Source: Phycisphaerales bacterium (GTDB lineage: Bacteria; Planctomycetota; Phycisphaerae; Phycisphaerales; SM1A02). Taken from it: 39,277 nt of DNA. Positions 1 to 39,277 of this stretch are shown in pieces. Below the pieces are notes generated by a model. The model saw nothing but the letters and a program-made list of their open reading frames with translations. It did no database searches and had not been told where the DNA came from. The position numbers and the translations under genes were made by a program. Location: the NCBI GenBank assembly GCA_029245245.1, contig JAQWPT010000037.1:1-39277 (forward strand), read 5' to 3'. Position 1 is the stretch's first letter, and each line of letters starts with the position of its first letter.

Positions 1-60
1 TTCGAACCGAACTGGTCCGTGGACCATCACCGACAACTATTTCATGGAGAGATTCAAGAC

Positions 61-759
61 ATGACACGATTTTCACAAGTTGGCCTTGCACTGCTCACCC
101 TGAGCCTGGTCTCCGCTGCCGGACTCGCGCTGACCTCGAACATGACAGCCGTGCATGATGGCCCCGCCACGCCCGATGAAGCCATCAAGGCGCTGATGGA
201 TGGCAATGCTCGCTACGTTGCGGGCACTCCCCAATCGGTCAACCCACCATCAGCGCGTGAGGCTCTTGCCACCACACACGCGCCCTTTGCTGCAATCGTC
301 CGGTGCGCAGACGCCCGTGTCTCCCCAGAGATCTGCTTTGACGCAACACTCGGCTCTCTCTTCGTCAATGGAGTCGCCGGCAACATCATCACGCCGGAAA
401 TCATCGCGAGTTTCGAGTATGCCGTCGGCACACTCGGCGCGAAAGTCATCGTCGTCATGGGGCACCGACACTGTGGCGCTGTCGAGGTTGCAATCCAGAT
501 GCGCAACAAGACCGATCAGCTCCCCGGTTCTCTCCCGATGCTGATCGATCAGATCATCGTCCCCTGCGCACTTGATGCGAATCCCGATGACGTCCAGGCC
601 TACGAGCACGAGGCCGTCATTTGCAACGCCAACAAAGGTGTCGATCAACTGACCGCACGTTCGCCTCTCATTGCCGAAGCGGTCAAGAATGGTGATCTGA
701 AGATCATCGCCGGAGTCCAGGATCTCACCACCGGCAAGTTCACGATCACCAAGCAGTAA
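61..759 (+). CDS. Exported beta-class carbonic anhydrase
   Basis: Reversibly hydrates CO2 to bicarbonate using a zinc ion. The beta-class zinc site is visible: C82-x-D84-x-R86 in RCADARVSPE, followed by H135-x-x-C138 in GHRHCG, with the usual NGVAGNI stretch between them. The 232-residue length fits the family plus a leader. Residues 1-25 form a hydrophobic signal peptide, so the enzyme probably acts in the periplasm rather than the cytosol. I chose ATG 61 over the longer frame from 19 because GGAGAG lies 8-10 nt upstream of it and the signal peptide begins there. It stands alone; the next gene is on the other strand and a strong hairpin follows at 809-857. The family call is firm, the export is inferred. 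Confidence 0.93.
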   Translation: MTRFSQVGLALLTLSLVSAAGLALTSNMTAVHDGPATPDEAIKALMDGNARYVAGTPQSVNPPSAREALATTHAPFAAIVRCADARVSPEICFDATLGSLFVNGVAGNIITPEIIASFEYAVGTLGAKVIVVMGHRHCGAVEVAIQMRNKTDQLPGSLPMLIDQIIVPCALDANPDDVQAYEHEAVICNANKGVDQLTARSPLIAEAVKNGDLKIIAGVQDLTTGKFTITKQ

Positions 760-808
760 ATCGCCGAGTGCCTGAAGCAAATCGCTTCATGGCCAGGTCA
801 CCTGACAC

Positions 809-857
809 GCAACGGCTCCGGTTTCGAGTATCAACACGCTCGTACTGGAGCCGTTGC
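809..857 (+). terminator. Long hairpin downstream of the carbonic anhydrase gene
   Basis: Arms 809-822 and 844-857 pair over 14 bp with a single G-U. Inside the 21-nt loop, CGAG (825-828) can pair with CTCG (839-842). There is no U-tract, so the hairpin could be a factor-assisted terminator or a 3'-end stabiliser. It lies 50 nt after the carbonic anhydrase stop codon. Confidence 0.5.
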
Positions 858-918
858 CGTTCAGTTTCAGTCGGCAAGGTGGCCAAGCAGCATGACAACG
901 TTGGCCGATTGATCTGTT

Positions 919-955
919 CAAGCTGAATGTCGGGGGTTCGATCCCCTTGACCCGC
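919..955 (+). pseudogene. 3' fragment of a tRNA-Gly gene
   Basis: The segment reads as the 3' half of a tRNA: last bases of the anticodon loop (CAA), anticodon-stem 3' strand GCTGA, variable ATGTC, T-stem GGGGG, T-loop TTCGATC, T-stem CCCTT, acceptor strand GACCCGC. This order and sequence fit bacterial tRNA-Gly, probably the UCC isoacceptor. No matching 5' half is present: the acceptor partner GCGGGTC and anticodon-stem partner TCAGC are absent just upstream. Homology stops in the anticodon loop, which is where tyrosine-recombinase attachment cores commonly end. It is therefore a relic or an attachment-site scar, not a working tRNA. Confidence 0.55.
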
Positions 956-973
956 TTTCAAGACCAACTTCCT

Positions 974-1246
974 TTATTCCCTGGCTGACTTCGTTCGCAG
1001 CGATGTTCCCGTCGTCTTCTCGAACAGGTTCATCAGGAACAGGGTCAACCACCCCACGACGATCACCAGCGGAAGTGGGCCCACCCAGAGAAGCACGAGC
1101 CCCAGGGTCGGGCTTGCCTGTCGCAACCACACCAGGATGAGAGCGAAGACGCCGCCGACCACGGCCAGTGACAGGCAGAAGCACAGCGAGCCGACCACGA
1201 TCGCCGTCCGTGTCGGTTTTCGTCTGAGCTTGCTTCCTGCAACCAT
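974..1246 (-). CDS. Small two-TM membrane protein, unknown function
   Basis: Encodes 90 residues. A basic N-terminus (KLRRKPTR) is followed by two hydrophobic segments at about 15-40 and 47-73, then a short polar tail rich in Thr, Ser and Lys. This suggests an inner-membrane hairpin with both ends in the cytoplasm. The ATG at 1246 is preceded by GAGGTG at a spacing of 4 nt. It lies 29 nt downstream of the ankyrin-repeat gene on the same strand and may be co-transcribed with it. I do not recognise the family. Confidence 0.6.
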   Translation of the reverse strand: MVAGSKLRRKPTRTAIVVGSLCFCLSLAVVGGVFALILVWLRQASPTLGLVLLWVGPLPLVIVVGWLTLFLMNLFEKTTGTSLRTKSARE

Positions 1247-1275
1247 GTGACACCTCGCATCAGGAGAAGGACACC

Positions 1276-1563
1276 CTACTTGATGGTCACCGCTTCCAGT
1301 TCCTCGAGCGCCTTGGTGCCCTTGAGGGCCGGGTTCTTTCGTGCAAGTTCCAGAGCGGTGCTGCCTTGCCAGTCCTTGCCGGTGACATCTGCCCCCGCCT
1401 TGAGAATCGCCCGGACCTGGGCTGGCGTCGTATCGGACTTCATGCAGGCCGCGATGAGGCGCTGATCGGGAGTCGGGGGCTTTTTCTCCTGGGCATGGAC
1501 AACCTCTCCGCCAAGGACGAAGACTGAGCAGATGGCCAGGAACGACAGGAACCGTAATGACAT
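1276..1563 (-). CDS. Small secreted ankyrin-repeat protein
   Basis: A 95-residue protein with a signal peptide (about 1-24, probable cleavage after VVHA) and one ankyrin-like unit. The unit reads roughly as an LIAAC-x-D helix, then VRAILKAGADV, then GSTALELARKNPAL, matching the helix-turn-helix and G-(S/N)TAL-x-LA pattern. A single repeat is small for an ankyrin protein, so it may pack on a partner in the periplasm. A TAGAAT hexamer ends 7 nt before the ATG and there is no SD site, suggesting a leaderless or nearly leaderless message. The small two-TM gene follows on the same strand. Confidence 0.7.
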   Translation of the reverse strand: MSLRFLSFLAICSVFVLGGEVVHAQEKKPPTPDQRLIAACMKSDTTPAQVRAILKAGADVTGKDWQGSTALELARKNPALKGTKALEELEAVTIK

Positions 1564-1570
1564 GCAGGCG

Positions 1571-1576
1571 ATTCTA
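1571..1576 (-). promoter_or_regulatory. -10 box (TAGAAT) of the ankyrin-repeat gene
   Basis: TAGAAT on the minus strand lies 7 nt before the ATG at 1563, which puts the predicted transcript start at or within 1 nt of the start codon. No SD site is present. Confidence 0.5.
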
Positions 1577-1595
1577 TCACCAGCAGACCAACTCT

Positions 1596-1682
1596 CAACG
1601 CGTTGAGCAGGTCGAACACATCGACCTGCCCGCTGCCATCGGTGTCACCGATGCAGGACACACAATGGCCTACTTCTGGATT
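1596..1682 (-). pseudogene. Relic of a GC-type dockerin-like tail
   Basis: The minus strand reads CIGDTDGSGQVDVFDLLNAL at 1655-1596, preceded in frame by NPEVGHCVS back to a stop just beyond 1682. This is the calcium-loop/helix unit of the dockerin-like C-termini of secreted Phycisphaerae proteins; the same pattern (GDxxGDxxVxxxDLL) ends two intact genes here. There is no body of a protein upstream, and after the DLLNAL helix the frame continues into unrelated sequence overlapping the ankyrin gene's promoter. It looks like a stranded end of a lost gene. The alternative, chance resemblance, is unlikely over 18 motif positions. Confidence 0.6.
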
Positions 1683-1729
1683 TCACCATTTCGTGCAGGC
1701 CCCGCAGCCTGCCGATGCGTACATGCGAC

Positions 1730-1735
1730 TATTCT
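1730..1735 (+). promoter_or_regulatory. Possible -10 box (TATTCT) of the HExxH lipoprotein gene
   Basis: TATTCT lies 10 nt before ATG 1746. It supports that start over the longer frame beginning at 1557 and would give a leader of only about 4 nt. Confidence 0.35.
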
Positions 1736-1745
1736 CAGTCAACCA

Positions 1746-2783
1746 ATGTCCATCGGATGCCCCATCCCTGTTTCCGTCCGCATCGGCTCGCTGCTGGTGG
1801 CCGCGTTCCTGCTCGGATGCCAGGAGCCGGAACGCGACAGACAACAGGAACACCACGCGGAGGATCCGTATTCCGCCAATGTCGTTCTCGAGCCGCTGAT
1901 GCCCATGGAGACCGGCCCGGTCTACCACGTCATCGCCGGCTACGACCCGAAATGGGCCGAACTGGTCCGCGAGGGCGTCGAGCGGGCGCGTGACTACTGG
2001 GGAAGCTACGGACCGACCCACGTCTGGATCGCCGGCACCGACGAAGGCGCGACCCTCGACGAGATCACGGTGCAGGCCTGGCTCGACGAGTACTGCACAT
2101 GGCGCACCGAGGGAACCGACATCCCGTTCGAGTTCTGCCTTGAGCACGCCCGGGAGATGTTCATCGACGTGGTTGAACGCGGCGAACCGGAAGCCTACCT
2201 CTCCGAGTCACGCGAGACCGAACTTCGCATGGCGGAACTCGTGTTCATCAACGTACAGAAGTGGTATTTCCCGGAAGACGTGATCCCCGACCCTGTCCTG
2301 CGCGGCATCCACGAGTACACCCACGTCTTCCAGTTGTCAGTGGGCCCGATGCCAACCTGGATGATGGAAGGCGGCGCCGTCTTTGCGGAGTCCTGGCTGC
2401 CGGCCATCGACGGGCAACGCGATGTGAAGTTCAACATGGAGCGGATCCTCGAGCGTGCCAAACGCATGGGAGATCCGAACCTCACGATCGCAGACATGGA
2501 ATCGATCGAAACGGCGCCGCCCCACGTCGCCGAACACCACATGGATCTCGCCTACGACTCGGGCGCGTGGGCCACCGCGTTCATGGTGCACCGGTCCCCG
2601 ACCCGCAGCGTCTCCGATCTGCGTGATCGCTTCTACCCGCTGGTAGCCGAGATCGGCTGGGAAGCCGCCCTGCCGCGCTACCTGGACATGCGGGACACGC
2701 AGGAGTTCTACGATGCCTTCAATGCTTTCATGGAACTTTCTGCCCAGCAGCAGGTTGGCATGCTGGATGAACTCAAGCCCTGA
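1746..2783 (+). CDS. Lipoprotein with HExxH metallopeptidase motif
   Basis: Encodes 345 residues from ATG 1746. The N-terminus has a signal peptide with lipobox LLGC (lipidated Cys25). The middle carries H189-E-Y-T-H193, followed 15 and 22 residues later by Glu in WMMEGGAVFAE, the usual gluzincin layout of two His and a downstream Glu on zinc. I infer a membrane-anchored periplasmic or surface metallopeptidase of the peptidase-MA-like type; the substrate is unknown. The frame stays open upstream to 1557, but that part overlaps a dockerin relic and lacks a leader. The SRPBCC gene follows after 43 nt but has its own promoter-like box. Confidence 0.75.
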   Translation: MSIGCPIPVSVRIGSLLVAAFLLGCQEPERDRQQEHHAEDPYSANVVLEPLMPMETGPVYHVIAGYDPKWAELVREGVERARDYWGSYGPTHVWIAGTDEGATLDEITVQAWLDEYCTWRTEGTDIPFEFCLEHAREMFIDVVERGEPEAYLSESRETELRMAELVFINVQKWYFPEDVIPDPVLRGIHEYTHVFQLSVGPMPTWMMEGGAVFAESWLPAIDGQRDVKFNMERILERAKRMGDPNLTIADMESIETAPPHVAEHHMDLAYDSGAWATAFMVHRSPTRSVSDLRDRFYPLVAEIGWEAALPRYLDMRDTQEFYDAFNAFMELSAQQQVGMLDELKP

Positions 2784-2814
2784 CAAGCGGATCACGACAC
2801 ACGATTTCATTGGG

Positions 2815-2820
2815 TACCAT
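2815..2820 (+). promoter_or_regulatory. -10 box (TACCAT), leaderless spacing
   Basis: TACCAT is separated from ATG 2827 by exactly 6 nt, so the transcript would begin on the A of the start codon. Confidence 0.5.
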
Positions 2821-2826
2821 GCCGCC

Positions 2827-3276
2827 ATGGCTTCCATCACCGTCTCCATCGACATCGCAGCTTCACCCGAAGTCGTCTTCGACACGGCCGTGGATCTGTC
2901 GAACTGGCCGGAGGTGATCGATGACATCCTCTCCATCGAGATCCTCACCAACGGACCAGTGGGCGTTGGAACCGTATTCCGTGAAACTCGAACGATGTTC
3001 GGAAAGGAAGCCACGGAAGAAATGACGTTCGAGTCGATCGAGCGGCCACATGGATACGTGCTGAGCGCCCACTCCGGCGGCAACCACTACGTGACGACGT
3101 CCAGGCTCGAACCGACCCCCACGGGCACGCTGCTCCACGTCGAGTTCAAGAGCAGGCCGGAGAAATTGCTGGGCTGGCTGTTCCTCCCAATGGGCTGGAT
3201 GTTCAAGGGCATGATCCGCAAGTGCCTGCAGAAGGACCTGGCCTGCATGAAGGCCTGGATCGAATCCCGAACCTGA
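2827..3276 (+). CDS. SRPBCC (START/Bet v1-like) family protein
   Basis: A 149-residue cytoplasmic protein with the polyketide cyclase/dehydrase SRPBCC pattern. It begins with beta strand ITVSIDIAASPEVVFD, then helix AVDLSNWPEV, then strands GTVFRETRTMF and MTFESIERPH, and ends with a long C-terminal helix containing MGWMFKGMIRKCLQKDLACMKAWIE. The fold encloses a hydrophobic pocket for a small ligand or lipid; the ligand cannot be read from the sequence. The frame is open upstream, but ATG 2827 sits 6 nt after TACCAT and matches the family's N-terminus. The DinB-like gene follows with its own promoter and SD site. Confidence 0.82.
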   Translation: MASITVSIDIAASPEVVFDTAVDLSNWPEVIDDILSIEILTNGPVGVGTVFRETRTMFGKEATEEMTFESIERPHGYVLSAHSGGNHYVTTSRLEPTPTGTLLHVEFKSRPEKLLGWLFLPMGWMFKGMIRKCLQKDLACMKAWIESRT

Positions 3277-3335
3277 CTGCTTGAGCTCAGCAACCGGTCG
3301 AGCTGCCCGTAGCATTCATGGACGAGCCAGTTGGT

Positions 3336-3341
3336 TATGAT
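3336..3341 (+). promoter_or_regulatory. -10 box (TATGAT) of the DinB-like gene
   Basis: TATGAT lies 29 nt before ATG 3371, leaving a leader of about 23 nt that includes the SD sequence AAGGAAAGGA. This is the leadered arrangement, unlike the 6-nt spacing seen at several other genes. Confidence 0.4.
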
Positions 3342-3370
3342 GGTTCCCTTCTCAAGGAAAGGAACCCGGA

Positions 3371-3877
3371 ATGACCAGCACCGCCTCATCAACCGCCATC
3401 GCACTTGCAGCTCCGACCCGCTTCCTGATCTCCTTTGCCGACATGCTGGTGAACGACATCGATGAATCCAAGTGGGCCGACCGATGCGGCACCACCATCA
3501 ACCACCCCGCGTTCGTCCTCGGGCACACCGCGTACTACGCAGGCGTCTGCATGCAGATGCTCGGTGGCGATATCGAACTCACGGAGAAGGATGGATCGCT
3601 CTACAAGCACGGCAACGAGTGCGCCGACGAGGCTTCCTGGTATCCCAACAAGGCCGACTCGATCGCGGCGTTCAACGACCGCATCAACACGGTCGCCGAC
3701 TTCCTCGAATCACTTGATGAATCGGCCTTCAACGCTTCAAGCGAAGACACCTTCTTCGCCGATCGGTTCCCGACCATGGGTGGCGTCGCCGCCTTCATGA
3801 TGATCGGGCACATCCCGTTCCACCTCGGCCAGATCAGTGCCTGGCGCCGCGTCGCCGGCATGGGCTCGGCTTCCTGA
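3371..3877 (+). CDS. DinB-like four-helix metal-binding protein
   Basis: Encodes 168 residues. His52 in NHPAFVLGHTAYYAG, and His147 and His151 in GHIPFHLGQISAWRR, occupy the positions of the metal-binding His triad of DinB/YfiT proteins on helices 2 and 4. The C-terminal H-x-x-Q-x-x-x-x-R-R helix is typical. Bacterial members are often thiol-dependent transferases, but no specific substrate can be assigned. AAGGAAAGGA lies 5-16 nt before the ATG. The gene converges on the lipase gene and shares a hairpin with it that covers both stop codons. Confidence 0.8.
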   Translation: MTSTASSTAIALAAPTRFLISFADMLVNDIDESKWADRCGTTINHPAFVLGHTAYYAGVCMQMLGGDIELTEKDGSLYKHGNECADEASWYPNKADSIAAFNDRINTVADFLESLDESAFNASSEDTFFADRFPTMGGVAAFMMIGHIPFHLGQISAWRRVAGMGSAS

Positions 3878-3895
3878 CCGGATATCAGTCAGGAA
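3871..3895. terminator. Shared hairpin covering two convergent stop codons
   Basis: TTCCTGAC (3871-3878) and GTCAGGAA (3888-3895) pair perfectly around a 9-nt loop. The plus-strand stop (3875-3877) lies in one arm and the minus-strand stop (3889-3891) in the other. It is symmetric, so it could terminate both genes; there is no U-tract. Confidence 0.55.
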
Positions 3896-5013
3896 TCATC
3901 AGCTTCCGCCGCCGTGTGAAGCATCGGGATCGTCGAAGCAGGGTCGAAGTAGCCGTCGTAGTAGAAGTGGTGATTCCACGCCGCGTCCTTCCCGGGAAGC
4001 GCCGATACATCATCGTCGTAGAAGGCAACCCACGCGGTGTGCTTGAACTTGACACCATCGCCGGTGACCGCAGCTGGCGGACCCGGTGGGCAGGGATCGG
4101 GAATGTTGACCACACGCCACAGCACCAGGCCATTGCTGGCGATGGCGGCATCGGCCTGGTCGGCGGATGCAGGCGAGAAGATGCGAGGCTGGCCGAACGT
4201 CATCGCGTAAACCTCGTAGGGCGACCCGGATGACCTGGAACGCTGGTACAGGTCGAAGGCCGCAATGCCTGCCACGGCACCGCCGAGTGAATGACCACCA
4301 ATGACGACACGGGTTGGCGAATGAGCCGCGATCGTGTCCAGCAGATCCCGCTGACAGAACTGGTAAGCGGCGCCGAATCCATCCACAACGTCGAAGGAGT
4401 TGGAGATCTTCCGTTCCGATCCGCCCTGCAGATCGAGGTACCACTCGAACGGTGTCTGGGTCCCCCGGAAGATGACGACGAGTTCCTTCGTGTCACCGTT
4501 CAGCCAGATTGCTCCGAAGATGCGATCGGCACGGCCACCGATCTGCCTTGGCAGCATCATCACCTTGACAAGTTCGAGATGATCGAAGGCGGCATTGCGA
4601 GCCACGACCGTCTCGAGTTTTCTGAATGCATCGGGAGTCGCGGGTGGATTCGCGTACAGCTTCACTCCGGGTCCGGGTTCAGCAGCAACTACGATGGCGC
4701 GCACCAGATTCATCAATGTCCGGCCGGTCTCGAGACTGTAGGAGTTCGAGCCGGGTTCCGCGATGGAGAACTCCACGTCGGTGTCGTAGGTCACCGGAGG
4801 AAACATGAGGGCGCATCGACAGACCGCGGGAATCGGACTGCCCGCACAGGGGTGGTAGTCATCAAGGATCTCGTTCACCAGTGTTTCAGGATCCGGGGCG
4901 CCCGAGGAGCCGGCAGGCTCCACGAATGAGGCCACCAGGGAAGCCTGGATGACTGCACATGCCAAGGCAGCTGCCACTGCAGGTCCCGCATACGATCGTG
5001 TGGTTGTATTCAT
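3889..5013 (-). CDS. Secreted class 3 lipase
   Basis: Encodes 374 residues. A signal peptide spans about 1-32. The lipase_3 domain is clear: oxyanion strand LVVIFRGTQTPFEWYLDL, nucleophile elbow G240-H-S242-L-G-G, catalytic Asp306 in NIPDPCPPGPP and His348 or His349 in WNHHFYYDGYF. It should hydrolyse acylglycerols or related esters outside the cytoplasm. Several Cys (56, 65, 67, 220, 308) could form disulfides. The start at 5013 lies exactly 6 nt after TACACT and has no SD site; the frame is open much further upstream, but that part overlaps the neighbouring gene and is not leader-like. It follows the methyltransferase-family gene by 49 nt. Confidence 0.88.
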   Translation of the reverse strand: MNTTTRSYAGPAVAAALACAVIQASLVASFVEPAGSSGAPDPETLVNEILDDYHPCAGSPIPAVCRCALMFPPVTYDTDVEFSIAEPGSNSYSLETGRTLMNLVRAIVVAAEPGPGVKLYANPPATPDAFRKLETVVARNAAFDHLELVKVMMLPRQIGGRADRIFGAIWLNGDTKELVVIFRGTQTPFEWYLDLQGGSERKISNSFDVVDGFGAAYQFCQRDLLDTIAAHSPTRVVIGGHSLGGAVAGIAAFDLYQRSRSSGSPYEVYAMTFGQPRIFSPASADQADAAIASNGLVLWRVVNIPDPCPPGPPAAVTGDGVKFKHTAWVAFYDDDVSALPGKDAAWNHHFYYDGYFDPASTIPMLHTAAEADDS

Positions 5014-5019
5014 CGGCAC

Positions 5020-5025
5020 AGTGTA
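5020..5025 (-). promoter_or_regulatory. -10 box (TACACT), leaderless spacing
   Basis: TACACT on the minus strand is followed by 6 nt and then the lipase ATG at 5013. The predicted transcript start is the start codon itself. Confidence 0.45.
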
Positions 5026-5062
5026 CGCGTCCGGTGTCATGGGGGGGCCATGGGAGGTGCAT

Positions 5063-5950
5063 TCACCCGTTGGACTGAAGGTCCCACCGGCTGCGAATGG
5101 CCCGGATCGTCGCAGGCGTGGTCCCGCAGCATCCCCCGACGATGCCGGCTCCGGCCTCGATCCATGACTGCGCGAGCTCGGCGTAGATCGTCGGCTCGAT
5201 GGCGTCGGTGTTGATCCACCCCTTCTCATCGTCCGCGTACCCCACGTTGCCGCAGGCTGCGACAGGCGTGGCGTCATCCACGAGCGATCGGAGATGCCGC
5301 ACCTGGTCTGCAAGCAGCGTGGCCGCGATGCAGTTGATGCCGACGAATCTCGGCGATCCGAGTTCAGGCACGACACGTGACAACGGTGTTCCGTCCATCA
5401 GCATGCCCGGCTCACCCGGAGCAAGGCAGAAGCTGATCGCCCAGTTGCCCGGCGCACGCTCCTGGGCAGCGGCGGCGGCGGCCAACGATTCGTGGGCCGA
5501 GGACATGGTCTGCACCAGCACGAGATCGACGCCCGCATCCACCAGCTGGTCGATCAGTTGCGCGTGCTCCCGCCGGCAGGTATCCGCATCGGGAGCAAGG
5601 CCCGGGCTGTAGCAGTCCTCCAGCGGTGCGACGCTGCCCAGGACCAGGGCTTCCGGGTTCGTCGCATCGCGGGCCGACGTGGCAATCGCCACCGCATCCC
5701 TCGTCAATGACTCGGCCCGATCACCCAGCCCTTCCTTGGCCAGTGAACGCTGGTGGGTTCGGAAGGTGTTGGTCGTGACCGCCTGGGCACCGGCCTCGAG
5801 GTAGTCGCGATGCACTGCTTCAAGCACATCGGGCGCTTCGATCATGGCCCGTGCCGACCACAGCGGCAGACCGACATCGACGCCACGCCGATCGAGTTCG
5901 GTCCCGGTGGCGCCGTCAAGCAGCAGTACAGTGCGTTCATCGAGGTCCAT
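5063..5950 (-). CDS. Homocysteine S-methyltransferase family protein
   Basis: Encodes 295 residues of the Pfam S-methyl_trans (MmuM/BHMT/MetH N-domain) barrel. It opens with LLLDGATGTELDRRG and carries the three zinc-binding Cys: Cys207 in VGINC and Cys274-Cys275 in VGGCCGTTP. The family transfers a methyl group to homocysteine or another thiol. One oddity is VQT-M-S where family members usually have E-T-(F/I), a Glu near the substrate; here it is Gln (about 147), so donor or acceptor may differ. The start is ATG 5950, 6 nt after TACCAT; the codon before it is TTG. No SD site is visible. Confidence 0.85.
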   Translation of the reverse strand: MDLDERTVLLLDGATGTELDRRGVDVGLPLWSARAMIEAPDVLEAVHRDYLEAGAQAVTTNTFRTHQRSLAKEGLGDRAESLTRDAVAIATSARDATNPEALVLGSVAPLEDCYSPGLAPDADTCRREHAQLIDQLVDAGVDLVLVQTMSSAHESLAAAAAAQERAPGNWAISFCLAPGEPGMLMDGTPLSRVVPELGSPRFVGINCIAATLLADQVRHLRSLVDDATPVAACGNVGYADDEKGWINTDAIEPTIYAELAQSWIEAGAGIVGGCCGTTPATIRAIRSRWDLQSNG

Positions 5951-5956
5951 CAACGC

Positions 5957-5962
5957 ATGGTA
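5957..5962 (-). promoter_or_regulatory. -10 box (TACCAT), leaderless spacing
   Basis: TACCAT on the minus strand, then 6 nt, then ATG 5950. Same hexamer and spacing as upstream of the SRPBCC gene at 2827. Confidence 0.5.
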
Positions 5963-6022
5963 CTCGTTGAAGCACTATTCAATCTTCCGATCAGGCTGCT
6001 CGGGGATCCGCACTGTGACGAA

Positions 6023-6742
6023 TCACCCTACTCCCGCAGGAAGCGTAATGCCCATCTCGATGAGTTGCCGCTCAGCCTGCGGCGCCCAACCGCGGTTCGC
6101 CGCCGGCGAGGCCGGGCTCGGGTGCAGGATGGTGCCCACGTCCACGTCGGGCAGCACCGACTGGATTCGCTTGGTCGCGAACCCTCCGACGCCGACCACC
6201 TTGCCCGGCTTCAGCACCGAGACGAGATCAATCAGCGCCTGGTCGCAGGGTGCGAACAGCGCCTCACGCTCCTCCACCGGCAACTTGTCGGGCGTCCGGT
6301 TCCGCCCCCCCTCCTCGAGGAAGGCGAGCGGGCAGTAGTTCCAGATGAAGAACTGTTCGAAGAACGCGTCAGCGGTTGGAAATCGTTCCGCCGCCCAGCC
6401 CCACAAGCGGCGACCACTGACTTCGCTGCGCTGGCAGTCGAGGCCGAGGATCGGTCGCTTGGGATGCTCGGTGGCCGGTTTGCGAATCTTCGCATCGATG
6501 CCCAGGTAGTCGCGGACCGCATTGACTTCACCGAATGGAATACCCGTCTGGGCCATGCCCCATGGACCGGGGTTCATGCCCAGCAGCAGAACCTCGACGC
6601 CCGGATGGGCCCACCGCTGCAGGTACTGGTCCACTGCATCGCGTGCATAGTTCAGGGGGTTGTAGACGAAGGCCGTCGGCAGCGCAAACCGCAGGCCATC
6701 CATCTCATCGGAAAGTCGGTGACAGATCTCCAGTGGTGACAT
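6023..6742 (-). CDS. SMUG1-type uracil-DNA glycosylase
   Basis: Encodes 239 residues. It has the family 3 (SMUG1) signature GMNPGPWGMAQTGIPFGEV at about 55-73, with the active-site Asn57 in place of the Asp of UNG, and the second motif HPSPASPAANRGW starting at His207, the counterpart of the DNA-binding catalytic loop of animal SMUG1. It should excise uracil and oxidised pyrimidines from DNA. SMUG1 is standard in animals and has been described in only a limited set of bacteria. The start at 6742 lies 6 nt after TAGAGT. The GGAGG just upstream merges with this box and is too far (12 nt) to act well as an SD site. It is transcribed divergently from the export operon. Confidence 0.9.
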   Translation of the reverse strand: MSPLEICHRLSDEMDGLRFALPTAFVYNPLNYARDAVDQYLQRWAHPGVEVLLLGMNPGPWGMAQTGIPFGEVNAVRDYLGIDAKIRKPATEHPKRPILGLDCQRSEVSGRRLWGWAAERFPTADAFFEQFFIWNYCPLAFLEEGGRNRTPDKLPVEEREALFAPCDQALIDLVSVLKPGKVVGVGGFATKRIQSVLPDVDVGTILHPSPASPAANRGWAPQAERQLIEMGITLPAGVG

Positions 6743-6748
6743 GGCTCG

Positions 6749-6754
6749 ACTCTA
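6749..6754 (-). promoter_or_regulatory. -10 box (TAGAGT) of the SMUG1 gene, leaderless spacing
   Basis: TAGAGT is separated from ATG 6742 by 6 nt. Its context, GAGGTAGAGTCGAG, matches 13 of 14 bases around the plus-strand box at 6923-6936. Confidence 0.55.
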
Positions 6755-6796
6755 CCTCCCTGCGGCATTTACGACATCAGCAGACACGTTGATCAC

Positions 6797-6821
6797 AAAA
6801 AGTCTCTTCCGATAAAGAGGC
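6797..6821 (-). terminator. Minus-strand intrinsic terminator without an obvious gene
   Basis: On the minus strand a 7-bp stem (6821-6815 with 6808-6802, one G-U) and 6-nt loop is followed directly by five T (6801-6797). No minus-strand coding frame ends here. It could end a short RNA started from the 6840-6940 region. Confidence 0.45.
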
Positions 6822-6884
6822 CTTCACGCGGCAGAGAGACAGAAAATCGACGATAGCGTACCTTTCAGGTTCATTCCGCATGGA

Positions 6885-6906
6885 GATCAGAACGATCTTT
6901 CTGATC
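6885..6906. promoter_or_regulatory. Perfect inverted repeat upstream of the export operon
   Basis: GATCAGAA and TTCTGATC form 8-bp arms around a 6-bp spacer, a layout typical of an operator for a dimeric regulator. It ends 20 bp before the TAGAAT box of the Cys-rich gene, near the expected -35 region. No regulator gene is nearby, so the binding protein is unknown. Confidence 0.45.
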
Positions 6907-6926
6907 GACACCCACTGAACGTGAGG

Positions 6927-6932
6927 TAGAAT
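6927..6932 (+). promoter_or_regulatory. -10 box (TAGAAT) of the export operon
   Basis: TAGAAT is followed by 9 nt and ATG 6942. Its context GAGGTAGAATCGAG is nearly the same as at the divergent SMUG1 promoter. Confidence 0.5.
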
Positions 6933-6941
6933 CGAGTAGTC

Positions 6942-7370
6942 ATGGCGACCCGAAGACGACATCCAGCCCATCGCTTCATTGCTCTGCTGACGGCAGCAGT
7001 GATGCCGTTGTGCTGCTGCATGGTCAGCGCCGCGTCCGGCGCAGCATGCTGTGGTTCGGCCCCGGTCGTCCAGGCTCCAGCCAGCTGCTGCTCGAGTTCG
7101 TGCTGCCAGGCTGCTGAGGAGGAGTCCACCGAGGACTCGAACTCCTGCGGTGATTCAAACTGCTCCTGCTGCCTGAAGGCGCCCTCGACGGGAACCAACT
7201 GGTCACCCCCCATCGACACCATCGGGACTCCCCTGCCTCCCTTCGCCCTGGTCGACATGTTCGATACCACGGTGGGACTCGGAGCAGTTGGACAGTACGG
7301 TGGCACCGATCCGCCTCCGAAACCATGCGACCCGGACCAGCTCCGAGGTCACGTGATTCTCCAGGTCTGA
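6942..7370 (+). CDS. Cys-rich secreted protein, first gene of the export operon
   Basis: Encodes 142 residues. A basic N-terminus (MATRRRHPAHR) is followed by a hydrophobic stretch to about residue 31, consistent with a signal peptide, but the segment itself holds a CCC run. In all there are 14 Cys, mostly as CC pairs (CCC, CC, CC, CC, C, C, CC) within residues 24-83, followed by a Pro-rich tail. Such doublets suit metal binding or disulfide chemistry outside the cytoplasm; both are inference. It precedes the outer-membrane factor gene by 83 nt and is probably its operon partner. I do not recognise a named family. Confidence 0.65.
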   Translation: MATRRRHPAHRFIALLTAAVMPLCCCMVSAASGAACCGSAPVVQAPASCCSSSCCQAAEEESTEDSNSCGDSNCSCCLKAPSTGTNWSPPIDTIGTPLPPFALVDMFDTTVGLGAVGQYGGTDPPPKPCDPDQLRGHVILQV

Positions 7371-7397
7371 ATCCGATCACCACGCTTTCTGCCTCGA

Positions 7398-7415
7398 CAC
7401 GCTGTGTACAGCGTG
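7398..7415. promoter_or_regulatory. Palindrome between the Cys-rich and outer-membrane factor genes
   Basis: CACGCTG-TGTA-CAGCGTG is a perfect 7-bp inverted repeat with a 4-nt spacer. As RNA it would be a compact hairpin able to attenuate or protect the transcript between the first two genes; as DNA it could be an operator. Confidence 0.4.
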
Positions 7416-7453
7416 CCGACGCCTTGTCGTGTTGACTGATCGGAATCAAGACC

Positions 7454-8902
7454 ATGCATGTACCAATCACGGGAAGCGTCCTGCGCTCCCTGACACTCCA
7501 CACCACCGTCTTCGCCGCCCTCCTGGCCGGCTCCGGCTGCGCCAGTCTCGATGCCAGCCGTGAACTGCAGGCAACCGCCGAGGCCGCCCGGCGCGTCACG
7601 GGCAGCATCGATCCGGCCGAGGTCTGGTCCCTTCCCGTCGAAGGCGAAAGCCCCGCCTGGAATGGGCACGTCCCATTGACCTACGACGATGCCGTGGCCG
7701 TCTCCCTCCAGGGTGATCCCAGGATCCGTCGCAGTCTCGCCGTCATCGTCGAACGCCGGGCCTGGTACGTCCAGGAAGGACTGCCGCCGAATCCCACCGT
7801 GGCCTTCGGCATCGGCATCGCCGTTGATGGCCTCAGCGGCGCTCCACTGATGGTCCAGGGGCTGCAGATGCTCAGTTGGCTCTGGAAGAACCCGCATCGC
7901 GTCGCTGCCGCCGAAGCCGAACTCCGGGCCGCCGTCTACGACGCCGCGTTCCTGTGCGTCGACCTGATGGCGCGAACGCGTATGCAAGTGGCCGCCGTGC
8001 TCGCCGCACAGCAGGTCCTCGACTATGACCGCCAGTACGTCGACATCACCAACCAGACCCTCAAGCTCGTTCAAGCCCGGGTCGATGTCGGGGAACTGCC
8101 GCTGCTGGAACTCGATCGGGCTGTGCTCGACTACCGCGAGGCGATGGAGGGCGTGATCGCCAGCGAGTACGCCCTGGAGCAGTCGAAACTTGAACTGCTC
8201 GCCACCATGGGACGCCCCACCGCATCCACTGACTGGCGTGCCACCGGTGATCTTCCTCCGAAGTGGGATGTCCCCACCGATGAGCAGGCCCTGCTCGACC
8301 TGGCAGCCACCGGGCGCCTCGACGTCGCATCCGCCCGCGAAGCCGTCCTGCAGATCCAGGCTGAACTCGGACTGGCGGAGACCAGGAAGTTCCCGGAGAT
8401 CGGTGTCGGCCTGGATTTCAAACGCAACTTCTCCGATCGCAAGGCCATCACTCCGAGCATGAGCATCACCGTGCCCATCCTGGACAATGGCGATCCCGCG
8501 ATCGCCATCCAGTCGGCTCGACTTGATGCCGCATTGATGGATCTGCTTTCCACGATTGAACTCGCCCAGAGCAGTGTTCGCATGAGTCTCAACCGGTACC
8601 AGGACGCCCGTGATCGCACCCGAATCATCCGGGACTACCAACTCCAGGCGGCCGTCAGTGCCCAGGAACGCAGTGATGCGGCCTACCGTGAGGGTGTCAT
8701 CGATCTCAACACGCTTCTCATGACCCAGCGCCAACGCATCACCGTGGAACGCAACCTCGTGATGCAGGAACTGATGACCATGGATGCCATGTGCTATCTG
8801 CGCATGGCGGTCGGAGGCAGTTTCGATCCCACGCTCGATGCCGTCGAGCCCATCGAGATCGAAGCACGGGCCCCCGCCACCGAACAGGAGAATGCATCGT
8901 GA
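7454..8902 (+). CDS. Outer-membrane factor (TolC/OprM-type lipoprotein)
   Basis: Encodes 482 residues, the usual length for the OEP family. The N-terminus has a signal peptide with a lipobox ending GSGC, so the protein is probably lipidated as in OprM/CusC. Two OEP repeats follow, with long helices rich in Ala, Leu and Gln (about 130-230 and 290-455), including the phrases DYDRQYVDITNQTLKLVQAR and QAAVSAQERSDAAYREGVI. It should form the trimeric outer-membrane exit duct for the pump encoded downstream. Its stop codon overlaps the GTG of the fusion-protein gene (GTGA), indicating translational coupling. No SD site is seen before ATG 7454. Confidence 0.88.
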   Translation: MHVPITGSVLRSLTLHTTVFAALLAGSGCASLDASRELQATAEAARRVTGSIDPAEVWSLPVEGESPAWNGHVPLTYDDAVAVSLQGDPRIRRSLAVIVERRAWYVQEGLPPNPTVAFGIGIAVDGLSGAPLMVQGLQMLSWLWKNPHRVAAAEAELRAAVYDAAFLCVDLMARTRMQVAAVLAAQQVLDYDRQYVDITNQTLKLVQARVDVGELPLLELDRAVLDYREAMEGVIASEYALEQSKLELLATMGRPTASTDWRATGDLPPKWDVPTDEQALLDLAATGRLDVASAREAVLQIQAELGLAETRKFPEIGVGLDFKRNFSDRKAITPSMSITVPILDNGDPAIAIQSARLDAALMDLLSTIELAQSSVRMSLNRYQDARDRTRIIRDYQLQAAVSAQERSDAAYREGVIDLNTLLMTQRQRITVERNLVMQELMTMDAMCYLRMAVGGSFDPTLDAVEPIEIEARAPATEQENAS

Positions 8903-10224
8903 ACACCAACGATCGAATTCCCATGCCGCCTCGACGCTGGCTGCTTCGGTTCGGACTCCCCGTCCTCGTCCTTGCTGCCGCAGCGGCCCTGCTGCTGGGC
9001 ACGATGTGGTCGAGCATCATGCCCGCTCGCAGCGTGCAGACCGTCTCGGCGCTGGTACGTGACGTGGACACCCCGATCAACGCAGCCAACACCACGACCT
9101 CCAGCGATGCCGTGGTGCAGGCACCCGGGTGGGTGGAACCGGATCCGTACGGCACCTACGCCGGAGCACTGGTCGAAGGCGTGGTCAAGGAACTCCACGT
9201 GCTCGAGGGAGATACCGTCACGGCTGGACAGCCGGTGGCATCCCTCGTCGATGACGAGGCCCGCATCGCCCTGCAGCGTGCCAGGGCGAATGTCCTGCAC
9301 CTCCAGGCCGAGGTCCTGATGACCGAGGCGGAACGTGACCAGGTTCCTTCACGCATCAAGGCTGCCAAGGCCAAGGTGTCCGAACTGGAAGACGAGATCA
9401 ACCGGAAGATCCCCCTGGTCGAACAGGGCGCCGTTGCGGCCGGACCAGTCGAACGCCTGAAGCTCCGACTGCAATCGGCCCATGCGGCCGTAGAGCAGTT
9501 GGTGATCGAGCAGAAGCGGCTGGACGCAGCCATCATGGACGACCAGGCTGAACTGGCCATCGGCGAATCGGAACGTGACGACGCCATGCTTCGACTGAAT
9601 CGCATGACCGTCGTCAGCCCGATCGATGGTGTGGTGATTGAGCGGCTTACTTCCCCGGGCAGCGTGATCCGATTCGGCAACGGCGAGCATTCCTCGCACA
9701 TCGTGCACATCTACCAGCCCGAGAAACTCCAGGTCCGCGCCGATGTCCCACTGGCCACCGCCGCCCTGGTGCACACGGGCCAGCGAGCCGAAGTCGTGGT
9801 GGACATCCTGCCTGACATGGTGTTCAAAGGCGAAATCACCCGCTTCGTCCATCGTGCCGATCTTTCCAAGAACACCATCGAGGCCAAGGTGCGGATCATC
9901 GACCCATCCCCCCTGCTGAAGCCGGACATGCTGGCACGGGTTCGCATTCTGCCCGCCTTGGAACCCGGAACACAGGAAGGCATGATGCGCGTACCGAGGT
10001 CCTTCGTTCCCAAGGATGCGATCATCGATGGGTACGCGTGGATCATCGAGTCACGATCCGGTGGCTCCGGCATCGCTCGCCGGCGAAGCGTTACGCTCGG
10101 GAACAGCGAACATGATGGCTGGATCGAAGTCATCGAAGGAATCAACCCCGGTGATCTGCTGATTCTCGATAGCAATGGACTGCAGGACGGTGACCGAGTC
10201 ACGTCCACTGGAGACGACCGATGA
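8899..10224 (+). CDS. Periplasmic membrane-fusion protein (HlyD/MacA type)
   Basis: Encodes 441 residues. One N-terminal TM helix (about 17-36) anchors it in the inner membrane. A lipoyl half-motif (GVVKELHVLEGDTVTAGQPVASL) is followed by a coiled-coil hairpin (about 115-225) and the second lipoyl half (MTVVSPIDGVVIERLTSPGSVI), then beta-barrel and membrane-proximal domains. It should link the ABC permease to the outer-membrane duct. The start is GTG 8899: AGGAG lies 8 nt upstream and the GTGA overlap couples it to the preceding gene. Its own stop overlaps the next ATG as ATGA. The frame is open upstream, but inside the previous gene. Confidence 0.9.
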   Translation: MNTNDRIPMPPRRWLLRFGLPVLVLAAAAALLLGTMWSSIMPARSVQTVSALVRDVDTPINAANTTTSSDAVVQAPGWVEPDPYGTYAGALVEGVVKELHVLEGDTVTAGQPVASLVDDEARIALQRARANVLHLQAEVLMTEAERDQVPSRIKAAKAKVSELEDEINRKIPLVEQGAVAAGPVERLKLRLQSAHAAVEQLVIEQKRLDAAIMDDQAELAIGESERDDAMLRLNRMTVVSPIDGVVIERLTSPGSVIRFGNGEHSSHIVHIYQPEKLQVRADVPLATAALVHTGQRAEVVVDILPDMVFKGEITRFVHRADLSKNTIEAKVRIIDPSPLLKPDMLARVRILPALEPGTQEGMMRVPRSFVPKDAIIDGYAWIIESRSGGSGIARRRSVTLGNSEHDGWIEVIEGINPGDLLILDSNGLQDGDRVTSTGDDR

Positions 10225-10916
10225 GTACACCCTTCATCCAATGCCGTGAACTGACACGAACCTACACCCGGGGAACCGAGCGCATCACCCCGCTGGACAA
10301 ACTCGACCTGGACATCGACCGCGGGCAGTTCGTAGCCCTGATGGGACCATCCGGATCCGGAAAGACGACCCTGCTGAACCTGCTGGCGGGCATCGATTCC
10401 CCCACCGAAGGGGAACTGCTCATCGGAGACACTCCCGTGCACTCCCTGTCCCGCGGTCGCCTGGCCGCCTGGCGGGCCGATCACGTCGGGTACATCTTCC
10501 AACTCTACAACCTCGTCCCGGTTCTCAACGCCTACGAAAATGTGGAACTCCCCCTGCTCCTGCAGTCGATCACCCGACAGGAACGGCATCGCCGCGTCAG
10601 CAACGCCATGGAAGCCGTGGGCATCACCGATCGGCACAAGCACTACCCACGCCAGCTCTCGGGCGGGCAGGAACAGCGGGTCGCCATCGCCCGGGCGATC
10701 GTCACCGAGCCGGACCTGCTGCTGTGCGATGAGCCCACCGGCGACCTTGATCGTGAAACCGCGACCTCCATCATGGACCTCCTGCAGCGGCTGAACCGCG
10801 ACGAAGGACGCACCATCGTCATGGTCACACACGACCCCGCGACCACTCGCTGGGCGGACACCCTGCTGCACCTGGAAAAGGGGCGCCTGCTTGAACATGA
10901 GGAGGTAACGACATGA
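10221..10916 (+). CDS. ABC transporter ATPase (MacB/LolD type)
   Basis: Encodes 231 residues, typical of stand-alone LolD/FtsE-like ATPases. Walker [10 protein letters not shown] is at 42-50, the signature [14 protein letters not shown] starts at 146, and Walker [13 protein letters not shown] at 166-177; the FQLYNLVP Q-loop is present at 93-100. The signature has GGQEQR rather than the common GGQQQR, a conservative change. It should power the two FtsX-type permeases encoded next. ATGA overlaps join it to the genes on both sides. Confidence 0.93.
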
Positions 10917-12073
10917 GCCGACTGCTCCGACTCATCCCCGTCGTGTTCCGCACCATCCGCCGCAGTCCGATTCGCAGTGGGCTCACCATCATGGGCATCG
11001 CGATGGCCATGTACCTCTTCACCGGAGTCGAATCGATGCGCAACGGCGTACGGGATGCCACCGAAGCCGGGGCGGGAGATTCCATGCTCGTGGTCTACCG
11101 CGAAAACCGATACTGCCCGTTCACCAGTCGTCTTCCGGAGTGGTACGTGGACCGCATCGAGCGGATCGAGGGGGTCAAGGCCGCGGTGCCCATGCAGATC
11201 CTGGTGTCCAACTGCCGGGCATCCCTGGACGTGGTCACCTTCCGAGGCGTGCCTGGGGACTCGCTTGGCGCATCCCTCTCACCGGGTACGGAAATCGTCG
11301 CCGGTTCCATCAACGACTGGACGAAACGAGGTGACGCCGCCATCGTCGGCGAATCACTCGCCGCCCGCCGCGGTATCCGCGTAGGCGATCGCTTCAATGC
11401 CGCGGGCGTGGCGGTCTACGTCGCGGGGATCCTCGAAAGCAGCGAGATGCAGGACCGCAACTCGGCCTGGGTCCACCTTCCCTTCCTGCAGGAAGCCCTG
11501 CGTCGTGGGGGAACAGGAGGCTTCGTCACCCAGTTCAACGTGGTCGTCGACGATCCCGCCCGGATGGACGAGATCGCCCTGTCGATCGACGAGGCCTTCG
11601 CCCACGATGAGCGCCCCACGGCGACTCGGCCGGAGAAGGCCTTCATCGGCCGCGCAGCACGCGACATCGTGGGCATCGCGAACTTCGCCGGGATCCTCGG
11701 CTGGGGTGCGCTCGTCGCGGTCTTCGCCCTCATCGCCAACGCCATCATGCTCGCCATGCGTGATCGCATCCGCGACCACGCCATCATGCAGACCCTCGGC
11801 TGGACAGGCCCGCTGATCGGCTGGATGGTACTTGTCGAGGGAGCCATGCTCGGCCTCTTCGGCGGCATCCTTGGTGCCTTCGGAGCCTGGCTGACCATTC
11901 AGTATGGGCGCTTCGCCATGACCATGGAAGGCGCCAGCATCGAGATCTCCACCAGCGCGTGGACCGCCATCATCGGCACCGGCCTCGCCCTGGCCCTGGG
12001 CATTCTCGCCGGAGTCGCCCCCGCTCTTCGCCTGTCACGACGCAGCATCGCGTCCAGTTTTGGAGCCGTCTGA
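10913..12073 (+). CDS. FtsX/MacB-type ABC permease, first subunit
   Basis: Encodes 386 residues with the MacB topology: one TM helix near the N-terminus (about 22-40), a large periplasmic domain (about 45-255) and three C-terminal TM helices (about 260-282, 302-325 and 352-374), ending RLSRRS-x-x-SSFGAV. The MIQTLGW-like coupling segment ([19 protein letters not shown]) contacts the ATPase. Such permeases move substrate from the periplasm or outer leaflet by mechanotransmission rather than through a membrane channel. It starts in an ATGA overlap with the ATPase gene. Confidence 0.9.
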
Positions 12074-12079
12074 TCCACC

Positions 12080-13243
12080 ATGCGCATTCTTCCCTTTGAA
12101 TACGCCGTACGAAACCTCGGCCGCAGTCCGGCCCGACTGCTGCTGACGGTCGGTGGCAGCGCACTGGTCGTGTTGCTGGTGCTCACCGCCACCGGGTTCG
12201 TCAACGGGATGCAGGCCGCGTTCGTCACCAGTGGCCGCGATGCCAACATCATCCTCATGGGCAGTGGCTCGGAGGAAAGCATCGAGCGAAGCGAAGTCTC
12301 GATGCAAACCAGCGGCATCGTCGCCGCCAGCGTGCCCGGACTGATCAAGCGGGCCGGTATCGATGCCGTCTCCCCCGAGGCCCACGTGGCCATTCCCATC
12401 AAGGGAATCGGTGAAGAAGGAACAATGAGCGTCATCCGCGGCGTGGAGCCCCCGGCGTTTCTCGTGCACGACGAGGTCCGGGTGATTGCGGGACGACCAC
12501 CTCGCAGTGGTGGCAACGAACTGCTGCTTGGTCGACTGGTCGCCCGCAGCATGGGCTTCGACCCCCCGGAACTGGCCATCGGAACGATGCTGGAGATCGA
12601 CGAGGATCCCTACGAAGTCGTGGGAGTGCTTGAAGCCGAAGGCGGAGTGGCCGAGGGCGAACTCTGGACTTCCCTCACCGACCTGATGGCGACCAGCCAG
12701 CGTGACAGCATCTCCTGCGTCGTGGTCTCCATGGATGATGCCAAACCTGCGGACATCGAGGCCTTCGCCGCAACCCGGCTGGACCTGGAACTCATCGCGA
12801 TGCCCGAGGTCGACTACTACGCGAAACTCTCGGCCTTCTTCCGCCCCATCGCCCTGATGGTCCTGGTCACCGCGGCTCTGATCGCCATCGGCGCCGTACT
12901 GGGAGGACTGAACACGACCTATGCCGCGTTCGCCAGTCGCGTCCGTGAAATCGGCACCCTGCAGACCCTCGGCTATTCACGCCAGGCCATCGCGTTGAGC
13001 CTCATCCAGGAGTCCCTCCTGGCTGCGGCCATTGGAACACTGATCGCCTGTGGGCTTGGAGCCTGGTTGCTCGACGAGGTCGTCGTGCAGTTCTCGATGG
13101 GCGCCTTCGGACTGCGAATCGACGCCGCAGTCATCGCCTGGGGCCTCGGCACCGGGCTTGTTCTTGGAGTCATCGGCGCCATCCTGCCGGCCTGGCGCTG
13201 CCTCAGGCTCCCGATCGCGGAATCCTTGAAGGCCGGTGAATGA
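12080..13243 (+). CDS. FtsX/MacB-type ABC permease, second subunit
   Basis: Encodes 387 residues with the same topology as the preceding gene: TM1 at about 17-40, periplasmic domain, and three TM helices in the last third around REIGTLQTLGYSRQAIALSL. Sequence identity to the first permease is low by eye except in the coupling helix, so the two probably form a heterodimer, like LolC/LolE. It starts 6 nt after the previous stop; its stop codon overlaps an ATG as ATGA. Having two different permeases with one ATPase suggests an asymmetric substrate path. Confidence 0.9.
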   Translation: MRILPFEYAVRNLGRSPARLLLTVGGSALVVLLVLTATGFVNGMQAAFVTSGRDANIILMGSGSEESIERSEVSMQTSGIVAASVPGLIKRAGIDAVSPEAHVAIPIKGIGEEGTMSVIRGVEPPAFLVHDEVRVIAGRPPRSGGNELLLGRLVARSMGFDPPELAIGTMLEIDEDPYEVVGVLEAEGGVAEGELWTSLTDLMATSQRDSISCVVVSMDDAKPADIEAFAATRLDLELIAMPEVDYYAKLSAFFRPIALMVLVTAALIAIGAVLGGLNTTYAAFASRVREIGTLQTLGYSRQAIALSLIQESLLAAAIGTLIACGLGAWLLDEVVVQFSMGAFGLRIDAAVIAWGLGTGLVLGVIGAILPAWRCLRLPIAESLKAGE

Positions 13244-13275
13244 AACACCCTACAATCATGATGGAGAACCAACCC

Positions 13276-13845
13276 ATGCGATTGATGATGATGACCGTGT
13301 TGCTCGCCTCCACCGCCCTGCTGGGCTGTGATGGAAAGAGTACGGAGAAGACAACCTCGACCAACGAGACGTTCATTGACATTCCCGACAGCACCTTCCT
13401 GGCCCAGCGGCCCGCCGAGGCGAAGGACCTGGCCGTGATCAAGAAGGATGCGAAGCTCGGCGACCAGGTCACGTTCCTGGCCCGGGTCGGAGGTCGCTCC
13501 AGGCCCTTCGTCGAAAAGCAGGCGATCTTCATCGCGGCAGATCCCTCGCTGCTGTCCTGCGAAATCATCACCGATGATGACCACTGCTCCATTCCGTGGG
13601 ACTACTGCTGCGAAGACGGACAACTGCTGCGTAAAGGCATGGCGACCATTCGGATTCTCGATGAGGACGGACGACCCTTCGGCGTCAATGCCAAGGGTGC
13701 CGGGGGCCTCCAGGCTTCCAAGTTCATCGTCGTCGAGGGGACCGTGAGCGAACTGAACGACGAGGGACTCTTCGTCGTGGATGCCAGCCACATCTGGGTC
13801 GGCGGGAAGCCGACCTTCAAGGAGCCCCGCAAGGGCAGCATGTGA
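13276..13845 (+). CDS. Lipoprotein with Cys cluster, last gene of the export operon
   Basis: Encodes 189 residues from ATG 13276: a short signal peptide with lipobox ALLGC (lipidated Cys18), then a domain rich in beta strands. The motif DDDHCSIPWDYCCED clusters three Cys next to a conserved-looking Trp-Asp; residues around GGLQASKFIVVEGTVSEL resemble an OB-like strand pair. GGAG lies 9 nt before this ATG. ATG 13240 overlaps the upstream stop (ATGA) and is the alternative start; it would add 12 residues before the leader. It may be a periplasmic accessory of the pump, but the family function is not known to me. Its stop abuts the stop of the convergent gene (TGATCA). Confidence 0.72.
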   Translation: MRLMMMTVLLASTALLGCDGKSTEKTTSTNETFIDIPDSTFLAQRPAEAKDLAVIKKDAKLGDQVTFLARVGGRSRPFVEKQAIFIAADPSLLSCEIITDDDHCSIPWDYCCEDGQLLRKGMATIRILDEDGRPFGVNAKGAGGLQASKFIVVEGTVSELNDEGLFVVDASHIWVGGKPTFKEPRKGSM

Positions 13846-14034
13846 TCAGCAGCCGAGGCAGCGAATGACCTCGAAGATCGCTCGCTCCTGCTCGGGCGTG
13901 CTGCGGGCGTAGTCGATCAGGCAGCGAATCGCCTTGCCGGGATCGGGGATGGCGTACTGCTGGGCCATGGCCTGCAGGTATTCCACCTGGCCGGCCTTGA
14001 GTTCAACCTCGATCGTCTGCGTGTCCTGGGCCAT
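13846..14034 (-). CDS. Small hypothetical protein, possibly ribbon-helix-helix
   Basis: Encodes 62 residues. A predicted beta strand (QTIEVELKAG) is followed by two helices (QVEYLQAMAQQYA and PGKAIRCLIDYARS), the order expected of a ribbon-helix-helix DNA-binding protein, with a C-terminal CLGC. The fold call is tentative. The start is ATG 14034, with AAGGAG 7 nt upstream; a GTG at 14052 opens the same frame but lacks such a site. TAGAGT at 14068-14073 (minus) would give a leader of about 27 nt. Confidence 0.55.
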   Translation of the reverse strand: MAQDTQTIEVELKAGQVEYLQAMAQQYAIPDPGKAIRCLIDYARSTPEQERAIFEVIRCLGC

Positions 14035-14067
14035 CGCGCATCTCCTTGTCACGGGTCCATGCGGATC

Positions 14068-14073
14068 ACTCTA
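14068..14073 (-). promoter_or_regulatory. -10 box (TAGAGT), leadered
   Basis: TAGAGT on the minus strand is 33 nt before ATG 14034, leaving room for a leader with the AAGGAG ribosome site. Confidence 0.35.
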
Positions 14074-14095
14074 CACGACCCGGGGCATGGCGACG

Positions 14096-14101
14096 TAGGA
14101 T
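14096..14101 (+). promoter_or_regulatory. -10 box (TAGGAT), leaderless spacing
   Basis: TAGGAT is followed by 6 nt and ATG 14108, with no SD site. Confidence 0.5.
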
Positions 14102-14107
14102 GCAACC

Positions 14108-15550
14108 ATGCTCATGACCACTCTGTTGACCGGCTGCCTGCTCGTGACGACACAACAGACTTCCAACGTGCCCGCCGTTGCGCCACCCGAGGACGATTCC
14201 CGCTGGCTCTTCTTCGAAGGTGATGCAGACATGGCCCCGGGCAACGGACGACGCGTGGTCCTCGTCTCCGGTGACGAGGAATACCGCTCCGAAGAATGCC
14301 TGCCGATGCTTGGCCGCCTGCTCGCCGGCCACGGCTACGAGGCCATCGTCCTCTTCAGCCAGGACCCCGAGACCGGCGAGATCGATCCCGAGAACCTCTC
14401 GCACATTCCCGGCCTGCACCTGGTGGACGACGCCCACGTGCTGGTGCTGCAACTTCGATTCCGGGAACTCCCCGATGAGGACATGAAGCACATCGTCAAT
14501 CACGTCGAGGCCGGCAAGCCCGTCATCGGGATCCGGACATCCACCCACGCCTTCAACTACATCGAGAATCGCGAAAGCCCATACGTACACTGGACGTGGA
14601 ACAGCACCGATCCCCCCGGGGGATTCGGCGGCCACGTCCTCGGTGAGACATGGGTGAACCACCATGGCCATCATGGCGTTGAGGCGACGCGCGGCGTCCC
14701 CCACCCGGGCAATGAAGCCCATCCCGTGCTCCGAGGCGTCACCGATGTCTTCGGCCCCACTGATGTCTACGGCATCCGGGGACTGCCCGAGGACAGCACG
14801 GTCCTGCTCGATGGCGCGGTACTGACCGGGATGGATCCGGGCGACCCGCCCGTCACCGGACCGAAGAACGATCCCATGCACCCGGTGGCCTGGGTCCGCG
14901 AACGAACCATGCCCGATGGATCCACCCAGCGCATCGTGGCCACGACCATGGGCACGGCGGAAGACTTCTCCAGCCACGACCTTCGGCGACTGATGCTCAA
15001 CGGCGTGACCTGGTGCGCCGGCAACGAGCAGGCGATTCCCCCCGACGGCCTGGATGCTCCAGTGGTCGGGCCCTGGGATCCCACGCCCTTCGGGTTCGGC
15101 ACCCACCGCACGGGGTACGTCCCCTTGCAGTACCGCCATGGATCTCCATGGGTCAACGAGGCCGCCGCCGAGATGATCGCCGATCGCATTGCTGCATTCA
15201 CCCGTGCAGTGGCCGAGGGTGATGCGGACCAGCTTGTCTCCCTCTACACCGAGCATGCCATTGTCCTGCCACCTGGCCAGGGTGTTGCTGCCCGGGGGCG
15301 AGACGAGATCCGATCGATGTTCCAGGCGAATTTCGATGCCGGATTGCGATGGATCGATCTGCAACCGGAAGACGTGCACGTCGTCACCGACGGCATCGTG
15401 ATGGAAACCGGCCGGTACCGGATCGGACCGGCTCCCGGAACGGTCATGGATGCAGGTTCGTACTCCGTGACCTGGAAACGCATCGATGGACGGTGGTTGA
15501 TTGATCGGGATGTCATCATCAGCGCAGCGCCTGGTGCCAGGCCGAACTGA
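14108..15550 (+). CDS. Secreted ThuA-domain protein fused to a SnoaL/DUF4440-like domain
   Basis: Encodes 480 residues. A short N-terminal hydrophobic segment holds LLTGC, a possible lipobox. Residues about 35-310 match ThuA: VVLVSGDEEYRSEE, FRELPDEDMKHIVNHVEAGKPVIGIRTSTHAF and GHVLGETWVNHHGHHG, ending with MTGTAEDF-like and LNGVTWCAG phrases. ThuA-like domains are glutamine-amidotransferase-like and linked to sugar metabolism. Residues about 355-475 form a separate cone-shaped SnoaL/DUF4440 domain (IAAFTRAVAEGDADQLVSLY ... SVTWKRIDGRWLIDRDVI). The combination is unusual to me. rarD follows 6 nt after the stop. Confidence 0.82.
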   Translation: MLMTTLLTGCLLVTTQQTSNVPAVAPPEDDSRWLFFEGDADMAPGNGRRVVLVSGDEEYRSEECLPMLGRLLAGHGYEAIVLFSQDPETGEIDPENLSHIPGLHLVDDAHVLVLQLRFRELPDEDMKHIVNHVEAGKPVIGIRTSTHAFNYIENRESPYVHWTWNSTDPPGGFGGHVLGETWVNHHGHHGVEATRGVPHPGNEAHPVLRGVTDVFGPTDVYGIRGLPEDSTVLLDGAVLTGMDPGDPPVTGPKNDPMHPVAWVRERTMPDGSTQRIVATTMGTAEDFSSHDLRRLMLNGVTWCAGNEQAIPPDGLDAPVVGPWDPTPFGFGTHRTGYVPLQYRHGSPWVNEAAAEMIADRIAAFTRAVAEGDADQLVSLYTEHAIVLPPGQGVAARGRDEIRSMFQANFDAGLRWIDLQPEDVHVVTDGIVMETGRYRIGPAPGTVMDAGSYSVTWKRIDGRWLIDRDVIISAAPGARPN

Positions 15551-15556
15551 TCCTGC

Positions 15557-16510
15557 ATGACCACCGACATGGATTCAAGTGGAACTCGACGCATGGACCG
15601 TCAGACCACCGGCGTGCTGCTGGCGTTGGGCGCCTATGGCTGGTGGGGCGCCGTCACCCCGGTCTACTACTACGCGTTGCAGGGTGTCAACGTCTTCGAG
15701 CTGATCGCCTGGCGCGTGGTGGCGGGGCTTCCGGTCATGCTGCTCATTCTTGGAGCAACCGGTCGACTGACCGCCTTCAAAGCCGTGTTTGCACGACCGC
15801 GCGTGCTGCTGATGCTGGTGACCTCCGCCCTGCTGATCGGGATCAACTGGTTCGTCTTCATCTGGTCCGTGGACACCGATCGCCTCGCCGAGTCGAGCCT
15901 GGGCTACTACATCAACCCGCTGGTGTCCGTTGCACTGGGCATGCTCGTGCTCGGAGAGCGCATGCGACCGGCCCAGTGGGTCGCCATCGCGATTGCGACG
16001 GTCGGCGTGGTCATCTCGGCCCTCGCCATCGACGGCATCCCATGGATCTCGCTCTCACTGGCAGGATCCTTCGCCCTCTACGGGCTCGTCCGCAAGCAGG
16101 TCGATGCCGATGCCCCCACCGGACTGGCCATCGAGATGCTGCTCTTTCTTCCATTCATGCTGGTGATCCTGGGGCTCGTGCATACCGGCGATGGAACCGC
16201 ATTCGCATCCGGCTCGCCGTGGCTGATCACGATGCTCCTGCTTGGTGGACCGGTCACCATCGTTCCGCTGCTGCTGTTCACCGGTGGTGCACGTCGACTT
16301 CGACTCGCCACGGTGGGCCTGCTGCAGTACATCGCCCCCACCGGGCAGCTGCTGCTGGCCGTGCTCGCGTACGGAGAAGCGTTCAACACCGAACGACTGG
16401 TTGCCTTCATCCTGATCTGGGCCGCGGTGATCACCTACTCGGTGGATTCCTTCCGAGCTTCCCGCAACCAGAAATCCCTGCCGACAGGCAACCGGCCCGG
16501 GTTCCAATGA
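15557..16510 (+). CDS. rarD: RarD/EamA-family transporter
   Basis: Encodes 317 residues of the 10-TM drug/metabolite transporter superfamily, RarD branch: WWGAVTPVYYYAL, the ERMRPAQWVAIAIATVGV repeat, LRLATVGLLQYIAPT and the final helix with ILIWAAVITYSVDS. RarD proteins are thought to move small metabolites or drugs; substrate not assignable. ATG 15557 starts 6 nt after the ThuA gene stop, so they are probably co-transcribed; ATG 15593 is a possible later start closer to TM1. The stop codon lies inside a perfect 13-bp hairpin. Confidence 0.88.
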   Translation: MTTDMDSSGTRRMDRQTTGVLLALGAYGWWGAVTPVYYYALQGVNVFELIAWRVVAGLPVMLLILGATGRLTAFKAVFARPRVLLMLVTSALLIGINWFVFIWSVDTDRLAESSLGYYINPLVSVALGMLVLGERMRPAQWVAIAIATVGVVISALAIDGIPWISLSLAGSFALYGLVRKQVDADAPTGLAIEMLLFLPFMLVILGLVHTGDGTAFASGSPWLITMLLLGGPVTIVPLLLFTGGARRLRLATVGLLQYIAPTGQLLLAVLAYGEAFNTERLVAFILIWAAVITYSVDSFRASRNQKSLPTGNRPGFQ

Positions 16511-16522
16511 ACCCGGGCCGGT
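16491..16522 (+). terminator. Perfect 13-bp hairpin spanning the rarD stop codon
   Basis: Arms 16491-16503 and 16510-16522 are fully complementary with a 6-nt loop. The TGA at 16508-16510 lies at the loop edge, so the last codons of rarD form the 5' arm. Very GC-rich and followed by GCGTTCTT rather than a clean U-tract. Confidence 0.65.
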
Positions 16523-16564
16523 GCGTTCTTCCTGCGTGCGTGGTGCCCTGATCGGGCGGCATGT

Positions 16565-18277
16565 TCAGCCGCGTGACCAGTCTCCGATGACCAACAGAAG
16601 GTCCTGCACGTCGACCCGAAGGTCCTCGTTGAGATCCGCACCGCAGGGACGGAAGGGATCCGGGCATGGCCCCCACATGTTGATCACCAGCAGCAGGTCG
16701 CCGATGTTCACAAGCAGGTCGCCGTTGGCATCACCGGCCAGCGCCACGGTGGCGTCGAGGCAGTACCAGTCATCGCCGTACTCCTTGCCGTCTTGGGGAA
16801 TGATGCAGCAGAGCACTTCATCACCCGACTCGGCCTTGTCACGGGCCAGGATGTCGGACTGGCCGGCACTGGTGACGTCGCGGACAAGCACGTCGTTGAC
16901 GTACCACATGTAGCGGTACTTGACCATGTCGTAATCCTTGTCGTCGCCGAGCAGGTTGGTGCTGACGTTGGCAACGATGGCGTTCTGGGCCTCGGGCTCG
17001 GCAGGCACGAGCCATCCACCGATGGGCTGCGGCTTGCGGTTCCAGATGTCACCGCGATCCGCGACCATGTCGAAGGGCAGGTCCATCTTGAGGATCCCGT
17101 TGATCCGGAACTGCACTCGCCAGGTCCCGAGGGTATTGGCAAGACCGGGGATGGCGTCGATGTCGAACCAGTACTGCCCGTACTGGGTTCCCCAGTTCGT
17201 GCCGTTGTTGAACTCGAAGGGGCCTGCCGTGGCGGCGATCGAACCATCGGGCTTGATGAAGGTCCAGTCCCGCGTGCTGTTGGCGGGCAGGTTGTGGACC
17301 AGCATCCAGATGTAGATCGTCTCGTCATCGGCACTGAAATGCCCGGTACGCGGCTGCGGCCACGGAAGATTCGGCGCTGTTGCGAGATCCTCGACGCAGA
17401 AGGCCGCGTCGCTGATGTAGTTGTTGTAATTCACACCCGGCTGATCTTCCCACATGCTGTTGGCCGGACCACAGGCGCCCATGTAGGGCTCCACGTGGGT
17501 GCCGTCCTCCTCCACCTGGAAGTGCAGGTGGGGCCAGGTGCTGATGCCGCTGGATCCCATCAGGCCGATCTGCTCGCCCTTGACGACGCTGTCGCCGGTG
17601 GCGACTTCGACGCTGTTCTTGCGAAGGTGCCAGTACTTGGTGACGCGACCGCAGGGATGCTCGAGTACGACGTAGTTGGCCGCCTGGCCGGCCCAGGTGG
17701 TGTTCTGGTCGTCCTCACCGTCGTTGGCATCGAGCACGACACCATCGGCCACGGCGAAGATCGGAACTCCGGCGATCTGCTCGGAGAACGAGCGAACGAT
17801 CGTGTCGTTGCCCTTGTGCCCGTCATAGGAGAAGTCAGTGCACTCGAAGGCCTGGACCGCCGCCGAACCGTCGAGGTCGACGTAGTTGGAAGTGAACAGG
17901 TCCCGGTGCAGAATGCCCCCGGTGGGCCAGAACTCGAATGGCCTGCAGGTGCCAGTGTCGCGGCTGCCACTGGGTGGCATGGCGTAGGCACCCTCGGTGA
18001 GCAGTGCTTCAAGCGGCGAGACGCAGCGTGGCCGCTCGACCTTGTCGTGCGGGCAGCATTCCGTCTTCATGGTCTCGCCATTGAGCGGCAGGGCACACTC
18101 ATCGGGGGCCAGGGGCCGGTTCTCGCTCCTGGTCAGAATCGTGGCGGGGCCGGGGGACGTCACCTTTGATTTCTTGGCGACCTGGCTTCCGGAACTGCCG
18201 GGGTTCGGAGATGAGGGGGTGGAGGCCATCGCTGCCGTGGCGAGGGCCAGTGAAATCAATACGAGGCTGGTTTTCAT
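16565..18277 (-). CDS. Secreted M23 metallopeptidase with GC-type dockerin-like tail
   Basis: Encodes 570 residues. Signal peptide about 1-20. The M23 LytM-like domain (about 170-300) shows KGNDTIVRSFSEQIAGVPIFAVADGVV, the core GDSVVKGEQIGLMGSSG and the zinc motif HLHF. A beta-sandwich-like region follows, and the last about 60 residues hold two dockerin-like calcium units (GDANGDLLVNIGDLLLVINMWG and ADLNEDLRVDVQDLLLVIGDW). M23 enzymes cut Gly-containing or peptidoglycan cross-link peptides; the target here is unknown. The first His of the zinc site is probably in the YDGHKGND stretch. Start 18277: AAGGGAG lies 8 nt upstream. The frame is open further upstream without a leader. Confidence 0.88.
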   Translation of the reverse strand: MKTSLVLISLALATAAMASTPSSPNPGSSGSQVAKKSKVTSPGPATILTRSENRPLAPDECALPLNGETMKTECCPHDKVERPRCVSPLEALLTEGAYAMPPSGSRDTGTCRPFEFWPTGGILHRDLFTSNYVDLDGSAAVQAFECTDFSYDGHKGNDTIVRSFSEQIAGVPIFAVADGVVLDANDGEDDQNTTWAGQAANYVVLEHPCGRVTKYWHLRKNSVEVATGDSVVKGEQIGLMGSSGISTWPHLHFQVEEDGTHVEPYMGACGPANSMWEDQPGVNYNNYISDAAFCVEDLATAPNLPWPQPRTGHFSADDETIYIWMLVHNLPANSTRDWTFIKPDGSIAATAGPFEFNNGTNWGTQYGQYWFDIDAIPGLANTLGTWRVQFRINGILKMDLPFDMVADRGDIWNRKPQPIGGWLVPAEPEAQNAIVANVSTNLLGDDKDYDMVKYRYMWYVNDVLVRDVTSAGQSDILARDKAESGDEVLCCIIPQDGKEYGDDWYCLDATVALAGDANGDLLVNIGDLLLVINMWGPCPDPFRPCGADLNEDLRVDVQDLLLVIGDWSRG

Positions 18278-18320
18278 GGTCGTGCTCCCTTGCGAGGGGT
18301 TGTGGAGTGCCGTAGTGGAC

Positions 18321-18364
18321 TCCCTGTGAAAGGGAGGCCCGGGGATCCCTTTCATGCGCAGGGA
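18321..18364. other. Long interrupted inverted repeat between divergent genes
   Basis: TCCCTG plus TGAAAGGGA (18321-18335) pairs with TCCCTTTCA (18346-18354) and, after a 4-nt bulge, CAGGGA (18359-18364): 15 bp in total around a 10-nt loop. It sits in the 178-bp gap between the divergent M23 and MarC genes and could be an operator, a leader hairpin for the M23 mRNA or an insulator. Confidence 0.45.
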
Positions 18365-18414
18365 CTTCATGAACCCAGTCACATTCCATGCGAGCGAACC
18401 AGTTGCGAGAGGGA

Positions 18415-18420
18415 TAGGAT
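18415..18420 (+). promoter_or_regulatory. Possible -10 box (TAGGAT) of the MarC-family gene
   Basis: TAGGAT lies 35 nt before ATG 18456. It matches the hexamer upstream of several other genes but there is no clear SD site in the leader. Confidence 0.3.
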
Positions 18421-18455
18421 GGGCCCGTACCGCCCTGCCGGGCCCGGGAATCGCC

Positions 18456-19115
18456 ATGGACCATGAAGAACTGATCAAGTACCTCGCCTTCATCATCGCG
18501 GTCTTTGCGCTGATGAACCCGCTGGCGGCAGTGCCGATCTACCTGGGACTGACCGCGGATCTCGAACCGGCCGCTCGGCGGCGAATCCCCTTCAAGACCG
18601 CCGCGTCTGCCTTCCTGATCATGGTGATCGCCTTCCTCGCCGGCGAAACAATCCTGCTGATGTTCTCGGTCAGCATTCCCGCCCTGCGGATCGCAGGCGG
18701 CATCGTGATCCTCTCCATGGGCTGGTCCATGCTCCAAGCCAGGACCAGTCGGACAAGACAGACCGACGAGGAGGCTGAGGAAGCCACGAATCGCGATTCG
18801 ATCGCGGTGATTCCGATGGCCATCCCGGTGACCGCTGGCCCCGGTGCCATCAGCCTCATGGTTGTGGTCGCGTCGTACCCCAATCCCATCGAGGGAAAGA
18901 TCGCGATCATCGTCGCCGTCCTGTTCGTCTGCGTCCTGCTCTGGCTCTTCCTCAAATCGGCACAGACCATCTCACGCGTGTTGGGGCGGACCGGAATGAA
19001 CATCGTCACTCGCATCATGGGCCTGCTGATGCTCGCCTTCGGAGTCGAGTACATGGCCCGGGGCCTCGGGGAAATGTTCCCCGGCCTGCTCAATGCCGCC
19101 CAGGCAGCCGGCTGA
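18456..19115 (+). CDS. MarC (UPF0056) family integral membrane protein
   Basis: Encodes 219 residues with six hydrophobic segments and the MarC landmarks: N-terminal FALMNPLAAVPIYLGLT, then IPMAIPVTAGPGAISLMVV and the C-terminal MGLLMLAFGVEYMARGL. A charged loop (QARTSRTRQTDEEAEEATNRD) separates the halves. Despite its name the family has no proven role in antibiotic resistance; a transporter function is assumed. ATG 18456 matches family N-termini; the open frame upstream to 18354 overlaps a hairpin. The gene converges on the next one, with a hairpin between. Confidence 0.87.
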   Translation: MDHEELIKYLAFIIAVFALMNPLAAVPIYLGLTADLEPAARRRIPFKTAASAFLIMVIAFLAGETILLMFSVSIPALRIAGGIVILSMGWSMLQARTSRTRQTDEEAEEATNRDSIAVIPMAIPVTAGPGAISLMVVVASYPNPIEGKIAIIVAVLFVCVLLWLFLKSAQTISRVLGRTGMNIVTRIMGLLMLAFGVEYMARGLGEMFPGLLNAAQAAG

Positions 19116-19120
19116 CGCAA

Positions 19121-19150
19121 TGAAGCCCCCGCCATGCGACGAGGGCTTCA
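19121..19150. terminator. Bidirectional hairpin between convergent genes
   Basis: TGAAGCCC (19121-19128) pairs with GGGCTTCA (19143-19150), 8 bp, 14-nt loop. It starts 6 nt after the MarC-gene stop and lies 26 nt from the stop of the opposite gene. Confidence 0.6.
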
Positions 19151-19175
19151 TGCTCAAGAACGTTCAACTGAATGC

Positions 19176-19460
19176 TCAGTTCTTCGCAGCCATCGCTTCG
19201 CAGTTGATGGCGATCGATCGCAGGCAGATCAGGCCCTGCCCAAGCGCCGCAAACATCATCCCGTAGAACATGATTGCTGCCGATTCCAGTGCCGCCATGA
19301 GTTCAAATTTTCCGTCATTACCGGAAAACTCGGCGATGAGATCCATGATGAGCACCACGGCTCCCACAATGATCAACGCAAAGCCGATCCCTGACAGAAT
19401 CTGAGCGAAGAGTCCCATGACCTGTGTCTTGCTCTTGATGTCGCTGGCAATAATGGCCAT
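19176..19460 (-). CDS. Small two-TM membrane protein, unknown function
   Basis: Encodes 94 residues. Two hydrophobic helices at about 17-43 and 60-82 flank a short loop with a charged FSGNDGKFEL segment; the end holds two Cys (CLRSIAINCE). The start is well supported: AGGAG lies 8 nt before the ATG at 19460. No family recognised. Confidence 0.62.
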   Translation of the reverse strand: MAIIASDIKSKTQVMGLFAQILSGIGFALIIVGAVVLIMDLIAEFSGNDGKFELMAALESAAIMFYGMMFAALGQGLICLRSIAINCEAMAAKN

Positions 19461-19551
19461 CAGAAGGCTCCTGTGTACAAGGGTGATGTTGAATATGCGT
19501 CATGACGACGCAGAGGCACGATACCAGCATCTGCAGAAGCAGCGAGCATGC

Positions 19552-19557
19552 TAGGAT
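19552..19557 (+). promoter_or_regulatory. Possible -10 box (TAGGAT)
   Basis: TAGGAT is 42 nt upstream of ATG 19600, consistent with a leader of about 36 nt. Confidence 0.3.
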
Positions 19558-19599
19558 GCCAAATGACTGCCCGGCATCGACCCGGAAGGCTGCCTGCCC

Positions 19600-19878
19600 A
19601 TGCCCATCATCCTGATCATCCTGCTCGCACTGCTCATCACCGCACTGGTCGTTCTGGCCATGCTCTCGGGTGGATCGTCCCCACTGGCCGGGCCCGCGGG
19701 AATCCTGTTGGCCCTGCTGCTGTGGCTGATGGCCCTCTTCTGTGTCTACGGGTTTCTCGCGTCGTTCGAACCTGGCAACTCAGTGGGGTTCAAGATCGGG
19801 TACGCACTGGGCTTCGTAGTGCTGGTCGTCCTGGGGATTCTGAGCCTTCGCTCCAGACCCTCCAGCGGGACATCCTGA
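19600..19878 (+). CDS. Small three-TM membrane protein, unknown function
   Basis: Encodes 92 residues almost entirely hydrophobic: helices at about 2-22, 30-53 and 62-82, joined by short Gly/Ser/Pro loops. GGAAGG lies 12 nt before ATG 19600, a weak ribosome site. It lies 96 nt upstream of the TPP-enzyme gene on the same strand, but nothing links them functionally. No family recognised. Confidence 0.55.
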   Translation: MPIILIILLALLITALVVLAMLSGGSSPLAGPAGILLALLLWLMALFCVYGFLASFEPGNSVGFKIGYALGFVVLVVLGILSLRSRPSSGTS

Positions 19879-19974
19879 AACCCCACACTGAACCAGAGTT
19901 GGTAGGCTATGACCTCGAAACCGTGGCACCACGCCACGCTGGTGGGGCACGAAGACAAGCGAGGAAACACAACC

Positions 19975-21711
19975 ATGGGCAGAACTCTCAGCGATCAGGT
20001 ACTGGACACTCTCAAGGCCGTCGGCGTCGATCGAATCTACGGCATCCCGGGGGATACGATCGACACGCTCATGGAAAGTCTCCGCAAGGACGGTGATGTC
20101 GAGTTCGTCGTCTGCCGGCACGAGGAGAACGCCGCATTCATGGCTTCGGGCCAGGCCCGTGTCACCGGCAAACTTGCCGTCGTGTGCGCCTGCCAGGGAC
20201 CGGGCGCCAACAACCTGCTCAATGGACTTGCCGATGCCGCGGGCGACCGCATTCCGGTCCTGGCCATCACCGGCCAGGTCGAGAGCGACCGCATCGGCTC
20301 CGGCATGCCGCAGGAGTCGAGCCAGCTCAAGCTCTTCGACGACATCGCCCTGTTCAACGCCGAGGCCCGCACCCCCCAGAATCTCATGGAAATGCTGCAC
20401 CTCGCGATCAACGCGGCATTGACCTACCGCGGCGTCGCCCACATTTCCGTGCCCTCGGACGTCATGCTGCAGAAGGAGGTCCCCTTCCCCCTGCCCATCG
20501 CGGTCACCGAACACGATGCCGCCATGGTTCCCGCCGATTCGGCCCTCGACGAGGCGGCCAAGGCCATCAATGCCTCCAAGCGACCAATGATCCTCTACGG
20601 AGAAGGGGCACGTGGCATCGCCGACAAGGTCGTCACCCTGTCCGAAAAACTCCAGGCACCGCTGATCCACACCACGCGATCCAAGGACATCATCGACAAC
20701 CACCATCCCAACGTGCTTGGTGGCATCGGCATCATGGGCGCGCATCCATCCAATCATGCCCTGCACCAAGGCGACCTGCTGGTCGTCGTCGGCTGCAACT
20801 TCGCCTGGCGACAGTTCTACCCCCAGGGCGTCCCCATCGTGAAGATCGACCACGACCCGGTCCACCTGGCCACCCACATCCCCGTGACCCATCCCATCCT
20901 CGGCGATGCCGGAAGGTCCGTGGACGGCCTGCTGTCGCGCGTCTCAGCCCGCGACGACGACTCGTTCCTGGTCAAGTCACGCAAGCCGCTGGTCAAGATG
21001 ATCGACGAGTACACCTTCAAGGCCAAGAAGACCAAACCGGGCAAACCGGTCCACCCGGCCGCAGTGGTCGATGCCATCTGCCAGAACCTCTCCGAGGACG
21101 CCATCGTCTGCGGTGACTCGGGCTCGACCACGATCTGGTTCAACAACATCGCCCGCCTCAACGGCAAGCAGCGCTTCATCTGGAGCGCCAACCTCGCCAC
21201 CCTCGGCGGCGGCATGCCGCAGGCCATCGGCGCCTCATTCGCAGCCCCGGATCGCCAGGTCGTGATGATCGCCGGTGACGGCGGCTTCCAGATGTCCATC
21301 CAGGACCTCGTCACCGCAGCGATGTACGAGCGACCGATCAAGTGCTTCATACTCAACAACGGCTGCTACCGATTCATCGAGTTCGAAGAAGCAAGCCATG
21401 ACGGCAACGTTGCAGCCGGAACCAAGTTCCTCAATCCCGACTATGCCGCCCTCGCCGAGGCCTGCTTCTGCAAGGGCATCTCCGTGGGCGAATACGACGA
21501 GCTCATCCCGGCCATCGAGGCGGCATTCGCCCACGATGGACCGGTGGTCGTCGACTGTCATGTTGATCCGGACGCACTGCTGATCCCGCCGGCTGTCACC
21601 CCCGGCATGGCCGCCAACTACATGAAGAGCGAGATCAAGAGCTGGTTCACGCCACCCTCGGACGATGCCAAGCGCATCGAGAAACTTGCGGCGGAGTTCA
21701 AGAAGAGCTGA
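19975..21711 (+). CDS. Thiamine-diphosphate enzyme, pyruvate oxidase (PoxB)-like
   Basis: Encodes 578 residues in the three-domain acetolactate synthase/pyruvate oxidase layout. The N-terminal PYR domain has IYGIPGDTID and the catalytic Glu in CRHEENAAFMASGQAR (about 50). A middle FAD/dinucleotide-type domain follows. The C-terminal PP domain has the TPP/Mg motif GDGGFQMS ... NNGCYRF. The end (LLIPPAVTPGMAANYMKSEI) resembles the C-terminal region of E. coli PoxB, which binds membrane on activation. The likely reaction is quinone-linked oxidative decarboxylation of pyruvate, but acetolactate synthase-like activity cannot be excluded. Start ATG 19975: GAGGAAA lies 8-14 nt upstream; the frame is open from 19909. 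Confidence 0.83.
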   Translation: MGRTLSDQVLDTLKAVGVDRIYGIPGDTIDTLMESLRKDGDVEFVVCRHEENAAFMASGQARVTGKLAVVCACQGPGANNLLNGLADAAGDRIPVLAITGQVESDRIGSGMPQESSQLKLFDDIALFNAEARTPQNLMEMLHLAINAALTYRGVAHISVPSDVMLQKEVPFPLPIAVTEHDAAMVPADSALDEAAKAINASKRPMILYGEGARGIADKVVTLSEKLQAPLIHTTRSKDIIDNHHPNVLGGIGIMGAHPSNHALHQGDLLVVVGCNFAWRQFYPQGVPIVKIDHDPVHLATHIPVTHPILGDAGRSVDGLLSRVSARDDDSFLVKSRKPLVKMIDEYTFKAKKTKPGKPVHPAAVVDAICQNLSEDAIVCGDSGSTTIWFNNIARLNGKQRFIWSANLATLGGGMPQAIGASFAAPDRQVVMIAGDGGFQMSIQDLVTAAMYERPIKCFILNNGCYRFIEFEEASHDGNVAAGTKFLNPDYAALAEACFCKGISVGEYDELIPAIEAAFAHDGPVVVDCHVDPDALLIPPAVTPGMAANYMKSEIKSWFTPPSDDAKRIEKLAAEFKKS

Positions 21712-21726
21712 TCGGACATCCCGGGC

Positions 21727-21749
21727 CGAGGCGGCGTCACGTCGCTTCG
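21727..21749. terminator. Hairpin whose loop is a stop codon
   Basis: Arms 21727-21736 and 21740-21749 pair over 10 bp (two G-U). The 3-nt loop, 21737-21739, is the TGA of the minus-strand membrane-protein gene. It also lies 16 nt after the stop of the TPP-enzyme gene, so it could serve both. Confidence 0.5.
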
Positions 21750-22294
21750 AGTTCCGCGATGAGTTCCAGCATCGGCTGGCAGTCCTGTTCCGAGAGGAAC
21801 GTCTCGGAATCCGCGTGGTGATCCTCAAGTCGCATGCGGAGGTAGGCCGCGAGGCAGATCGGATCGGCCCCGGCCTGCCGGGCCTTGGCCAGTTCGCCCT
21901 GCAGCACGTCCTGGACAAGCGATGCGTCTTCACCGGTCATGCCACCGTCGACGACCTGCTCAATGGCATCGAGCAGGTCGAACGTCTTCATGTCCACGTC
22001 CGAGTTGATGCTGATGGTGTGGTCGAACCGCCACTCGGGGCTTCGATGATGTCGCAGTTTGAAGATGACGCCGAAGACCATCCCGAAGAAGATGAACGGA
22101 ACAACAAAGAGGATGCCGAGCAGTTCTCCAGCCCGCTTGGTCGATCCGGGCCAGCGACTGAACTCCCCCTCGATGAGCAGGAGCACGAAGATCGCTACAA
22201 ATCCGATTACGTAGCCAGCGGCCACCCAGAGCAGGCAACGTGTGCTCTGCCGCTCGGCGCGTCGAACCAGGAGAGCTGCTGCCACACGCTTCAT
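21737..22294 (-). CDS. Two-TM membrane protein with C-terminal soluble domain
   Basis: Encodes 185 residues: basic N-terminus (VRRAERQSTR), TM helices at about 20-42 and 56-80, then an acidic cytoplasmic domain of about 100 residues with helices around TFDLLDAIEQVV and LVQDVLQGELAKARQ. No catalytic motif is evident and I do not recognise the family. It is the last gene of the peroxiredoxin operon, 9 nt after the 44-residue protein gene. No strong SD site is seen. Confidence 0.65.
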   Translation of the reverse strand: MKRVAAALLVRRAERQSTRCLLWVAAGYVIGFVAIFVLLLIEGEFSRWPGSTKRAGELLGILFVVPFIFFGMVFGVIFKLRHHRSPEWRFDHTISINSDVDMKTFDLLDAIEQVVDGGMTGEDASLVQDVLQGELAKARQAGADPICLAAYLRMRLEDHHADSETFLSEQDCQPMLELIAELEAT

Positions 22295-22303
22295 GTGCCG
22301 TAC

Positions 22304-22438
22304 TCAGTCCGTGACATCGTTGCCAGCCGCCAGCAGTTTCTCGAACCAGGACATCTTCTGCTCGATCATGTCCGGGCTCTTGCGCATGCCGAGAATGTCT
22401 TCCGCCTGCTGTCCGCGCACTTCCAGAATCTTCTTCAT
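22304..22438 (-). CDS. 44-residue protein between ychF and the membrane-protein gene
   Basis: A short frame starting MKKILEVRGQQAEDIL and ending AAGNDVTD. It is mostly helical and highly charged, with KMSWFEKLL as a possible amphipathic segment. AGAGGTGG lies 4-5 nt before the ATG at 22438. It begins 11 nt after the ychF stop and ends 9 nt before the next ATG, filling the gap neatly, which supports translation. Too short for standard gene finders. Function unknown. Confidence 0.6.
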   Translation of the reverse strand: MKKILEVRGQQAEDILGMRKSPDMIEQKMSWFEKLLAAGNDVTD

Positions 22439-22449
22439 TGATCCACCTC

Positions 22450-23484
22450 TCACACGTTGAAGAGAATGTGCGCCACGTCGCCATCCTGCATCACGTAGGT
22501 CTTGCCTTCGCTGCGCAGACGCCCGGCTTCCTTGATCGCCTTCTCGCTGCCAAGCTCGAAGAGGTCGTCGCAGTGGAAGCACTCGGCGCGGATGAACCCG
22601 CGCTGCAGGTCGCCGTGGATGGAGCCCGCCGCCTCCGGAGCCGTAGCCCCCTGCTGGATCGACCAGGCCCGGACTTCCTTCTCTCCCGCCGTGTAGAACG
22701 TCGAGAGTCCAAGCAGTTCGTTGCACGCCCGGGCGAAGGCGCCCAGTGCCGGTTCGGTGATGCCCATCGACTCGAGCATCTCCGAGCGATCGTCGGCGTC
22801 GAGTTCGGCAATCTCGGATTCAAGCGTGGAGCACAGGTGCACGCAGGGCGCACCATGCGACTCGGCATGGGACTGAACCGGGGCGGCCGCTGCACCGGCG
22901 AGATCATCCTCGGCCACGTTCGCCACGTACAGCATGGGCTTGGCGGTGATCATCCCGTAGGACTTGAGAATCGCCTGCTCCTGTTCATCCCACGTCGCGC
23001 TGCGAATGGGACGTTCCTCTTCGAGCATGGCGTGGACCTTCTCGATCACGGCCAGGCGATCCTTGGACTCCTTGTCGCCGCTGCGGGCCGTGCGGGTCGC
23101 CTTGTCGAGCGATCCCTCGGCCACCACGAGATCAGCCACGATCATCTCGGCCTCCATGCTGGCGATGTCGGAAGCCGGATCATGCCCCTCGCAGCACATG
23201 ACCACCTGGGCCACGGCGTCGACCTCGCGAATGTTCGCAAGCACCTGGTTGAGCTGGCCTCCGCCGGAGGGAACCCCGGGGATGTCCACCACCTGCACCT
23301 TGGCGGGAATGATCTTCTCAGGGGGTATGAACTCGGCGATCTGCAGGAGTCTCGGGTCGGGAATATCCGCCATGCCGATGTTGGGCTTCATCGAGCCCAC
23401 CTGCACCGGAACCGAGTGCGCAGTCAACGCGGTGAAGAGCGTCGTCTTGCCCGTGCCCTGAAGTCCGACGAGTCCGCATTCCAT
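22450..23484 (-). CDS. ychF: YchF/Ola1-family P-loop NTPase
   Basis: Encodes 344 residues. P-loop G7-LQGTGK-T14, switch region DIPGVPSGGGQLNQVLANIREVDAV, the NVAE motif in place of NKxD (typical of YchF, which prefers ATP), and a C-terminal TGS domain containing LFELGSEKAIKEAGRLRSEG and VMQDGDVAHILFNV. The P-loop reads GLQGTGKTT where most YchF have PNVGKST, so this is a divergent branch. YchF/Ola1 binds ribosomes and modulates oxidative-stress responses in other bacteria and eukaryotes. The start overlaps the upstream stop as TGATG, with GGGAG 6 nt upstream. Confidence 0.88.
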   Translation of the reverse strand: MECGLVGLQGTGKTTLFTALTAHSVPVQVGSMKPNIGMADIPDPRLLQIAEFIPPEKIIPAKVQVVDIPGVPSGGGQLNQVLANIREVDAVAQVVMCCEGHDPASDIASMEAEMIVADLVVAEGSLDKATRTARSGDKESKDRLAVIEKVHAMLEEERPIRSATWDEQEQAILKSYGMITAKPMLYVANVAEDDLAGAAAAPVQSHAESHGAPCVHLCSTLESEIAELDADDRSEMLESMGITEPALGAFARACNELLGLSTFYTAGEKEVRAWSIQQGATAPEAAGSIHGDLQRGFIRAECFHCDDLFELGSEKAIKEAGRLRSEGKTYVMQDGDVAHILFNV

Positions 23485-24254
23485 CAGTTGCTCCCTCGCA
23501 CGGCCTTGACTACCGCACACAGCGAGGCCGCATGCCCGGTTCGGGCGTTGCGCGTCGCCGAAAGTACTTCGACCGATTCGAACCCGTGCGACTGCAGGGC
23601 TGTGATGAGATCCGGCTCCAGCATGGCTCCACCGATGCAGCGGAACCAGTCATCGATGCTCTCACGCACCACGTCCTCCAGGACCTGCTTGAGAATGATC
23701 TCCGCGAAGATGAGTCGACCACCAGGTCGCAGGACCCGCGCGATCTCCTTCATCACCGCGTGCTCATCAGGCGAGAGGTTGAAGATGCCGTTGGCCGTCA
23801 CCACGTCAAGCCGGTCGTCGGGCAGCGGGATGGTCTCGGCCCGTGTACAGAAGACCTCCGTCTCCGGGAATCCGGCCTCGGCCAGGTTTTCGCGTGCTGC
23901 GGTCGCCATGTCGCGTGAGCCGTCGAGCCCGGCCAGTCGCTGGGGCGAACCGAATCGCCGCGCGTAGCAGCAGAGATCGAGCCCCGCGCCACATCCCAGG
24001 TCGAGCAGCCGCTCTCCCTCGGCAAGATCGACCGCATCCTGCGGATTGCCGGCTCCGGTGAAACTGGCCGCGCAGGCCGGTGGGAGTGCATCGAGCACCG
24101 CGGGGTCGTACCCCACCGCCTCGGCGAAGTCTCGGCCCACCGGGAATCCGTGCTTCTGCCCGGGAGAAGCCGCAACGAACCCGTAGCGATCGAAGACCGC
24201 AGAACGGATCTCATCGGCACTCATCGAGGACAATGATTTCGCCTCGTCAGTCAC
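23484..24254 (-). CDS. ArsM-like SAM-dependent methyltransferase
   Basis: Encodes 256 residues. The class I SAM motif LLDLGCGAGLD is at about 83-93, with post motifs ETIPLPDDRLDVVTANGIFNLSPD and ARVLRPGGRLIFAEI. The preceding YDPAVLDALP ... AGNPQDAVDLAEGE and the later FRCIGGAM match arsenite methyltransferase (ArsM)-type proteins, including one of the three arsenic-binding Cys; the other two are not clearly in place. It may methylate another small molecule. It begins 2 nt after the peroxiredoxin stop and overlaps ychF by 1 nt. Confidence 0.8.
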   Translation of the reverse strand: MTDEAKSLSSMSADEIRSAVFDRYGFVAASPGQKHGFPVGRDFAEAVGYDPAVLDALPPACAASFTGAGNPQDAVDLAEGERLLDLGCGAGLDLCCYARRFGSPQRLAGLDGSRDMATAARENLAEAGFPETEVFCTRAETIPLPDDRLDVVTANGIFNLSPDEHAVMKEIARVLRPGGRLIFAEIILKQVLEDVVRESIDDWFRCIGGAMLEPDLITALQSHGFESVEVLSATRNARTGHAASLCAVVKAVRGSN

Positions 24255-24256
24255 GC

Positions 24257-24892
24257 TCAGGTCGTCGGCTGCGGGGTGGTCCGCAGGTAGGGCTTGATCT
24301 CGGTGTAGCCGGCCGGGAACAGTTCATCGGCCTCTTCGTTGGTGACCGCAGGAACGATGATGCAATCATCACCGTGCTGCCAGTTTGCCGGGGTGGCCAG
24401 TTTGTGCGTGTCGGTCAACTGCAGCGAATCGATCACCCGCAGCAGTTCGTCGAAGTTGCGACCGGTGCTGGCCGGGTAGGTCAGTGTCAGGCGGACCTTG
24501 TTGGCGGCATCGATGATGAAGACGCTGCGCACCGTGAGAGTGTCGTTCGCCTCGGGGTGAATCATGCCGTAGAGGTTCGACACGGAGCGGTCGGCGTCGG
24601 CCAGCAGCGGAAAGTTCAGGGCCACGCCCTGGGTCTCCTCGATGTCCTTGGCCCAACCGTGGTGGTCATCGATGGGGTCCACGCTCAGCCCGATGCACTT
24701 GACGTTGCGACGATCAAACTCGCCCTTGAGCTTGGCAACCGTGCCCAGTTCGGTCGTGCAGACCGGGGTGTAGTCCTTGGGGTGCGAGAAGAGAATCACC
24801 CAGCTGTCGCCGGCCCAGTCATGAAAGTTGATGGTGCCGTCAGTGGAATCCTGGGTGAAATCGGGAGCGGTTGAACCGAGCTTGATGGACAT
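24257..24892 (-). CDS. 1-Cys peroxiredoxin (Prx6 type)
   Basis: Encodes 211 residues. The peroxidatic Cys45 sits in SHPKDYTPVCTTELG, the Prx6/1-Cys signature, followed by VKCIGLSVDPIDDHHGWAKDIEE, and the C-terminal domain ends AGYTEIKPYLRTTPQP, as in long 1-Cys enzymes. It reduces hydrogen peroxide and organic hydroperoxides in the cytoplasm. The start is ATG 24892, with GGAG 7 nt upstream. A TAGAAT box at 24942-24947 gives a leader of about 44 nt. It heads a five-gene operon with the ArsM-like, ychF and two small genes. Confidence 0.92.
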   Translation of the reverse strand: MSIKLGSTAPDFTQDSTDGTINFHDWAGDSWVILFSHPKDYTPVCTTELGTVAKLKGEFDRRNVKCIGLSVDPIDDHHGWAKDIEETQGVALNFPLLADADRSVSNLYGMIHPEANDTLTVRSVFIIDAANKVRLTLTYPASTGRNFDELLRVIDSLQLTDTHKLATPANWQHGDDCIIVPAVTNEEADELFPAGYTEIKPYLRTTPQPTT

Positions 24893-24941
24893 GGCGATCT
24901 CCGTTGTGTTCCTGTGGTCTTCGTCTTCCGGTGAACGGACC

Positions 24942-24947
24942 ATTCTA
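24942..24947 (-). promoter_or_regulatory. -10 box (TAGAAT) of the peroxiredoxin operon
   Basis: TAGAAT on the minus strand, 49 nt before ATG 24892. No clear -35 is seen at 17 bp upstream (TTTCCC). The leader carries a GGAG ribosome site. Confidence 0.45.
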
Positions 24948-24986
24948 CCGCGTCCCCGCACCCCGGGAAATGCCCATTTGCACGGC

Positions 24987-25838
24987 TCAATCACCCCGCG
25001 TGTGCCGCCCCTGTCGCTCCCGCTGGTGGTAGAGCATCAGGGCTCGTCGCTCCTCGGCGTACATGGCCTCACGCAGCTCGAAGCCTTCCTTGATCCGCTG
25101 GAACTGCTTCTCGGCCTCCCGCTTCGCCTCACGCGTATCGAGTCCGAGGGTTGGATGCTCCAGCAACTGCTCCATCTCCATGGCCATGACCACGGCGACG
25201 AACTCCGCATCGACCAGTGGCTCCCCGGCCGCCTGTGCAACGCGATCGAGTCCTTCCAATTCCGAAACGATCCGCTGGACTTCGATGGGCAACTCCTCCT
25301 GCTCGGCGAACAGGAGCAATCCCTCCCGGGTAGCCTGGCGGCGGTCGTCGATATGGTCCTCGAGCGCCTCGGCCGCCTCGTGCATCGCCTGGGAGTGTTC
25401 ATTCGCCGAAGCTGGCCCGGGTGGAGGAACGAACTGTCCGGTACGGACCTTTGCTCCCCGCTGGATCATCGAGCAGTACCAGGCTGAAATCCGGTGTGCG
25501 TCGCGCAGACGCCGCATGGCCGTGGGCACCGGCGTCTCCGAACCGTGCACCGCCGCATTGCCGTCACGTCGGATCGCATGCATCCCATCGGCCTGCTTCT
25601 TGGGCAGCATGCCGTACTGCTCGAGCGAGCGGAGGATGGCGATGAGGTCCAGGTCCGCCAGGCGCGGCGCCTGGAGCTCGACGAGTCGCCTCGCCATCAT
25701 CTCCACCATGAGGCGGAGCTTGAAGAGGCAGGACTCGGGATCGGTGTGGACATACTGCTCGGCCTGGGAGCCCAGGTGCGACACCCGGTTGTCATAGCGG
25801 TTCATGAACTCGAAGTTGCTGCCCTGCTCGGTGCTCAT
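24987..25838 (-). CDS. DUF4145-like protein with coiled-coil C-terminus
   Basis: Encodes 283 residues. The N-terminal half reads FEFMNRY, LGSQAEQYVHTDPESCLFKLRLMVEMM and IRRDGNAAVHG, the pattern of the DUF4145 domain found at the N-terminus of type I restriction subunits and some helicases. Here it stands alone, followed by a Glu/Arg-rich helical region (about 155-275) likely to form a coiled coil. No helicase or nuclease motif follows. It overlaps the TerB-like gene by 4 nt (ATGA), so the two are translationally coupled. Role unknown. Confidence 0.65.
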   Translation of the reverse strand: MSTEQGSNFEFMNRYDNRVSHLGSQAEQYVHTDPESCLFKLRLMVEMMARRLVELQAPRLADLDLIAILRSLEQYGMLPKKQADGMHAIRRDGNAAVHGSETPVPTAMRRLRDAHRISAWYCSMIQRGAKVRTGQFVPPPGPASANEHSQAMHEAAEALEDHIDDRRQATREGLLLFAEQEELPIEVQRIVSELEGLDRVAQAAGEPLVDAEFVAVVMAMEMEQLLEHPTLGLDTREAKREAEKQFQRIKEGFELREAMYAEERRALMLYHQRERQGRHTRGD

Positions 25839-26299
25839 GCCTCGGCCTCCTGCGAGGTCGTGTCATCCGTCGGTGGGGCCGATGGATTGAACATCGAGGC
25901 GATGACCCGTGCCGATGCGCAGCAGCGCTGAAAATCCTCCGCGGTCATCTCACAGGCGGACGCGAGCATGGAGGCCCAGCGGACCTCAAGCGGTTCCATG
26001 TGCCCGTCGGCGAAGGAGATCATCATCACCCCGGTCATGATCTTCTCCGCCTGCTCCCGTGGCAGGGCATGCACACCGGCAAGGCAGTCCACGAGGGTGA
26101 GGTTGCCGATGGACTCCGGCGACTTCGCCACACGGCAGGTCTCCTCGGACAACCCGAGGATCGCCTGGGCGTACAGTCCGGCCGAGGCCTCCTTGACTGC
26201 CGGCACCGTCCCGTCGGCAACGGCCATCGCACGGGCCGCGACAAACCAAAGCTGCGCCAACTGCTCCTGCTCGTTCATGGTCGCCGTGGTTTCGCTCAT
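25835..26299 (-). CDS. TerB-like helical protein
   Basis: Encodes 154 residues, all helical. The segments VAARAMAVADGTVPAVKEA and MTGVMMISFADGHMEPLEVRWASMLA are the two acidic A-x-ADG-x-x-x-x-E repeats of TerB/DjlA-N-like domains, which bind metal through the Asp/Glu residues. TerB domains are linked to membrane-associated stress complexes, but function here is unproven. The start is taken as ATG 26299 with AGGGG 4 nt upstream. It lies 16 nt after the M1 peptidase gene and overlaps the DUF4145-like gene. Confidence 0.65.
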   Translation of the reverse strand: MSETTATMNEQEQLAQLWFVAARAMAVADGTVPAVKEASAGLYAQAILGLSEETCRVAKSPESIGNLTLVDCLAGVHALPREQAEKIMTGVMMISFADGHMEPLEVRWASMLASACEMTAEDFQRCCASARVIASMFNPSAPPTDDTTSQEAEA

Positions 26300-26315
26300 C
26301 GTCCCCTGCCCTTGT

Positions 26316-29003
26316 TCATTCCTTGCCCGCATCCTTTTCACCGATGTGTCCGTCAAGATAGATCACCCACAGGAGATCATCCTCGGTACCGGGTTCGCCG
26401 TCGGGTCCGATGCTGCGTACACGGGAGAACTCCGTCACCAGCGGATCATCGTCGCGACTGGCCGTTCCTGAAAGTTCGATCGTCACCGGCTGATCCCACG
26501 GATCACGCAGGTCCGCGATGCGATCGTTGCTGAGCAGTTCGGACGAGATCGATGCCGGCGGCATGTCGCCCCGCTCCTCGGTGATCGTCCACCAGGCCCC
26601 GGGCAGCACCCGGGCGACCGAGACGGCGACTCCACCAGATTCGCTGCGGGCGTCTTCCTTGAGCTGGCGCTGCATGGGATTGCGGCGCGGCGTCGACTTG
26701 GTGATCCGGAATCGATGATCCTCGACTTCCTGCGGGTAGCGGTTGTTGGACTCGTCGGAATCGGCGATCTGCCGTCGCGGATCGACCTCCACCGCGACGA
26801 TGGGCTGCTCCGTCACCAGCAGTTTGCTGACGCGCGGACTGTTCTGCGACCAGATCTCCGCCGGAATCATGATGTCCTCGATGGTGCCGTCCTCGTACGT
26901 AACCCGCAGCGGAATCGGCATTGGCAGGCCACCGATGTTCTGGAAGGTGACCACGTTGAAGGTCCATGGCAGGTCCAGCAGGTCGCCCTCGTCGTCCTCG
27001 AGGTCCTCGAGGAACTGCTCGTAGGACCGGCGGTCACCCGGCGTCACCTCCAGTTCATCGAACTCGTTGTAGAAATCGAGCAGTTCCGGGTAGCGATCCG
27101 TTCGCCGCTCCATGCCCTTGTTCTCCAACTCGGACATGCTCGGGATCTCGTCATCGCGATCCTTCATGTCCAGTGGCTTGTCGATGTCCGGATCCATCGT
27201 CCTGGGGGTGAACCGCTCCAGCCGCACCACTGCCATGTCGCAGTGGTCGGTGGTGTAGAACCAGCCGCGCCAGAACCAGTCCAGGTCGATGGCACTGCTG
27301 TCTTCGAGCGTGCGGAACAGGTCGGCGGGTTCCGGACGGCGAAACGCCCAACGCTGGGAGTACGTCCGGAACGCATGGTCGAAGAGTTCCCGCCCCATCA
27401 CCGTCTCGCGAAGAATGTTCATGGCCGTGGCGGGCTTCGCATACGCATTGTTTCCGAACTGCAGGATCGATTCACTGTTGGTCATGATCGGCACCTGGCG
27501 GAAGTCGGTCATGTACCGGGTCATCCGGGCCGGTTCGCCTCGGCGGGAGGGATAATCCTCTTCCCATTCGGACTCCGTAATGAACTGGCAGTAGGTGTTC
27601 AGACCCTCGTCCATCCAGGTCCACTGCCGCTCGTCGGAGTTGATGATCATCGGGAACCAGTTGTGGCCGACCTCGTGAATGATCACGGAGATGAGCCCGT
27701 ACTTGGTCCGCTCGGTGTAGGTGTCGTCTTCTTCCGGACGTGGGCCGTTGAAGCAGATCATCGGGTATTCCATGCCGCCGACGGGCCCATTGACCGAGAT
27801 CGCCACCGGGTACGGATACGGAACGGCCAACCGTGAATAGGTGTCGATGGTCTGCGCGACTGCCTGGGTGGAGTACCGTGACCACAACGGCTCGCCTTCC
27901 TCGGGGAAGAAGGACATTGCCATGGTCACGTTGTCGGAACCAGGAACGGGAACGCCCCACGCGTCCCATGCAAACTTCGGTGATGCCGCCCAGGCGACAT
28001 CCCGCACGTTGCGGGACTTGAACGTCCAGGTCTTCGTCCCCGACGCCACCCGCTGTTCGTTGGCCAGGGCTTCCTCAGGAGTGATGACGAGCACGGGACG
28101 ATCCGCGGTGCGGGCATCGTCGAGGCGTTTCAACTGCGTCGGCGTGAGCACGGTTTCCGGTGACTGCAGTTCACCAGTGGCCGTGACGACGAACGTATCG
28201 GGCGCAGTGATGGAGACCGTGTAGTCACCGAACTCGAGCGTGAACTCGCCACGACCGAGAAACTGCTTGTTCTGCCAGCCTGCATAGTCCGTGTACGCAC
28301 AGAGCCGGGGGAACCAGCGGGCGATCTCGTAGATCGCGTTGCCATCCTCGGTGAACCACTCGTAGCACCCGCGACCACCGATGGTATCGGGCACGATGTT
28401 CGCTTCCCAGTCGATCGAGAACTTCATCGCCCCCCCCGACTTGAGCGGTTCGTCAAGATCGATCCGCATCATGGTGTCGACGATGACGTGCGGAAGATCT
28501 CCGCCGGATGCATCGGCGACGCGGGTGATGTTCACCCCACCCTGGAACTCCTTGCGAGCCCGGATGCCGTCAAGCCAGTCGATGGACTGGGATCCGTCGA
28601 GATTCGGAGCCGGTTCCCGCATGCGTCCCGTACTGCTCTCGCGAAAACGATTCTGGTCCAACTGCACCCAGAGGTAGGACAACTCATGGGGACTGTTGTT
28701 GTGGTAGGTGATGTCTTCGGAACCAATGAGGCGATGTCGATCCGCATCGAGGGTGACATCGATGTCGTAGTCGACCTGCTGCTGCCAGTAGTCCGGTCCA
28801 GGCGCCCCGCTGGCGGTGCGGACGTCGCTGGGGGTGGGCAGGAGTTCGTCCAGTTGACGGAAGCGATCGGCGTGTTCCCACTTCTCGGGCTGCATCCAGG
28901 GAGTCGCCACCTCGTCGGTGGGATGATCCCGGTGCAGATCGTGTGCGGACACGGGGGCGGCGATGATCGCCAGGGCCACGAACATGACAGGTCGTTTCAA
29001 CAC
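26316..29003 (-). CDS. Secreted M1-family metallopeptidase
   Basis: Encodes 895 residues. Signal peptide about 1-22 (ending PVSAHD). The gluzincin site is complete: H443-E-V-G-H447 and Glu466 in WMDEG, with exactly 18 residues between H447 and E466; GGMEYP upstream stands in for the GAMEN exopeptidase motif. An N-terminal beta-saddle (about 55-300) and a long C-terminal region with beta strands follow. It probably releases N-terminal residues from peptides in the periplasm. The start is GTG 29003, because GGAGGAG lies 5 nt upstream and the leader begins there; the frame stays open to 29327. It is the first gene of a three-gene operon. Confidence 0.9.
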   Translation of the reverse strand: MLKRPVMFVALAIIAAPVSAHDLHRDHPTDEVATPWMQPEKWEHADRFRQLDELLPTPSDVRTASGAPGPDYWQQQVDYDIDVTLDADRHRLIGSEDITYHNNSPHELSYLWVQLDQNRFRESSTGRMREPAPNLDGSQSIDWLDGIRARKEFQGGVNITRVADASGGDLPHVIVDTMMRIDLDEPLKSGGAMKFSIDWEANIVPDTIGGRGCYEWFTEDGNAIYEIARWFPRLCAYTDYAGWQNKQFLGRGEFTLEFGDYTVSITAPDTFVVTATGELQSPETVLTPTQLKRLDDARTADRPVLVITPEEALANEQRVASGTKTWTFKSRNVRDVAWAASPKFAWDAWGVPVPGSDNVTMAMSFFPEEGEPLWSRYSTQAVAQTIDTYSRLAVPYPYPVAISVNGPVGGMEYPMICFNGPRPEEDDTYTERTKYGLISVIIHEVGHNWFPMIINSDERQWTWMDEGLNTYCQFITESEWEEDYPSRRGEPARMTRYMTDFRQVPIMTNSESILQFGNNAYAKPATAMNILRETVMGRELFDHAFRTYSQRWAFRRPEPADLFRTLEDSSAIDLDWFWRGWFYTTDHCDMAVVRLERFTPRTMDPDIDKPLDMKDRDDEIPSMSELENKGMERRTDRYPELLDFYNEFDELEVTPGDRRSYEQFLEDLEDDEGDLLDLPWTFNVVTFQNIGGLPMPIPLRVTYEDGTIEDIMIPAEIWSQNSPRVSKLLVTEQPIVAVEVDPRRQIADSDESNNRYPQEVEDHRFRITKSTPRRNPMQRQLKEDARSESGGVAVSVARVLPGAWWTITEERGDMPPASISSELLSNDRIADLRDPWDQPVTIELSGTASRDDDPLVTEFSRVRSIGPDGEPGTEDDLLWVIYLDGHIGEKDAGKE

Positions 29004-29028
29004 GGCAACTCCTCCTGGTGCATCGAGC

Positions 29029-29034
29029 ATGATA
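29029..29034 (-). promoter_or_regulatory. -10 box (TATCAT) of the M1 peptidase operon
   Basis: TATCAT on the minus strand, 25 nt before GTG 29003, giving a leader of about 19 nt that holds GGAGGAG. Confidence 0.4.
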
Positions 29035-29067
29035 GTGCACCGGCGAAGCCTCCACTGCCATGCACGG

Positions 29068-29099
29068 AACGGGGGCTTCCCCGTCGGGAAGCCCCCGTT
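29068..29099. terminator. Perfect 14-bp hairpin after the beta-helix gene
   Basis: Arms 29068-29081 and 29086-29099 are fully complementary with a CGTC loop. It lies about 45 nt past the minus-strand beta-helix gene stop. On the plus strand it is followed by TTT at the arm end; on the minus strand no U-tract follows. Confidence 0.65.
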
Positions 29100-29108
29100 T
29101 CGCATTGC

Positions 29109-29147
29109 GCTGACCCCCGGAACATGGTCCGGGGCAGGAGGGTCAGC
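29109..29147 (-). terminator. Compound hairpin including the beta-helix gene stop codon
   Basis: Outer arms 29109-29116 and 29140-29147 pair, and inside them CCCCGGA (29115-29121) can pair with TCCGGGG (29128-29134). The TGA (29145-29143) lies in the outer arm. A second perfect hairpin follows directly. Confidence 0.5.
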
Positions 29148-30750
29148 CCTTGGAACCCCAGTCGGCGATGACCTGGAGGAGGTCGTTGACGCCAACGAGT
29201 CCGTCGAGATCGAGATCCGCCGAGCACTGCTCGGAACACATCCCCCACTGGGCGATGACTTCCAGGAGATCGCCGACGGCGACGGCACCATCGCCATCGA
29301 TGTCGCTGGGAGGATCGTCACCGTCACAGAGATCGGCGATGGTGTTCAAGCCGAGGTCCCGGAACGCCCCGTTGATCTGGTCCGAGACGTTGCCGCAGAC
29401 AACGGTCGCTTCGAGCTTGCCCAGAGGCACGTTCGTGGTCCAGATGCCGCCGCCACCGCCGATGCCGCCGACGGGCTCAAGCGTGGCCTCGTTGTACTGG
29501 ATCATGCTGCCGCGGACATCCCACTCCGATGAATCGTGGGCGATGCCACCACCGGTCATGGCGCTGTTGTGACGCAACTGGCCACCAAAGAGGTAGTGCA
29601 GTCCGAACGCCGTGTGCACCGCACCACCGAACTCCTCGGCGGTGTTGTGTGTCGCCTCAAATCCCTGGATGTTGGTGAATCCGTCGTAGAGCATGCAGGC
29701 CCCACCGCTTCGAGCCGAGTTTGACGTCGCCACGAGGTCCCATGCGGCGAGCGTGCCCGCATTGGTGGCGAATCCGCCCCCGTAGAGGCCGGCCTGGTTC
29801 GAAGTGAACGTGCAGTTTCGCATTTCCGCGGTGGCGTCCAGCAGGTCCAGACCCCCACCGGTGAGTCCGCAGGTGTTCCCGATCCACGTGGAATCCGTCA
29901 ACCTCGCATCTCCACCATCGATCACCATGCCACCGCCATCGACCACGGCTTCGTTCCCGGTGAACTGGAGCCCTTCAAGGTAATTATTTGTTTCGATGCT
30001 TCGAATCCCACCCCCGAGGTGTCCCGAGTTGCGATCGAAGTTGCACTGCTCAAGCAGCATGGCGCTCTTTCGAATGAGCAGACCACCGCCGCCGAAATCA
30101 TCGTGCACCAGGCCGTCGCCATGAGCCACGTTGTCCTGGAAACCGCTCTGCCGCGCCCAGAGCGAGGCATCCGCCACGTAGATGGCACCGCCACCATCGG
30201 TGGCCCGGTTGAGTTGGAACACGCAGAGATCAAGTTCGACATCTGCCGACGTCACGGCGATCGCCCCACCGAGATCGGCGCTGTTCTTCCAGAAGGTGCA
30301 TCCGGTCAGGAGCGGCCGCCCACCACCAAAGACAGCCCCACCACCGGCACTGGCTGCCGAACAGTCATGGATGGTGCAGTTCTTGATGATCGGCGAGGCG
30401 TTCAGCACCTCCAGGCCACCACCAAACATTGCCGAACCGTTGCGAATCTCCAGGTTGGTCAGCAGCGTGCCACGACCTTCACCATTGCTGATGGTCACGA
30501 CCGGGCCGGCCCCATCACCATCGAGCACGGATCCTCCAGCGGGGTCACCCTGGAGGGTCACGGCCTTGCCGGACAAATCGATGCGCTCGAAGTAGACACC
30601 GGCGGCGAGTTGGATCATGTCCCCGTCAACGGCGGCATCAATGGCGTCCTGGATGGAGGGATTGGCGTGGGAAGGAACCTGCAGCACCTCCGCCAGGGTG
30701 GCGGAAACAGGCAGCAGGGTCGTCAGTACGGCCAGTGTGAGCGTCTTCAT
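29143..30750 (-). CDS. Secreted right-handed beta-helix protein with dockerin-like tail
   Basis: Encodes 535 residues. Signal peptide about 1-20. Residues about 20-470 are parallel beta-helix rungs of the polymorphic outer-membrane protein type: repeated GG(G/A)-(I/A/M/L) turns such as FGGGLEVLNAS, GGAIYVADA, GGGMVIDGGDA and GGGLDLLDATA at about 22-residue spacing, opening with PSIQDAIDAAVDGDMIQLAAG. The end has two dockerin-like units (DIDGDGAVAVGDLLEVIAQWG and ADLDLDGLVGVNDLLQVIADWG). Probably a surface or extracellular adhesin or polysaccharide-binding protein; no lyase residues can be assigned. Start ATG 30750: AGGAGG lies 6 nt upstream. Confidence 0.87.
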   Translation of the reverse strand: MKTLTLAVLTTLLPVSATLAEVLQVPSHANPSIQDAIDAAVDGDMIQLAAGVYFERIDLSGKAVTLQGDPAGGSVLDGDGAGPVVTISNGEGRGTLLTNLEIRNGSAMFGGGLEVLNASPIIKNCTIHDCSAASAGGGAVFGGGRPLLTGCTFWKNSADLGGAIAVTSADVELDLCVFQLNRATDGGGAIYVADASLWARQSGFQDNVAHGDGLVHDDFGGGGLLIRKSAMLLEQCNFDRNSGHLGGGIRSIETNNYLEGLQFTGNEAVVDGGGMVIDGGDARLTDSTWIGNTCGLTGGGLDLLDATAEMRNCTFTSNQAGLYGGGFATNAGTLAAWDLVATSNSARSGGACMLYDGFTNIQGFEATHNTAEEFGGAVHTAFGLHYLFGGQLRHNSAMTGGGIAHDSSEWDVRGSMIQYNEATLEPVGGIGGGGGIWTTNVPLGKLEATVVCGNVSDQINGAFRDLGLNTIADLCDGDDPPSDIDGDGAVAVGDLLEVIAQWGMCSEQCSADLDLDGLVGVNDLLQVIADWGSKG

Positions 30751-30961
30751 TGTCATCCTCCTGGGGCCTCGTGGGCGTCCGGTCGAGGTCGTTCTCCTGC
30801 CGGGAGCGGGGACCTCCTGCCCGCCTCCGCCACCATTGCGACAGACCCGGGTAGTTCTCACAGCAGAAGTGGAAAAAACGACCATGGAAAACGTCCTGCA
30901 GAACCTCTCGAACTCACGTTCGCAGCCTGGGGCCCCTGTTCGTGAAGTCTGCCAGATTCCC

Positions 30962-30967
30962 TAGAAT
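30962..30967 (+). promoter_or_regulatory. -10 box (TAGAAT), leaderless spacing
   Basis: TAGAAT, 6 nt, then ATG 30974; no SD site. Confidence 0.5.
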
Positions 30968-30973
30968 GCTGGA

Positions 30974-31693
30974 ATGAGTTTCAGCCTTGACCACGTCGTC
31001 TTCTTCGGTCGTACATGGGACGAAAGCATCGACATGTACGCCTTGGAGGAAGTGGACCTCCAGGGCCGTCGCATTCTCGACTGCCCCGGCGGCCCCGATG
31101 GCCTCGTCAGCGAAGGACTGTCCCGCGGGCTCGACATCACCGCCGTGGATCCCCAGTACTCGGACGGCCCGGACGTGCTCGAGGAACGTGGTCGACGCGA
31201 GATTCATGAGACGGTCGAGAGTTGGATCGCGGACCCGGAGACCACCAAGGATCTGGAGAGCATGAAGGAGTACGAGCGGCTGAAGATCGAAGCGCTCGAA
31301 TCCTTCATCAAGGGGTACCGCACCTCACCCGATCGCTACCTCACCGGCTCCCTGCCATCGCTGCCCTTCGAAGACGACGCCTTCGACCTCGTCCTCAGCG
31401 GCCACCTGCTCTTCCTCTATTCACTGAAGGAACATGGCGGCCTCATGTCCAACGACTCCTTCGACCTTGATTTCCATGTCGCCGCCACCCGCGAACTGGT
31501 ACGAGTCAGCCGGGAAGTCCGGATGTTCCCCACCTACGCCATGTTCGGTGAGACCCGGCGGCACGACTTCGTCGCGTCGGTGATCGAGGCGATCGAGGCC
31601 GACGGACACGACGTGGACTTCCTGCCCTCCCGCTGGGTGCAGGAAGAGTACACCGAGTTCAACGATTCCCTGCGAATCCTGAAGCGGACCTGA
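30974..31693 (+). CDS. Methyltransferase-like protein
   Basis: Encodes 239 residues. ILDCPGGPDGLVSEGLSRGLDITAVDP matches the SAM-binding glycine loop and acidic end of a class I methyltransferase, although GGPDG replaces the usual GxGxG. LPFEDDAFDLVLSGHLLFLYS is a typical motif post I. The region between (about 80-115) is a charged helical insert. The C-terminal LVRVSREVRMFP fits the family's strand-helix. It may methylate a small substrate or may have lost activity. TAGAAT lies 6 nt before the ATG. It starts the operon with the Tat oxidoreductase 3 nt downstream. Confidence 0.72.
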   Translation: MSFSLDHVVFFGRTWDESIDMYALEEVDLQGRRILDCPGGPDGLVSEGLSRGLDITAVDPQYSDGPDVLEERGRREIHETVESWIADPETTKDLESMKEYERLKIEALESFIKGYRTSPDRYLTGSLPSLPFEDDAFDLVLSGHLLFLYSLKEHGGLMSNDSFDLDFHVAATRELVRVSREVRMFPTYAMFGETRRHDFVASVIEAIEADGHDVDFLPSRWVQEEYTEFNDSLRILKRT

Positions 31694-31695
31694 GC

Positions 31696-33183
31696 ATGTC
31701 CAGTACCCGGCGAGATTTCATCAAGACGACCTCCGCCGCTGGACTGGCTGCCGCCCTCCCCCCGATTCCCGTCATCGACCCGCGCCCCCGCCCCGCCCTG
31801 CGTCGCAGGCGGCCGGACGATGAACTTCGTGTCGCGGTCATCGGCCTCCGCGGCCGTGGCTGGAACCACGTGCAGGCCTTCGAGTCGCTTGACCATGTCA
31901 GCGTCGTCGCCCTCTGCGACTGCGACCGGGACGTGCTGGACAAACGAGCCGGCGAGTTCGAGCGAACCCATGGTCGCAGCATCGACGCTGCGATCGACTA
32001 CCGGACGCTCCTGGATCGACCGGACATCGACATCGTCTCCATCGCCACGCCCAACCACTGGCACGCCATGATGACCATGGACGCCTGCCTCGCCGGCAAG
32101 GACGTGTACGTCGAGAAGCCGGTGACCCACAACATCGGCGAAGGAGTCCTGCTGCTGAACGTCGTGGCCCGCACCGGGCGTATCGTGCAGAGCGGCATGC
32201 AGTCGCGGTCTACGCCCGCCATCCACGAGGGCATCGCCTGGATGCACGAGGGACACATGGGCGACATGACGCTCGCCCGGGGACTCTGCTACAAGCCGCG
32301 ACGCAGCATCGGCCGCGTGCTCCGGGCCCAGCCGGTCCCCGCCTCCATCGACTACGACCTGTGGACGGGCCCCGCCCCGATGAAGCCGCTGCTTCGCAGC
32401 AAGCTGCACTACGACTGGCACTGGAACTTCGATACGGGCAACGGCGATCTCGGCAACCAGGGTGTGCACCAGGTGGACATCTGCCGCTGGGCGATCGGCG
32501 CACGGTCCATGCCCCGCTCGGTATCCAGCATCGGGGGGCGACTCGGGTACCTCGATGACGGCACCACTCCCAACACGCAGGTCGTGCTCCTCGACTACCC
32601 GAAGGTCCCCATGCTCTTTGAAGTCCGAGGACTTCCCCGCGACAGGGACGCCCAGGAAGGTGACTGGAACGGTTCGATGGACACCTACCTCGACCAGCGC
32701 ATCGCATCCATCATTCACTGCGAAGGCGGCGCCCTGGTCGTACCCACGGGTTCGCGGGACTGCTGGGCCGTCGACCTCGAGGGGAGGCGGATCATGTCAT
32801 GGTCGGAGCACGCCGATCACTTCGCGAACTTCATCGAGGCGGTCCGGTCACGCGAGACCAATGGTCTCAACGCGGGCATCCTCGAAGGAGTGCGTTCAAG
32901 CGAACTCTGTCACCTCGGCAACATCAGCCATCGCCTGGGCAGCACCGCATCTCTGGAAACGGCCTTGGAGACCGCCGATACCCACCCCGAGTACTACGAA
33001 TCAGTCCAGCGCATGAGCCGCCACCTCGCCGCCAACGGCATCGACTCTGAAGCCGAGGCCATCATCATCGGCCCGACTCTGGAGATCGACCAGGTCAACG
33101 ACCGCTTCACGAACTCCGATTCCGCGAATATGATGCGGGAACGCAACGGCAGGCCGCCGTTCACCTACCCGAAGCTCACCTGA
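31696..33183 (+). CDS. Tat-exported Gfo/Idh/MocA oxidoreductase
   Basis: Encodes 495 residues. The Tat signal TRRDFIK at 4-10 is followed by Ala/Pro-rich leader sequence. The Rossmann domain starts LRVAVIGLRGRGWNHVQAF, with the family motif KDVYVEKPVTHN (catalytic-site Lys-Pro) at about 135-147, and the C-terminal domain has HYDWHWNFDTGNGDLGNQGVHQVDICRWA, which resembles planctomycete sugar oxidoreductases. It would fold with NAD(P) in the cytoplasm and act in the periplasm on a sugar or cyclitol; substrate unknown. It lies 3 nt after the methyltransferase-like gene and 10 nt before the kinase gene. Confidence 0.88.
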   Translation: MSSTRRDFIKTTSAAGLAAALPPIPVIDPRPRPALRRRRPDDELRVAVIGLRGRGWNHVQAFESLDHVSVVALCDCDRDVLDKRAGEFERTHGRSIDAAIDYRTLLDRPDIDIVSIATPNHWHAMMTMDACLAGKDVYVEKPVTHNIGEGVLLLNVVARTGRIVQSGMQSRSTPAIHEGIAWMHEGHMGDMTLARGLCYKPRRSIGRVLRAQPVPASIDYDLWTGPAPMKPLLRSKLHYDWHWNFDTGNGDLGNQGVHQVDICRWAIGARSMPRSVSSIGGRLGYLDDGTTPNTQVVLLDYPKVPMLFEVRGLPRDRDAQEGDWNGSMDTYLDQRIASIIHCEGGALVVPTGSRDCWAVDLEGRRIMSWSEHADHFANFIEAVRSRETNGLNAGILEGVRSSELCHLGNISHRLGSTASLETALETADTHPEYYESVQRMSRHLAANGIDSEAEAIIIGPTLEIDQVNDRFTNSDSANMMRERNGRPPFTYPKLT

Positions 33184-33193
33184 AGACGGCACC

Positions 33194-34180
33194 ATGTCCT
33201 CCCTCCACCTGCAATCCATCCTCGACTCCGCTTTGGATGCTCTTGTCACCATTGACAGCAGTGGCTCCATCGTCGAGTTCAATGCAGTGGCGGAACGAAT
33301 GTTCAACTACCAACGAACCGATGTCATCGGACAGCAGATGGTCGATCTCATTGTCCCCCCGGAACTCCGTGCCGACCACGCTGCAGGCATGAAGAAGTAC
33401 CAGCAGACCGGCGAAGGCCCCGTCCTCAACCAGCGAATCCGGATTACGGCCCAGCGATCAAACGGCGATGTCTTTCCGATCGAACTGGCCATCGTTCCCT
33501 TCCAGAACGAAGGTGACGAAATGTTCACGGCTACGATCCGGGACATGACGGAAACCGTGGAGCGTGAGCACAGACTCGAAGCCTCCATAAAGCGGGAGAT
33601 CCTGCTGCGTCGGGAGCTGGACCACCGTGTCAAGAACAACCTCGGACAGATCCTGGTGATGTGCCGGCAGGCCATGTCCCGGAGCACCGTCGATCTGCAG
33701 AACTTCGAAGACCTCTCAAACCGCGTCATCGCCATGGCCACCATTCATGACCTCTTCGGATCCATGAGTCCCAAGGGTATTGCACTGTCCGAACTGGTTC
33801 TGAGGGGATGCGCCCCCTACCTGCTGAGCCCTGAACAACTGGAAGTTGCCGGACCCACGCTCTACATGCCAGCCAAGACCGCGATGACCTTTTCAGTCGT
33901 CATCAACGAACTGGCCACGAACGCTGCCAAGCATGGTGCCCTCCGGGAAGAGGGCGGAAGAATCCAGGTTGATTGGGAAGTAGACGGCGACATCCTCTTC
34001 ACCTGGAGCGAGCACACATCGGATCCCATTGAAACCGAGGTAAAGCCGAGTTTCGGATTCCAACTTCTGGATTCGATGATCCCCTACGAACTGGGGGGTT
34101 CCATCGAGTACGTATTTGAGCCTGCTGGCTTCCGTTTCAAGGCCGTCGTGCCCGGCATCGCATTTGAATCAACCTCCTGA
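33194..34180 (+). CDS. PAS-domain sensor kinase (HWE/HisKA_2 type)
   Basis: Encodes 328 residues, soluble. A PAS domain spans about 3-120 (LDALVTIDSSGSIVEFNAVAERMF ... ATIRDMTE). The dimerisation/phosphoacceptor helix has His144 in ELDHRVKNNLGQ, typical of HisKA_2/HWE kinases. The ATPase has an N-box with Asn243 in INELATNAAKHGAL and the shortened C-terminal catalytic end GSIEYVFEPAGFRFKAVVP. No membrane segment, so it senses a cytosolic signal; no flavin Cys (NCRF motif) is visible in the PAS domain. The receiver gene follows 20 nt downstream. Confidence 0.88.
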   Translation: MSSLHLQSILDSALDALVTIDSSGSIVEFNAVAERMFNYQRTDVIGQQMVDLIVPPELRADHAAGMKKYQQTGEGPVLNQRIRITAQRSNGDVFPIELAIVPFQNEGDEMFTATIRDMTETVEREHRLEASIKREILLRRELDHRVKNNLGQILVMCRQAMSRSTVDLQNFEDLSNRVIAMATIHDLFGSMSPKGIALSELVLRGCAPYLLSPEQLEVAGPTLYMPAKTAMTFSVVINELATNAAKHGALREEGGRIQVDWEVDGDILFTWSEHTSDPIETEVKPSFGFQLLDSMIPYELGGSIEYVFEPAGFRFKAVVPGIAFESTS

Positions 34181-34199
34181 AACACCAGAACGACATTCC

Positions 34200-34574
34200 A
34201 TGATCGCCTCCTCCAACGAAATTGTCGAAGCCACGAGAACCCTCATCGTCGAGGACTCCTACCTGCTTGGGCTGCAGATGAAGATGGACCTGGAAAGCCT
34301 GGGGATGGTCATCCATGGCCCCGTTCCCAATGTGCAGCGCGCCATGGACGTGATTGAAAAAGAAGAGGTCGATGCCGCCATTCTCGACATCAACCTGGGT
34401 AACGAAACCTCGTTCCCCATCGCACTGGCCCTGATGAAACGGAACATTCCCTTCATCTTCATCACCGGCTATGACGACCTCATTCTCGACAACAACGATT
34501 TCCGAGATCACGAGTTGCTCCGAAAGCCGATCCGTGTTGAGACCCTCTACAACGCGGTCCGCAAGTTCAACTGA
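34200..34574 (+). CDS. Stand-alone receiver response regulator
   Basis: Encodes 124 residues, only a receiver domain. The acidic pair lies in LIVEDSYLL (Glu18, Asp19), phosphoacceptor Asp63 in AAILDINLGNE, Thr in FIFITGYDD (about 94) and Lys in LLRKPIR (about 112). With no output domain it probably passes phosphate on or regulates by protein contact. The pair with the upstream HWE-type kinase is the expected partner. The frame is open from 34116 within the kinase gene, but ATG 34200 starts the domain. Confidence 0.88.
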   Translation: MIASSNEIVEATRTLIVEDSYLLGLQMKMDLESLGMVIHGPVPNVQRAMDVIEKEEVDAAILDINLGNETSFPIALALMKRNIPFIFITGYDDLILDNNDFRDHELLRKPIRVETLYNAVRKFN

Positions 34575-34593
34575 GCCGTCCGCGTGCGAAACC

Positions 34594-34620
34594 TCGCTCC
34601 GAACCAGACTCTCGGAGCGA
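34594..34620 (+). terminator. Hairpin after the kinase-receiver pair
   Basis: TCGCTCCGA (34594-34602) and TCGGAGCGA (34612-34620) pair perfectly over 9 bp with a 9-nt loop, 20 nt past the receiver stop. No U-tract. Confidence 0.55.
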
Positions 34621-34647
34621 CCGCCGTGGTCCACGAGGCCTCCCTGA

Positions 34648-34866
34648 GCCTGCCAGTTGACTGACAACGTGGAACCGACATACCTGGGTACGCTGTCACG
34701 GGTGCACTACGAGCGGGGCGAACTGGACACCGCCATCGAGATCCAGGAGCAGGCCATCGCCCTGGTTCCGGAAACGGACTGCGGGGAGTACCTCGAATCA
34801 CTGGACGCCATGCTGGAACAGCGTGAAGCACAGGCTGGAGCCGAAACCGGCGAAACCGCCCCCTGA
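34648..34866 (+). pseudogene. Relic of the C-terminus of a TPR protein
   Basis: Frame bounded upstream by TGA at 34645-34647. It reads PTYLGTLSRVHYERGELDTA then IEIQEQAIALVPETD and a Glu-rich helix, a tetratricopeptide unit (A-x-Y/H-x-x-G and A-x-x-x-x-x-A-(I/L)) as seen at the ends of planctomycete TPR proteins. There is only one repeat, no ATG, and only TTG (34657) or GTG (34669) could start it. It looks like a truncated leftover. A G9 run follows at 34878-34886. Confidence 0.55.
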
Positions 34867-34910
34867 GCAGCACAACCGGGGGGGGGCGACCTGCCGCACC
34901 GCGAAACGGG

Positions 34911-34916
34911 TAGACT
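34911..34916 (+). promoter_or_regulatory. Possible -10 box (TAGACT)
   Basis: TAGACT lies 39 nt before ATG 34956; the leader holds AAGGA 9 nt before the start. Confidence 0.35.
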
Positions 34917-34955
34917 CGGTGGGGAAGAGTCACTTGAACACCAAGGATCGGTGTC

Positions 34956-35153
34956 ATGCTGAGCATGATTCTCAGGCAAAAACGAACGATCATGGGCTGG
35001 ACCGGCCTGGCCGCCATCGCCATCGGCCTGCTCTTCTATACCGCCGTAATCGAAATTCGGATCTTCGTAATCGCCGCCGGCGTGGCCCTGGTCTGTCTTG
35101 CACTGCCCCGCAGCATCTGGCCCGGTATCCGGACCTGGTGGACGGCGGACTGA
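34956..35153 (+). CDS. Small two-TM membrane protein, unknown function
   Basis: Encodes 65 residues: N-terminal MLSMILRQKRT, hydrophobic helices at about 13-30 and 33-52, and a Trp-rich tail (SIWPGIRTWWTAD). AAGGA lies 9 nt before the ATG and a TAGACT box is further upstream. No family recognised. Confidence 0.55.
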   Translation: MLSMILRQKRTIMGWTGLAAIAIGLLFYTAVIEIRIFVIAAGVALVCLALPRSIWPGIRTWWTAD

Positions 35154-35209
35154 ACTCCGCATGGAATGCGTACCACCAACCCCGCCGCCGAAGGGCTGCA
35201 GGGCGATGG

Positions 35210-35215
35210 TACCAT
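35210..35215 (+). promoter_or_regulatory. -10 box (TACCAT) of the hydrolase lipoprotein gene
   Basis: TACCAT is followed by 10 nt and ATG 35226, predicting a leader of about 4 nt. Confidence 0.4.
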
Positions 35216-35225
35216 TGGCCGAATC

Positions 35226-36137
35226 ATGATCATGCTCTCTGCACGGACCAACCTTCCCACCGCACTGTTGCTGTGCCTCCCGGTGCTGATCGCAACCGCG
35301 TGCACCCGGCCCGGCGGTGGCGAAACCATCGGACCCGTTGAGCATCATCGACGTGCATTGCGCATGGAAGCGATCGGTTCCACCAACGTGATGGCGAGCA
35401 TGGCGAAGATCCAGCGTCGCGTGGTGATGGTCGACTCCACCGCCATTCCGATCCAACTCTACACGCCCAGGGGCGATGGCCCCTTTCCCACCGTGCTGCT
35501 GCTGCCTTCGATCGACTTCGTTGCGGGCGACATGGTGACCCATGATCGCATTGCCCGCTCCATCGCAGCCGAGATCCCGGCCCTGGTCGTGCTCCCGGAA
35601 CCAGGTGCCCTGCCCGAGTCGGACTGGCCAACCGTGCTGCACCAACTCCAATCGGTCCTGGACTGGATTCCCGATCACGTGGAGCGATGGAACGGCCGCA
35701 CGGATTGCCTTGTACTCGTGGGCGAAGGATCCGCGGGGGCCCAGGCTGCAGCCCTGTCCACCCGTCGCCCCGGGGACATCACGCTGACAATCCTGGTCCT
35801 GCCGGTCCTGGATCTTCGTCGTGACGCCTGGGACGAACGACCCTGGTACGCCGACACCATGGCGGGCAATGATCGCGCCGCCGAGCAGATCTCACCACTC
35901 GCCTGGGACATCGCGGAAGCATCCCCCACCTACGTGATCACCGGTTCCGAAGACCCCGTCCGGGATCAGGGCACGGAGTGGGCTCATCGGCTCCTTGAAC
36001 TCCAGGTACCCACGACACAACGAGTCCTCGCGGGACAGGGAGCCATGGGCATGGAATGGGCCACGGTGAGCCCCAACGTGCTGCAGGTGGTGTTCGACAT
36101 CGCCCGGGAAATTCGGGAGACATGCCCCGGCGAGTGA
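35226..36137 (+). CDS. Alpha/beta-hydrolase-like lipoprotein
   Basis: Encodes 303 residues. Signal peptide with lipobox ATAC (Cys at about 26). The alpha/beta-hydrolase pattern follows: strand FPTVLLLPSIDF after an IPIQLYTPRGDGP hairpin, nucleophile elbow LVGEGSAGAQAA (G-x-S-x-G) and VITGSEDPVRDQG near the position of the acid residue. The His of the triad is not clear; the end has GAMGMEWATV where a His would be expected, so activity may be lost or altered. Family: dienelactone hydrolase-like. ATG 35226 and ATG 35232 are both possible. Its stop forms a palindrome with the opposite gene's stop (TGATCGATCA, 36135-36144). Confidence 0.75.
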   Translation: MIMLSARTNLPTALLLCLPVLIATACTRPGGGETIGPVEHHRRALRMEAIGSTNVMASMAKIQRRVVMVDSTAIPIQLYTPRGDGPFPTVLLLPSIDFVAGDMVTHDRIARSIAAEIPALVVLPEPGALPESDWPTVLHQLQSVLDWIPDHVERWNGRTDCLVLVGEGSAGAQAAALSTRRPGDITLTILVLPVLDLRRDAWDERPWYADTMAGNDRAAEQISPLAWDIAEASPTYVITGSEDPVRDQGTEWAHRLLELQVPTTQRVLAGQGAMGMEWATVSPNVLQVVFDIAREIRETCPGE

Positions 36138-36141
36138 TCGA

Positions 36142-36555
36142 TCAGGACTTCTCGACGTCCTTGCGCAGCCGCGAGGGCATCCCCTTGCCGAGCAGCTCGT
36201 CGATCACGGCATTCTCCGGCCGATAGGACTCGCCGTTGAAGACGATGTACTGCAGGGCGTCGAGCATGTCACCATCGAGATCACTCATGCCGTCGCAGGA
36301 TTCGCCATCCCACTGCATGCACCATGCATCGGGCGTGGTTTCGTCTGCGACCAGGGACACGGGCAACTCGTAGTCAAGGCCGTCAACCCAACTCTTGAAC
36401 TCAATGGCGCAGGTCTTCTGCCCGGCCACGAGATCCAGCATGATGCGCCTGGACTGATCATCGAAGTCTGAATCCTTTCGGACCCATTGTTCCTGTGCCT
36501 CGTGGGAGTCAAGCAACCGCTGAAGTACCGCGACGAGGTGGTCATTGCCGGCCAT
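36142..36555 (-). CDS. Hypothetical acidic protein
   Basis: Encodes 137 residues, soluble and acidic, with helix LVAVLQRLLDSHEAQEQW and a Cys-Met-Gln-Trp region (WCMQWDGESCDGMSDLDGDML) followed by LQYIVFNGE. I do not recognise the family. ATG 36555 has GGAG 6 nt upstream; ATG 36567 is an alternative adding four residues. It converges on the hydrolase lipoprotein gene. Confidence 0.6.
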   Translation of the reverse strand: MAGNDHLVAVLQRLLDSHEAQEQWVRKDSDFDDQSRRIMLDLVAGQKTCAIEFKSWVDGLDYELPVSLVADETTPDAWCMQWDGESCDGMSDLDGDMLDALQYIVFNGESYRPENAVIDELLGKGMPSRLRKDVEKS

Positions 36556-36669
36556 GATCTGCTCCATTTCCCCCCCGGTGGTACAGGGGCTGGACCCTCG
36601 CCAGCGTACACGTCTGGCGGACGCTTGACCAGCCCCGCTGCCGGTACTCCATGGCCCGAAATGATGGAG

Positions 36670-36675
36670 TACCCT
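36670..36675 (+). promoter_or_regulatory. Possible -10 box (TACCCT) of the aquaporin gene
   Basis: TACCCT is 20 nt before ATG 36696, with AGGAGG between. Confidence 0.35.
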
Positions 36676-36695
36676 TCTGGAATCAGGAGGCCTCC

Positions 36696-37457
36696 ATGGA
36701 CAATCGATACCAGACCATGCTCAGGGGCATGAACCTTCCGCGAGGGCTCCTCGCCGAGTTCATCGGAGTCTTCATGCTCATGTTCATCACCGGCGGCACG
36801 GTGGTGGTCACTGGTGGTGACAACCTCCTGGCGATCGCGCTGGCCAATGGCATGACCATCGCCCTGATGATCGCCGCCGTATTCCATATTTCCGGTGCCC
36901 AGTTCAACCCCGCGGTCTCGATCACCGTCACCCTGCTCGGCAAGCAGTCCTGGGGGCGATGCGGCCTGTTCGTGCTGGCCCAGTGCGCGGGGGCGACCCT
37001 GGCCGCGCTGCTGCTGGCCTGGATCATGATCGGCAACTGGGCGCTGCCGGTGCTGCCGACCGATCACGGCCCCATCGAACACGTGGGTCTGACCGTCGGC
37101 CTCTTCAGCGATCTGAGCACCATGCAGGATGTCACCGACAGCGCACTGCGAGTCGTCGCCCTGGAAGCAATTGCCGCCTTCTTCCTGATGTTCACCATCA
37201 TGGGAGTGATCGTCGACCAGCGCAGCGGCTTCGACAGTCCTGTGCTGATGGGACTGCCGGTGGGCATGGTCGTCGCGGTGGACGTACTGTGCTTCGGCCC
37301 CATGACCGGCGCATCGATGAATCCGGCCCGAAGCCTCGGACCGGCGATCGCGCTGGACTTCTGGCACATGCAGTGGGTGTACTGGGTCGGACCGATCATC
37401 GGCGCCGTTGCCGCCGGGCTGGTCTACCGGGCCACCTTCGGGCGACCGGAACACTAG
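36696..37457 (+). CDS. Aquaporin-like MIP-family channel
   Basis: Encodes 253 residues with six TM helices and two half-helices carrying the NPA motifs: N71-P-A in SGAQFNPAVS and N209-P-A in TGASMNPARS, with the pore Arg212 after the second. The N-terminal Glu in AEFIGVF is the family's pore-lining acid. It conducts water or small neutral solutes; the selectivity filter cannot be read reliably. AGGAGG lies 5 nt before ATG 36696; the frame is open from 36651. Confidence 0.93.
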   Translation: MDNRYQTMLRGMNLPRGLLAEFIGVFMLMFITGGTVVVTGGDNLLAIALANGMTIALMIAAVFHISGAQFNPAVSITVTLLGKQSWGRCGLFVLAQCAGATLAALLLAWIMIGNWALPVLPTDHGPIEHVGLTVGLFSDLSTMQDVTDSALRVVALEAIAAFFLMFTIMGVIVDQRSGFDSPVLMGLPVGMVVAVDVLCFGPMTGASMNPARSLGPAIALDFWHMQWVYWVGPIIGAVAAGLVYRATFGRPEH

Positions 37458-37466
37458 AAGCCAGGA

Positions 37467-37631
37467 TCATTTTCCACTGATTGCGTCACTCACATCGTAG
37501 ATCGCCCACATGATCTCCCACAATGCCGTGGCGATGCAGGTCAGCAGCAGCAGCTGGGCCAGGCCGTAGAGGTAGCACCAGATCTTGCAGTTGCCGGACG
37601 AAGAGCAGTGTGAGCCTTCGGAGTTTGACAT
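37467..37631 (-). CDS. 54-residue Cys-rich single-TM protein
   Basis: Starts MSNSEGSHCSSSGNCKIWCY and continues into one hydrophobic helix (about 19-44: LYGLAQLLLLTCIATALWEI...), ending YDVSDAISGK. Four Cys, three of them in the first 19 residues. GGGAG lies 7 nt before the ATG at 37631. It converges on the aquaporin gene with a 9-nt gap. Too short for standard gene finders; the SD site and TM helix support it. Function unknown. Confidence 0.55.
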   Translation of the reverse strand: MSNSEGSHCSSSGNCKIWCYLYGLAQLLLLTCIATALWEIMWAIYDVSDAISGK

Positions 37632-37739
37632 GTCGTGTCTCCCGTTGGGGTTGTGTTCAATGCAACCGGAAGATTCGTCATCGTCACAGACCCGTTCCCG
37701 GCATGATTTGCTGCATTTTCAATCCCACACCACACATTT

Positions 37740-37885
37740 GAGTACTGAATGCGTAGGAGGAAGTGAGCCGGTGTCGTGCCCATTCCGCCTGCCAGAGGCA
37801 CCCGGCCGCGATCCACACGAACGGGGCTCAGGCGAGGGCGTTGACCGGAGCTGAGGGGCTCCTGTCCGCCCTCGCCCATTTTTGG
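37740..37885 (+). ncRNA. Candidate structured RNA ending in an intrinsic terminator
   Basis: The 377-bp gap between the 54-residue gene and the carboxypeptidase has no coding frame. Nested pairing is possible: GAGCC (about 37765) with GGCTC (37825-37829), CCGG with CCGG, and GTGCC with GGCAC. The region ends in a terminator at 37831-37883. No upstream plus-strand gene is close enough to need this terminator (aquaporin ends at 37457). I cannot match it to 6S, SRP, RNase P or tmRNA. Boundaries are approximate. Confidence 0.35.
37831..37883 (+). terminator. Intrinsic terminator, 10-bp stem plus U-tract
   Basis: GGCGAGGGCG (37831-37840) and CGCCCTCGCC (37867-37876) pair perfectly; inside, GGAGC pairs with GCTCC. 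The stem is followed by CA and five T (37879-37883). This is the clearest plus-strand intrinsic terminator in the window. Confidence 0.65.
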
Positions 37886-38008
37886 CGTTCAGGGTGGTTT
37901 CCGGCCTCCTGGAAGTGAAAAATCCATGAAAGCGGGCCGGAATCGCCGGTAGGTGGTGTCATACTTGATGGAATCACACCTACCAGCCCTCTTGGAGAGA
38001 GAACCTCA

Positions 38009-39277
38009 ATGTCACTGCACCCCCTCCGCTGGACCACTGCCCTGCTGGCAACGGCCCTGAGCTCCACGGTCATCGCCACCGTAGACCACGAGCACGATCA
38101 CGCCCTCGAAGGAACCCGGATCATCGAGCTGACCGTCGACGACGTGCAGTTGATGAACATGCTGCTGGATGAGGGGCTTCGACCGATGGCCTGCCGGCCC
38201 GGTCCGGGAACCGATGCCTGGCTGGTCACCGACGAACAACTGGAGTTGGTGAGTCGACTGGGCATGCCCAGCCGCATGCTGGTGGAGGATGTCCCCGCGC
38301 ACGTGGAAGCAGAACGCAAGGCCTCCATGGCCCTCCGTGGTGGCGACTGGTACGCCAGTTACCACACCTGGGAGGAGATCAACACCCGCCTCGATCAACT
38401 CGTGGCCGCCCACCCCGGCCTGGTACATGCTCTGGATGTCGGCACGACGGTCGAGGGTCGCACCATCCAGGGAGTCCGCATCGGCACCGGTGAAGCCGGG
38501 GCCAAACCGGCCGTGCTCTTCAACGGGTGCCAGCACGCCCGGGAATGGGTCGCAACGATGGTCCCGACCTTCATTGCCGACGAACTGGCCGCCGGCTACG
38601 GTACCGACAGCCGCATCACTGCACTCCTGCAACTGGTGGACGTGTACATCGTGCCCGTGGTCAACCCCGACGGCTACATCCACACCTACGTCTCCGGTGG
38701 TGACCGCTACTGGCGCAAGAACCGCCGTGACAACGGCACCTCCTGTCGAGGCGTCGATCTCAACCGGAATTGGAACATCGACTGGAACGGCGGAGAAAGT
38801 ACCAGCACCGACACATGCAGCGACGTCTACGTCGGAAGCAGCCCGTTCTCGGAGCCCGAAACTTCGTCGATGCGCGACTTCATCCTCGCGCGACCGAACA
38901 TCGCCGCCCACATCGACTTTCACAGCTACTCGCAGCTGATCCTGCAGAACTGGGGATGGACGAATGTACCGGCGCCCGATGCCGAGGAAATCGACGACCT
39001 CGGCGGCGAGATGTCCGCCGCGATCTTCGCAGTCCATGGTGAAAGCTACCCGCATGGCGGCGGCGACGAACTGCTGTACCTTGCCAGTGGCGTGTTCCCG
39101 GACTGGACCTACGACGCCACGGGCGCCTTCGGCTACACGATCGAACTCCGCCCCACCGGCAGCCCGGGGTTTGAACTCCCCCCGGACCAGATCCGCCCCA
39201 CCGCGGAAGAGAACCTGCAGGCCGCCCTGGAAATGATGGAATGGGCCGGCGTCCCGATCAACGTGTCCTATCCCGAT
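38009..39277 (+). CDS. Secreted M14 zinc carboxypeptidase (cut by window end)
   Basis: Open to the window edge, 423 residues so far. Signal peptide about 1-22, then a propeptide-like region (VQLMNMLLDEGLRPMACRPG), then the M14 domain from about 110. Zinc ligands are H176-x-x-E179 in CQHAREW and His305 in DFHSYSQ; catalytic Glu379 is in YTIELRP; DLNRNWN is the substrate-binding Asn-Arg. It removes C-terminal residues from peptides outside the cytoplasm, carboxypeptidase A/T type. It probably continues into a C-terminal domain, perhaps a dockerin-like tail, beyond the window. GGAGAG lies 9 nt before ATG 38009. Confidence 0.9.
   Translation, partial: MSLHPLRWTTALLATALSSTVIATVDHEHDHALEGTRIIELTVDDVQLMNMLLDEGLRPMACRPGPGTDAWLVTDEQLELVSRLGMPSRMLVEDVPAHVEAERKASMALRGGDWYASYHTWEEINTRLDQLVAAHPGLVHALDVGTTVEGRTIQGVRIGTGEAGAKPAVLFNGCQHAREWVATMVPTFIADELAAGYGTDSRITALLQLVDVYIVPVVNPDGYIHTYVSGGDRYWRKNRRDNGTSCRGVDLNRNWNIDWNGGESTSTDTCSDVYVGSSPFSEPETSSMRDFILARPNIAAHIDFHSYSQLILQNWGWTNVPAPDAEEIDDLGGEMSAAIFAVHGESYPHGGGDELLYLASGVFPDWTYDATGAFGYTIELRPTGSPGFELPPDQIRPTAEENLQAALEMMEWAGVPINVSYPD

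Follow-up and report, generated by a model that had tools for sequence, protein, structure and literature searches.

A candidate small noncoding RNA with a conserved hairpin beside an M14 carboxypeptidase gene in Phycisphaerales

Introduction

Among described systems, bacterial small RNAs (sRNAs) with intrinsic terminators share several traits with the element reported here: it is intergenic, preceded by a promoter-like element, structured, about 105 to 180 nt long, narrow in range and, in five of the six genomes that carry it, ended by a hairpin and a U-run. It differs from that class in matching no Rfam family, in occurring in genomes in which Hfq was not detected and in having its core hairpin and its terminator as one element in one genus (g1) and as separate elements in another (g5). 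6S RNA, which is defined by one long hairpin interrupted by a central bubble, is likewise intergenic and of similar length, and its slot is vacant in these six genomes (RF00013 at an E value of ≤1: none of the six, compared with 6 of 14 control genomes); however, none of the six RNAs folds into that shape, and the RF00013 model does not match them. Attenuator leaders and riboswitches also place a terminator hairpin 5' of a gene on the same strand, but here terminator and gene are separated by a conserved promoter-like element, and the conserved core is the hairpin rather than an upstream aptamer. With CsrB/RsmZ-type RNAs, finally, the element shares the presence of CsrA in its hosts, whereas unpaired GGA motifs are few (0 to 2 per RNA).

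Closer to the organism, a table of PMC2864571 lists the Rhodopirellula-1 motif for Proteobacteria and Planctomycetes. Like our element, it is a candidate structured RNA in Planctomycetes, and its row in that table carries no Rfam number, so an Rfam search may not cover it. Small RNA records for the PVC group are scarce (a table of PMC9029176 holds eight), and a passage in PMC5673643 reports that another planctomycete has no 6S RNA. Here, we describe a hairpin in a Phycisphaerales genome that, as judged from its sequence context, would belong to an independently transcribed small noncoding RNA of the length given above, a reading to which we assign a probability of roughly two in three.

Results

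The window, i.e., the whole 39,277-nt stretch of DNA that was analysed, is contig C37 of a 2.69-Mb genome in 38 contigs (G000), whose M14 gene places it closest, among named genomes, to UBA3160, UBA854 and similar uncultured Phycisphaerales. Near its end, a gap of 377 bases separates the gene for a 54-amino-acid small protein (37467 to 37631, minus strand) from a divergently oriented M14 zinc carboxypeptidase gene (Pfam PF00246, E = 8.7e-84), which starts at 38009 on the plus strand and runs off the window at 39277. Inside this gap, on the plus strand, lies the core hairpin, HP1 (37831 to 37876; 20 stem positions), made up of a lower stem of 10 pairs (37831 to 37840 with 37867 to 37876), a UU bulge (37841 to 37842), an upper stem of nine pairs and one C·U mismatch (37843 to 37852 with 37857 to 37866) and a GAGG loop (37853 to 37856). 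After HP1 and a CA dinucleotide comes a TTTTT run (37879 to 37883), found 3' of the hairpin on the plus strand only, which together with HP1 forms a predicted intrinsic terminator in G000 and in its genus mate G002, not in the other listed mate, G001. These are the nested complementary arms and the terminator with five U residues that a sequence-only reading of this DNA had pointed out, and the distance of about 125 nt that it gave between terminator and M14 start was measured as 126 nt to the ATG at 38009.

At -36.1 kcal/mol, HP1 is the strongest hairpin at any of the eight TTTTT sites on both strands of the window, the next being -7.5 kcal/mol; a simple terminator scan of the window did not list it, presumably because of the bulge. 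With its flanks (37810 to 37890), it folded better than all of 200 dinucleotide shuffles (z = -3.37). The whole 146-nt interval (37740 to 37885) was less striking than the hairpin (z = -2.66, 2 of 200 shuffles equally good), and for the predicted transcript (37757 to 37885) the corresponding values were -2.29 and 4 of 200. The predicted small RNA itself extends from a promoter-like element to the U-run (37757 to 37883, plus strand; about 127 nt, with an approximate 5' end) and folds. Its 5' part (37757 to 37830) is variable, ending in CACGAACGGGGCUCA, common to G002, and AACGGGGC, shared also with G001; in the minimum free energy (MFE) fold of the window's RNA, this part is closed by pairing of UGAGCC with GGCUCA.

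A blastn search over 61 genomes found HP1 in both listed genus mates, with 87% identity over 70 bases in G002 (compared with 68 to 78% in the aligned neighbouring stretches) and 82% in G001. A covariance model built from these three g1 sequences (R1), searched over 181 genomes of the family, added exactly three genomes at an E value of ≤0.01, namely, G132, G006 and G133, all belonging to genus g5. Rebuilt from all six sequences (R2) and searched over the same 181 genomes, the model returned the same six, with one match each at an E value of 6.8e-11 or better and the next best match at 0.009. HP1 is thereby present in all three listed genomes of g1 and in 3 of the 3 available for g5.

In the alignment of these six sequences (A5, made with MAFFT without structure), 89.8% of the cells pair, and both sides change with pairing kept in 9 of the 20 pairs (13 cells). 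The covariation score was 0.403, compared with 0.274 in shuffles (reached by 0 of 500), and slid-partner controls scored at most 0.203; RNAalifold, run on the six sequences, arrived unprompted at the same 20 pairs. Some lower-stem pairs stay unmatched in A5 owing to a bulge in G133. Restricted to the three g1 sequences, the covariation test gave no convincing signal (37 of 500 shuffles equally good), and the G001 hairpin did not fold better than its shuffles (z = -1.03, 31 of 200 equally good). Across the six genomes, the lower stem diverges by compensation; the bulge starts with U throughout (UU, UA or UC), a GAUC stretch is kept in the upper stem of five (the window has GACC) and the loop is GAGG in five (G001 has UCAGGGGC). 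A conserved structured RNA at the locus is very probably real.

The order and class searches, run with Infernal's stricter filters as was the family search, produced little else. In the family, R2 gave 16 weak places (E values of 0.009 to 0.9) in 14 genomes; in a sample of 301 genomes from the order, it gave, in addition to four genomes already known to carry HP1, G345 (36.3 bits, E = 6.5e-5), G029 (E = 0.009) and six more at E values of 0.004 to 0.084; and among 397 genomes sampled from the class, only G000 and G002 were found at an E value of ≤0.001. We took the 23 distinct weak places as chance matches, that in G345 being the least certain rejection. The seven inspected (L079, L080 and L093 to L097) all overlap open frames of at least 150 codons, which is weak evidence only, given DNA so rich in G+C. 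Of 80 M14-bearing named loci, 54 were searched, leaving aside those of Bacteroidota, Fimbriimonadia and Vicinamibacteraceae, L147 and weaker planctomycete loci, and the only loci with HP1 were L099, L101 and L102, which correspond to G001, G006 and G132; in L101, a low-scoring match on the minus strand (E = 0.017) was its terminator hairpin, not HP1. A plasmid collection gave no match. For the RNA, no Rfam 15 family reached its gathering cutoff, the best subthreshold matches being mir-3622 (E = 2.6) and asX6 (E = 3.8), and the literature search found no description of it. The proposal of a new structured RNA, which the sequence-only reading had wished to see checked by an Rfam search and a comparative alignment, is supported by the compensatory changes, by the lack of an Rfam match and by a conserved promoter-like element 5' of the RNA. 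The RNA is a new, narrow, lineage-restricted family, ordinary in kind.

Although HP1 appears in all six single-sequence folds, its place in the RNA depends on the genus. In g1, HP1 closes the RNA, and the U-run comes behind it in G000 and G002; G001 has no U-run there, nor was a replacement terminator seen in its sequence, for which reason the 3' end of its RNA was set arbitrarily. In g5, two further hairpins come after HP1, the last being a long, unbroken terminator hairpin (14 pairs in G132, 14 in G006 and 16 in G133) with five or six U residues. A U-run thus follows a hairpin in every genome except G001, and the predicted RNAs, their 5' ends placed just 3' of the promoter-like element, measure 103 to 182 nt. 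Ending the RNA in g1 and lying inside it in g5, HP1 is more than a terminator. By eye, in G132 and G006 (L040 and L041), the second hairpin again holds GAUCG and a GGGGACA motif is repeated in the linkers between the RNA hairpins, as if HP1 were partly duplicated.

Upstream of the RNA, all six genomes carry CACA-N16-GC-N-TA with identical spacing; in the window, this putative promoter is CACAC-N14-TGCGTAG (37731 to 37756, plus strand). It is not a sigma-70 consensus, and a sigma-70 consensus scan of the window found none. In a pattern test on five genomes (G132 being too close to G006), it was the sole shared pattern of its form, in two overlapping forms, compared with 0 of 2,000 resampled sets, a figure that is optimistic because the test was devised after the element had been seen. 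A first, greedy test had been not significant (five invariant columns observed, also reached by 2 of 60 nulls) and had misplaced G132. Since the sequences are homologous, part of the agreement may reflect shared descent. A second element lies between terminator and M14 gene: TGYCATACT was found in 5 of the 5 genomes checked (G133 aside), with CATACT 49 to 74 nt before the ATG, and in the window the putative -10 element of M14 is TGTCATACTT (37957 to 37966, plus strand). In G006 and G132, GTGACA lies 17 nt 5' of CATACT (by eye).

That M14 seems to have its own conserved promoter-like element after the terminator favours separate transcription of the two. The sequence-only reading had left the choice between an independent RNA and an attenuated leader; the former is the better supported for the same reason. 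Were the RNA the attenuated 5' leader of M14, one transcript would start at 37757, and the terminator, perhaps together with an antiterminator fold, would decide whether M14 is read. Its position fits, the RNA lying on the same strand 5' of M14 in the four contiguous genomes and in a compatible arrangement, broken by contig ends, in the remaining two, as does a CGCCUG in the 5' part of the window's RNA that, by eye, is complementary to the CAGGCG at the terminator base. However, conservation is poor in the 5' part, where an antiterminator would have to lie, the U-run is missing from G001, and in g5 the terminator is a hairpin other than HP1; with the M14 element also against it, we consider the leader unlikely.

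Doubtful to a greater degree is that HP1 is a mere terminator or protein-binding hairpin with no RNA function of its own, e.g., the tail of some undetected transcript. The U-run in G000 and G002 agrees with this, but no plus-strand gene was seen ending just 5' of HP1: the nearest neighbour (37467 to 37631) is divergent, and the MIP gene beyond it ends at 37457. Moreover, the bulge and loop letters are conserved despite being unneeded for termination, and HP1 persists in genomes in which it is not the terminator.

The same sequence-only reading had seen no coding frame here, which holds in the sense that no plus-strand reading frame is kept across the six genomes. Taken literally, it does not, as a 51-amino-acid GTG open reading frame (ORF; 37763 to 37918, plus strand) and a 112-amino-acid ORF on the minus strand (37541 to 37879) mechanically overlap the RNA region. 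The frame of the former is interrupted by a stop in G002; in G132, G006 and G133, stops occur in all three plus-strand frames of the predicted RNA, and the 103-nt RNA of G001 has no stop in any of the three. With no plus-strand frame kept, the predicted RNA is, as far as its sequence indicates, not a peptide gene.

CsrA (PF02599) is encoded in all six genomes, twice in each of the four that are more complete, and some GGA motifs in the RNAs are unpaired, as a CsrA sponge like CsrB or RsmZ would need; yet the MFE folds of G000, G002, G001, G132, G006 and G133 leave only 1, 1, 0, 2, 1 and 0 of them unpaired, respectively, and the conserved loop, GAGGGG, contains no GGA, which makes such a sponge quite improbable. 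Hfq was detected in none of the six genomes (two of which are only 65 to 70% complete) and in 5 of 14 control genomes.

The order MIP gene, small protein gene (minus strand), RNA and M14 gene (plus strand) is contiguous in G000, G001, G006 and G132. The G002 contig stops 64 bases past the hairpin region, and an M14-bearing contig of UBA3160 (L098) starts with the same 24 bases; in G133, the RNA and M14 lie at contig ends whose orientation fits adjacency. The assemblies of two metagenome-assembled genomes thus break between RNA and M14 (at the ends of G002:C23, G133:C244 and G133:C177 and the start of L098), perhaps because of strong hairpins or strain variation. The 54-amino-acid protein has no Pfam match; it contains Cys and is hydrophobic, and it is likely, by its sequence, an unannotated small membrane protein. 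TCATCG-N16-GGCATGA (37678 to 37706, minus strand), which we take to be an ECF-like promoter type when read on that strand, precedes its gene in G000, G002 and G036, and a slightly altered form stands at that place in G177 (all by eye).

Systems such as tisB/istR and zorO/orzO pair small proteins with antitoxin-like antisense RNAs, and the small protein gene and the RNA do stand back to back in all six genomes; but the longest perfect complementarity was 7 to 9 nt in matched species and 6 to 9 nt in swapped ones, the mean duplex energy of -103.9 kcal/mol (matched) compared with -100.7 (swapped) is a small difference within the spread, only G002 standing out, and the protein has homologues at an E value of ≤0.001 in 39 of the family's 181 genomes, spread over 10 of 45 genera, compared with 6 genomes for the RNA (24 of the 33 small-protein loci without the RNA, inspected by eye, had no similar RNA alongside), so an antitoxin role is highly improbable.

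Pairing with M14 was also considered and rejected. The first codons of M14 contain complements to the loop, CCCCUC in G000 and GCCCCUC in G002 to GAGGGG and CCCCUG in G001 to the changed CAGGGG, which looked like covariation but proved to be near background: a duplex at least equally strong was found for 6 of 83 background genes in G000, 5 of 52 in G001, 2 of 43 in G002, 20 of 40 in G006 and 7 of 29 in G132, these genes being long ATG frames with start sites unchecked. Nor did the RNA as a whole behave as an antisense RNA to M14 (-86.1 kcal/mol matched versus -83.5 swapped; longest perfect complement, 7 to 9 nt versus 6 to 12 nt). Whole-RNA complementarity was computed by a crude duplex method.

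Discussion

If the RNA is independently transcribed, as we favour, transcription would start a few bases 3' of the CACA-N16-GCGTA element, run through the variable 5' part and then HP1 and, in the window, stop by intrinsic termination at the U-run directly after it. HP1 would be the functional module, its lower stem needing only to pair, as the covariation shows. Because the bulge, the GAUC stretch and the loop letters are kept while the lower stem varies, we infer that they may serve recognition by a protein or pairing of the G-rich loop (GAGG or GGGG) with a C-rich RNA. The RNA would most likely act by being recognized, by a protein or by a C-rich RNA from another place in the genome, at its fixed bulge, stem and loop, since a peptide, a known Rfam family, 6S RNA, CsrA sequestration and pairing with M14 or the small protein, all tested, were not supported. 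The module would double as the terminator in g1 and be internal in g5, where a separate hairpin would terminate. As Hfq was not detected in the six genomes, the RNA would presumably act without it. M14, with its own promoter-like element, would be a neighbour and a candidate target at most.

The G-rich loop of HP1 resembles a Shine-Dalgarno core. We offer as speculation, more likely wrong than right, a lineage-specific, Hfq-independent regulatory RNA of Planctomycetota in which a single conserved hairpin is both recognition site, through its fixed bulge, GAUC stretch and G-rich loop, and, in one genus, terminator, these roles being split in the related genus, and in which the loop acts on C-rich mRNA starts or on an RNA-binding protein.

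With few small RNAs on record for the PVC group and no Hfq found in these genomes, a conserved sRNA here would offer an entry point to RNA regulation in a phylum in which the subject has received little attention. Narrow as the family is, the RNA may be used as a marker of such regulation, and its hairpin, which closes the RNA in g1 and sits within it in g5, would make a neat natural experiment.
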